From: an uncultured Eubacteriales bacterium
Lineage (GTDB): Bacteria; Bacillota; Clostridia; Christensenellales; CAG-314
Direction of reading: 5' to 3'
DNA length: 44,948 bases
Assembly: GCA_949289125.1 (NCBI GenBank)
Contig: CASEME010000026.1
Coordinates: 1-44,948, forward strand
This document shows positions 1 through 44,948 of the stretch, one piece after another. The notes below the pieces were generated by a model. That model had not been told where the DNA came from, did no database searches, and saw only the letters and a program-made list of their open reading frames with translations. Position 1 is the stretch's first letter. Every line of letters begins with the position of its first letter. The translations under genes and the position numbers were made by a program.

Positions 1-35
1 CAGCGCTCTTCTATGGTAAAATGGCGGTAGTTCAT
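1..35 (-). CDS. IS30-family transposase, N-terminal 11 residues only (partial)
   Basis: Reading leftward from the ATG at 35-33 gives MNYRHFTIEER before the window ends. This matches the usual opening of IS30-family transposases (MNYxHLTIEER), the start of their N-terminal helix-turn-helix. An AGAGGAG ribosome binding site lies at 42-48, correctly placed for this ATG. The rest of the gene is outside the window, so whether it is intact is unknown. Confidence 0.6.
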   Translation of the reverse strand, partial: MNYRHFTIEER

Positions 36-143
36 ACAAGTCTCCTCTGGTGTAAATTTTGTTTCGCAACTCTATTTTACCACAGATTTGTATGAACTCC
101 TTTTTTTCTCTCATCTGTTGCACTTAATAGTATAATTCACCCA
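1..143 (-). mobile_element. IS30-family insertion sequence, one end (cut by window edge)
   Basis: The minus strand holds a transposase start and, upstream of it, a noncoding end that finishes near base 140 in a stretch reading TTGCACTTAATAGTATAAT on the plus strand. I recognise this as typical of IS30-like element ends. Only the 5' end of the element is inside the window. The exact terminal inverted repeat and the target duplication cannot be set without the other end. The element lies directly downstream of the glycogen operon terminator. Confidence 0.6.
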
Positions 144-151
144 ATCAACAA

Positions 152-186
152 ACAACGGTAATGCTTGTATTTAGCATTACCGTTGT
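152..186. terminator. Hairpin terminator after the glycogen operon
   Basis: A perfect 13-bp inverted repeat (152-164 with 174-186) with a 9-base loop follows the amylase stop codon. Its flanks are T-rich on both strands but without a long T run, so it may work as a weak or bidirectional terminator between the operon and the insertion sequence. Confidence 0.6.
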
Positions 187-200
187 TATTTTGCAAATAT

Positions 201-2045
201 TTAGCTTATTACACGTTGAGCTATCACGTATTGGTCGGGCTGCAAGTCCATACCGTCACGGTATGTTCTGCCCGTCAACAAATCTTCGTACACGCCGTTG
301 AAGCACAGTCTAAATACTTCGGAAGAACGATTGACTGCAACAGTCACCTTTTCGCCACTATTGAGACTGCTACGCTCAAAGGCAACAACGCTGTTTTTGC
401 AATACTGCAAAGAGAAGCGTCCTTCTCTGAACACTGCCATGTGGCGCAGTTCGCCCAAACGACGATAGAAGTCCAAAAGCAATTTATTTTCCTTGCCCCA
501 AGGATAACAGCCACGACAGAAGGGATCTTTGTAGCCTTCCATTGCCACTTCGTCGCCGTAAAACACGCAGGGAAAACCGAACATTGTGTATTGCAACACG
601 GCACACATTTTGAGCAACTCTATGCCGTATTTGTATTGCGATTCGCTGAGCTTGCGTTTGCTCATAATATGCTTACTGCTGTTTTCCACACGGTCGCCCG
701 CCAAAGCGGTAAGTATGCGTACTGTGTCGTGCGTACCCAATATGTTCATAAGGTTGTTGCGCACATACAGCGGATAGTTGTTCATAATCATAAACACTAC
801 GCTACGCATTGCATAAGCGTTGCGGTCTCTTACAAAACTGATTATTGCGTCCTTCAACGGATAGTTCATAACGCTATCCAACTGACTGCCGTCAAAGTAT
901 CTGCGTCTTACACCGTAGTCCATCTTATTGGAAGCGTCTTCCCACACTTCTCCGATGATAGCGCATTGAGGATCCTGTTCTTTGGCAGAACGCACAATCT
1001 CGTCCAACATACAATCGGCAATCTCGTCTACTACATCGAGACGCCAACCGGACGCACCACGTTTGAGCCACATAGGTACAATGCCGTTGTCGCCACAGAA
1101 ATACTGTTGAGCACTTTTGCTTGAAGCGTTGATACGGGGAAGGGTATCGAAGTTCCACCAACAGTCGTAGCTTTTGCCGTTGTCGTGGAAGGTGAACCAA
1201 TCTCTGTAAGGTGACTTAGCATCATTGTAAGCGCCACCGTTGCCGTAATTTTTGTTTTTGTTGAAGTACTTGCTGTTGACACCGACGTGATTGAACACAC
1301 CGTCCAAAATGATGTTGATGCCCAATTTGTCCGCCTTTTGACACAGAGCGGTAAAGTCGGCAATGGTACCAAACATACTGTCTACTATTTCGTAGTCTTC
1401 GGTGTCGTACTTGTGATTACTATATGCCTTGAAGATAGGATTGAGGTAGATGGTACGCACATTGAGCGAATGCAAATAGGGTAATTGTTTGATAATACCT
1501 TTCAATGTGCCGCCAAAAAAGTCACGGTTGGTGACGCTACCGTCCTCTTCCTCATAGTAGGGCTGTTCACCCCACTTGCGCATAATTTTGTCCTCGGTGG
1601 GTACGCTTGCACCTACTTGACAAAAACGGTCCACCATAATTTGGTACATAATACCGTTGTTAAGCCAAGAGGGTGTTTGGTATATTTTGTGATATACAGA
1701 CAACTGCCACGGTCGCACGTTTTCGTAATACAATGCCGCTTCGAAGTTGTCGTTGATACCTATATAGTGCTCGTAAGGTACGCCTTCCAAACGGAAGTAG
1801 TACCAATACAAGCCTTTTTTGAGGGAAATTGTGCAAAGGTAATTGTCAAAGCCTGCACCGTTCATGTCTTTGAACATATCGTATTCGGCATGAAAGTCGG
1901 TATCTTCACTATACACTACCACTATTACTTTGGACGGTTGCATACATTCGTTAATTTGCAAACGCAACGCAAACTTTTCATCCTGAGGCACAGCACCCAC
2001 TATACTTTTGTGAAATTCTCGTGTAGGATCAAACTTTACAAGCAT
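201..2045 (-). CDS. GH13 alpha-amylase family enzyme (neopullulanase / maltodextrin hydrolase type)
   Basis: Probable intracellular alpha-glucan hydrolase of about 614 residues, acting on maltodextrins or glycogen fragments. An N-terminal beta-sandwich-like segment of about 120 residues precedes the barrel, as in neopullulanases and cyclomaltodextrinases. The four GH13 signature regions are intact: DGVFNHVG, GWRLDVVDEI (nucleophile Asp), IIGEVWED (acid/base Glu) and NILGTHDTVR. The SNHKYDTEDY motif also fits the neopullulanase-like subfamily. No signal peptide is visible. I chose ATG 2045, which overlaps the glgP stop (TAATG) and has GGAG 8 bases upstream; a TTG at 2057 is possible but sits on the ribosome binding site. 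It is the last gene of the malQ-like-glgB-glgP operon, and translation is probably coupled to glgP. Exact substrate preference cannot be read from sequence. Confidence 0.88.
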   Translation of the reverse strand: MLVKFDPTREFHKSIVGAVPQDEKFALRLQINECMQPSKVIVVVYSEDTDFHAEYDMFKDMNGAGFDNYLCTISLKKGLYWYYFRLEGVPYEHYIGINDNFEAALYYENVRPWQLSVYHKIYQTPSWLNNGIMYQIMVDRFCQVGASVPTEDKIMRKWGEQPYYEEEDGSVTNRDFFGGTLKGIIKQLPYLHSLNVRTIYLNPIFKAYSNHKYDTEDYEIVDSMFGTIADFTALCQKADKLGINIILDGVFNHVGVNSKYFNKNKNYGNGGAYNDAKSPYRDWFTFHDNGKSYDCWWNFDTLPRINASSKSAQQYFCGDNGIVPMWLKRGASGWRLDVVDEIADCMLDEIVRSAKEQDPQCAIIGEVWEDASNKMDYGVRRRYFDGSQLDSVMNYPLKDAIISFVRDRNAYAMRSVVFMIMNNYPLYVRNNLMNILGTHDTVRILTALAGDRVENSSKHIMSKRKLSESQYKYGIELLKMCAVLQYTMFGFPCVFYGDEVAMEGYKDPFCRGCYPWGKENKLLLDFYRRLGELRHMAVFREGRFSLQYCKNSVVAFERSSLNSGEKVTVAVNRSSEVFRLCFNGVYEDLLTGRTYRDGMDLQPDQYVIAQRVIS

Positions 2046-4474
2046 TACATTCTCCAAATTTTCTCTGCATATTCCTTTACAGCTCTGTCAGCAGAAAATC
2101 TGCCGGACTCTGCAATATTTTTCAAAGACATCTGGTTCCAATGTTTTGCGTCTTTGTATGCTTCGTCCATTTTGGCTGTTATTTGCATATAGCTTGCAAA
2201 GTCTGCAAAGCACATATACGGATCTGCCACCTGATTGGAACGCAACAAGTAGTTGGAAATATTTTCAAAAGTTTCTCCGCCAAAACCTCTGTTGAGGTCT
2301 TCAACAATAAGGCGCAGTTTGGGATTTTTGAAATAATAATCGGTAGAGCTGTATCCTCTTCCCCATATATCCTGCACTTGTTTTGCATTCATACCAAAGA
2401 TGAATATGTTGTCCAAACCTACGGCTTCGCTCATCTCGACATTTGCACCGTCCATAGTACCCACTGTCAATGCGCCGTTGATCATAAACTTCATATTGCC
2501 TGTACCACTTGCCTCTTTGCCTGCCAAAGATATCTGTTGGCTGATCTCGGAAGCGGGCATAAGTGCCTCTGCCATAGATACGCAATAGTTTTCCAAAAAT
2601 ACTACGTTTAGCTTTTCGCGTATTTTGGGGTTGCGTTCGAGGTCTTTGCTGATAAGGCAGATAAGTTTGATTACTTCCTTTGCCGTGTAGTAGCTGGGAG
2701 CTGCCTTAGCTGCAAAAATAAATGTCTGAGGAGTTACATCGAGGTCGGGGTTTTCTTTGAGGTCGTGATAGAGAGAAATTATCTTCAACACGTTGAGCAA
2801 CTGACGTTTGTACTCGTGCAGACGTTTTACGTGCACGTCAAAACGTGTGTTGGGATCTATCTTGATACCCGACTTTTTGAAAGTGATATTACTGAAATTG
2901 ACTTTGTTGTGCGTCTTAATCTCGGGCAATGCCTTGAGTACGCTGTCGTCCTGCATAAATTTGTTGAGTTTTTGCAATTCTTTAGCGTCACGTTTGAAAC
3001 CGTCACCGATAAGTTGAGTGATGAGGTCGGACAACTCGGGGTTGCTTTGGCACAGCCATCTTCTGTATGCAATACCGTTGGTGACGTTGTTAAACTTGTT
3101 GGGCTCAAAGTCGTAAAAGTCCTTAAACAAACTTTTGCGGATAATGTCGCTGTGCAACTGCGAAACGCCGTTGACATTGTGTGAGCCTATTACAGACAAG
3201 TTTGCCATACGTACCTGTCCGTATGCAACAATAGCAAGATTGCTTACTTTTGCCCAATCCTTGCACTTATCAAAGTAGTTGCGGCAAGCACGTTCGTTGA
3301 TTTCTACCACAATCTGATAGATACGCGGCAAAACTTTTTTGAAAATATATTCGGGCCAACATTCCAAAGCCTCTGCAAGTACTGTATGGTTGGTGTAAGC
3401 ACAAATACTTTTAACAATATTCCAACTTGTATCCCAATCCATGCGATATTCGTCCACAAATATGCGCATAAGCTCGGGTACAGCCAAAGCAGGGTGCGTA
3501 TCGTTGAGTTGCACTGCTACTTTGTCGGCAAAAGTTTTGAAGTTGCCGTACTGCTTGTAATGGTCGGAAGTGATGCTTTGCATAGCGGCAGACACAAGGA
3601 AGTATTCCTGCTTCAAACGCAAAATTTTGCCTTCTTCGTGGTTGTCGCTGGGGTACAACACTTTGGTGATAAGTTCTGCCTGTGCTTCAGCTTCCATAGC
3701 GCGCATATATTCGCCCTGACTGAAAGCGTGAATATCAAACTTTTTGGTGTTGCGTGCACTCCACAAGCGCAAAACTGCCACATAATCGGTATGATAGCCT
3801 GCAACAACCATATCGTACGGAAAAGCCTCTACTTCGTCATAATTGACAAGCTGATATACTACTCCGCTGTCCGTCATTATTTCCTTCACTTCGCCGCCAA
3901 ACTTGACAGTTGTTGCCTTGTCGGGACGTTCTTTCAACCATATGTGTCCACCAGGCAACCAGTTGTCGGGCAATTCGGTCTGCCAACCGTCTACTATCTT
4001 TTGTTGGAACAAACCGTATTCAAAACGCAAAGAGTGTCCCATAGCGGGATAGTCCTGACTTGCAAGTCCGTCGAGATAGCAAGCCGCAAGTCTGCCCAAT
4101 CCACCGTTGCCCAAACCTGCATCAGGTTCTTGCTCGTACAAGTCTTTGATGTCTACCTTATACTTTTTGAGCACTTCGGCAAAAGTTTCTTCCAAGCCCA
4201 AATTGTACAAGTTGTTTTTGAGGCTGCGTCCCATCAAAAATTCCATGGACAGATAATGTATACGTTTGCGACCTTCTGCCTTAAACTGCTTGTTGATTGC
4301 TTTGCGCTTGGTCAAAAGAATATCACGCACAATCATTGCTACGCATTTGTACATTTGTTGCGGGGTAAGCTCGCTTGCTGCCACGCCATATTCGTTGGCA
4401 GATACCTGTTCCAAGGCTTGTTTGATGGTAGTTTTTGTTTGTGTAGGTACAGACGTTGTGTTGTTGTTAGCCAT
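2045..4474 (-). CDS. glgP: Glycogen/maltodextrin phosphorylase
   Basis: GT35 phosphorylase of 809 residues, the normal family length. It releases glucose-1-phosphate from the non-reducing ends of glycogen or maltodextrin, using pyridoxal phosphate. The cofactor Lys lies in EASGTGNMKFMINGA, followed by GTMDGANVEM. The GNGGLGRLAACYLDG glucan/active-site motif is present near residue 115, and NVTNGIAYRRWL is also intact. It sits third in the operon after glgB, 64 bases downstream of it, and overlaps the start of the amylase gene. The ribosome binding site (GAGGGAG) is about 11 bases from the ATG, slightly long. Cytoplasmic. Sequence alone does not separate glycogen from maltodextrin preference, but the neighbouring branching enzyme favours glycogen. 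Confidence 0.96.
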   Translation of the reverse strand: MANNNTTSVPTQTKTTIKQALEQVSANEYGVAASELTPQQMYKCVAMIVRDILLTKRKAINKQFKAEGRKRIHYLSMEFLMGRSLKNNLYNLGLEETFAEVLKKYKVDIKDLYEQEPDAGLGNGGLGRLAACYLDGLASQDYPAMGHSLRFEYGLFQQKIVDGWQTELPDNWLPGGHIWLKERPDKATTVKFGGEVKEIMTDSGVVYQLVNYDEVEAFPYDMVVAGYHTDYVAVLRLWSARNTKKFDIHAFSQGEYMRAMEAEAQAELITKVLYPSDNHEEGKILRLKQEYFLVSAAMQSITSDHYKQYGNFKTFADKVAVQLNDTHPALAVPELMRIFVDEYRMDWDTSWNIVKSICAYTNHTVLAEALECWPEYIFKKVLPRIYQIVVEINERACRNYFDKCKDWAKVSNLAIVAYGQVRMANLSVIGSHNVNGVSQLHSDIIRKSLFKDFYDFEPNKFNNVTNGIAYRRWLCQSNPELSDLITQLIGDGFKRDAKELQKLNKFMQDDSVLKALPEIKTHNKVNFSNITFKKSGIKIDPNTRFDVHVKRLHEYKRQLLNVLKIISLYHDLKENPDLDVTPQTFIFAAKAAPSYYTAKEVIKLICLISKDLERNPKIREKLNVVFLENYCVSMAEALMPASEISQQISLAGKEASGTGNMKFMINGALTVGTMDGANVEMSEAVGLDNIFIFGMNAKQVQDIWGRGYSSTDYYFKNPKLRLIVEDLNRGFGGETFENISNYLLRSNQVADPYMCFADFASYMQITAKMDEAYKDAKHWNQMSLKNIAESGRFSADRAVKEYAEKIWRM

Positions 4475-4538
4475 TTAAGTTTATTCTCCCTCTTAAGTTA
4501 TATTTGTAAAAAGCTGATGTTATTAACTTAGTTAGTTG

Positions 4539-6413
4539 TTATTTGTCGCTTTTGGATTTTGCTTTGGGTTTTGCAGGTGCTTTGGTGTAGTAATACTGCA
4601 CACTGCTTGCAGGTATTGTAAGCTCTGCGTATCCTTCGGCATTGGTGCTGAACTTTTGTGCCACACCCACGTTGCGACCGTCGTACTGACTATCGTCACT
4701 GTTGATGATAAGCTCGTAATCGCCAGGCGTCATATAGTATCCGTATTTATAATAGTCATAACTTGAGAAGTTGATAACTACCATTACTTTGTTGCCCTGC
4801 TTGTCGATACGTTCGAAAGACAAAACACTGTTGCGAGCATCATCGGCAAGTAACCAATGAAAACCTTCCCAATTTTGGTCGTTTTGATACAAAGGTTTGT
4901 ATTTTTTGTACACTTTGTTGAGTTCAGCTACAAAATTTTGGTGTGCCTGATGCTTAGGATAAGCAAGCAACATCCAATCCAGCTCTCTATCTTCCGACCA
5001 CTCGTTCCACTGCGCAAGCTCGCCACCCATAAAGTTGAGCTTTTTGCCGGGGTGAGCATACTGATAACCGAGCAATGCCTTGAGCTGTCTAAACTTGCTG
5101 TCGTAGTCGCCAAACATCTTGTTGATAAGCGAGCCTTTGAGATGCACTACTTCGTCGTGCGAAAGGGGCAACACAAAGTTTTCCGTATATGCGTAGCACA
5201 TAGAGAAGGTGAGCTGATTGTGATGATGATAGCGATACAAAGTATCCGTCTTCATATAGCTCAATACGTCGTTCATCCAACCCATATTCCACTTGAAGTT
5301 GAAGCCCAGACCGCCTACGTATGTCGGGTGAGTAACTTTGGGGAATGCGGTAGATTCTTCCGCAATAAACAACGCATAGGGGAACTCGTCAAACAGACGG
5401 TAGGACAAACTTTGCAACATCTCAATAGCTTCGAGATTTTCCTTGCCACCCCACTTGTTGGGACGCCATTCGCCGTCCTTGCGGTCATAGTCGAGATAGA
5501 GCATACTTGCCACTGCGTCTACACGCAAACCGTCAAAGTGGAACTCTCTCATCCAATACATTGCGTTGCTTATAAGGAAACTGCGTACTTCGTAGCGAGA
5601 GTAGTCAAATACTCTTGTACCCCAAGACTTGTGCTCCTTTTTGAAGTCGTCTGCCGATTCGTAACAGCAAGTGCCGTCAAACTCGTACAAACCGTGTGCG
5701 TCCTTGCAAAAATGAGCAGGTACCCAATCGAGTATAACGCCTATGCCGTTTTTGTGGCACTCGTTGATAAGATATCTCAAGTCGTCAGGTGTACCGTAGC
5801 GACTTGTGGGCGCATAAAAACCGGTAACCTGATAGCCCCACGAGCCGTCAAAAGGATGCTCTGCCAACGGCATAAACTCAATATGCGTATAATTCATCTT
5901 TTTGACATAAGGAACAAGCCATTTGACAAGATCTCTGTAGCTGTACAATCTGCCATCGTAGTGTCTGCGCCACGAACCGGCGTGTACTTCATAAATATTG
6001 ATGGGTGACTTGTAGAGGTCTGTCTTTTTTTGCTTGTCTATCCACTCATCGTCCGTCCACTTAAATGACGGATCTTTGTCATAAACAATACTTGCCGTCT
6101 TGGGACGTACCTCACTATATGTGCCGTAAGGATCGGCTTTGTACAATACTGTACCATACTGTGTAGTAATAGCATACTTGTACCTGTCGCCAACTTTGAC
6201 GCCCGAAAGCGTAAGTTGCCATATGCCGTCTTCCAACTGCAATGCGTCATGATTGACCAACCAGTTGTTGAAATCGCCAACTACCGATACTGCCTTGGCG
6301 TTGGGTGCCCATACAGAAAAACGGTACGTCTCGTCTGCTACTTTGTGACAACCCAACAATTCGTATGCGTTGTCGCAGTTACCGCTATAAAACTCCGTAA
6401 ACCTATGTGCCAT
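4539..6413 (-). CDS. glgB: 1,4-alpha-glucan branching enzyme
   Basis: GH13 branching enzyme of 624 residues that introduces alpha-1,6 branches into glycogen. An N-terminal CBM48 domain (about 20-110, with YRFSVWAPNAKAVSVVGDFN) precedes the barrel. The signature regions are intact: DWVPAHF, GLRVDAVASMLY (nucleophile Asp), FIAEEST (acid/base Glu) and LPLSHDEVVH. The C-terminal beta domain ends in a Lys-rich tail (KAPAKPKAKSKSDK) not needed for the fold. The start at 6413 has AAGGAG eight bases upstream. It follows the malQ-like gene by 33 bases and precedes glgP by 64. No glgC or glgA lies in the window, so the synthesis genes must be elsewhere. Confidence 0.96.
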   Translation of the reverse strand: MAHRFTEFYSGNCDNAYELLGCHKVADETYRFSVWAPNAKAVSVVGDFNNWLVNHDALQLEDGIWQLTLSGVKVGDRYKYAITTQYGTVLYKADPYGTYSEVRPKTASIVYDKDPSFKWTDDEWIDKQKKTDLYKSPINIYEVHAGSWRRHYDGRLYSYRDLVKWLVPYVKKMNYTHIEFMPLAEHPFDGSWGYQVTGFYAPTSRYGTPDDLRYLINECHKNGIGVILDWVPAHFCKDAHGLYEFDGTCCYESADDFKKEHKSWGTRVFDYSRYEVRSFLISNAMYWMREFHFDGLRVDAVASMLYLDYDRKDGEWRPNKWGGKENLEAIEMLQSLSYRLFDEFPYALFIAEESTAFPKVTHPTYVGGLGFNFKWNMGWMNDVLSYMKTDTLYRYHHHNQLTFSMCYAYTENFVLPLSHDEVVHLKGSLINKMFGDYDSKFRQLKALLGYQYAHPGKKLNFMGGELAQWNEWSEDRELDWMLLAYPKHQAHQNFVAELNKVYKKYKPLYQNDQNWEGFHWLLADDARNSVLSFERIDKQGNKVMVVINFSSYDYYKYGYYMTPGDYELIINSDDSQYDGRNVGVAQKFSTNAEGYAELTIPASSVQYYYTKAPAKPKAKSKSDK

Positions 6414-6446
6414 ACCTAACTCCTTAAATAGTTATATTTTGTCCGT

Positions 6447-7895
6447 TCAACAACCGCTGTCTTTGGGTTGTGGGCTACGGTAAGCCTTTTGTGTAAGTTC
6501 GGCAAGTCGTTTTGCCGTGTTGTTGGAAAAGTCGCTGTCACAAAACATAGGAGAGTCGTTGTGCCTGTTGTAACCCCATTGTATGAGGTCTTGCATAGCC
6601 ACAACGGCAACTTGTGCATCTGTAACGGCGAGTAAGCTAAGCATCTGCCAATTTACGTCGGCTTGCATATTGAGATTGAGAACTTTACGCAGTTTGCGCC
6701 GAGTTATCCAAGACGACCTTATCCACCACTTGTATGCACTGTCTTTGCCCTCTGTACACACATAGGCAAAACAGTCTTTATTGATATTAAACATTGTGTT
6801 GCGCTTTGCTGAGCGCACTACCTGCTGTATAGAACGACATGTTGCAACGCCACAGCTTGGTGCAAAGTTGACAAGGCTCTTTTTGGTACTAAAACAAAAG
6901 CCTGCCGCCAACTGCAACTCAGGTGCCTCTTGTCGCCAAACATCAACTACAGCTTTGCCAGCACCCTTAAGCCATATACCTCTCCACGAATCTGCTTTGT
7001 CTGCGTTGATGGCAAAGCAAGCACTCAGTGTCTCAAAGTGGTCGATGATTATTGAGTCGTACATAGCGGCACATTGTGCAATGCGCTGTCTAAACCAATT
7101 ATAACCGTCCATTCGCATAGCTTGCCAATTAAACGGAATGAATATATTTCTTTGATCGGATATCTTTTTATCTTTGATACGCAATTTGCGTCTTGGTTGA
7201 CCGTTGGGCTTGAGTGCAAACAACTGTCTGTGTGCCCACACGTCCGCACTATCGTACTCTACAAGTAACTCCGTCTCACCGATAAGTTTGATACCGTTAT
7301 CTTTGAGCACCGTGCGCATATCTTGCCACTGACAATAAAAGGTATATTGACAAAACTTATGGTACTCTATATTTTTGGACAGCAATTCGGAATATCTGAG
7401 TATTGCCTCGTCTTGACGGTTGCGAATATCTTCTGGCCAATTATACCAAGGCAAACCTTTGAAGTGATGTTTGAGTGCAACAAACAATGCAAAGTCATCC
7501 AACCAATATTTGTTGTCTATTACAAACTGATTGTACTTTTGCGGCGGTGTCTCACGGTAAAAACTTTCAAATGCGGCAAGCAATGCCTGCTCGCGCACAT
7601 TCCACTCCACAAAACGTCTTTGGTGAGTGGATGGCTGTTTGCTTTTGGTATCTATTGTTGCCACTGTATCGGATAGTTTGTCGGTGTCGATAAGCGAAAT
7701 ATCCCAGCCAAACACCGAGCATACACCGCTCACCTCACCGTCCTCATAGTGCACAGCACTGACGGGAGCTATCTGCCAATAGCTCTGTTCGGCTTTTTTC
7801 AAAAAACGGACAAAACGGACGGCATCGATCAATGTACTTACACCCCAGTTGTTGGGCAAACTGTCAATAGGCATCAAAACACCGCTAAGACGCAT
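6447..7895 (-). CDS. MalQ-like GH77 homologue, probably catalytically inactive
   Basis: First gene of the glycogen operon; 482 residues, normal for 4-alpha-glucanotransferase (MalQ). Recognisable landmarks are GVLMPIDSLPNNWGVST, the FLKKAEQSYWQIAPV strand, LVEYDSADVWAHRQLF and SIIIDHFETL (Asp285, the nucleophile position). Other key residues are gone. The acid/base Glu of the usual AEDLG motif reads AAGFC (Ala331). The usual THDND motif reads TEGKD (residues 381-385), losing the His and the third catalytic Asp. The SPYQ loop and the GVPPDxFSxxGQxWGNP loop are replaced, and Arg before the nucleophile is Ile. The frame is open throughout, so this is a maintained protein, not a decayed gene. A glucan-binding, scaffold or regulatory role is inference. 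I chose ATG 7895 because GGAG lies 9 bases before it; the in-frame TTG at 7910 lacks a site. Confidence 0.75.
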   Translation of the reverse strand: MRLSGVLMPIDSLPNNWGVSTLIDAVRFVRFLKKAEQSYWQIAPVSAVHYEDGEVSGVCSVFGWDISLIDTDKLSDTVATIDTKSKQPSTHQRRFVEWNVREQALLAAFESFYRETPPQKYNQFVIDNKYWLDDFALFVALKHHFKGLPWYNWPEDIRNRQDEAILRYSELLSKNIEYHKFCQYTFYCQWQDMRTVLKDNGIKLIGETELLVEYDSADVWAHRQLFALKPNGQPRRKLRIKDKKISDQRNIFIPFNWQAMRMDGYNWFRQRIAQCAAMYDSIIIDHFETLSACFAINADKADSWRGIWLKGAGKAVVDVWRQEAPELQLAAGFCFSTKKSLVNFAPSCGVATCRSIQQVVRSAKRNTMFNINKDCFAYVCTEGKDSAYKWWIRSSWITRRKLRKVLNLNMQADVNWQMLSLLAVTDAQVAVVAMQDLIQWGYNRHNDSPMFCDSDFSNNTAKRLAELTQKAYRSPQPKDSGC

Positions 7896-7944
7896 TGTCA
7901 CATTCTCCAATACTCAGATAATAGTTGCTAACGACACAAAAAAA

Positions 7945-8007
7945 CGCCGATAATATATTACCATTTTACTGCAATAAATGCAAGTCGTTTGGCAAAATTT
8001 ATCGGTG
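7945..8007 (-). terminator. Inverted repeat enclosing the glycogen promoter, possible terminator of the YhhN gene
   Basis: CGCCGATAA (7945-7953) can pair with TTATCGGTG (7999-8007), with one G-U. On the minus strand the stem is followed by seven T, so transcripts from the YhhN gene could end here. The 45-base loop is long for a terminator and contains the complete glycogen promoter, so the arms could also be a DNA operator. Confidence 0.4.
7955..7983 (-). promoter_or_regulatory. Promoter of the glycogen operon
   Basis: On the minus strand TTGCAT (7983-7978), a 17-base spacer and TAATAT (7960-7955) form a good sigma-A promoter. The predicted start is near 7948, giving a leader of about 50 bases to the malQ-like ATG. 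The whole promoter lies in the loop of the inverted repeat at 7945-8007. Confidence 0.65.
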
Positions 8008-8044
8008 TTTTATATTTCAAAACTAACACAATAGCCAACAAAAG

Positions 8045-8719
8045 TTACACAAAAGCCAAAACAGCACTGATGGCAATAATCAGCAGTCCGCCAAAATAGG
8101 TGACACTGTTCATTGCGTCCACGTACCACTTGCGCAATTTGAACTCGTACACTCCAAGAAACATATCGCTGACAAAAAAGGACAATGTACCTATACCAAA
8201 CACCAACGCCCAAGGCGTAGCATAAAGAGTAATTATATAACTCAAGCCCAAACTGCCCGTCATAGACACAAGAGGCACATAGCAATTTAGATAAACTATA
8301 CTTTTGCCATACTCAAACACTTTGAGACGTTGCAATACGATGTGCAAAATGTTGAATACTGCCCAAATAATGATTGACCACCACACCCAGCCATAGGTGA
8401 GCAATGCGTAAACGATAATTATTGCATTGGACAAGCCGAAAGCCACTACGCCTCGATGGAAGTAGGCGCGCGACTGCCTCAAAAACAACAAGAAGTAATC
8501 GCCTACCGCCGCACAAATAAGTCCTATTGTCAAAAGTACAACATTCCATTGAAATGCAGACACAAAGCAAGCATACACACCCACAAGCACAAACAAACCA
8601 GCCATACTCATCTTTACTACGCCACGATAGGGCATAAAGATTTTGCGCTTTTTAATAATTATATATGCAATCAACAGCGCAGCGTATGTTGTAGCCAACA
8701 AAATGTACACGGCAAGCAC
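8045..8719 (-). CDS. YhhN-family (TMEM86/lysoplasmalogenase-like) membrane protein
   Basis: Polytopic membrane protein of 224 residues with about eight hydrophobic segments. The family pattern is visible in the CAAVGDYFLLF segment (conserved GD near residue 70), in FFVSDMFLG (conserved S-D near 180) and in the final NSVTYFGGLLIIAIS helix. Characterised members (TMEM86, YhhN) hydrolyse the vinyl-ether bond of lysoplasmalogens; Clostridia often make plasmalogens, so this activity is plausible but inferred. The start is GTG 8719 with GAGG seven bases upstream. It is transcribed alone, divergently from the EamA transporter. Confidence 0.75.
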   Translation of the reverse strand: MLAVYILLATTYAALLIAYIIIKKRKIFMPYRGVVKMSMAGLFVLVGVYACFVSAFQWNVVLLTIGLICAAVGDYFLLFLRQSRAYFHRGVVAFGLSNAIIIVYALLTYGWVWWSIIIWAVFNILHIVLQRLKVFEYGKSIVYLNCYVPLVSMTGSLGLSYIITLYATPWALVFGIGTLSFFVSDMFLGVYEFKLRKWYVDAMNSVTYFGGLLIIAISAVLAFV

Positions 8720-8750
8720 AATGATACCTCACAAAACTTTTTCTACTGCT

Positions 8751-8779
8751 ATTATATCCTTGCAATATTGAAAAAGCAA
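8751..8779 (-). promoter_or_regulatory. Promoter of the YhhN-family gene
   Basis: Minus-strand TTGCTT (8779-8774), 17-base spacer and TATAAT (8756-8751). The predicted start lies about 25 bases upstream of the GTG codon. Confidence 0.65.
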
Positions 8780-8852
8780 CGGTGACTTTTTCGCATAAGA
8801 GAACATATGCTCATTTTTATTGCGAAACAACATATTTTTTGGCACAAATAAT

Positions 8853-8881
8853 TTGACAAAAATATGTCAACAATTTATAAT
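8853..8881 (+). promoter_or_regulatory. EamA transporter promoter with overlapping dyad
   Basis: Perfect consensus TTGACA (8853-8858), 17-base spacer, TATAAT (8876-8881). The -35 box is also the left arm of a perfect dyad, TTGACA-6-TGTCAA (8853-8870), a possible repressor site. The predicted start is near 8888. Confidence 0.85.
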
Positions 8882-8900
8882 ATCACTAACAAATTGAATA

Positions 8901-8989
8901 AAAGAAGGAAATGTGGGAGCAATCCCGTGTCCATTCGCCTTTCTTATTGGTAACGACAGACTAATATTTGGTGTCTGTCGTTTTTTTTA
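8901..8989 (+). ncRNA. Structured 5' leader with intrinsic terminator (candidate riboswitch)
   Basis: The leader between the promoter and the transporter folds into a basal stem (8902-8908 with 8938-8945, one bulge), an inner GGGA-GCAA-TCCC hairpin with a GNRA loop (8915-8926), and a 10-bp terminator hairpin (8952-8961 with 8973-8982) in front of eight T. A segment at 8927-8938 (GTGTCCATTCGC) is also complementary, with one bulge, to 8990-9000, which covers the first ATG. This is the layout of a ligand-sensing transcription attenuator. The transporter context would suit the guanidine-IV (mepA-motif) class, but I cannot confirm that assignment from memory. Confidence 0.6.
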
Positions 8990-8993
8990 GCGA

Positions 8994-10055
8994 ATGACAC
9001 AATGTAAGAATATGACAGTAGCAAAAAGAAAACACAATATTGCGCTTGTTGCAATTATTTTGGGCGTAACTGTATGGGGCGTTGGCTTTGTATTTACCAA
9101 TATATGTCTTGACGCCGGCGCTACAGCCTCATTTGTCAATATGGTTCGCTTTGTAACGGCAACAATAATTATAGGCGCAGTTTTTCACAAGCGTATAAAA
9201 CTTACCAAAAGTCTTGTGCTTATAGGACTTTTGGGCGGTAGTATGTTGTTTAGCGCATTTATGTTGCAACTGTCTGCGCTGTACTACACCACGCCTGCAA
9301 ACAATGGATTTTTTACCGCAAGCTATTTGTTGTTTGTGCCTTTTATTATGTGGGCTGTTGTCAAAAAACCTCCCACATGGATAACTTTAGTTGGTATGAT
9401 AACGGCAATAGTCGGACTATTTATTTTGTCGTTTGGCAACAACCTTACCGGTATTGTAAGCACCAAGCCCAACTCTTGGATAGGCGACCTGATGACTGTT
9501 GGTAGCGGACTGTTTTTTGCACTGCAAATGATATTGAGCGACAGAATACTTGTCAACAAAAAGGCAGACGCTATGGCACTTACCTTTGTGCAGATAATGT
9601 TTGCAGCCGCACTGTTTGTTGTGTATTTTCTCATATTTGAGCTTAGACAAATGAACTTTGCAACTACAGATTGGGGCAAAATGATATTGCCACTGCTATT
9701 TGTAGCAGTACTTGGCACTGCCTACGCATATCCTGCTCAGATAAACGCACAAAAGTATCTTACACCATCCGAAACATCGCTTATTATGTCCACCGAATCG
9801 GTAATAGGTGCTATTTTGTCCGTCATTGTAGGCTATGATGCGTTCAGCTGGGCGTTGGTAGTCGGCGGCATATTGGTAACGGCTGCAATAATACTTGTAG
9901 AAGTTGTGCCCAACTTATTGGAATATAAGCGCAAAAACAATCGCAGACAATGGGAAGAACCGCCCATAGATATGTTTCCGCAAGGGGAATACAAAGACGT
10001 ATTGCCCAACGAAGATGAGCAAACAGAAGATGCCGATGAAGATATTGCAAAATAA
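8994..10055 (+). CDS. EamA/DMT-superfamily transporter
   Basis: Ten-TM drug/metabolite transporter of about 353 residues with two EamA repeats (about 15-145 and 160-305). Examples are LGVTVWGVGFVFTNICL at the start, the QLSALYYTTPANNGFFTA helix pair, and the second-repeat motif TPSETSLIMSTESVIGA, typical of the family. A soluble acidic C-terminal tail of about 45 residues (ending TEDADEDIAK) follows the last helix. It probably exports a small metabolite or toxic compound. The substrate is unknown and would be named by the ligand of the leader RNA. ATG 8994 sits five bases after the terminator T run with no ribosome binding site; ATG 9012 (residue 7) is an alternative, also poorly served. Confidence 0.88.
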   Translation: MTQCKNMTVAKRKHNIALVAIILGVTVWGVGFVFTNICLDAGATASFVNMVRFVTATIIIGAVFHKRIKLTKSLVLIGLLGGSMLFSAFMLQLSALYYTTPANNGFFTASYLLFVPFIMWAVVKKPPTWITLVGMITAIVGLFILSFGNNLTGIVSTKPNSWIGDLMTVGSGLFFALQMILSDRILVNKKADAMALTFVQIMFAAALFVVYFLIFELRQMNFATTDWGKMILPLLFVAVLGTAYAYPAQINAQKYLTPSETSLIMSTESVIGAILSVIVGYDAFSWALVVGGILVTAAIILVEVVPNLLEYKRKNNRRQWEEPPIDMFPQGEYKDVLPNEDEQTEDADEDIAK

Positions 10056-10059
10056 CAAC

Positions 10060-10092
10060 GCCCTCGCTTGTACAAACAAGTAAGGGCATTTT
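10060..10092 (+). terminator. Terminator of the EamA transporter gene
   Basis: GCCCT (10060-10064) and CTTGT (10067-10071) pair with ACAAG (10076-10080) and AGGGC (10083-10087), followed by ATTTT. Confidence 0.75.
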
Positions 10093-10157
10093 GATTGTTG
10101 CGGCACACTTACACTGCTAACTGTATACGTCAAATTACTTTATTGTAACGCAAACAG

Positions 10158-10439
10158 TTATCTGTTGGTAGCGTGCTTTGTAGTATATTTGCCTTCGTAG
10201 TCGTCATCTTCGTAATGAGTACCCTCGTACATTCTGCCACGAGCCATAATAAGCCATGCCAACATGTACAAGCCGGACAAACCTACAAGAATGTAAATTG
10301 TACGCTCCAACCATACAAGACCAAATGTAATCCAAGTAACAAGGTTGAATTGGAATATACCGATAAGCAACCAGTTGAGTGCGCCTATGATAGTAAGAAT
10401 CAATGCAATGACGCTCAAAACATTGTAAGTCTTTTTCAA
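10158..10439 (-). CDS. DUF378-family small membrane protein
   Basis: Protein of 93 residues with two transmembrane helices (about 7-28 and 42-65). The GALNWLLIGIFQFNLV motif and the YILVGLSGLYML helix are diagnostic of DUF378 (Bacillus YuzA-like). A hydrophilic acidic tail follows. Function is unknown in the family. The start is TTG 10439, which has a strong AGGAGG ten bases upstream; no ATG is available. It stands alone between the EamA terminator and the rsfS terminator. Confidence 0.85.
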   Translation of the reverse strand: MKKTYNVLSVIALILTIIGALNWLLIGIFQFNLVTWITFGLVWLERTIYILVGLSGLYMLAWLIMARGRMYEGTHYEDDDYEGKYTTKHATNR

Positions 10440-10512
10440 AGTTGTTTTTCCTCCTTTTGTTAGTCAACAATAGTTTGGGCAACTTTTGTAGCAATATTCA
10501 TAATTGACGCAC

Positions 10513-10545
10513 AAAAAAATGTCCGTAAAATTTACGGACATTTTT
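10513..10545. terminator. Bidirectional terminator after rsfS
   Basis: An 11-bp perfect inverted repeat (10519-10529 with 10531-10541) is flanked by seven A on the left and five T on the right. It therefore ends minus-strand rsfS transcription and could also act on the plus strand. Confidence 0.85.
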
Positions 10546-10564
10546 GCCATATATTTTGCTGTGG

Positions 10565-10912
10565 CTATTCTTCGTAAGATTGCACGTTGGTGCCGTTGCT
10601 CCACAATACGTCTAACGCGTACACCTGTCTTGCGTCTTTATGAAAAATGTGCACTATCACTTCGCCGTAGTCAACGGCAATCCATCTGCCTTCACGTACA
10701 CCCTCACAGCGCAACGCCACAACGCCCGCCTTTTCCATTGTTTCATCAAGGTGGTCGTACAATGCCTTAACCTGTGGCATACTGCGTCCCGAACACACTA
10801 CAAAGTAATCGGCAATGTCAGTCATACCCTTGATGTCAACTATTTTGATGTCCTCTGCTTTTTTGTCCGCAAGACACTTGCATATAGTCTTTACAGTTTC
10901 GTTTTGAATCAT
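10565..10912 (-). CDS. rsfS: Ribosome silencing factor RsfS
   Basis: Iojap/DUF143 family protein of 115 residues, normal length. Family members bind ribosomal protein L14 and block subunit joining during slow growth. Diagnostic stretches are DIADYFVVCSGRS, the RCEGVREGRWIAVDYG strand pair and VIVHIFHKDAR. The start codon overlaps the nadD-yqeK stop (ATGA), with GGAGG 11 bases upstream, so the two genes form one transcript and are coupled in translation. nadD-yqeK-rsfS is a standard Bacillota order. Confidence 0.96.
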   Translation of the reverse strand: MIQNETVKTICKCLADKKAEDIKIVDIKGMTDIADYFVVCSGRSMPQVKALYDHLDETMEKAGVVALRCEGVREGRWIAVDYGEVIVHIFHKDARQVYALDVLWSNGTNVQSYEE

Positions 10913-12033
10913 TTAACTTTGTCCTCCGTTGTATTTGTGTACTTCTCATAATATTGAATAGCTTCAAGCGTCAAGGGGCTTGTAGCTCTGTTTCGCTTTA
11001 GACACACTTCATATGCCTCAATAAGCACTGCCAAAAAAGTTGCTTCCAAACTGTTTTTTACAAGGTGCTGTGTAGGATATGGGCGCGATTGCTCTATCTT
11101 GTCTGCAACATATACTACCATATCGAGCTCCGTCATATCAGGTCTGCCCGTTGTATGATATTTTATTGCGTCCAAAATTGTTTTGTTACTCACGCCAAAA
11201 TCCTTTTGCGCCACAATAGCACCCAAAAAGGCGTGCACTACAGGCTCTGGCAAATTGTCGTCATTTTTAAAGTTGTACAAGCTGTACTCATCTTTGCCTA
11301 TATACTTTGCACAATCGTGCAATGTACAGGCTACAAAAATATCTTGTTCTGAACATTTACTTTTGAGTTGCAAACCCACTTTTGTTACATAAAACGTATG
11401 GCTGTAACGCTTGGGCGTAAGATAACTTTGCAATTTGCTCGTCATTGGTCTGTACTCGCAAAACAGACCGTTGCGCTTTATATACTCGTCCACCTCTTGC
11501 GGCACTTCGTTGACATCCATACCGTACTGATATTTAAGCCGTATCTCCGTAGACGAATAGTCAGTAGCGTCAAGCTGTATGCTGACTATGTTCATACCGT
11601 ATTGACTTACACAATGTTGCTTTGCATTGGACAGATCTACGCCCTTGCGCTCTGCCACTGCAAAAGTTACCAACTTGGCAAGTTCATCTGGGCAATGCCA
11701 ACTGTCATAGTCACGCAAACTGTCGCCACCTATTATGAGAAAAAGCTGTGCGGACGGATAGCGACTTTTTATATATTTTACAGTATCGAGCGTATAGTTC
11801 GGCTTGTCGCTGTCTATCTCGTAAGGCTCTATCTCGACCGGCAAGTGCGCAAACGCCAACTTTGCCATGTCCATACGTTTTGCCTTATCAACAAAACACA
11901 GTTTGTGCGTAGGCTGACCGCACGGAACGACGAGCAACTTGTCCAAATTGAGCTGACGTACAGCCTGATTGGCAATCTCAACGTGCGTTTTGTGCGGAGG
12001 GTTGAACGTACCTCCGAAAATTGCTACTTTCAT
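10909..12033 (-). CDS. nadD: Fused NaMN adenylyltransferase (NadD) and YqeK HD-domain hydrolase
   Basis: Two-domain protein of 374 residues. Residues 1 to about 190 are NadD, which makes nicotinate adenine dinucleotide in NAD synthesis: GGTFNPPHKTH nucleotidyltransferase motif, LFLIIGGDSLRDYDSW and the C-terminal SSTEIR motif. From about 200 is a YqeK-type HD domain (RYSHTFYV, LHDCAKYI, later YVADKIEQSR), a family that cleaves diadenosine tetraphosphate symmetrically. In most Bacillota these are adjacent separate genes. I start at ATG 12033 because the preceding in-frame codons do not fit NadD. No ribosome binding site exists; the promoter places the transcript start on this ATG. Confidence 0.93.
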   Translation of the reverse strand: MKVAIFGGTFNPPHKTHVEIANQAVRQLNLDKLLVVPCGQPTHKLCFVDKAKRMDMAKLAFAHLPVEIEPYEIDSDKPNYTLDTVKYIKSRYPSAQLFLIIGGDSLRDYDSWHCPDELAKLVTFAVAERKGVDLSNAKQHCVSQYGMNIVSIQLDATDYSSTEIRLKYQYGMDVNEVPQEVDEYIKRNGLFCEYRPMTSKLQSYLTPKRYSHTFYVTKVGLQLKSKCSEQDIFVACTLHDCAKYIGKDEYSLYNFKNDDNLPEPVVHAFLGAIVAQKDFGVSNKTILDAIKYHTTGRPDMTELDMVVYVADKIEQSRPYPTQHLVKNSLEATFLAVLIEAYEVCLKRNRATSPLTLEAIQYYEKYTNTTEDKVK

Positions 12034-12039
12034 ATTTAT

Positions 12040-12068
12040 ATTGTACATTATTTTGCATTGTTTTTCAA
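12040..12068 (-). promoter_or_regulatory. nadD-yqeK promoter, predicting a leaderless transcript
   Basis: Minus-strand TTGAAA (12068-12063), 17-base spacer, TACAAT (12045-12040). The ATG at 12033 begins seven bases after the -10 box, the usual distance to a transcription start, and there is no Shine-Dalgarno sequence. Confidence 0.6.
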
Positions 12069-12101
12069 TTAAAAACACACTTTTGTGTCAATAATTTTGG
12101 T

Positions 12102-12884
12102 ATGGCTAAGATACTTAATACTTTTTTTATCTCACTTACATTTGCACTCGGTTGCTTTTGCTGGGTGTACTATATTACCAAACAATCACAGCTTGCAATA
12201 ATTACCGGCATCACTATTGCCGCACTGACTGTGGCAATTTCGCTCAAGCTGTCCAAACGCACCAAAAAACACAAAAAAATAAGTCGCAAAACATACAGCG
12301 ACTTTGCACTTTATTTGTGTACGCACAGCGAGGCTGACGCACTTATTGACAAATTGCTTGCCTATCTCAATTACACTGTAGAACAAGCCATAGACGACAA
12401 TACATTGCTGACCAACAAAGAGGGCAAGAGCATACTTGTTGCAAAACAGTTGACCGTTGCGCCCGTCAATGCAGACAGTATACTTGGCTTTGTAAAAACC
12501 GCACGCAAACACGGCATAACTAACGTTACCCTACTATGCACAGAGGTAGACGCCAAAAGTTTTGCCGCCGTAAAAGCTGTTAATGACGTTGCCGTCAGTA
12601 TAGTTAACTGCGAACAACTATATGACACATTGCAAAAGTGCGAAATGTTGCCACAGATTGTAAAGACCAAATATGCACTCAGCGACAATGCACTGTTGTG
12701 TTATGCTTTCAACAGAGCACGAGCACGCTATTATCTTACCAGCGCGTTTTTCTTGTTAGCGATGTCCTTGGTGGCATTTTTTCCGCTGTATTTGCTTATA
12801 TGGGCGACAATACTGATGGCGGCCGCCATATACAGCAGATTCAACCGTAGATTTAACGTAGCCGTTGCGCGACTTCCCCTTTAG
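12102..12884 (+). CDS. Membrane protein with degenerate Mrr/restriction-endonuclease-like domain
   Basis: About 260 residues. Two N-terminal helices (about 5-25 and 30-48) are followed by a basic stretch (KRTKKHKKISRK), a soluble alpha/beta domain (about 65-185) and two C-terminal helices (about 215-255). The soluble part resembles the Mrr-type PD-(D/E)XK fold: KEGKSILVAKQLTVAPV would be the core strand, VTLLCTEVDAKSFAAVKA the next strand-helix, and VSIVNCEQLYDTL the closing 'LIDxxxL'-like strand. The ExK position reads V-A-K, so nuclease activity is unlikely. I do not recognise an exact family. ATG 12102 is chosen because the longer reading enters the divergent nadD promoter; no clear ribosome binding site is seen. 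Its 3' end overlaps the convergent M50 gene by 32 bases. Confidence 0.6.
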   Translation: MAKILNTFFISLTFALGCFCWVYYITKQSQLAIITGITIAALTVAISLKLSKRTKKHKKISRKTYSDFALYLCTHSEADALIDKLLAYLNYTVEQAIDDNTLLTNKEGKSILVAKQLTVAPVNADSILGFVKTARKHGITNVTLLCTEVDAKSFAAVKAVNDVAVSIVNCEQLYDTLQKCEMLPQIVKTKYALSDNALLCYAFNRARARYYLTSAFFLLAMSLVAFFPLYLLIWATILMAAAIYSRFNRRFNVAVARLPL

Positions 12885-13734
12885 ATACATTGCCAAGTTG
12901 CCTGAGGGTAATATCTGCACTGTTGTTGAGTATTGCCTTGTTGAGTTGACAAAAATCATAACGTGCAGTGACGTTGAGGCTGTCGTCCACTACTTCGAGG
13001 CAATACCAATAGTTGCCTGCCATCTTTGTAATCACCTTGCTCAAAGGCGTATCTTCACTAAATACCAAAGTTTTCTTTTCCATACCTATACTTGTGCGCA
13101 ACGATATATTGTCTGCCAAAGACATACGACGGTATGTTGCGTCTTCGTTTTTTGCAAACGCACCCGCCGAAAGAAAAATGGCAAACATACCCAAACTAAA
13201 CAAATTGTCTTTTGTAAACAACGATATTATAAATACCGCAAACAACACTCCGCCTATAGCTAAGGCGGCATTTTTGACCACGGCTATACTTTTGGCATAG
13301 CTTATACGACTTTGCAACAACGCAGTTAGCACTCTGCCACCATCCAAGGGGTAGGCAGGCAACATATTGATTGCCGCCATTGTGACGTTGGCCCAACAAA
13401 AGTCTGCAGTGTAATAGTAGCTTGTAGGCACAATCCACCAAAACGCTACACACAATACAGCCATAAGCACATTGATGGCAGGACCTGCCAAAGCCACTAT
13501 AAGTCTGTGGCGAGGCAACATATCGTCAAACTCGCCGTACAAAACTGCACCAAACGCAGATATCTGCAATTTGGTGCAAGTGTACAGCAACTTTTTGGCT
13601 GCAAAATAATGTGCAACTTCGTGTATTACCATTACAAGGCTGTATATGTACATTGCCGTGCTTTGCTTAATGAGCAATGACACGGCAAACATACACCAAA
13701 AACTTGCGGTAATTACAAACTTTATACGCCCCAT
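12853..13734 (-). CDS. SpoIVFB-like M50 intramembrane metalloprotease
   Basis: Site-2 protease family protein of 293 residues with several membrane helices in the first 190. The zinc motif is HEVAHY near residue 38 and the second motif is LPAYPLDGGRVL near 132 (family NPxPxDGG). A C-terminal soluble region (about 210-293) may be a divergent regulatory, CBS-like domain. In Bacillus, SpoIVFB cleaves pro-sigma-K in the mother cell and is held inactive by SpoIVFA. The gene overlaps the SpoIVFA-like gene by 13 bases, and min genes lie upstream, matching the Bacillus minCD-spoIVFA-spoIVFB order. Whether this organism sporulates cannot be told from the window. The 3' end overlaps the convergent membrane-protein gene. 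Confidence 0.85.
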   Translation of the reverse strand: MGRIKFVITASFWCMFAVSLLIKQSTAMYIYSLVMVIHEVAHYFAAKKLLYTCTKLQISAFGAVLYGEFDDMLPRHRLIVALAGPAINVLMAVLCVAFWWIVPTSYYYTADFCWANVTMAAINMLPAYPLDGGRVLTALLQSRISYAKSIAVVKNAALAIGGVLFAVFIISLFTKDNLFSLGMFAIFLSAGAFAKNEDATYRRMSLADNISLRTSIGMEKKTLVFSEDTPLSKVITKMAGNYWYCLEVVDDSLNVTARYDFCQLNKAILNNSADITLRQLGNVSKGEVAQRLR

Positions 13735-14369
13735 TGAATACTGCTTTCGCTACCTACTACGTCCACTACTGTTTGACCGTTGACTACTATTGTTGCCGTT
13801 GCATTGTCCTTGTAACGAGCAAGCAAGTCGTATGCACTTACTGTATCGCCTACTTCGACAAACGTCTCTGTGCAACCACCGTAAACTATTGTGACAGTAT
13901 CGGAAAGAGCAACAGAAATTGTTGTTTCGTCCACTGCTGTTACTGTGCCGTCTGTAAAGCTAACAAGTGCCTGACCGCCACCAAAGGTAATAATGCCGTT
14001 GTCTACACTGCTGACAGTAACATTGTACGGTACTTCAATAGTGTTGGTATTTTGATTGGCATTGCCACCGTCAAGAAAGGCAAAAGTTGTTGTAAATGTG
14101 TTTTTGACAGCTTCAAATACAGTTGTCTGTCCACTGCCGTCAATCCACATAAACGCCATAAGGGCAATTATTACTGCAAATGCCGACACCATCACTTTGC
14201 CAAATACGCCAAAACGTTTCCACGAAATTTTGGCAGTGCTTGCCTTGCGCTGACGCTTTTGCTTTTGCGGTTGGGGTTGCTCTGCATACTGCTTTACTGT
14301 ATGATTGATGTCCAACCAATCGTTTTGTACAGCCTGACTTTCCACGTTTTCTATTCCCGAATATTCCAT
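13722..14369 (-). CDS. SpoIVFA-like membrane protein with degenerate LytM/M23 fold
   Basis: Protein of 215 residues: a basic cytoplasmic region (QPQPQKQKRQRKAS), one transmembrane helix near residues 62-80 (VMVSAFAVIIALMAFMWI), and an outer beta-rich domain. The outer domain follows the M23/LytM strand pattern (FTDGTVTAVDETTISVAL, then FVEVGDTVSAYDLLARY) but has none of the metal-binding His residues. This is the architecture of SpoIVFA, the SpoIVFB inhibitor. I start at ATG 14369, which has GGAGGT seven bases upstream; an in-frame TTG extension to 14492 has no site and low-complexity content. It lies 165 bases after the minE-like gene. Confidence 0.7.
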   Translation of the reverse strand: MEYSGIENVESQAVQNDWLDINHTVKQYAEQPQPQKQKRQRKASTAKISWKRFGVFGKVMVSAFAVIIALMAFMWIDGSGQTTVFEAVKNTFTTTFAFLDGGNANQNTNTIEVPYNVTVSSVDNGIITFGGGQALVSFTDGTVTAVDETTISVALSDTVTIVYGGCTETFVEVGDTVSAYDLLARYKDNATATIVVNGQTVVDVVGSESSIQWGV

Positions 14370-14534
14370 AGATTTTACCTCCGTAAGAGCATTGCTCCGT
14401 ATGTTGTACTTTATGTGCTTAGACGTGTTGATATTACTGTTTGTCTCAACAAAATTGTTGAGAGTAACTATTTTGTCGGGCTTATTTTTCAATCTCTATT
14501 GAGTTTGCCTTTGTCATTACAAACTTTATGCAAA

Positions 14535-14756
14535 TTATTTGAGAGTATGTTTGAAGCCTTTGATATCCACTTGTATATTGAGCGTCAATTTGTCCGTCAT
14601 ATATGTTGTTATGCTGAGGCTGTCACGGTCATAGGCTATGTAATCAAAAAACACCTTTTGAACAGCCTTGGACAACAACGCTATTTGTTCGGTCTGATTG
14701 AATTTGTCACGCAACAATACTTGCTCTGCCTGTTTGTAAATAGGGCGTCTGTTCAT
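14535..14756 (-). CDS. Divergent MinE-like topological specificity factor
   Basis: Small protein of 73 residues directly after minD. The C-terminal half (FFDYIAYDRDSLSIT, then TDKLTLNIQVDI) follows the MinE topological domain pattern, an acidic YVxIDxDxVxV strand and a closing LELNI strand. The N-terminal half keeps an AxxVLLRDK-like element where MinE has AKERLKLVLAHDR, but is otherwise divergent. MinE stimulates MinD ATPase and drives pole-to-pole oscillation. ATG 14756 has AGGAGG ten bases upstream; ATG 14765 would sit on that site. Assignment rests on position plus the C-terminal pattern. Confidence 0.65.
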   Translation of the reverse strand: MNRRPIYKQAEQVLLRDKFNQTEQIALLSKAVQKVFFDYIAYDRDSLSITTYMTDKLTLNIQVDIKGFKHTLK

Positions 14757-14757
14757 A

Positions 14758-15531
14758 TCATACATTCCTCCTTATGTTTTTGCGAATACGTCCAAAAAAG
14801 CCTCGATACTTGGACAGATAGTCGTACATATTTTGGTGACCATAATGCAGATTGTCCGCCAAAATTGCATATGGTTTGTTGTTGCTGCCTACCGCAGTAG
14901 AAGTGCAGTTGATACGGTCGTCCTCTGGCAACACCCCCAAAGCAGGCTTGTTGAGCAAACTAAACACTTCGTATGCGTCAAGCATATCTCCGCTTGCAAC
15001 AAGGTCGCCTCTTATGCGGTTGACCACTACACCTACCCATTGCATGTTGTAGCTGTTGAGGCACTGCAACACTTTGTCGGCGTCACGCACGCTAGATAAG
15101 TGGGGTGTACATACAACTATAGCTTCGTCAGCGCATTGCACTGCTCGTCTAAAGCCTGTTTCTATACCTGCAGGACAATCGATTAGTATGTAGTCAAAGG
15201 ACTCTTCCATACGCTCTACCAACTTTTTGACTGCGTCCACCGTGATTACTCGCTTGGCGTGGTGACAGCTCGGCATAACGTACAACAACTGTTCGTCGGG
15301 ATGCTGTATTAGTGCTTGGCGCACACGGCACTTGCCTTCTACTGCGTCTATCATGTCAAACACCACTCTGTTGTCAAGATGCAACGCAACGTCAAGATTA
15401 TTGAGCCCCATGTCCAAATCGAGCAAAGCTACGCGCAAGGACTTGCGTGCAAGTTCCAACCCCAAATTGGCAGTTACCGTTGTTTTGCCCACACCGCCTT
15501 TGCCACTTGTAATAACTATTTTTCTTGCCAT
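14758..15531 (-). CDS. minD: Septum site-determining ATPase MinD
   Basis: Membrane-associated ParA-type ATPase of 257 residues that positions the division septum. The deviant Walker A motif is GKGGVGKTT at 10-18, followed by VALLDLDMGLNNLD (switch I) and YILIDCPAGIE (Walker B). The C-terminal amphipathic membrane-targeting helix is visible as a basic FFGRIRKNIRRNV tail. The partner MinE-like gene follows with no gap. No minC is found between minD and the upstream mreB-like gene, where it usually lies. It has its own promoter. Confidence 0.95.
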   Translation of the reverse strand: MARKIVITSGKGGVGKTTVTANLGLELARKSLRVALLDLDMGLNNLDVALHLDNRVVFDMIDAVEGKCRVRQALIQHPDEQLLYVMPSCHHAKRVITVDAVKKLVERMEESFDYILIDCPAGIETGFRRAVQCADEAIVVCTPHLSSVRDADKVLQCLNSYNMQWVGVVVNRIRGDLVASGDMLDAYEVFSLLNKPALGVLPEDDRINCTSTAVGSNNKPYAILADNLHYGHQNMYDYLSKYRGFFGRIRKNIRRNV

Positions 15532-15562
15532 CTACTTACCCTCAATTTTGTTTGTGCAACAC

Positions 15563-15590
15563 ATTATACAACCTTGTGGCAATGTGCAAA
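15563..15590 (-). promoter_or_regulatory. minD promoter
   Basis: Minus-strand TATAAT (15568-15563) with TTTGCA 16 bases upstream, downstream of the mreB-like terminator. The predicted start is about 25 bases before the minD ATG. Confidence 0.55.
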
Positions 15591-15631
15591 CGAGGTTTTC
15601 AAAAGTAGTGTTTTTTCGACAGTACACAAAA

Positions 15632-15663
15632 AGCAACGAATGCACATATGTACACTCGTTGCT
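15632..15663 (-). terminator. Terminator of the maf-mreB-like unit
   Basis: A 16-bp hairpin with two mismatches (15632-15647 with 15648-15663) is followed on the minus strand by five T. It separates the mreB-like gene from minD transcription. Confidence 0.7.
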
Positions 15664-15692
15664 ATATGTTGTGATACAAATATAGCTGTTAT

Positions 15693-16673
15693 TTAGTCTG
15701 CGTTTTGACAATACAAAATACCGCCGTTGATACACACGTTGCGAGGATCGGATGACACCCTGACAGGCATTTCCAACTCATTGTGCATAAACGAATCCAA
15801 ACCGTTGAGTTTTGCGCCTCCGCCACACAAAAATACACCTTCTTGCTTAACAAGCGTGCTTACCTGTTCGGGGATAGCGTTGAGCAAGCTGTCTATTACT
15901 TTGATATAACGCTTTGCATACTCCACAACGCCGTCGTACACCTCTTTGCTCGACACGTTGATAGTTTCGGTATTGCCCGTCTGCAAATTGATACCTTTGA
16001 CAGTAAAACAAGTAGTATCGTTGCTGTACAAACTGACGCAGTTGAGTTTGAATTGCTCTGCTTGTTCGTTGTCTATCTGTATTAGATATTTTTTGCGGAT
16101 ACGCTCGGCAAGTAATTGAGTAAGACCTTTACCACTATAATACAAAGTACAGCCTGCAACAATATTGTCGGCAAACACCACTGCAAGGTCACAACAATCG
16201 CTACCTATATCCACAATGATGCCTCTATTGGTACGAAACTCTTTGAACAGTTCTATGCTGTCGGCAAGTGCTGTTTCTACAAAAGATACTTCCTTTACAC
16301 CCAAAGATAGCAAAATGTTTTCCAACGCTTTTTTGTCACTGTTTATCATACCGCACGGCACTATTACCGTTGCTGACACCTGCGAATAGCTGTGCACTCT
16401 GTTGGGTGTAACTCGGCTAAGCAACTCTTCAAACAGCATTTTGGCACAGTACGGATCGATAACCGCACCTTCCAATATCGGGTACACCATCTTTACTTTT
16501 GCAGCATTGGTGGTTGCAAGATTGACTGCGGCAACGCCTACGCCCAACACTTCCTTGTTGTCCAACATCTCTACAGCCACAACAGAAGGCATAGTGACGG
16601 TAAAGCCGTCCTTTACCAACCCTGCGCTTATGTATTGCGAACCAACATCAAATACTACTTCGTACTTTGCCAT
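15693..16673 (-). CDS. Divergent MreB-like actin homologue
   Basis: Actin-fold ATPase of 326 residues, near MreB length. Visible signatures are the phosphate-1 loop (VVFDVGSQY), the MPSVVAVE strand, the phosphate-2 loop GIIVDIGSDCCDLAVV and the adenosine loop GVFLCGGGAKLNGLD. It departs from canonical MreB: phosphate-2 reads GSDCCDLA where MreB has GGGTTDIA, and the N-terminal DLGTANT is DVGSQYI. The maf-mreB-minD order supports MreB descent, but mreC and mreD are absent from this locus. A cell-shape or other filament role is inference; a DnaK- or PilM-like ATPase is less likely. The ribosome binding site AGAGG is well placed, and maf ends 32 bases upstream. Confidence 0.72.
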   Translation of the reverse strand: MAKYEVVFDVGSQYISAGLVKDGFTVTMPSVVAVEMLDNKEVLGVGVAAVNLATTNAAKVKMVYPILEGAVIDPYCAKMLFEELLSRVTPNRVHSYSQVSATVIVPCGMINSDKKALENILLSLGVKEVSFVETALADSIELFKEFRTNRGIIVDIGSDCCDLAVVFADNIVAGCTLYYSGKGLTQLLAERIRKKYLIQIDNEQAEQFKLNCVSLYSNDTTCFTVKGINLQTGNTETINVSSKEVYDGVVEYAKRYIKVIDSLLNAIPEQVSTLVKQEGVFLCGGGAKLNGLDSFMHNELEMPVRVSSDPRNVCINGGILYCQNAD

Positions 16674-16705
16674 TTTGCACCTCTGTGTAATTTTATCCTT
16701 TTGCC

Positions 16706-17266
16706 TTACTTGTTGATGTTTATGCCAAACTTTTGCAATGCTTTGCCAACTTCACATACAGGCAAACCCATAACGTTGTCATACTCACCCTCTATAGCAC
16801 TTACAAAGTCGCTATCCTGTATACCGTGTGCGCCTGCTTTGTCGTAGCAACTGCCTGTATCTATGTAGCTTTCTATGTCGCTGTCGCTGAGCTTGCGAAA
16901 AACAACTTTGGTACAAGCCACAAACTGCTCTGTCTTGTGTGCACTCATAAGACACACACCGGTAAGCACTGTGTGCGTGTTGTCGGATAATGCCGACAGC
17001 ATTTGACGGGCTTGCTGTCTGTTGTGCGGTTTGCCCAAAATTTTGTTGTCAAACACCACTGCCGTGTCGCACCCCAACACCAAACTATCGGTATTGTTGC
17101 GCCACACTTCGGCAGCTTTGTTGTACGCAAGTTGCGCAACAAAGGCAGAAGGCTGTTGAGCGTCGCTCTTTTCTTCACCTTGTGCCGGTATAATTGCAAA
17201 ATTATCTAACAACTTATGTAGCAACTCTTTGCGTCGAGGAGAGTTGCTTGCCAAAATCAATTTCAT
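16706..17266 (-). CDS. maf: Maf-family nucleoside triphosphate pyrophosphatase
   Basis: House-cleaning pyrophosphatase of 186 residues, normal length, of the family acting on non-canonical or pyrimidine nucleotides (dTTP/UTP type in many Bacillota). Motifs are LILASNSPRRKELL at the start, LVLGCDTAVVFD in the middle and YDKAGAHGIQD near the C-terminus. I start at ATG 17266, the conserved family start; there is no ribosome binding site and the promoter places the transcript start at this ATG. It lies between coaE and the mreB-like gene. Confidence 0.93.
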   Translation of the reverse strand: MKLILASNSPRRKELLHKLLDNFAIIPAQGEEKSDAQQPSAFVAQLAYNKAAEVWRNNTDSLVLGCDTAVVFDNKILGKPHNRQQARQMLSALSDNTHTVLTGVCLMSAHKTEQFVACTKVVFRKLSDSDIESYIDTGSCYDKAGAHGIQDSDFVSAIEGEYDNVMGLPVCEVGKALQKFGININK

Positions 17267-17272
17267 ATCGAC

Positions 17273-17301
17273 ATTATATAACAAATACAGCAATTTGTAA
17301 A
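17273..17301 (-). promoter_or_regulatory. maf promoter, predicting a leaderless transcript
   Basis: Minus-strand TTTACA (17301-17296), 17-base spacer, perfect TATAAT (17278-17273). The maf ATG begins seven bases after the -10 box, so the mRNA would start at or next to the start codon. Confidence 0.65.
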
Positions 17302-17305
17302 TTGT

Positions 17306-17875
17306 TTATTTGCTCAGCAAATTTGTCAAAGCACAGTCTACATTGTGATACAACTGTTGCAAACTGCCGTTGTTGTCTATCACCACATCGCTTGCGTACT
17401 GCTTTTGAGCAGACATCACCGCATTTGCGCTGTCTGTGCTTACACCGTCACGCTTAGCAACTCGCAAGGCCCTTGTATCGTTGTCGCTTTGCACACTCCA
17501 CACACTGTACCAATGATATGGAAAAGCGTCCAATACGGCAATTTCTACAAACACTATCTCGCTTTTACTTGTGTTGATTGCTTGTTGCAACAACTTGAGA
17601 ATACGTCCAAAAAATATTGCATTGTACTCTTTAAGAAGGTGTTTGTCCTGCTGAAAAAGCACCTGCCTTATGTACGCTCTGTTGAGCTTGCCTTGCTCTA
17701 TTGCTTGCTTGCCCAACAGTGCCTTTACCTCAAGCAGTACTTCCTCTTGGTCTGCCACCTGTCTGCCTATAGCGTCGCAGTCAAGTACGTCATAGCCTTT
17801 GCTTTTGAGATAGATTGCCACAGTACTTTTGCCACTGCCTATACCGCCCGTCAGGGCTACAACTTTAGGCGTCAT
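17306..17875 (-). CDS. coaE: Dephospho-CoA kinase
   Basis: P-loop kinase of 189 residues that phosphorylates dephospho-CoA, the last step of coenzyme A synthesis. The Walker A motif is GGIGSGKSTVA near residues 10-20, followed by VLDCDAIGRQV (catalytic Asp), with the lid-region basic RVAKRDGVS near 135. The start overlaps the polA stop by 11 bases with GGGGGA upstream, so coaE is coupled to polA. polA-coaE order is common in Bacillota. Confidence 0.95.
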   Translation of the reverse strand: MTPKVVALTGGIGSGKSTVAIYLKSKGYDVLDCDAIGRQVADQEEVLLEVKALLGKQAIEQGKLNRAYIRQVLFQQDKHLLKEYNAIFFGRILKLLQQAINTSKSEIVFVEIAVLDAFPYHWYSVWSVQSDNDTRALRVAKRDGVSTDSANAVMSAQKQYASDVVIDNNGSLQQLYHNVDCALTNLLSK

Positions 17876-20390
17876 ACAAACTTTCCCCCACGTCTACATC
17901 TGCTACCAACGGACAAGCAAGACTAACAGCGTTTTCCATCTCTCGTTTGAGAATGTCGGCAACAGCTTGTTGCTCTTCGGGATAGGTATCCACTATCAGT
18001 TCGTCATGCACCTGCAACACAATTTTGCTCTTCAGTCCATTGGCTTGCAAGGCATTGTACACTTTTATCATAGCCACTTTCATAATATCGGCGGCACTGC
18101 CCTGCAAAGGCATATTCATAGCGGCACGCTCGCCAAAGCTACGCATATTGAAGTTGGAAGACTTTATTTCGGGTATATATCTACGTCTACCCAAAATTGT
18201 TGTTACATAGCCGTTTTGCTTTGCCGTTGCCACACTGCTGTCCAAATACTGTTTGATAGAAGGAAACCTGCTGAAGTACAAATTGATATAGTCGTGCGCC
18301 TTTTTGACTGAAGTACCTACGTTTTCGGACAGTCCGAAGTCACTTATACCATAGATTATGCCAAAGTTGACGGCTTTTGCCATACGGCGCATATCGGCGT
18401 TGACCATCTCTTGCGGTATGCCCAACAGCTCGGACGCTACTCTGCTGTGTATATCCTGCCCTTCGGTAAACGCATGCAACAAATTGGCGTCGCCCGAAAA
18501 AGCCGCAAGCAACCGTAGTTCTATCTGCGAATAGTCCGCACCCACAAACACTCCGTACTTGGGCAAAAACAACTTACGTATTTCCTTGCCTTGCTCGTTG
18601 CGGATAGGTATATTTTGCAAGTTGGGATCACTGCTACTCAGTCTGCCTGTGGTAGTAAGATACTGATTGAAAGTAGTATGCACAAGCCCGCGCTTTATCA
18701 ACGGACGCAGACCTTCCACGTATGTGCCGTTGAGCTTGCTAACCTTTCTGTACTGAATAATTTGCTCGATTATCGGATGTTCGCCACGCAACTTTTCCAA
18801 CACATCGTTGTTGGTAGAGTATCCTGTAGCCGTCTTTTTGAAGTGTTTGAGCTTCAGTTTGTCAAACAACACTACAGACAACTGTTTGGGGCTGGAGATA
18901 TTGAACGTTTCCCCTGCGTACTCGTATATCTTTTGCGACAACTGTTCTATCTCTGCTTGGTACTGCGCCGACAAAACGTCAAGACCGTCTACGTCAACTT
19001 TGACGCCCTCTTTTTCCATATCGTACAGCACCTGCGCCAAAGGCAACTCCACTTCCTCGTACAGCTTCAAAGTGCCTTGAATTTGCAGAATATTGTGCAA
19101 CTTGTCCTTAAGCGCAACAAGTGCTACGCCGTACTGCGTATAACCGTAAATGTCCATCAATTCTTTGAGCGTCTTACACGAGCGTTGTTCGGTAAGATAC
19201 TGCATAAGACTGAGGTCATACAGCACATTGTTGAGGACAATATCGTTACTCTCAAGGCGGTGACGCATTGTTTTGATGTCGAATACAACCTTGGGTATTT
19301 GGCTGCCCAACAGCCCACTTATGCCCTCAAATACGTCCTGTATCAAAAGTCCTGCAATAAAATTGTCGCTTATCTCAACAGTAAACTGTTTTTTTGCGTT
19401 GCCGCAAAGTACTATGCTATTGTCGTCCATATACATTGCAATACAACTGCAACTTTGCAGCTCGGCAACGGCTTGTGACAAACCTTGTCTGTCACTTATA
19501 TGCACGTCCTCGCCTTCTTCTACTGTATTGACAGGTTGGTCAAACTGCTCGTCCAATCGGCTGAGCAACGAACGGAACTGCAGCTTGGCAAACAGCTGTT
19601 TTACCTCGTCGTTAAACACAGGTAATGTGCACTGTTCAAGTGTACAATCGACGTCCACGTCTGTTACTATGGTCGCCAACTGTCTGCTTATATACGCCAT
19701 TTCTTTGTCTTCAAGCAGTTTTTGCTTTAGTGCGCCTTTTTGTTCGTCTATATGGCTGTACACTCCGTCAATGTCGCCATACTTGGCAATAAGGGCAGTT
19801 GCCGTTTTTTCTCCAATACCTTTTACACCAGGTATGTTGTCCGATGTGTCCCCTCTTAGTGCTTTGTATTCCACCACCTGCATAGGGGTAAGTCCGTAGT
19901 TAGCTTTGAGCACATCAAGGTCTACACGTTCCACCTCGCTTATGCCTTTTTTGGTAAGTATGACGTTGGTATTGTCATTGACCAACTGCAACATATCCCT
20001 GTCGCCTGTGACAATGAGGCTTTGCGCGTCAAGTTTGCGTGCCAATGTACCAATAAGGTCATCTGCCTCCACACCTGCTATCTCTACCACTTTGACCTGC
20101 ATTGCATTGAGTACATCGTGCAACACGGGCAACTGTGCGGCAAGGTCATCGGGCATACCTTTGCGGTTGGCTTTGTATTGGTCATAGATATCTTTGCGGA
20201 AGTTGTGTCCCTTTTTGTCAAAAGTAACTGCAAGTCTGTCGGGCTTGTACTCCGAAAGTATTTTGAGCATAAGATTGACAAAACCGTACACGGCATTGAC
20301 GTTGACACCGTCGTTGCCCGTCAATGGCGGTAAAGCAAAATACGCCCTATTGAGCAAACTATTGCCGTCTAACAAAACCAATCGTTGCAT
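17865..20390 (-). CDS. polA: DNA polymerase I
   Basis: Family A polymerase of 841 residues for Okazaki-fragment processing and repair. The N-terminal 5'-3' exonuclease domain is intact (LVLLDGNSLLNRAYFAL, EADDLIGTLA, TGDRDMLQLV). The middle 3'-5' exonuclease-like domain has lost its DxE pair (IAMYMDDNS), as in Bacillus PolA, so proofreading is unlikely. The polymerase motifs are complete: DYSQIELRLLAAFSGD, RRMAKAVNFGIIYGIS and LQVHDELIVDTY. ATG 20390 is chosen because GGAGG lies six bases before it; the longer reading runs into the upstream gene. Confidence 0.97.
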   Translation of the reverse strand: MQRLVLLDGNSLLNRAYFALPPLTGNDGVNVNAVYGFVNLMLKILSEYKPDRLAVTFDKKGHNFRKDIYDQYKANRKGMPDDLAAQLPVLHDVLNAMQVKVVEIAGVEADDLIGTLARKLDAQSLIVTGDRDMLQLVNDNTNVILTKKGISEVERVDLDVLKANYGLTPMQVVEYKALRGDTSDNIPGVKGIGEKTATALIAKYGDIDGVYSHIDEQKGALKQKLLEDKEMAYISRQLATIVTDVDVDCTLEQCTLPVFNDEVKQLFAKLQFRSLLSRLDEQFDQPVNTVEEGEDVHISDRQGLSQAVAELQSCSCIAMYMDDNSIVLCGNAKKQFTVEISDNFIAGLLIQDVFEGISGLLGSQIPKVVFDIKTMRHRLESNDIVLNNVLYDLSLMQYLTEQRSCKTLKELMDIYGYTQYGVALVALKDKLHNILQIQGTLKLYEEVELPLAQVLYDMEKEGVKVDVDGLDVLSAQYQAEIEQLSQKIYEYAGETFNISSPKQLSVVLFDKLKLKHFKKTATGYSTNNDVLEKLRGEHPIIEQIIQYRKVSKLNGTYVEGLRPLIKRGLVHTTFNQYLTTTGRLSSSDPNLQNIPIRNEQGKEIRKLFLPKYGVFVGADYSQIELRLLAAFSGDANLLHAFTEGQDIHSRVASELLGIPQEMVNADMRRMAKAVNFGIIYGISDFGLSENVGTSVKKAHDYINLYFSRFPSIKQYLDSSVATAKQNGYVTTILGRRRYIPEIKSSNFNMRSFGERAAMNMPLQGSAADIMKVAMIKVYNALQANGLKSKIVLQVHDELIVDTYPEEQQAVADILKREMENAVSLACPLVADVDVGESLYDA

Positions 20391-20409
20391 GTTGTCCTCC
20401 AAAGTAGTT

Positions 20410-21162
20410 TTATTTGTTGTCGCCATTGACTCCGTATTTGTGTTCAAAGTAGAAGTCAAAAATATATTGAGCGTCGGGCAAACTGCCACCAAGCATCAGC
20501 TTTTTCAATTTGTCCCTGTCATAGGGGCATTGTACACGTTGATAGCTCCAACTGCCGTCATCATTAAGGTGCAAAATGATACCTTTGGCGTAAGTCTCTC
20601 TGTGACACCCTACCGAACCTACATCCACGTACAAACGCTTGCCCTGTATGTCGCAAGGCTCGTGCTTGTGTCCAAAAAATATAACGTCCCCCTCAGTGTA
20701 AGCAAAAGTTTGGTCAAACAGTTGAGCATTGGGATTATTTACCAACTGTGCAAAAGGATACTGTTCAATACTAACCTCTTGCGCATTGAAAGCATAATGA
20801 CAAAATGTAAACAGCGTGTCACCGTGCCTTAGGGTATATTTTAGTGGCAAACTGTGCAATTTATCTTTGTACTGCTTGGGTATACTGTCAAATACATACC
20901 GCTTGTGCTCTGCCGAAGTATGCGACAAAGGCGCGTGTCGGGCAAGATTGAACACACAATCTCTGTCGTGATTGCCTGCAAGCAACACCGCGTTGTTAAG
21001 TGAAAACAGCAACTCAAGACACTGCGCGGAGCTTGGACCCATGTCCACTGCATCGCCACAAAAAACAAAGCTGTCACACTGCTGACTTTGCATATATTCT
21101 GTTATTGCCTGCAACGCCTGATAGTTGCCGTGCACATCGGTAAAAATGCCTATTTTGCGCAT
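20410..21162 (-). CDS. Calcineurin-like metallophosphoesterase (YfcE/MJ0936-like)
   Basis: Metal-dependent phosphodiesterase or phosphatase of 250 residues. The two-metal site is complete: DVHGN near residue 9, GDAVD near 36, GNHDRD near 63, HYAF near 122 and GHKHEP near 165. The VGSVGCHR motif near 180 is also typical of the family. The physiological substrate is unknown. Start ATG 21162 has AAGGA eight bases upstream. It is the first gene of the polA-coaE transcript, ending 20 bases before polA. Confidence 0.88.
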   Translation of the reverse strand: MRKIGIFTDVHGNYQALQAITEYMQSQQCDSFVFCGDAVDMGPSSAQCLELLFSLNNAVLLAGNHDRDCVFNLARHAPLSHTSAEHKRYVFDSIPKQYKDKLHSLPLKYTLRHGDTLFTFCHYAFNAQEVSIEQYPFAQLVNNPNAQLFDQTFAYTEGDVIFFGHKHEPCDIQGKRLYVDVGSVGCHRETYAKGIILHLNDDGSWSYQRVQCPYDRDKLKKLMLGGSLPDAQYIFDFYFEHKYGVNGDNK

Positions 21163-21192
21163 AGCTAATTCCTTTTGTTATTATGTACATAT

Positions 21193-21221
21193 ATTATACA
21201 TTTTTGTCGGACAAAAAGCAA
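21193..21221 (-). promoter_or_regulatory. Promoter of the phosphodiesterase-polA-coaE operon
   Basis: Minus-strand TTGCTT (21221-21216), 17-base spacer, TATAAT (21198-21193). Confidence 0.75.
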
Positions 21222-21229
21222 CCTTTGTA

Positions 21230-21258
21230 TTGCAACGGCAAGAGAAATGTGGTAAAAT
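21230..21258 (+). promoter_or_regulatory. Promoter of the alpha-galactosidase gene
   Basis: TTGCAA (21230-21235), 17-base spacer, TAAAAT (21253-21258), divergent from the polA operon promoter. No cre-like palindrome is obvious to me. Confidence 0.65.
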
Positions 21259-21286
21259 TCTGACATCAACGTGTCGGAGGTAAACA

Positions 21287-23647
21287 ATGATAACGGTAAA
21301 AGACGGCGTGTTCAAAATAGATACAGACAATACAAGCTATATTATGCGTGTGTTGCCCACAGGGCATTTGGAAAACGTGTATTATGGCAGACGCATAAGC
21401 GACGACTTTGACTTACAAGCCATTGTGTGCAAGGAAGGCACAGGACAGGGCACATCTGTGGCTATGCCTTACGGCAACAACAAAAAATTGTGGCCGGACA
21501 ACGTTTGCCTCGAATGTTCCACTACGGGCAGAGGCGACTATCGCGAGCCTATGCTTATTGTAAAGGACAACACCGACAACATAGTATGCGAAATGCTGTA
21601 CGAAGGGTACAACCTATGCGAAGGCGCAGTGCCCCTTGAAAGTTTGCCCCAAACTAACGGTATTGTGCAAACACTGACTATTACTATGTGCGACAAAGCG
21701 CGCAAATTGTATCTCAATTTGTTGTACTCCACCCTACCAGACAGCGACGTTATAATAAAACGCGCTACACTTACCAACAACGGTGACAATACGGTATATG
21801 TGGAAAGAATGATGAGCAATCAGCTCGACTTGCCACAGTGCGACTACGTATTGGACACATTGGACGGCACGTGGGCAAAGGAAAGATATCTGACAAGCAG
21901 ACCACTATCGGTAGGCACACTGACTGTTGATAGCAAGCGTGGCATATCGTCCAACGAACACAACCCGTACATTGTACTAAAACACAAAGACACCACACTA
22001 CACCACGGCGACGCCTACGGATTTAACCTTGTGTATAGTGGCAACCACCAGGAAATAGTACAAACTACAGTGTTTGGCAAAGTGCGCGTACTAAACGGTA
22101 TCAACGAACACGCTTTTTGCTGGCACTTGCAACCGCAAGAAACTTTTTGCACTCCCGAAGCCACATTGTGCTACTCCAACAAAGGTACTAACGGACTGAC
22201 ACAACAGTACCACAACTATATAAACCGCTTCATTGTGCGTGGTAAATGGCAATATGCACCACGTCCTATACTGATTAACAACTGGGAAGCAACGTACTTC
22301 AATTTTACAGAAAAGAAACTTATCGACATAGCGCAAAAGGCAAAAACGCTGGGTATAGAACTGTTTGTGCTCGACGACGGCTGGTTTGGTCAACGCTATG
22401 ACGATACCAAAGGCTTGGGCGATTGGTACGTCAACAAAAAGCGTCTGTCGGGCGGACTTGAAAGATTGATTGCAAAGATCAACGGCATAGGTATGAACTT
22501 TGGTATATGGGTAGAGCCTGAGATGGTCAACCCCGACAGTGATTTGTATCGCAAGCACCCCGATTGGGCAATCACGCACCCCGACTATCAACCTTGCTTG
22601 TGTCGCAACCAACTGCTGTTGGACTTTACCAACAAGGACGTACAAGACTATATAATAGAAAGCATGAGCAAGATTTTTGCTACAAAAGGTATCAGCTATG
22701 TCAAGTGGGACTTCAACAGACCTATGACGGACTTTTATTCGCCCACCTTAAAAGACAGACAGGGCGAAGTACTGCACCGCTATATGCTTGGATTGTACAG
22801 AGTGTTGGATATATTGACAAAGCGTTTTCCCGATATATTGTTTGAAAGTTGTGCAAGTGGGGGCAACAGAGTGGACCTCGGCATACTGTGTTATATGCCA
22901 CAATTTTGGGCAAGTGACAATACAGACAGCTATGACCGCACACGCATACAAGAAGGTACGTTGACCTGCTACCCACAAAGCACAATAGGTAGTCACGTAT
23001 CGGCAAGCCCCAATCATCAGACGTTACGCCAAAGCCTTGTCGACACACGTTTCAATGCGGCGTGCACGGGCGCACTTGGATACGAGCTTGATTTGTCGGA
23101 GATGAACAGAGTGGATACAATAGCCGTAAAAGCGCAAATAGAGTGGTACAAACAACACCGTATGACCTTGCAATACGGCAAGTATTACAAACTAAAAAGC
23201 GTGTTTCAAAATGGTGACGGGGCGTGGCTTATTGTCAACGATGACGCGACGGACGCAGTTGCGTGTGTAACTAACGGCATACAGACCACTATACCCCCAC
23301 AAGAGACACTATGCACGTGTGACGCTCTTGACGACAACAAGACCTACCTGTTTGAAACGCGACAGCAAATACTCAGCGTCAAAATGTTTGGCAGTCTTAT
23401 CAATATGGTAAGCCCCGTGCATATCAAACAAGAAGGCAAATTGCAAAACTTTTTGGACAACAACGTACCACTGATAAAAAGCGAAAAGCAAAGCTATGTG
23501 CTTGGTGGCGATGTGCTCAACCGTTGCGGAGTGCGACTGTATCAGCAATGGGGAAGCACAGGCTATGACGACACTGTGCGCGTTATGGGCGACTTTGGCA
23601 GTAGATTGTACAGCATAACAGCAAAGTCACCAACGCCCAAAGACTAA
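21287..23647 (+). CDS. GH36 alpha-galactosidase
   Basis: Protein of 786 residues, a little longer than the usual 720-740. It has an N-terminal beta-supersandwich, a catalytic barrel from about 320 and a C-terminal beta domain. Catalytic motifs are intact: ELFVLDDGWFGQR, GIWVEPEMVNPDSD, YVKWDFNRPMTD (nucleophile Asp) and WASDNTDSYDR (acid/base Asp), with CASGGNRVDLG between. It removes terminal alpha-1,6-galactose from raffinose-type sugars or galactomannan fragments. No signal peptide is seen, so it is cytoplasmic and would need a transporter encoded elsewhere. GGAGG lies seven bases before the ATG. It is monocistronic. Confidence 0.95.
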   Translation: MITVKDGVFKIDTDNTSYIMRVLPTGHLENVYYGRRISDDFDLQAIVCKEGTGQGTSVAMPYGNNKKLWPDNVCLECSTTGRGDYREPMLIVKDNTDNIVCEMLYEGYNLCEGAVPLESLPQTNGIVQTLTITMCDKARKLYLNLLYSTLPDSDVIIKRATLTNNGDNTVYVERMMSNQLDLPQCDYVLDTLDGTWAKERYLTSRPLSVGTLTVDSKRGISSNEHNPYIVLKHKDTTLHHGDAYGFNLVYSGNHQEIVQTTVFGKVRVLNGINEHAFCWHLQPQETFCTPEATLCYSNKGTNGLTQQYHNYINRFIVRGKWQYAPRPILINNWEATYFNFTEKKLIDIAQKAKTLGIELFVLDDGWFGQRYDDTKGLGDWYVNKKRLSGGLERLIAKINGIGMNFGIWVEPEMVNPDSDLYRKHPDWAITHPDYQPCLCRNQLLLDFTNKDVQDYIIESMSKIFATKGISYVKWDFNRPMTDFYSPTLKDRQGEVLHRYMLGLYRVLDILTKRFPDILFESCASGGNRVDLGILCYMPQFWASDNTDSYDRTRIQEGTLTCYPQSTIGSHVSASPNHQTLRQSLVDTRFNAACTGALGYELDLSEMNRVDTIAVKAQIEWYKQHRMTLQYGKYYKLKSVFQNGDGAWLIVNDDATDAVACVTNGIQTTIPPQETLCTCDALDDNKTYLFETRQQILSVKMFGSLINMVSPVHIKQEGKLQNFLDNNVPLIKSEKQSYVLGGDVLNRCGVRLYQQWGSTGYDDTVRVMGDFGSRLYSITAKSPTPKD

Positions 23648-23713
23648 CATTGTTGACACAATAGTTGCTACCAACAATGTGTACGCACTACAACTAAACT
23701 AACTTACACAAAA

Positions 23714-23743
23714 AATGCAGGCGACCAACGAGCCGTCTGCATT
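23714..23743. terminator. Shared bidirectional terminator between the galactosidase gene and the feo operon
   Basis: A hairpin pairs AATGCAGGCG (23714-23723) with CGTCTGCATT (23734-23743), with one G-U. Runs of A on the left and T on the right serve both converging transcripts. Confidence 0.8.
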
Positions 23744-23783
23744 TTTTTATTGTTAAACTACTATTGAGGAAAAATTTATCATG

Positions 23784-23975
23784 TTAGTTTTGTGGCAATT
23801 TACTATTGTCACCGCACTTGTCCTTGTTGCAACATTTGCAACAGCCATTGCACGATGAACAACTCGAACAGCCACAACCGCTTTTGCCGCGACGTTTAGA
23901 TATTGCCACGCTTATTGCCGCGCCTACAACAATGGCTACGGCAACAACAATTATCAGTATTTCAAACCACTTCAT
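23784..23975 (-). CDS. FeoB-associated Cys-rich membrane protein
   Basis: Small protein of 63 residues with one transmembrane helix (about 5-26, FEILIIVVAVAIVVGAAISV) and a cytoplasmic tail carrying ten Cys in about 22 residues (SGCGCSSCSSCNGCCKCC). This matches the FeoB-associated Cys-rich family found after feoB in Bacillota. The cysteines may handle Fe(II) delivered by FeoB; the mechanism is not established. GGAGG lies eight bases upstream, and feoB ends 18 bases before. Confidence 0.9.
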   Translation of the reverse strand: MKWFEILIIVVAVAIVVGAAISVAISKRRGKSGCGCSSCSSCNGCCKCCNKDKCGDNSKLPQN

Positions 23976-23993
23976 TATTGTTACCTCCTAACC

Positions 23994-26366
23994 TCAGCAG
24001 TACTGACCGCAAGCGTTGTTTTTGCGTCTGCCAAACACTATTGCGCACACTATTGCACCAATTATTGCCAACACGAGTAGCAATCCGCCCCACCAAGCAG
24101 CTACAAACAGTTGTCCTATCCAATAGGTCAGCATAGACACCACGTATGCTGTGCCCATCCAAAAGCCTATTGCTTGCCAAGTGTATTTGCGATTGGACAT
24201 CTCGCCCGACACCGCTGCCACCATTGCCATACAGGGTATGCTAAGAAGGTTGAAGAACATAAAAGCATAAGCCTGAGGCGCACTAAGTGCGGCAATAAGT
24301 TGGTCGACACCGCCACCCATTGTTGCCAGCGTTGCTACTACGTTTTCTTTGGCGATCAGTCCTGTCAACGAAGCGACAACGTATTTCCAGCCGTCCTGAC
24401 CCATTGCAAAGCCCAACGGATAGAATATGTATTGCAAAACTTTGCCTATCTGCCCCAACATACTGTCGCCCATATCATCCACAAGCCCTTGCCAAAATGC
24501 AAAAGAAAAACTTTGCAAAAACCATATGACTATTATGGATGCGGCTATTATTGTTGCGGCTTTGAACAAATAGTGCTTCAGCTTTTCCCACAAATGTGCC
24601 ATAAGGTTGCCAAAGGAAGGCAAGTGGTATTGGGGAAGTTCCAAAACAAAGGGCGGAGTTGCACCTTTGAGCACTGTATGCTTGAGAAAGATTGCGCCTA
24701 CTACTGCCATTGCTATGCCCGTGATATACACACTAAATACTACCAAACCGCCAAACTGACCTGCAAACATTACTCCGCCAAAAGCCAACCATATAGGCAA
24801 TTTTGCACCACAACTCATAAAGGGCGCTACCATCATTGTCATGCGGCGTTCTTTTTCGTTTTGCAATGTTTTGGTAGCCATAACGCCGGGGATACCACAA
24901 CCAAAGCACATAAGCAAGGGCATAAATGCCTTGCCCGACAAGCCAAACTTGCGAAAAGCTCTGTCCATAATGAACGCCACACGTGCCATGTATCCGCTGT
25001 CTTCCAAAATGGCAATAAACAAAAACAACAACAATACCTGTGGCAAAAAGGACATCACTGCCGACAAACCTGTAAGCAATGCGTCACACACTAATGATAT
25101 TGACCAATCGGCAGCACCGCCGTTTTCCATAGCTGTCCGCACATTGCCAATAATGACTTCGTCTGTCAAAACACCCATCCAGCTTTGTAGCCATACACCA
25201 AGCGAAGGTACGCCTACAAAGGGCATATCATAAACTACATATTGTCCGTCTACCAATGTATATAAGGTGTCGTAGCCTTGTACAGGGGCAATAAAGTCAC
25301 CATCGCTGTACTGAGCTACTTGTACATAACTATCGCCATCTTGTCCGTACAATATCAGGTCGCTTCCGTCCTCCGACACATATGTAGCTTCTCCTATTGT
25401 TTGGAAGAAAGTTGCCGCACCTTTGCTACTTGCCGTATTGACGCCAAAAATTGTATTGAGCCCCAAAAGGTCGGCAGAAAAAACAAGGTGGAACACTGCA
25501 AAGATGATTACCAAAAATAGCGGAATACCCCATATGCGGTGAGTAAGCACCTTATCAGCCTTGTCACTTGCGGTGACAACCACCGTGCCTATATTGTTGC
25601 TTAGAAAAGCACAGGCAAGTTGAGACGATATGTATTTGTATCGGCAATCGGCAACCACACCTTCAAAATCGTTTTCAAACACTTTGCTGCTATAAGACTT
25701 TTTTGCTTTTTCTATCTCTATGTGCAAAGACGGAAAATTATCCGTCTCATAACTATCCCCCTCTATCAATTTGACCGCATGAAAATACTTGTCTGTAGTA
25801 GCTTGGTCGTACATTGTCACAGCTGTATTGACAAGCCGAGCAATGCTTGAGTGCAACAGCACACTTGTGCCTTGTCGAGCACTTTGGGCGGTATCGTAAG
25901 CAAGGGACATCAGTTGATGCACGTTTGTACCTTTGAGCGCGCTTATCTCGATTACCGGTACGCCCAATCGCTTTTGCAACAATTGCACGTCGCACTTGTG
26001 ACCGCGCTTTTGTAACACATCCGACATATTGAGTGCAACAACCATAGGTATATCGGTCTCAAGCAACTGTGTAGTAAGATACAAATTGCGCTCGGCGTTG
26101 GTAGCGTCCACAATATTGATTATGCAATCAGGTCTGTCCTGCAAAAGATAATTGCGCGATACAACCTCTTCGGGTGTATATGGCGACAACGAATATATAC
26201 CTGGAAGGTCTATTATTTCTACCTTTTGGGGTAGTTTTTTGTACACGCCTTCCCGCTTGTCTACAGTTACGCCCGGCCAATTACCCACATGCGCTGTAGA
26301 GCCTGTAAGCAGGTTGAACAAAGTTGTTTTACCACAGTTGGGATTGCCAGCTAATGCAAATTTCAT
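23994..26366 (-). CDS. feoB: Ferrous iron transporter FeoB with an extracytoplasmic insert
   Basis: Fe(II) transporter of 790 residues. The N-terminal G domain has GNPNCGKTT (G1), DLPGIYSL (G3) and NMSD (G4). The membrane part has the two Gate motifs, MSFLPQVLLLFLFIAILED and the later ASLTGLIAKENVVATL, and the conserved CGAKLP. Between the first membrane helix (about 290-310) and the helix before MSFLPQ there is a polar, Tyr/Asp-rich insert of roughly 70 residues (GDSYVQVAQYSDGDFIAPVQ within it) that typical FeoB proteins lack; topology places it outside. The start overlaps feoA (ATGA). Regulation is by the upstream DtxR-type repressor. Confidence 0.95.
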   Translation of the reverse strand: MKFALAGNPNCGKTTLFNLLTGSTAHVGNWPGVTVDKREGVYKKLPQKVEIIDLPGIYSLSPYTPEEVVSRNYLLQDRPDCIINIVDATNAERNLYLTTQLLETDIPMVVALNMSDVLQKRGHKCDVQLLQKRLGVPVIEISALKGTNVHQLMSLAYDTAQSARQGTSVLLHSSIARLVNTAVTMYDQATTDKYFHAVKLIEGDSYETDNFPSLHIEIEKAKKSYSSKVFENDFEGVVADCRYKYISSQLACAFLSNNIGTVVVTASDKADKVLTHRIWGIPLFLVIIFAVFHLVFSADLLGLNTIFGVNTASSKGAATFFQTIGEATYVSEDGSDLILYGQDGDSYVQVAQYSDGDFIAPVQGYDTLYTLVDGQYVVYDMPFVGVPSLGVWLQSWMGVLTDEVIIGNVRTAMENGGAADWSISLVCDALLTGLSAVMSFLPQVLLLFLFIAILEDSGYMARVAFIMDRAFRKFGLSGKAFMPLLMCFGCGIPGVMATKTLQNEKERRMTMMVAPFMSCGAKLPIWLAFGGVMFAGQFGGLVVFSVYITGIAMAVVGAIFLKHTVLKGATPPFVLELPQYHLPSFGNLMAHLWEKLKHYLFKAATIIAASIIVIWFLQSFSFAFWQGLVDDMGDSMLGQIGKVLQYIFYPLGFAMGQDGWKYVVASLTGLIAKENVVATLATMGGGVDQLIAALSAPQAYAFMFFNLLSIPCMAMVAAVSGEMSNRKYTWQAIGFWMGTAYVVSMLTYWIGQLFVAAWWGGLLLVLAIIGAIVCAIVFGRRKNNACGQYC

Positions 26367-26599
26367 ACTTCCTGCACCTCCATCAATACTTGTTGAGCTT
26401 CCGCACGCCTGAGGCTAAGCTCATACCCTCTCACCGTTACTTCTATAGGATCACCCAAAGGCGCTACCTTACGCAACGTGATAAGCGCATCGGGTGTTAT
26501 GCCCATATCGTACAATCTGCGTCTTATTGCTCCGCTTATAGTTACACATTTCACCTTGCCGCTTTCTGACACGGCAAAATCACTCAATAACTTCTGCAT
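26363..26599 (-). CDS. feoA: FeoA family protein (first copy before feoB)
   Basis: SH3-like FeoA domain protein of 78 residues that assists FeoB. Conserved features are RRRLYDMGITPDALITLRK and the GDPIEVTVRGYELSLRRAEA strand pair. Translation is coupled to feoB by a 4-base overlap. It differs strongly from the second small FeoA-like protein just upstream. Confidence 0.92.
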   Translation of the reverse strand: MQKLLSDFAVSESGKVKCVTISGAIRRRLYDMGITPDALITLRKVAPLGDPIEVTVRGYELSLRRAEAQQVLMEVQEV

Positions 26600-26611
26600 T
26601 GTTACCCTCCG

Positions 26612-26824
26612 TTAGTTTACAAAAATATTTTTGGCAAGTTGACTGTTGAGTGCCACTCGGCAATCTTTGACAGCCACTACCATATCGCCACCATTGTAGC
26701 CCATTGCAACAATAGTACTGCCTGCAACTATGCCCAAGTCGGCAAGATGACGACGCACGGTTGCTTCTGCATTGACTTGTTGCACAACAAGCTGTTTGCC
26801 TCGTGGTGCAATGTTCAAAGGCAT
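26612..26824 (-). CDS. FeoA-like protein (second copy)
   Basis: Protein of 70 residues with the FeoA pattern: RRHLADLGIVAGSTIVAMG, then GDMVVAVKDCRVALN. It overlaps the regulator gene by ten bases and ends 12 bases before feoA. Two FeoA proteins per feoB are common in Clostridia; the copies may bind FeoB differently, but this is inference. Confidence 0.88.
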   Translation of the reverse strand: MPLNIAPRGKQLVVQQVNAEATVRRHLADLGIVAGSTIVAMGYNGGDMVVAVKDCRVALNSQLAKNIFVN

Positions 26825-27195
26825 ATGACGTTACCTCCTTGCTGAATATCATTAAGCAGTCGCTCGCGTGTAGAAGGTGACAACGCACACACCACCGATA
26901 TAGCTTCACTTTGTGCTATGCGTTGGGGCAATCCCAAATTTGCCATCAACACCTCAGCCACCTTGTCAGCAAGCAAAGCACATTGTGCTACTGCCGCTTT
27001 ACCTTTGGGTGTAAGACTTACTGTTTTGTCTGAGTTGCGCACACAGTAACCGCAAAATACCAAACTATCCACAGTGCGTGTAATGCTCGCCTTGGAATAA
27101 CACATTTTGTCAGCAATATCCACTACTCGCGCGCGTCCGTCCGAAGCGGCTACTTGATGTATTGCATTGAGATAACGAATATGTGTAGATTGCAC
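26815..27195 (-). CDS. DtxR/MntR-family metal-dependent repressor
   Basis: Short regulator of 126 residues: winged helix-turn-helix (about 5-60, with VVDIADKMCYSKASITRTVD), the wing GYCVRNSDKTVSLTPKG, and a helical dimerisation region. It lacks the third SH3-like domain of DtxR, as MntR does. The start is GTG 27195 with AAGGAGG seven bases upstream. It is the first gene of the feo transcript and lies next to three palindromes in the promoter, so autoregulation by Fe(II) is likely. A manganese sensor is possible, but the feo genes argue for iron. Confidence 0.88.
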   Translation of the reverse strand: MQSTHIRYLNAIHQVAASDGRARVVDIADKMCYSKASITRTVDSLVFCGYCVRNSDKTVSLTPKGKAAVAQCALLADKVAEVLMANLGLPQRIAQSEAISVVCALSPSTRERLLNDIQQGGNVICL

Positions 27196-27212
27196 CTGTA
27201 GCCTCCTTTTGC

Positions 27213-27232
27213 AAGTTAGCCACTGCTAACTT
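27213..27232. promoter_or_regulatory. Operator 1 of the feo operon
   Basis: Perfect palindrome AAGTTAGC-4-GCTAACTT between the -10 box and the ribosome binding site of the regulator gene. The half-site resembles DtxR-family boxes (TTAGGTTAG type). Confidence 0.75.
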
Positions 27233-27238
27233 GACGAT

Positions 27239-27267
27239 AAGATAGCACAATATCTTATGTATGTCAA
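27239..27267 (-). promoter_or_regulatory. feo operon promoter
   Basis: Minus-strand TTGACA (27267-27262), 17-base spacer, TATCTT (27244-27239). The -10 box lies in a further palindrome, ATAAGATA-6-TATCTTAT (27237-27258). Confidence 0.8.
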
Positions 27268-27269
27268 CG

Positions 27270-27285
27270 GTTAGCATATGCTAAC
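27270..27285. promoter_or_regulatory. Operator 2 of the feo operon
   Basis: Perfect palindrome GTTAGC-4-GCTAAC two bases upstream of the -35 box, with the same half-site as operator 1. The two copies bracket the promoter about 55 bases apart. Confidence 0.75.
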
Positions 27286-27291
27286 TTAATA

Positions 27292-27343
27292 AAAAAATTT
27301 TGGCAGCTTGACTTGCGCATTATACGCAAATAAGTTGCCAAAA
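27292..27343 (-). terminator. pepF terminator
   Basis: TTTTGGCA (27298-27305) pairs with TGCCAAAA (27336-27343), with an inner TTGCG/CGCAA stem, and is followed on the minus strand by seven T. The bases from here to pepF (27344-27502) show nothing else I can support. Confidence 0.7.
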
Positions 27344-27502
27344 TAATGTTATTTATTGAGTTGTTGTAGAGAACTTTGTTGCGCTATAGTTTTGACACAA
27401 AGCCAGAACAATTGCAATACTTTGCAGCATTATACCGCAATGGAGCTTGCTACATACAATGTGTTGCTGCACTACTGACACAACGGTACACAACAATGGG
27501 TG

Positions 27503-29287
27503 CTATTTGCACAATTTTTCCAACTTGTCCAAAGTATCCTTGAAGCTCTTTGCTACTATTTCAAACGATTCGGATGTGGTGAGGTCGACGCCAGCCACTT
27601 TCAACTCAGAAACGGGGTCCATAGAACCGCCCAAAGACAAAAATTGTTTGTACTTGTCCAAAGCAGGTTGACCTTCGGACAGTATTTTTTCTGCTATACA
27701 CACTGCAGAGATGATACCTGTTGCGTACTTGTACACATAGAACGCCGAATAGAAGTGAGGTATGCGTGCCCACTCGTAGGCAATCTCTTTGTTGTGCTTA
27801 ACAGATTTGCCGTAGTACATCTTGTTGAGCTTAAGGTACTCGTCGCACATAAGTTGAGCAGTCAAAGGTTGTCCCTGCTCGTACAGTTTGTGCGTGATTG
27901 CCTCAAACTCGGCAAACATAGCCTGACGATACATTGTTGTGCGCAACATATCGAGATAATACTGCAACAGATACTTTTGCGATTTGACATCTGTAGTTGT
28001 TGCAAGCAAGTGACGCAACAACAGTATTTCGTTGCAGGTGGAAGCTACTTCTGCCACAAAAATTTTGTAGTCCGCCTTAGCTACAGGTTGAGTTTTGTCG
28101 CTGTAGTAAGTGTGCATAGAGTGTCCCATTTCGTGCGCTATGGTAAATATGTCATGCGTTGTTTTTTGGTAGTTGAGCAGCATATACGGATGCACAGAAG
28201 CCACACCCATAGAATACGCACCTGTACGCTTGGTGGGTGTTTCGTGCACGTCTATCCAACGCTCGTTGAAAGCACGCTCCACCACTTTGAGATAATCTTC
28301 TCCCAAAGGCGCAAGACCTTTTTTGACAATCTCTACTGCTTGCTCGTACTCGCACGCCATATCTGCGTCTTCAAACATAGACACATACAAGTCGTACATA
28401 TTGAGCGTTTGTACACCCAACACTTTTTTGCGCAAAGCAATGTATCTGTGCAGCGGCTTAAAAGTGTCGTGCGTACATTTGATAAGATTGTCGTACACTT
28501 TGCGGTCTACATCCTCATTGAACATAGCCATAGACATTGCGCTGTCAAACTTTTTGGCATTAGCATAAAAGCAGTCTGCTTTTACCGAGCCTTCGTACAG
28601 ACCGGCTATTGTGTTGATTTGGTCAATAAACGGTTTGTAATAATTGATAAATGCCAAACGGCGCACTTTTTGGTCGGGGTTTTGCAACAACATAGAATAT
28701 ACGCCGTGTCCCAACTGCACCTTTTTGCCGTCCACCTTGATTGTGGGGAATTTGAGGTCACCGCTGTCCAATCTGCCAAATACTTCTTGAAACTGATTGG
28801 AAAAACTGCCTACGTTAGCCAAAAGTTTTTCCTCGTCGGCAGACAGTATGTGCGCTTTGCCATCACGCAGACGTCTTAGCATAACGTCATAGTCGGCAAA
28901 ACGGCTGTCTGCAATAAGGCTGTTGAGTTGCTCTACAGGCAATGCGCTTATCTCGGGAGAGATAAAGGAAGACGCTGCCTCAAACTTGGTCAACAAGCCG
29001 TATATGCGTTGATAACGCTGTTGACGATTGGCATCCTGATTATCTTCGCAATAGCTCATGTATGCGTAGCAGTACAGTTTGCCTGCAAGCACATTGATAC
29101 TGTCGTTGAGCTTAAGACACTCAAGCAAAACCCCACTGTCACCCAATTTGCCTTTGAACTGTTGGTTGACATTCAACTGACTTTCAAACTGCGCAAAAGC
29201 CTTTTCCCATTGTTCATGGCTTTCAAAAATATCTGCCAAGTTCCATTTGTATTTTTCGGGTATTTGGTCTCTGCTATTATAACTCAT
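27503..29287 (-). CDS. pepF: Oligoendopeptidase F (M3 family)
   Basis: Cytoplasmic zinc peptidase of 594 residues that degrades oligopeptides. The zinc motif is IAHEMGHSMHTYYS near residue 384, with the downstream Glu in the EVASTCNEI helix. The N-terminal oligopeptidase F helical domain (WNLADIFESHEQWEKAF) is typical. GGAGG lies ten bases before ATG 29287. It precedes no other gene on its transcript, and galU lies 43 bases upstream on the same strand, so read-through from galU is possible. Confidence 0.95.
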   Translation of the reverse strand: MSYNSRDQIPEKYKWNLADIFESHEQWEKAFAQFESQLNVNQQFKGKLGDSGVLLECLKLNDSINVLAGKLYCYAYMSYCEDNQDANRQQRYQRIYGLLTKFEAASSFISPEISALPVEQLNSLIADSRFADYDVMLRRLRDGKAHILSADEEKLLANVGSFSNQFQEVFGRLDSGDLKFPTIKVDGKKVQLGHGVYSMLLQNPDQKVRRLAFINYYKPFIDQINTIAGLYEGSVKADCFYANAKKFDSAMSMAMFNEDVDRKVYDNLIKCTHDTFKPLHRYIALRKKVLGVQTLNMYDLYVSMFEDADMACEYEQAVEIVKKGLAPLGEDYLKVVERAFNERWIDVHETPTKRTGAYSMGVASVHPYMLLNYQKTTHDIFTIAHEMGHSMHTYYSDKTQPVAKADYKIFVAEVASTCNEILLLRHLLATTTDVKSQKYLLQYYLDMLRTTMYRQAMFAEFEAITHKLYEQGQPLTAQLMCDEYLKLNKMYYGKSVKHNKEIAYEWARIPHFYSAFYVYKYATGIISAVCIAEKILSEGQPALDKYKQFLSLGGSMDPVSELKVAGVDLTTSESFEIVAKSFKDTLDKLEKLCK

Positions 29288-29329
29288 TTTGTAATAACCT
29301 CCATTGCATATGTTGCTTAACTGTTGCTA

Positions 29330-30205
29330 CTATTTTTTGGCAAGCAGTTCTGTAAGATACTGTTTGTAAGGCTCGCCAAAAACTTTGTCTCTCAAAGCAT
29401 ATTCGGTAACGCCTTCGAGGTAACCCAACTTGTCGCCAAAGTCGTAGCGCTGTCCCTCAAAATCATATACGTAAATTCCGCCTTCACGTGCCTGTATTTG
29501 CAAACTGTCGGTAAGATACACTTCTCCGCCACGTTTTGCAGGGGTACGTTCGATGATGTCAAAAATATCAGGGCTTACCACATATCTACCAAGAGGGGCA
29601 AGCAAACTGTATATCTCTTCGTCACGTTGTGGCTTTTCTATTATGTCCGATATAAGGTGCAATCTACCCTTGCTTGATACTACTTTGCAAGTTGCATACT
29701 TTTTGATAGCTTCACGGGTGACAGTTTGTACGCCCACTACGCTTTTGCCACACTGTTCGTATGCGTCTACAAGTTGCTTGGTTGCTGTTTTGCCCTTGTT
29801 GTAAATGACGTCGTCGCCGTTGAGTATAGCAAAAGGCTGACCTGCCGCCCAATCGCGACAAAGCATAACTGCCATACCTGTACCCGTAACAGTAGGTTGG
29901 TAAGCATAGGTAATATTTGCAAGTGTACCCACGTGTTGCACTGCGTCTGCTTCGGCATTTTTGCCCTGTGCGCGCAAATCTGCCACCATTGCCTCATCGT
30001 TGGCAAAATGCAGTTCTACAGCTTTTTTGTCGGGGGATATAACAATCATAATGTCTTTGATGCCCGAATCAACTACCTCTTCCACAATAAGTTGCAGAGC
30101 GGGCTTGTCTATAACTGCCAACATCTCTTTGGGATATGCTTTGGTGTACGGCAAAAAACGTGTGCCTTTGCCTGCTGCCAAAATAACTGCTTTGTTTACT
30201 TTCAT
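29330..30205 (-). CDS. galU: UTP-glucose-1-phosphate uridylyltransferase
   Basis: Nucleotidyltransferase of 291 residues making UDP-glucose from UTP and glucose-1-phosphate. The nucleotide loop is AAGKGTRFLPYTKAYPKEML, and FAILNGDDVIYN holds the metal-binding Asp region. The EKPQRDEEIYSLLAPLGRYV stretch is typical of GalU. ATG 30205 has AAAGGAGA eight bases upstream; the longer reading goes into the promoter. UDP-glucose feeds envelope glycans, and the substrate glucose-1-phosphate is the product of GlgP. Confidence 0.96.
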   Translation of the reverse strand: MKVNKAVILAAGKGTRFLPYTKAYPKEMLAVIDKPALQLIVEEVVDSGIKDIMIVISPDKKAVELHFANDEAMVADLRAQGKNAEADAVQHVGTLANITYAYQPTVTGTGMAVMLCRDWAAGQPFAILNGDDVIYNKGKTATKQLVDAYEQCGKSVVGVQTVTREAIKKYATCKVVSSKGRLHLISDIIEKPQRDEEIYSLLAPLGRYVVSPDIFDIIERTPAKRGGEVYLTDSLQIQAREGGIYVYDFEGQRYDFGDKLGYLEGVTEYALRDKVFGEPYKQYLTELLAKK

Positions 30206-30234
30206 TGTCAATCTCCTTTGGTTGGATATTAGGT

Positions 30235-30263
30235 ATTGTAAAACAAATATCAATTTGTGTCAA
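30235..30263 (-). promoter_or_regulatory. galU promoter
   Basis: Minus-strand TTGACA (30263-30258), 17-base spacer, TACAAT (30240-30235), about 30 bases upstream of the ATG. Confidence 0.75.
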
Positions 30264-30278
30264 ACGCTACCTATAACA

Positions 30279-30315
30279 CAAACGGACGTAAAGTATTCAC
30301 TTTGACGTCCGTTTG
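30279..30315 (-). terminator. Hairpin after the EF-G-like gene
   Basis: An 11-bp perfect stem (30279-30289 with 30305-30315) is extended by an inner AAAG/CTTT pairing, just downstream of the EF-G-like stop. The T tail is weak. Confidence 0.6.
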
Positions 30316-30352
30316 GTAATATTTTACTTAGTACAGACGTTGCACCGACATA

Positions 30353-32419
30353 TTATTGTTCGGCAAACTTCTTGGCGTCTTCAATAATTTTGGGTATTGC
30401 TTGTGCAGGTACTTCTTCGTATCGAGCAAACTTCAGAGTGTAGCTGCCTCTGCCTTGCGTCATACTGCGTAGGTCGGTAGCATACTTTTGAATTTCGCCC
30501 AACGGTGCTTCGGCGGTGACTATTTGCTTATCTCCGTCCATTTCTGTTCCCAATATTCTGCCACGACGTTTGTTGATATCGCCCATAATGTCACCCAAGA
30601 AGTTGGAAGGCACTACTATGTTCATTTCATAAATAGGTTCGAGTATAGTAGGAGACGCTTTGGCGCAACCGTCTTTGTATGCAAGCGCAGCCGCCATAAT
30701 AAAAGCAATTTCCTTGCTGTCTACGGGGTGATAACTGCCGTCAAACAAAGTACACTTGAGGTTGACCATAGGATAGCCTGCAAGTACGCCCTTAGTTGCC
30801 GCTTCACGCAGACCTTTTTCTACTGCAGGTATGTACTGTCTGGGCACTGCTCCGCCAACAACAGCGTCCACAAATTCAAACACGCCGTCGGCAGCACCAG
30901 GTTCAAAGCGCACTTTGCAGTGTCCGTACTGTCCTGCACCGCCCGATTGCTTTTTGTGTTTGCCCTCTGCTTCCACGCTCTTTTTGATAGTTTCGCGGTA
31001 AGCTACACGAGGTTCTTTGAGCACTGCTTCGCAACTGAATTTGTTTTTGAGTTTTCTACACAAAATATCAAGCTGTGTTTCACCTACGCCCGAAAGCAAC
31101 ATTTCGTTGGTCTCGGGATCTTTGGTGACGGTAAAGCAGATATCTTCGTCTTTAAGTTTGTTGAGTCCTGCAAATATTTTGTCCTCGTCACCTTTCTTGG
31201 CCGCATACACTGCCATAGACAATACAGGCAAAGGCATTGCAGGTTGAGGCAAGCGCACTTTGAGCTTAGTATCGCACAATGTGTCGCCTGTTGTTGTGTC
31301 GGACAATTTTGCAAGCGCGCCAATGTCGCCTGCGTGTATTTCCTCTGTAGCTTCTTGCTTTTTGCCTTTCAAGAAGTACAGAGTGCTAATTTTTTCTTCC
31401 TTATCTTTGTTGACGTTGCGCAAAGTCATACCGCTACGCAACACGCCCGATACTACTTTGAACAAGCTAAGTCTGCCCACAAATGGATCGGCAATAGTTT
31501 TGAACACACGCAAAACACAAGGTCCGTTGTCGTCTGCGGTAAGTTCCACTGTTGCACCCTTGTCGTCTTGTGCAACTGCCTCCTTGCGTGAAGGATCGGG
31601 CAAAGATTCGCACATAATGTTCATAAGGTTGTACACGCCCTTGTTGGTAAGCGCGCTACCACCCAATACAGGGATAGTAATACCTTTTATCAGTCCTTCG
31701 CAAATGCCATAGTTGACTTCTTCGTCGGTAAGTTGTACACCGTCAAAGAATTTCATCATCAATTCGTCGTCGCTCTCTGCGGCAATTTCCACAACACGCT
31801 CTCTAAATCTGTCGTATTCTGCTTTTAGCTCCTGAGGTACTTCGTCGCCGTCTTTTCCGTGAGAGCCAAATACAAAGTGTTTGCCACTGACAACGCTTAC
31901 ATAACCTACCATCTTTGTACCGTTAAGTTCGGGTATAAATACTGGGGCTACTTTGCTGTATTTTTCTCTTATTGCATTGACGGTATTTTCAAAGCTGCTG
32001 TTTTCTTTGTCAAGTCCATTGATAAACAACATTGCAGGTATTTTGTTGGCTATACAGTAGTCCAACGCCTTTTCTGTGCCTACGGTAAGCGTGCCCGATG
32101 CGCTTGTAACTATTATTGCGCTGTCGGCAACGGACAAAGCCTGTATCATCTCGCCTTCAAAGTCGAAGTATCCCGGTACATCAATAATATTGAATTTGAC
32201 GCCGTTATATACACAATTAGCTGTTGCCAAACTGATAGATATCTTTTTGGATATTTCTTCTGGATCGAAGTCCATGGTAGTATTACCATCGTCTGTACGT
32301 CCCTGTCTGTCTATAGCCTGTGCATTGAACAAGATAGTTTCTGCAAGCGTTGTTTTACCTTCGCCGCTATGTCCGATGAGTGCCACGTTTCTGATGTTTT
32401 TTGCTAAAAAACTTGCCAT
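30353..32419 (-). CDS. EF-G-like translation GTPase (FusA2 type)
   Basis: GTPase of 688 residues with the five-domain EF-G layout. It belongs to the EF-G-like branch rather than FusA: the P-loop reads LIGHSGEGKTT where EF-G has AHIDAGKTT. G3 is DVPGYFDFEGE. G4 reads NGLDKEN, so the usual Lys of NKxD is Gly. Domain IV carries GGAGQYGHCKVRFEPG and the domain V end is RSMTQGRGSYTLKFARYEEV. The role of this paralogue is not well known; a specialised recycling or rescue function is inference. ATG 32419 is chosen by homology and an AGGAG about 12 bases upstream. Confidence 0.88.
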   Translation of the reverse strand: MASFLAKNIRNVALIGHSGEGKTTLAETILFNAQAIDRQGRTDDGNTTMDFDPEEISKKISISLATANCVYNGVKFNIIDVPGYFDFEGEMIQALSVADSAIIVTSASGTLTVGTEKALDYCIANKIPAMLFINGLDKENSSFENTVNAIREKYSKVAPVFIPELNGTKMVGYVSVVSGKHFVFGSHGKDGDEVPQELKAEYDRFRERVVEIAAESDDELMMKFFDGVQLTDEEVNYGICEGLIKGITIPVLGGSALTNKGVYNLMNIMCESLPDPSRKEAVAQDDKGATVELTADDNGPCVLRVFKTIADPFVGRLSLFKVVSGVLRSGMTLRNVNKDKEEKISTLYFLKGKKQEATEEIHAGDIGALAKLSDTTTGDTLCDTKLKVRLPQPAMPLPVLSMAVYAAKKGDEDKIFAGLNKLKDEDICFTVTKDPETNEMLLSGVGETQLDILCRKLKNKFSCEAVLKEPRVAYRETIKKSVEAEGKHKKQSGGAGQYGHCKVRFEPGAADGVFEFVDAVVGGAVPRQYIPAVEKGLREAATKGVLAGYPMVNLKCTLFDGSYHPVDSKEIAFIMAAALAYKDGCAKASPTILEPIYEMNIVVPSNFLGDIMGDINKRRGRILGTEMDGDKQIVTAEAPLGEIQKYATDLRSMTQGRGSYTLKFARYEEVPAQAIPKIIEDAKKFAEQ

Positions 32420-32486
32420 AAGCCTGTATACTCCTGTTATGTTTTTTGTCTGCTGTATGTTACTAAACAAACAACACATCGTTTTA

Positions 32487-32515
32487 ATTATACACTAACG
32501 CAAACCTAATTTCAA
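32487..32515 (-). promoter_or_regulatory. Promoter of the EF-G-like gene
   Basis: Minus-strand TTGAAA (32515-32510), 17-base spacer, TATAAT (32492-32487), leaving a leader of about 60 bases. Confidence 0.7.
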
Positions 32516-32581
32516 TAGGTATCTAAAAATTTGTAGGCAAATTATTGCACGCGAACCTTACATTTTATGATATTGTTGTTA

Positions 32582-33310
32582 TTATTGATATTTTGAATAC
32601 AGCAATTTGTTGTACATACCAAGCGTTTGCTCTGACGGCTTTGTTAGATACCATTGTATTGAGCTTTGCATATTGCCACGATGTTTTTTGAGAACGGTTT
32701 TTCTCAGATGCGCTACAGCTCCGTCTACACTGTCAAATATTTTGAGTGCAGGATAGACCTGCTCAAAACAGTGTTTGACGTGACTGTAATGGGTACAACC
32801 GAGTGCTATGCAGTCGCAGTCAAATCCGTTAGTATTGTTGGCTATGTATTGACATATTTGTTTGTCTGTGCTACCCTGCTCTACCATAGAAGCAAGACGA
32901 GGCAATGCGTTGACTCTGACATTGGGAAGTTGCATTTTGTAGTAACGTTGGGCAGTATATTGGGTACAAACAAGCAAAGCGTTGGAGGCTGTGTATTGTA
33001 AGGCTTGCTTTAGAGGAGGTTCGCAACCCAAAAATGTAACGCCGTTGTATTTATTGCGCAAAGCGTCTATGGCGGCAACTGTAAGGGTGTTGCAAGCAAC
33101 AACTATCAACTGAGCCTCAAACTTGTCGATAGCATAATCAGCAAGGTGATAAGCACGCTCAATAAGGGTATTGCGAGCTTTGTCCCCGTATGGCATATAT
33201 TCGGTGTCTGCAATGTACAAAAAGTTGTACGGCAAGTGCATAACTTTGCGCAACAAAGCAATACCGCCTGCCCCACTGTCAACAATGGCTATACGAGTAA
33301 TATTTGCCAT
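32582..33310 (-). CDS. murI: Glutamate racemase
   Basis: Protein of 242 residues, slightly short for the family (about 265), producing D-glutamate for peptidoglycan. The two catalytic Cys are present in VVACNTLTVA and IALGCTHY. The N-terminal motif is IVDSGAGGIALL and the YMPYGDKA loop is intact. The N-terminal Cys motif reads ACNTLT where most have ACNTA(S/T). GGGGGT lies about six bases before ATG 33310. It is probably transcribed alone. Confidence 0.92.
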   Translation of the reverse strand: MANITRIAIVDSGAGGIALLRKVMHLPYNFLYIADTEYMPYGDKARNTLIERAYHLADYAIDKFEAQLIVVACNTLTVAAIDALRNKYNGVTFLGCEPPLKQALQYTASNALLVCTQYTAQRYYKMQLPNVRVNALPRLASMVEQGSTDKQICQYIANNTNGFDCDCIALGCTHYSHVKHCFEQVYPALKIFDSVDGAVAHLRKTVLKKHRGNMQSSIQWYLTKPSEQTLGMYNKLLYSKYQ

Positions 33311-33445
33311 ACTTTACCCCCTCAACACATTAAGATTGAGCGCACGCAGTAATGCCCATAGTGCGCATATACGTTCTATTGTATTGAATAAATGACGTAA
33401 TAATGATTTTGTACATACGATTTGCCAAAAAAGTAGTCAAAACTG

Positions 33446-33474
33446 TTGCGCATTGCTAAAAAATATGATAATAT
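33446..33474 (+). promoter_or_regulatory. rpsT promoter
   Basis: TTGCGC (33446-33451), 17-base spacer, TAATAT (33469-33474), with AAAGGAG just before the ATG. Confidence 0.65.
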
Positions 33475-33522
33475 AGATAAGCTAATAAAGAATTATAAGT
33501 TGCTTAGTTAAAGGAGTAAAAA

Positions 33523-34044
33523 ATGGCTAACATCAAATCGTCAAAGAAAAGAATTAGCGTATCCAATACAAAGAAGTTGCAAAACCAAATGATTCGTTCT
33601 CAGATGAACACAGCTATCAAAAAGTTTAACGCTGCTATATCTGAAAACGACCTCGAAACAGCAAAACAGTTGTTGCCCATTGCAAGTTCAAAAATAGACA
33701 ATGCAGCTACAAAAAACGTTATTCACAAAAATGCTGCTAACCGCAAAAAGGCTCAGATTGCAAAAACTTTGTCTCAGCTCGAAAAAGGCATAATGGTAAT
33801 TAAAGTTGATGCTAAGACGTTGAAACAAGCAGAACAAAAAGCTGCTGCACAAAAGAAAGCTGCAGAAGCTGAAGCAGTAAAAGCTCAGAGAACAGCTGCT
33901 AAAAAGGCCAAGGAAGAAAGCAAAGCCGGTCAAACCAAAAAGACAACCAAAAAGGCTGCTGAAACAACTGACAAACCTGCTGAGAAAAAGACAACTCGAA
34001 AAACTACCAAAAAGGCAGCAGAGGCTACGGAGGAAAGCAAGTAA
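33523..34044 (+). CDS. rpsT: 30S ribosomal protein S20 with long basic C-terminal extension
   Basis: Residues 1 to about 88 are ordinary S20 (MANIKSSKKRISVSNTKK start, then the NVIHKNAANRKKAQIAKTL helix). S20 normally ends there at 85-90 residues; this protein continues to 173. The extension (about 89-173) is built from Lys, Ala, Glu and Thr. It starts with an alanine-rich helix (AEQKAAAQKKAAEAEAVKAQ), then turns to TTKKAAETTDKPAEKKTTRK repeats like histone H1 or HU tails. The reading frame is open with no slip, and the strong terminator follows the stop, so the tail belongs to the gene. It may bind rRNA or nucleic acid more widely; that is inference. Confidence 0.92.
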   Translation: MANIKSSKKRISVSNTKKLQNQMIRSQMNTAIKKFNAAISENDLETAKQLLPIASSKIDNAATKNVIHKNAANRKKAQIAKTLSQLEKGIMVIKVDAKTLKQAEQKAAAQKKAAEAEAVKAQRTAAKKAKEESKAGQTKKTTKKAAETTDKPAEKKTTRKTTKKAAEATEESK

Positions 34045-34083
34045 CTCAACTTGCTTACAAGCAACTATATTCTTAAACAACTA

Positions 34084-34115
34084 CACCGCTGACACAATAA
34101 TGTCAGCGGTGTTTT
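34084..34115 (+). terminator. rpsT terminator
   Basis: Perfect 11-bp hairpin CACCGCTGACA (34084-34094) with TGTCAGCGGTG (34101-34111), then four T. Confidence 0.9.
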
Positions 34116-34224
34116 AATATGTTTCAAACCTTTATTTATGTTATTAACTTGTCAAACAACTCTCAATTACAATACAATTACACCACATATAGTAACAACA
34201 AATTGTTTGCTTCTAATCTATAAA

Positions 34225-34261
34225 AATGGTCAGCAAATCCAACCTACATTTGCTGACCATT
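34225..34261 (-). terminator. Terminator of the first amino-acid ABC operon
   Basis: A 14-bp perfect stem (34225-34238 with 34248-34261) is followed on the minus strand by TTTTTA. It lies after the ATPase gene stop. Confidence 0.85.
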
Positions 34262-34297
34262 GTATTGTGTAACAATAATTATATAACTTTTGCACTA

Positions 34298-35218
34298 TTA
34301 CAAAACTTGCGACAAAAATTCTTTCAATCTCGGACTTTGCGGATTGTCAAATATCTGTTGAGGAGTACCTTCTTCCTGTATTTGACCATCGTCCATAAAT
34401 ATTACACGTGTAGCTACTTCTTTGGCAAACTTCATTTCGTGAGTGACAATTACCATTGTCATACCATCGTCGGCAAGCTCTTTCATCAACTGCAACACTT
34501 CACGCACCATCTCAGGATCGAGCGCGCTTGTAGGTTCGTCAAAAAGCATACACTGTGGGTTCATAGCCAATGCACGCACTATGGCAATGCGCTGTTTTTG
34601 TCCGCCCGACAAAGTTGACGGATAGACATCTGCTTTGTCTGCAAGTCCTATTCGACTAAGCAAGTTGCGTGCTTTCTCCTCTGCTTGCTCTTTGGTGAGC
34701 AGTTTCAACGTCAAAGGTGCCAACATCAAATTTTCCAGCACTGTTTTGTTGTTGAACAAATTGAAATGCTGAAAAACCATACCTATGTGCTGTCTTGCCT
34801 TGTTGATATTGACAAAACTTGCATCTTTTATTGACTTGATTGCATTGTTGTAGGCTTTGCCCTCTATACGCTTCAACAGGTCATCGCGTTTGATATATTG
34901 TATAAGCCAATCTTCAAGCTCACTTTCACTTCCGCGGAAAGTTTGCTTGTGTATAGCGTACAAACGCTTAAACGTATTGGATTGCACAATAACTTCTCTG
35001 TGCAGATACGGATCCACGGGGGTTATTAAACGGTCATCAATCCACACTTCGCCGTATGTTGGCTGTTCCAAGAGGTTCATACACCTCAATAAAGTAGATT
35101 TACCACTACCGCTTGGTCCGATAATTACCACCTTTTCGCCCTTTTCAACTTTGACGGACACGGCGTTGAGCACTTGCAACTTGCCGAAGTTTTTGTAAAG
35201 ATTTCTAACGTCTATCAC
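34298..35218 (-). CDS. Amino-acid ABC transporter ATPase (GlnQ-type) with internal insert
   Basis: ATPase of 306 residues, against 240-250 for the family. Walker A is GPSGSGKST near 34-42, Q-loop [10 protein letters not shown] near 146-155, signature LSGGQKQR and Walker [12 protein letters not shown]. The extra length is an insert of roughly 65 residues between Walker A and the Q-loop (about 70-137), containing [19 protein letters not shown] and a basic helix. The sister ATPase in this window (40869-41621) lacks it. The start is GTG 35218 with AAGGAGG upstream, overlapping the permease gene by 14 bases. Confidence 0.92.
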
Positions 35219-36764
35219 TCTTACGCAACCTCCTTTCTACAAGTTTTATAAGCGAAGCAATTAACAGCACTATGACAAAGTAGAACAATGCCAGCACTAT
35301 ATAAGGCACAAAGTATTCGTATGTGCTGTTGGCAATGTTTTGAAAGGCTTTTGTGAGGTCCACTACAGCAATAAAACTGACAACTGAAGTCTCTTTGATA
35401 AGTGAGATAAATTCATTACCCAAAGTGGGGACAACATTTTTGACCGCTTGCGGTATGATGATTTTTACCATAGTTTTGGTAAAACCAAGCCCCAAAGCTC
35501 GCCCTGCTTCCATCTGTCCTTTGTCTACAGACATTATGCCTCCGCGCATAATTTCCGAAGTGTAAGCTCCGCTATTGAGACCGAATACAAGGGCTGCTTC
35601 CATAACGGAACTGATGTTGATGCCCAAAAGGGGGAACAACGCAAAGTGCATAATAAGTAGTTGCACTACCATAGGTGTGCCTCGGAATATTGCAACGTAG
35701 ATATTTGCAAAGCCGCTCAGAATACTTTTGTACCAACTTTGATTGGGCAATAGCTTAAACACTGCTAATACGCTACCTATTACAAAACCGATCAGCAAAC
35801 CTATTACTGCTATTTCCACAGTAGAAAGCAAACCGTCCAAGACTGCCTTATATCCCTCGAGCGTAACAAACTGCTCATAAAAAATTTGGAAAACGCCCTC
35901 GGACTGCTTGTTGATAGTATCTGCAATCATCAATACAGGCTGTTTGTCGATAATGACAGCATTGATTTTGCCGTTGGCAAGGTCTTTAACAGCCAAAGCA
36001 CCTGCTGTATAACCGTTGGTGGTAAGATTGTCAAAACCTTCATAACCAAAGCCTTCGTTGCCATTTGCAAACATATATCCTGTAGTACCGCTTTGCGTGC
36101 CTACAACAAAGTTTTTGTCCTGTTGGGTAAGCCTATCCAATATATCCTGTACAGATTGGCAATCGGCAAACGTTATATCGCTTTGTGCAGTTACAAGCAC
36201 TTGAGCAGATTGATAATACTCGTCAGCAAAATCAACCTGTTTCTTTCTATCTTCGTTGACAGTAATACCGGCCATACCGATGTTACTCTCTATACCCGAC
36301 TGCACAGTTTGAATAACGGCGTCAAAACTCATATCATACACATACAATACTTTGCCGAGCTTATCTGCCAACAGTTCTGCTATCTCTATATCAATACCCA
36401 CATACTTGTTGCCCGAAGTATACTCAAAGGGAGGAAATTCGGCATTAGTGGCAACAACCAAATATGTTTGTTTGTCAGTAGGCAGGTCTGCTACGGGGTT
36501 TTCGTAGGCAAAAGTAGATGTACCGTCAAAAAAACTTTTGATAATCTCATCCAATCTACCGTCTGCTTGCAGTTCGTCCAAAAGCTCGTTGGCAGCGTTA
36601 AGCAACTCTGTTTCACCCTTAGTTACGCAAAAAGCGTATCCTTCAGAAGTAAGTTCGTACTCCGAGTACACTTTTACGCGTTGCAACGTACTGCTGCATG
36701 CCGACAAACCCAATGCGGTAAAGCAAAGTATACACACCAATAAAATTACAATTAGTTTTTTCAT
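35205..36764 (-). CDS. Fused amino-acid binding protein and ABC permease, binding domain apparently circularly permuted
   Basis: Lipoprotein-permease fusion of 519 residues. The signal peptide ends in the lipobox LSAC (Cys23). Residues 28-80 look like the last part of a family 3 solute-binding protein ([19 protein letters not shown], then [17 protein letters not shown]). Only afterwards (about 90) does the normal N-terminal strand appear ([19 protein letters not shown]), followed by the rest of the domain to [12 protein letters not shown]. The usual closing segment is then missing, and the chain passes into the permease (about 320-519, with the EAA loop [20 protein letters not shown]). It forms an importer with the next gene. 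ATG 36764 starts the signal peptide; no strong ribosome binding site is seen. Confidence 0.88.
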
Positions 36765-36815
36765 ATCAAATCTTTTCAATCACAAATTTTACGTCAAAAA
36801 ATGCGTAACCTTGAT

Positions 36816-36844
36816 AGTTTAGCACAAAAACAACAAAATCTCAA
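36816..36844 (-). promoter_or_regulatory. Promoter of the first amino-acid ABC operon
   Basis: Minus-strand TTGAGA (36844-36839), 17-base spacer, TAAACT (36821-36816). The leader of about 45 bases shows no recognisable riboswitch. Confidence 0.5.
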
Positions 36845-36915
36845 CTTAATTGTTTTAATTTGCTTAATAATGACATACGTTTACTTAATAATTGAAGCCA
36901 TTAGCGATACTAAAA

Positions 36916-36970
36916 TACAAAAGCCGAAAGCTAACTACCTGACAAAACAATGTTGCAGTATGCTTTCGGC
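36916..36970 (-). terminator. nrdR terminator
   Basis: GCCGAAAGC (36923-36931) pairs perfectly with GCTTTCGGC (36962-36970); the minus strand then reads TTTTGTATTTT. The 30-base loop is long. Confidence 0.55.
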
Positions 36971-36991
36971 AAATGTTGGTATATTGTTTAT

Positions 36992-37471
36992 TTACTTGAT
37001 CTTTTTTTCGTACTCGGCTTTGTTGTTGAAAATTTTGCTCATTTCTTCAAAGAAAGTTGCGCTGTCCTTAAACTCTCTATAAACTGCCGCAAAACGTATG
37101 TAAGCAACTTCGTCCACTGCTTTTAGCTTGTCCATCACCATATCGCCTATGCGCTGTGAAGGTATTTCTTGCTCTAAACTGTTGTAAAGCTGTTTTTCAA
37201 TATTGTTGACAATTTCGTCAATTTGTGCCATAGACACATGACGTTTTTCACAAGCACGAATAATACCGTTTTTTATTTTTGCTTTTTCAAAAAGCTGACG
37301 CGATCCATCACGTTTAATTACCCAAAAAGGCAACATTTCTATTGTTTCAAAAGTTGTAAAACGTTTGCCGCAGTTTACGCACTCACGTCTGCGACGTATA
37401 GAAGTACCGTCTTCGTTGGGGCGCGAATCTATTACTTTGCTGTCTTCGCAGCCGCAAAACATACAACGCAT
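36992..37471 (-). CDS. nrdR: Transcriptional repressor NrdR
   Basis: Protein of 159 residues that represses ribonucleotide reductase genes in response to nucleotides. The N-terminal zinc ribbon has Cys pairs in MRCMFCGCEDSKVIDSR and RRECVNCGKRFTTFE. An ATP-cone domain follows (about 46-136, VIKRDGSRQLFEKAKIKNGI). It lies 36 bases after purC with GGAGGT upstream of its ATG, probably in the same transcript. Confidence 0.97.
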   Translation of the reverse strand: MRCMFCGCEDSKVIDSRPNEDGTSIRRRRECVNCGKRFTTFETIEMLPFWVIKRDGSRQLFEKAKIKNGIIRACEKRHVSMAQIDEIVNNIEKQLYNSLEQEIPSQRIGDMVMDKLKAVDEVAYIRFAAVYREFKDSATFFEEMSKIFNNKAEYEKKIK

Positions 37472-37507
37472 TTTACTGTTTTACCTCCGCATAATGCAAT
37501 ACTAAAG

Positions 37508-38209
37508 TTACTTAAATGCTTTACTAAGTTTTTGATAAATTTGCTCGTACTCTGTGCTGACATTGACTCCGTCACCCAACTTGTCCAATGTCTTTGCGTC
37601 CCAAAGACGGGCTGTTGTGGGAGTTATTTCGTCGGCAACTACGAGTCTGCCGTTAATTCTGCCAAACTCCACCTTAAAGTCTGCCACCACAATGCCAATT
37701 TTTTTCATTGCATCGCACAAAACTTTGTTGATGCGAGATACTATGTACACCATATTTGCCATTTCTTCCTGCGTGCATAGCTCCATAGCATAGGCATGAT
37801 ATTCATTGATGACAGGGTCGCCTAATTCGTCATTTTTGTAACAAAATTCCAAAACAGGCGCTTTAAGTTTTTTGTGCGATTCAAGACCAAGACGGGCACA
37901 AATACTGCCTGCCGCATAGTTGCGCACAACAACTTCTACGGGTATCATTTCTGCGCGCTTTACCACAGATTCCTTATCGGAAAACACGCATACAAAGTGC
38001 GTCTGAACACCATTTTCTTCCAAAAGGCGCATAAGAATAGCGTTGATTTGGTTGCTCAACTTGCCCTTGTTTTCAAAGAAAATTTTGCGTTTGCCATGAA
38101 ACGCCATAGCATCGTCTTTGAACTCTACGATAATATGCTTTGGGTTTTGCGTTTCCCATACTAACTTTGTTTTTCCCTCTGCAATAAGTTGCAGTTTTTC
38201 GTGTTGCAT
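37508..38209 (-). CDS. purC: Phosphoribosylaminoimidazole-succinocarboxamide synthase
   Basis: SAICAR synthetase of 233 residues, purine synthesis. Family motifs are LIAEGKTKLVWE, the FKDDAMAFHGKRK loop, VVRNYAAGSICARLG, and the KVEFGRINGRLVVADEITP signature near 175-193. GGAGG lies eight bases upstream of the ATG. No other purine genes are adjacent; it is placed between a GH95-like hydrolase (27 bases upstream) and nrdR. Confidence 0.97.
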   Translation of the reverse strand: MQHEKLQLIAEGKTKLVWETQNPKHIIVEFKDDAMAFHGKRKIFFENKGKLSNQINAILMRLLEENGVQTHFVCVFSDKESVVKRAEMIPVEVVVRNYAAGSICARLGLESHKKLKAPVLEFCYKNDELGDPVINEYHAYAMELCTQEEMANMVYIVSRINKVLCDAMKKIGIVVADFKVEFGRINGRLVVADEITPTTARLWDAKTLDKLGDGVNVSTEYEQIYQKLSKAFK

Positions 38210-38236
38210 ACCTTTCCTCCTATATAGAGCTGCCTG

Positions 38237-40630
38237 TTACTTGGCAGAATATTTCCATACAAAACTGTACGTTTTGCCTGCGTCCATTTGCAAATTTTTG
38301 TAGTACTTCATTGCGCCAAAAGGCTCAGCTTCCTGTCGCACATTGCTTTTTAACAATTTTTTTGCCGCAAACGGGAAGTATATATCCATAGTAGTAGCTT
38401 TTTTGCTGTACAACTCTACCGTCAAAGTGCCTTTGTAGTTGTTAACAGTAATATTTGTGCTTACACCGTTGTCACACAACAAGCCTTCCACATTGATATT
38501 CCACTCCAAAGGCAAAGCAGGCAAGATGTATGCTACATTGTTGTGCGAATACAATATCATCTCTTGTACTGCGTTAGCAAATGCCATATTGCTTTGCAGT
38601 TGTACAGGCGCCCAAATACTACTGCCGCACACGCCCATACCGCGCCAATCTTTGTCCACCAATACAAGGTTACTCATAGCACAGCCGTTGACAACGTTGC
38701 TAAGACACTGCAGTGTTTTTGCAACATTTCCAAGCCTTGCATACACTGCGGCAAGTACTGCCATATTGAAACTGTTAGATTTGTCTGCTGCCGACAATTT
38801 GACGTCTGCTGTTTTGAGATAAGCCGTTTGAGTGTCGTCATCGGACAAAAAGTCCACCTCGTTGGAGTAATATGCAGGATAAAGGGTACCCAACGATACT
38901 TCGGTGTAGTCTACCGATATAGTAGAGTTGATAAACTCTTTGTATGTACCGTCGCTTGCCAATTGCTGTTGAGGCAATTTTGCATACAGTTGTTTCCATT
39001 GCTCCACTTCCTTTTTGTATACGCCCTGCAACTCGCACGCCTCAATAAGGTTGGCAAAAAAGTGCCTTGCTATTGCAAAATCGAGTGCGCTGTTTTTGGC
39101 AACAATAGGTCTGTCAGACACGGTTTTGTAGTCGCCAACACGCATAGGCAATGCCGATGGACAAGAGGACATTGTGCCGTCACTGCTCTCCACCAAAAAA
39201 TCTTGATAAAACTCTGCTACACCTTTCATAAAGGGCAACAGACGTGTTTTTATAAATTTGTTGTCGCCTGCTTGTTTGGCATAAGCATAGTACATATTGC
39301 ACAGCCAGCCGCCGCAACCTGTAAAGTGCACAGCAAACGGATCCACTGCGCCAAGTCTGCCCGTATCGCAGGACGTAACAGCAGGCACAAACAAGCCTCT
39401 GCAACCATACAGACGCATAGCATTGTTTTCAAAGTCGCCCGTACATTGCTCGTAAAACTCAAAAGTTTTGTCCAAAAATACCGACATATTGCCGTGCAAC
39501 GAGTGCTTGTAAGACATTTCCACTGCACCAGCATTGCATTTTGACGAACGATAAGCCATATAGCTACCGTTCCACAATCCGCTTGGGGTAAGAATATTGC
39601 CCTCTTCTGCAGTAGCAGATACAAGCAAATATCTGCCAAACTTGTACATTTTCTCGGCAAGCAACGCTGATATTGTGCCCGATGACGCTTCAAGCATCAA
39701 ATCTTCCACCGCTCTATTGTCGTCCTCTGCCAATTCCATTGTAAGAGTACTGTACAGTTTGTTGTGCAACGGAAAATGCGCTTTGAGCATTTTGTCGTAA
39801 CTTTCTTTTACAGTGTTAAGCTCGGAAGCCAACCGCGTCCACGCTTTTTCTCTGTTTGTTGCAGAAAACACTGCTATTATTACTGTAAGCGAGCTTGCGC
39901 CCGTAACCTTTATTTTGCCTTCTTCTGCCCTGCAACTACCGCCCAAATGAACAAAGCGTGCCACAGCGCCGAAGTCTGTACCGTCGTCATCGTTGCGTGT
40001 TGCATAGTATAGCATCTGCTTGTCTGCCTTGCATTCTACACCTTCGGGCAAAACGCACTCGCCATCGGGATTGTTGCTATTGACACGACTAAGCAAATCA
40101 AACGAGAATGTGGCATCTATTGCACTCTGTCCGCCTTGCTTTGCAACTTCGTACACTATGTAATTGTTGGCACGTGATACAAACAGTCTGCGCTTGTATT
40201 TTGTTGCGCCGGCATTGTACTCAACAGTTGCCTCACCGCTCGACATATTGAGCGTACGCACATAGTCGGACAATGTGCCTTTGTGGTCAAATTTGATACA
40301 CAACTGACCGACAGGCAAGGAGTATTCGGTAAGCGGACGAAAGTTTTTTGCATTGAGTGCAGACGTAAGCACTGTTTGCGCGCCAATATAGTCGCCGTTA
40401 GCAATACGCTTGCGCACATCTTTTACTTTGAGTGACACATCGGGCACAACGCTCGGTCTGCCGTGCCAATGCAGTTGACTATCGTTGATAAGTATCAACT
40501 CGTCGGACAATCCGCCAAAAACATCTGCGCCAATTTTGCCGTTACCGCAATAAAGTCCTTCACGCCATTTTTCGCCCCACCAAGAAGCAGGCGTGCAGAA
40601 TTTTAGCAAATCATAAGTTTTTTTTGCCAT
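38237..40630 (-). CDS. GH95-like glycoside hydrolase
   Basis: Protein of 797 residues with the GH95 layout: N-terminal beta domain (PASWWGEKWREGLYCGNGKIG, then VFGGLSDELILINDSQLHW), an (alpha/alpha)6 barrel from about 330, and a C-terminal beta domain. GH95 enzymes are mostly alpha-L-fucosidases or alpha-L-galactosidases. Here the usual NLQGIWN...NIN..MNYW region reads LTPSGLWNGSYMAYRS followed by AGAVEMSY, so the Asn residues that activate water are not clearly present, and the HHNTDLW motif is replaced. The specificity is therefore open. No signal peptide is visible. It appears to lead a transcript with purC and nrdR. Confidence 0.75.
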   Translation of the reverse strand: MAKKTYDLLKFCTPASWWGEKWREGLYCGNGKIGADVFGGLSDELILINDSQLHWHGRPSVVPDVSLKVKDVRKRIANGDYIGAQTVLTSALNAKNFRPLTEYSLPVGQLCIKFDHKGTLSDYVRTLNMSSGEATVEYNAGATKYKRRLFVSRANNYIVYEVAKQGGQSAIDATFSFDLLSRVNSNNPDGECVLPEGVECKADKQMLYYATRNDDDGTDFGAVARFVHLGGSCRAEEGKIKVTGASSLTVIIAVFSATNREKAWTRLASELNTVKESYDKMLKAHFPLHNKLYSTLTMELAEDDNRAVEDLMLEASSGTISALLAEKMYKFGRYLLVSATAEEGNILTPSGLWNGSYMAYRSSKCNAGAVEMSYKHSLHGNMSVFLDKTFEFYEQCTGDFENNAMRLYGCRGLFVPAVTSCDTGRLGAVDPFAVHFTGCGGWLCNMYYAYAKQAGDNKFIKTRLLPFMKGVAEFYQDFLVESSDGTMSSCPSALPMRVGDYKTVSDRPIVAKNSALDFAIARHFFANLIEACELQGVYKKEVEQWKQLYAKLPQQQLASDGTYKEFINSTISVDYTEVSLGTLYPAYYSNEVDFLSDDDTQTAYLKTADVKLSAADKSNSFNMAVLAAVYARLGNVAKTLQCLSNVVNGCAMSNLVLVDKDWRGMGVCGSSIWAPVQLQSNMAFANAVQEMILYSHNNVAYILPALPLEWNINVEGLLCDNGVSTNITVNNYKGTLTVELYSKKATTMDIYFPFAAKKLLKSNVRQEAEPFGAMKYYKNLQMDAGKTYSFVWKYSAK

Positions 40631-40824
40631 AAACTATTCTCCGAAAGATTATACCTAAGTATAACAAAAAAAATTGATATTGTCTATATATGCTTAAGAT
40701 ACAAATAAAAAAATTTTGCAAAGACACTGCAAGTTAAATATATTGTTTGTCTGTAAGCCCGTATTTTGCGCTACAAGGCGCATACGCACTTGGCAATACA
40801 AAGTTTAACACAGCAACAACAATG

Positions 40825-40863
40825 CGGACAACGCTTTGTTTGTAGCCAAAAACGCTGTCCGCA
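40825..40863 (-). terminator. Hairpin after the lysine ABC operon
   Basis: GCGGACAACGC (40825-40835) pairs with CGCTGTCCGC (40854-40863), with one G-U. The tail is ATTGTTGTTG on the minus strand, so termination may be weak. The rest of 40631-40824 is AT-rich, with a possible TATAAT for the GH95-like gene near 40647-40652. Confidence 0.55.
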
Positions 40864-40868
40864 ATAGT

Positions 40869-41621
40869 TTAGTTTTGTTTTTGCTCGCTCAACATTCGTG
40901 ACAAAAATTGGCGTGTACGTTGATTGTTAGGATTGGTGAAAATTTGTTGCGGCGTACCTTCTTCCAATATTATACCGCCGTCCATAAATACTACTCTGTC
41001 CGATACATCGCGCGCAAAGCTCATCTCGTGAGTTACCACTACCATAGTAAGGCCGCTCTTTGCAAGCGCAGTCATGACAGACAGCACTTCACCTACCATT
41101 TCGGGGTCCAATGCGCTTGTAGGCTCGTCAAACAGTATTATCTCGGGATCCATTGCCAAAGCTCTTGCAATAGCCACACGCTGTTTCTGCCCGCCCGAAA
41201 GTTGCGACGGACGCGCATTTATATACTGCGTCATACCCACTTTGTCGAGATATTGCAATGCAATTTCTTCGGCTTGCTTTTTGGTGCGTTTGAGTACTTT
41301 TATTTGCCCTATGCAACAGTTTTTCAATGCCGACATATTGTCAAACAAATTGAAACTTTGAAAAACCATACCCACTTCTGCACGATAGCGACGTACGTCA
41401 AACTTTTTGTCCGTAATGCTGTTGCCGTGATACAATATTTCTCCGCTTGTGGGCGTTTCCAACAAATTAAGGCATCTCAACATTGTAGACTTGCCACTAC
41501 CGGATGAACCTATTACCGATATTACTTCGCCCTTTTTGACAGTAAAGTTGATATCTTTTAGTATCTCATTTTCGCCAAAAGTTTTGCTTAGGTGTTTTAC
41601 TTCAAGTATTGTTTCGCACAT
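40869..41621 (-). CDS. Lysine ABC transporter ATPase (GlnQ-type)
   Basis: ATPase of 250 residues, normal length. Walker [11 protein letters not shown]-loop [10 protein letters not shown], signature LSGGQKQR and Walker [12 protein letters not shown] are intact. It begins three bases after the permease fusion with GGGGGA upstream. The lysine assignment comes from the L-box upstream of the operon, not from the ATPase itself. Confidence 0.93.
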
Positions 41622-41624
41622 AAA

Positions 41625-43262
41625 CTATTCCCCCTTTGCCGTCTGTTGTGCAGACACTATGTCGCTGTTGTACAAAGTATAGTTGGCTTTGCCTTTGAGT
41701 TTTCTCTCGCAAAGACGCAAAATGCGTGTAATTGAGAAAGTAAGCGCAAAGTACACAACACTAATAATGAGGTAAGCCTCAAATGTACGATATGTGCCCA
41801 ATATGATGATGTTGCCTACTGCAAACAAGTCTATAAAACCTGCAAGCACAGACAGCACCGAGGTATCCTTGATATTGATTACAAACTCGTTGGATACTGC
41901 AGGCAAAATGTTTTTGATAGTTTGTGGCAAAATTACACTAAACATTGTTTGCCAATGCGACATACCTATAGCAGACGCACCTTCAAACTGCCCTTTGTCC
42001 AATGAATTGATACCGCCACGCACAATTTCTGCGATGTATGCGCCTGTATTGACGGACACAATCAAAAGTGCGGCAACAAAAGTATTCATTGTTATACCGC
42101 CAGACAACGTAGCATATCCCCAATAAATTACCATTGCTTGCACCATCATAGGTGTGCCACGGAAAATTTCCACATAAGCAGACAGCAAGAAGTTGTACAC
42201 CCTTTGCCAAATTTTGCCTGCCTTGGTGCGTGATTGAGGCAACGTCCTCAAAAAACCTACCAGCAGACCTATTGCAAGACCTACAATAGTACCAATGATA
42301 GAAACAAGTATTGTTGTACCTACACCCTGCAAAATACGCAACCAATATTTGCCAAGTATGTAGCCAATATTGCCAAAAAAGCCAAGCTCTACCGATTCGA
42401 CAGGCTGTTGCTCTATTGCTTCGTCCATCATAACCGCACGCTGGTCTTCGGACAATGTTGCAAGTATTTCGTTGATAGTAGCAGTCAACGACGAACCTTT
42501 GCGCAGACCTATTGCCAACTGTGTGTCGCCTTCGCTTGTTGCAAAACCGTTCTCGTTGTTTTTGAGGTCAATATACATCAGCTCGCTATTTGCCGCACAG
42601 TCGGATATAGCACCCGGTTCTTCGGCAACATATCCATCAATAGTTTTCGATTTCAACGCAGTAATCATCAAAGGGAAAGTATCGTACTGCACACTGTCGT
42701 TGACTTCACGTATTTGCGCAAGTGCGTCAACGTGAAAAGTACCTCTCTGTGCCACAATGTTTGCGTTGGTAAAGTCGCTTAATTGTGTGGCGTTGGCATA
42801 GTTACCGTCTTTTCTAACTACAATTACAAGATTGGACTCATAATATTTGTCGGAAAAATCAATAGACTTTTTGCGCTCTTCTGTAGGGCTCATACCTGCA
42901 ATTATTGCGTCAATAGTACCTGCGTTGAGCGCATTGATAAGGCTATCCCACTCCAAAGCGTGTACTTCTAAAGTAACGCCCATTTTTTCGGCAATATACT
43001 TTGCAACTTTTACATCGTATCCGTTGGCAAACTCTCCGTTTTGATTGGCAATAGCCACTGCACCGTTGGCGTCTGTTGTTTGTCTGTAGTTGTATGGAGC
43101 ATAACCAGCTTCCATACCTATCTTAATAACGCCGCTTGACTGCACCGATTGAAGGTCATCGGCACTACTTACTGCGTATGCAACACCTGTTGACGTAAGC
43201 AACGTGCCAAAGAGCGCAACTGCCAACACAACAAGCACAACTACTGCAAAAACTCTTTTCAT
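41625..43262 (-). CDS. Fused lysine-binding protein and ABC permease
   Basis: Protein of 545 residues: signal peptide (about 1-30, ending GVAYA), family 3 solute-binding domain in normal order (IKIGMEAGYAPYNYRQ at the start, AGMSPTEERKKSIDFSD, closing LAIGLRKGSSLTATINE), then permease (about 305-520, EAA loop GASAIGMSHWQTMFSVILPQ). Such fusions are known in Bacillota. ATG 43262 has GGAG seven bases upstream; GTG 43265 is a close alternative. An L-box lysine riboswitch with terminator controls it, which assigns lysine as substrate. Confidence 0.93.
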   Translation of the reverse strand: MKRVFAVVVLVVLAVALFGTLLTSTGVAYAVSSADDLQSVQSSGVIKIGMEAGYAPYNYRQTTDANGAVAIANQNGEFANGYDVKVAKYIAEKMGVTLEVHALEWDSLINALNAGTIDAIIAGMSPTEERKKSIDFSDKYYESNLVIVVRKDGNYANATQLSDFTNANIVAQRGTFHVDALAQIREVNDSVQYDTFPLMITALKSKTIDGYVAEEPGAISDCAANSELMYIDLKNNENGFATSEGDTQLAIGLRKGSSLTATINEILATLSEDQRAVMMDEAIEQQPVESVELGFFGNIGYILGKYWLRILQGVGTTILVSIIGTIVGLAIGLLVGFLRTLPQSRTKAGKIWQRVYNFLLSAYVEIFRGTPMMVQAMVIYWGYATLSGGITMNTFVAALLIVSVNTGAYIAEIVRGGINSLDKGQFEGASAIGMSHWQTMFSVILPQTIKNILPAVSNEFVINIKDTSVLSVLAGFIDLFAVGNIIILGTYRTFEAYLIISVVYFALTFSITRILRLCERKLKGKANYTLYNSDIVSAQQTAKGE

Positions 43263-43319
43263 CACTCTACTCCTGCTAAAACAATATTTAGTAGGTCACC
43301 TTTTTTCTGCTCGCATGCA

Positions 43320-43354
43320 CAAAAAAACACGGCATGCAGAACTCTACAAACCGT
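43320..43354 (-). terminator. Expression-platform terminator of the lysine riboswitch
   Basis: CACGG/CCGTG (43327-43331 with 43350-43354) with an inner TGTAG/CTGCA stem, followed by seven T on the minus strand. It lies between the aptamer and the gene, so lysine binding should favour it. Confidence 0.85.
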
Positions 43355-43387
43355 GCGAAATACATAAAAATAGTAATCCGATTGTTT

Positions 43388-43550
43388 TGATAGCGCTCCA
43401 CAAAATGTGACAGTCTGCAACATATTTTGTTGCAGCCCAGCTATAAAAACAAGTCGGATCTTGTTTTTACTGCTTCGGCAAACTTTCCTTTCCATATTGC
43501 CCGATAACCGACATGGCAATATTTACTGATAAAGTTTGCGCCTCTACCGC
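43388..43550 (-). ncRNA. Lysine riboswitch (L-box)
   Basis: Minus-strand sequence carries the L-box landmarks in order: GGTAGAGGCGCAAACTTTAT, then GGAAAGGAAAGTTTGCCGAA, then the GCTGGGCTGC junction, ACTGTCAC, and the closing GTGGAGCGCTATC that pairs with the GGTAG start. These match the Bacillus lysC aptamer closely in position and sequence. It is followed by an intrinsic terminator, the usual off-switch for lysine uptake and synthesis genes. Confidence 0.93.
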
Positions 43551-43555
43551 AAACA

Positions 43556-43584
43556 ATATTAGCATCAATACCGTTAGTTGTCAA
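43556..43584 (-). promoter_or_regulatory. Promoter of the L-box and lysine operon
   Basis: Minus-strand TTGACA (43584-43579), 17-base spacer, TAATAT (43561-43556). The transcript starts near 43549, right at the aptamer. Confidence 0.85.
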
Positions 43585-43598
43585 ATATATAACGGTAT
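43568..43598. promoter_or_regulatory. Inverted repeat around the lysine-operon -35 box
   Basis: Perfect 9-bp arms ATACCGTTA (43568-43576) and TAACGGTAT (43590-43598) flank the -35 box. This is DNA upstream of the transcript, so it would be a protein operator acting in addition to the riboswitch. Confidence 0.55.
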
Positions 43599-43622
43599 TT
43601 TGTACAAAATAGTACAACTATA

Positions 43623-43651
43623 TTGACACTTTGTTACAGTTACGTTATATT
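43623..43651 (+). promoter_or_regulatory. Promoter of the PD-(D/E)XK-like gene
   Basis: TTGACA (43623-43628), 17-base spacer, TATATT (43646-43651), with a palindrome TTGTAC-6-GTACAA (43601-43618) just upstream. The leader would be only about 13 bases, holding the GGAGG site. Confidence 0.75.
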
Positions 43652-43670
43652 AATCAGTGGAGGAAGGTTT

Positions 43671-44312
43671 ATGAAATATTTGTATCAGCTCAACAATGAA
43701 TCGCTCAAAATACTTATTGAACAGCAGCTGTATCTCAAAAACTGGTTTGTAAGACAAGATGACATTGTTAATCGCAAAGACAAGATTTGCTACAGCGAAC
43801 GCTTCAATTTGCTAAAAAACAGAGCAACCGAATTGCAATATAGCTTCAGTGACACTGAAATAGTCTCTTGGTTGGACACATTAACAACTATGTACTATGT
43901 ATTTAACAACATAACAGATCAACATATAAAAGATAATATAGTAATTTTGCAGGAGTACTGTATACCCTTTTCCAACAAGCGTGCGGATTATTTGTTGGTT
44001 CTTGATAACCAGATTCTGATTGTAGAATTCAGCTTCCAAAAAATAGGTTATGAATTTCAGTATGAAACCAAGCTGCAACAAGCAATAGGATACAAGGAAC
44101 TGCTTAGCAATTTGCTACCCAAAGAGATAGACATAGGTACATACACATTCTTGTTAGAAGCAGAGGAAGACAAAAACAGAAAAATAATTAAGATTATCGG
44201 TACCGAGCAGTTGGCTAACAATGCCAAAATAGATATGCTTGCACAATATATAGAGCACTTTTTTAACAAAAGTACACAATATGCGTACAATTCTCTGAAC
44301 AAATTGGAATAA
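43671..44312 (+). CDS. PD-(D/E)XK nuclease-like protein, unknown role
   Basis: Protein of 213 residues. The stretch IPFSNKRADYLLVLDNQILIVEFSFQ (about 105-130) has the PD-(D/E)XK pattern: an Arg-x-Asp strand, a turn, then a hydrophobic strand ending in Glu. It resembles the nuclease-like N-terminal part of DUF2075-type proteins, but here stands alone without a helicase. The motif ends V-E-F-S instead of E-x-K, so the catalytic Lys may be lost or moved. A helix with QYETKLQQAIGYKELL follows, as in that fold. I do not recognise a specific family. ATG 43671 has GGAGG eight bases upstream. No partner gene is adjacent. Confidence 0.6.
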   Translation: MKYLYQLNNESLKILIEQQLYLKNWFVRQDDIVNRKDKICYSERFNLLKNRATELQYSFSDTEIVSWLDTLTTMYYVFNNITDQHIKDNIVILQEYCIPFSNKRADYLLVLDNQILIVEFSFQKIGYEFQYETKLQQAIGYKELLSNLLPKEIDIGTYTFLLEAEEDKNRKIIKIIGTEQLANNAKIDMLAQYIEHFFNKSTQYAYNSLNKLE

Positions 44313-44360
44313 CATACAAAATAGCCGGTTGCGACAATGCATGCCAGCTGTTTTAAGTAT

Positions 44361-44392
44361 AAAAAAACTACCGAACAATTTTGTTCGGTAGT
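44361..44392 (-). terminator. rRNA operon terminator
   Basis: ACTACCGAACAA pairs with TTGTTCGGTAGT (44367-44392), and seven T follow on the minus strand, just after the 5S gene. Confidence 0.9.
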
Positions 44393-44397
44393 AAATG

Positions 44398-44516
44398 GAT
44401 GCGGCAAAACTCTATCCTCCCGGGCCGTGTCCAGCCAAGTACTTTGAGCGGATTGAGGCTTAACTTCTGTGTTCGGTATGAGAACAGGTGGACCCCCAAC
44501 CCTAAATCACCGCAAT
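44398..44516 (-). rRNA. rrf: 5S ribosomal RNA
   Basis: The minus strand contains the conserved 5S core ATACCGAACACAGAAGTTAA and the GTACTTGGCTGG region, with ends that pair (TGCGG with CCGCA). Ends are set by pairing and are accurate to a few bases. Confidence 0.93.
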
Positions 44517-44708
44517 GGTATTACATCGTGTTAACGATAGTAACCAAGGTTAAGCTCCGTCATATTACATTGTACGACCGACGGAGATATCGCACAACAC
44601 AAACTTGTATTAGCAAACTACTAACACTTTGAGGAACATTGATAACTGCATACTCAAATAAGAGCTTAGTGTTGAAAAATTGTATTCAGGTCTTGTCAAA
44701 AATTATTT

Positions 44709-44948
44709 GAACAAGCGCTCGACCTATTAGTATCAGTCAGCTCAACGCATTACTGCGCTTACACCTCTGACCTATCAACCTTGTAGTCTGCAAGGGGTCT
44801 TACCGAAGAGATATCTTATCTTTGGGTGGGTTTCACACTTAGATGCTTTCAGCGTTTATCCCGTCCGTACTTCGCTACCCAGCCGTGCTTCTGGCGAAAC
44901 AACTGGTGCACAATTGGTACGTCCATCCCGGTCCTCTCGTACTAGGGA
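44709..44948 (-). rRNA. rrl: 23S ribosomal RNA, 3' end (partial)
   Basis: The complement of the conserved 23S 3' end is present, including the CTCGACCTATTAGTATC terminal region, and TACGTCCATCCCGGTCCTCTC near the window edge, the complement of the sarcin-ricin loop region. The gene continues beyond the window. The 5S-23S spacer (44517-44708) contains no tRNA that I can find. Confidence 0.95.

Follow-up and report, generated by a model that had tools for sequence, protein, structure and literature searches.

Why should a glycogen operon begin with a full-length MalQ homologue from which most of the catalytic machinery has gone? The question is raised by the gene at 6447..7895 (minus strand) of the window, by which we mean the whole stretch of 44,948 nucleotides of an uncultured Eubacteriales bacterium that was analysed. 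Our preferred answer, to which we give a probability of roughly one half, is that the operonic MalQ stopped being an enzyme and was kept as a non-catalytic partner, probably a subunit of the glycogen phosphorylase GlgP, with a second MalQ carrying the transferase activity.

The operon gene and its predicted fold

The gene encodes 482 aa, from the ATG at 7895 to the stop at 6449-6447, and its product, a catalytically degenerate GH77/MalQ homologue, is here called pseudo-MalQ. A sequence-only reading of this DNA had placed a full-length MalQ homologue at the head of a glycogen operon; its coordinates were right, and the strand, which it left unstated, is the minus strand. In terms of family membership, pseudo-MalQ covers nearly the full PF02446 profile (1-443 of 465) at 1.5e-75 and 255 bits, above the curated Pfam cut-off of 25. 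It falls far below the NCBIfam cut-offs for 4-alpha-glucanotransferase (286 vs 477 bits). Matches in the PDB are 1tz7 (6.9e-49) and 2x1i (4.7e-46), and PHROGs gave no match.

The earlier reading had proposed a structure prediction aligned to an amylomaltase. The AlphaFold2 model, built on an alignment of mostly intact homologues, reaches pLDDT 81.6 and pTM 0.85, and it superposes on amylomaltases with Z about 40 (40.5 to 1tz7) and an rmsd of 2.3-2.4 over about 460 residues. The amylomaltase fold is thereby predicted for pseudo-MalQ, and the protein presumably folds.

The operon has four genes on the minus strand. Pseudo-MalQ is followed after 33 nt by glgB (branching enzyme, 4539..6413), then after 64 nt by glgP (glycogen/starch phosphorylase, 2045..4474), both assigned from ORFs and profile matches; glgP overlaps by 13 nt the last gene, a GH13 alpha-amylase family enzyme (201..2057). 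A GGAG ribosome binding site (7905..7908) lies 9 nt before the ATG. The intact frame, first position and good ribosome binding site noted from the sequence were all confirmed.

Upstream we found an operon promoter with an extended -10, TTGCAT-17 nt-TGG-TAATAT (7955..7983, minus strand), the sole match to this motif in the window (0.02 expected). A promoter scan of the window at default thresholds missed it; it was revealed by an alignment, and relatives carry the same motif upstream of operonic malQ, intact copies included. RNA structure upstream of the gene was not significant (z = -1.4). The upstream neighbours are a YhhN-family gene and an EamA transporter, syntenic in several relatives, and the order YhhN/malQ/glgB/glgP/GH13 is conserved across the window genome's family. 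Further along, at 10909-12078 (minus strand), a long ORF resembles, by eye only, a nicotinate-nucleotide adenylyltransferase joined to an HD-domain protein (NadD-YqeK type).

As for the rest of glycogen synthesis, the window genome (G000; 1.33 Mb, 92% complete) has no GlgA or GlgC above the family cut-off, and relatives have glgC-glgD-glgA. Both genes may be lost or may be missing from the assembly. Two of the relatives discussed below, G006 and G014, have GlgA and no GlgC match.

Catalytic residues, substrate loops and the second MalQ

Residue equivalences are given in Thermus numbering, read off the alignment with pseudo-MalQ; the catalytic residues D293, E340 and D395 and the loop definitions of GH77 are taken from PMC8465469. 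D285 (7041..7043) aligns with the nucleophile D293 and is kept within IIIDHFE, as had been proposed. The position of the acid/base E340 falls on A331 or G332 (6900..6905), depending on the register and never on an acid; the earlier reading had reported Ala here (AAGFC for AEDLG). The position of the transition-state stabiliser D395 is occupied by G383 (6747..6749) and that of H394 by E382, which bears out the substitution of TEGKD for THDND. No other acidic residue replaces E340 or D395 in the alignment. In addition, I283 stands for R291, and H286 and D215 are retained.

The substrate loops tell a similar story. The SPYQ segment and the 250s loop (GVPPDYFS..GQLWGNP), already reported as lost, are indeed absent, with residues about 236-253 (7137..7190) as a remnant of the latter without its motif, and the RMNxPG motif of the 460s loop is gone as well. 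The whole active-site half, residues about 238-394 (6714..7184), is degraded and keeps 30% of the conserved residues. Taking 24 intact operonic MalQ orthologues as reference, pseudo-MalQ keeps 5 of the 26 listed cleft residues, compared with 90 of the 170 other positions conserved at 95% or more (Fisher p = 0.0014). Pseudo-MalQ is therefore like the GH77 amylomaltases (MalQ; Thermus, Aquifex; PF02446) in length, predicted fold and glg neighbourhood, and what sets it apart is the absence of the SPYQ, 250s and 460s loops and of two catalytic residues out of three. On this evidence from the alignment, it is well supported that pseudo-MalQ would not act as a transferase, as the sequence-only reading had concluded.

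A second GH77 gene is present in the same genome, on contig C17 and among GH13 genes. It scores 512 bits and has RIDHFRG, AEDLG and THDN intact, so the degenerate copy has a paralogue that is active as judged by its sequence.

We surveyed 41 genomes of the family, most of which have one GH77. The family includes Candidatus Limihabitans stercoravium. Two GH77 genes (the second a full or partial set) were found in four genomes from three genera: the window genome, G003, and the yak caecum and goat colon MAGs G006 and G014. Each of the four has its dead, low-scoring copy (143-255 bits) in the glg operon and its intact copy (429-559 bits) elsewhere. Among genomes with a single GH77, every operonic copy examined has the full triad but one, that of G029 (L079:4204-5667). 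There the motif reads THNND, a D395N change in a MalQ that is intact in all other respects; the genome has no further GH77, and a sequence error is possible. A different arrangement is seen in G007 of genus g8 (L181:5227-12135), where glgB-glgP-GH13 follow a gene in the YhhN position, malQ is absent and a second MalQ is present.

In terms of the search itself, genome contigs queried with pseudo-MalQ alone gave no match, and names and neighbourhoods were obtained with the operon GH13. Three MAGs of the family (L080, L083, L087) are labelled Candidatus Fimimonas (NCBI: Myxococcaceae) or Corallococcus sp.; this placement looks wrong, since in both glg operon and MalQ they agree with the Clostridia family.

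Beyond the family, 396 genomes of the order and 393 of the class were surveyed for GH77, with counts of degenerate copies being lower bounds. At least three degenerate copies coexist with an intact second copy in the same genome: L159 (G283), which adjoins glgB and glgP, L157 (G132) and L160 (G166). Another degenerate GH77, without any catalytic residue, is L163:6679-8115 (G555), the only GH77 of its genome among the matches listed; its neighbours are a helicase-like ORF and peptide transporter genes, with no glycogen genes nearby.

Signs of selection after the loss of catalysis

The main rival to a retained partner, which we consider rather unlikely, is decay through redundancy. The second MalQ would have taken over and the operonic gene would be on its way out, its frame held for now by chance or because its translation is coupled to that of glgB. 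Three observations fit this explanation. Dead copies evolve fast, with tree branches of 2.7-4.7 against 0.20 for the operon partners; the spacing between malQ and glgB is tight in relatives; and operonic malQ is completely deleted in G007, which implies that the gene can be dispensed with once the genome has a second MalQ and leaves decay as a live explanation.

On the other hand, the frames are intact in four divergent copies, and neutral drift to such divergence yields many stops. Simulated drift to about 43% identity produced a mean of 15 stops, and none of 300 runs was free of them, so the open frame of pseudo-MalQ is not due to chance. That the frame is still intact at about a third identity rules out a long period of neutral drift and leaves room for very recent relaxation.

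Selection could be measured in the dead pair G006-G014 of genus g7, where dN/dS is 0.20 at dS 1.3 (2dlnL = 109 against 1) long after the loss. The operon partners give 0.07-0.09 and the active second MalQ 0.13. The pairs G000-G010, G010-G015 and G016-G024 were left out, as their dS is saturated. Purifying selection after catalytic loss is thus seen in the g7 pair; the window copy has an intact frame and no close relative in the sets, so that selection on it is deduced from sister lineages.

The pattern of constraint also argues against decay, as it is inverted rather than uniformly relaxed. Cleft residues bear the brunt of the loss, which in all four dead copies is heavier there than at other conserved residues. 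The best kept part is a helical segment, residues 120-198 (7302..7538, minus strand), with modelled helices at 119-127, 129-144, 162-171 and 173-199. Of the residues that intact operonic MalQs conserve, the four dead copies keep 58-69% at reference residues 121-200 and 14-30% in the active-site half (reference residues 241-400). Active MalQ controls from outside the reference set keep 40-62% and 55-71%, respectively; the helical segment is thus better kept in all four dead copies than in nearly all active controls.

Between G006 and G014, identity is 0.71 in the helical segment and 0.49 in the active-site half (p = 0.0017), and none of the 253 intact operonic pairs has the helical segment more alike than the active-site half. 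These p-values are descriptive, because pairs are non-independent and the region borders were set after viewing the windowed profile. Degenerate GH77s elsewhere have the same inversion in weaker form (ratio 1.0-2.8). It is possible that the helical segment is kept purely to hold the fold. We propose it as the seat of the retained function.

The dN/dS of 0.20 in a dead pair, the inverted constraint in four dead copies and the conserved promoter together support a selected function, which the earlier reading had argued from the gene itself and which is carried mainly by the sister lineages. The dead copies appear to be under selection and not simply rotting.

As for the number of losses, catalysis was probably lost independently in the family, at least twice and probably three times, given that the substitutions differ, that the tree of partner genes disagrees and that shared derived states are at background level. 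The window copy keeps the nucleophile alone, G003 has lost all three residues, and G006 and G014 keep the Glu and have E or Q at the nucleophile; loop deletions vary too. Orthologues with the same substitutions in glg operons had been suggested as a check, and here dead operonic copies were indeed found, although with other substitutions. In the tree of GlgB + GlgP + GH13, the window genome groups with genus g11, which has intact operonic MalQ (support 100/98), followed by g3, also intact, with g7 outside.

The alternative is one ancient dead allele, common to the four genomes by descent or transfer, and we find it improbable. A first GH77 tree placed the window copy beside the g7 copies, which we read as long branches meeting; without the other dead copies it falls in the operonic clade of g3 and g11 (100/98.7), and a grouping with only g11 is narrowly rejected (p = 0.04). 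The four dead copies as one clade are not rejected by the AU test (p = 0.30), and all four carry P for H at position 9 and T for G at position 356. Against a single allele, the partner-gene tree disagrees, loop deletions and catalytic substitutions differ, and the window copy shares only 0.07-0.17 of derived states with other dead copies, where unrelated degenerate GH77s share 0.11-0.14 and a true sister pair 0.45. A single origin would not change the functional reading.

A glucan-binding scaffold, one of the roles put forward in the sequence-only reading, is distinctly improbable. Such a non-catalytic protein would bind glycogen or maltodextrin, and recruit or sense. It would have GH77 ancestry behind it, a Tyr at residue 51 aligned with Y54 of the secondary glucan site, and a precedent in BAM4, which is inactive and yet binds amylose (PMC12892837). 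However, what all four dead copies have lost is the cleft together with the 250s and 460s loops, from which GH77 builds its primary glucan site and part of its secondary one (PMC8465469). A new activity rebuilt around D285 is very unlikely: the window protein still has D285, H286 and D215, but E340 and D395 have no acidic replacement, and in the other dead orthologues E, Q or N takes the place of the nucleophile and the Glu partly survives, which leaves no common catalytic set.

A candidate partner in glycogen phosphorylase

If pseudo-MalQ was kept as a non-catalytic partner, the following course may be proposed. MalQ and GlgP would normally sit together, with maltodextrins passing between both. 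The presence of a second MalQ would make the active site of the operonic MalQ redundant, and the face contacting GlgP, probably including the helical segment at about 120-198, would still be needed for the assembly, stability or activity of GlgP.

The choice of GlgP is suggested, indirectly, by operon order, by MalQ-GlgP fusions and by a plant complex. L030 carries a single-chain fusion with GH77 N-terminal to GT35, and the six long ORFs that were checked all proved to be of this type; such fusions come from six genomes of the order and class. These proteins (L030, L175-L180) are single ORFs of 1259-1401 aa with an intact GH77 triad, from several families, and no name for proteins of this type was found in the literature searched. 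They combine the same two families in an N-to-C order equal to the gene order here; in contrast to pseudo-MalQ, their GH77 is catalytically intact and part of one polypeptide. MalQ and GlgP are thus encoded in the same operon in the window and fused in relatives. The fusions fit channelling between two active enzymes, from which contact of separate chains does not follow.

In plants, PHO1 joins DPE1 in a complex whose activity is altered (PMC5417683; PMC12892837), and a DPE1 and a phosphorylase chain are both present in each of the PDB entries 9lpw, 9lpz and 9m80. There, as proposed here, a GH77 protein acts with a GT35 phosphorylase; in the window the genes of both share an operon, and in related Clostridia they are fused. 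Plant DPE1, however, is catalytically active in the complex, and contact of pseudo-MalQ with GlgP is putative. The earlier suggestion of a regulator or scaffold of GlgB/GlgP is accordingly plausible for GlgP, from the natural fusions and from PHO1-DPE1.

GlgB and GH13 are the alternative partners. GH13 is considered because GH13-GH77 fusions also exist in other Clostridia (L168, L169, L170), each as one ORF of 1068-1121 aa whose GH13 part is homologous to the window gene at 201-2057. For GlgB, a joint malQ-glgB read-through chain was modelled with AlphaFold2 as a crude contact test; the result was of low confidence (pLDDT 55, pTM 0.45, 11 alignment rows) and does not count against contact.

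A broader version, which we hold tentatively, is that the operonic MalQ always had a structural or regulatory role in GlgP assembly besides catalysis. Catalysis would have been shed repeatedly where a second MalQ was present, exposing a conserved non-catalytic GH77 face that matters for phosphorylase function, perhaps the one used in the plant PHO1-DPE1 complex.

Plant starch metabolism offers known cases of non-catalytic paralogues, namely ISA2, BAM4 and BAM9. Like pseudo-MalQ, ISOAMYLASE 2 (GH13) and BAM4/BAM9 (GH14) have a glucan-active fold without catalytic residues beside an active paralogue; they differ in being plant proteins of other families, with partners and phenotypes known. No non-catalytic paralogue of GH77, or in a bacterial glycogen operon, was found in the open literature searched, which is weak evidence.

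In terms of annotation, a PF02446 match or the automatic name “4-alpha-glucanotransferase” is no proof of activity. For the biology of the family, the repeated loss of catalysis with inverted constraint amounts to an experiment of nature in which the catalytic face of MalQ is set apart from the non-catalytic one. The dead copies make it testable whether bacterial MalQ and GlgP form a complex, as plant PHO1 and DPE1 do.
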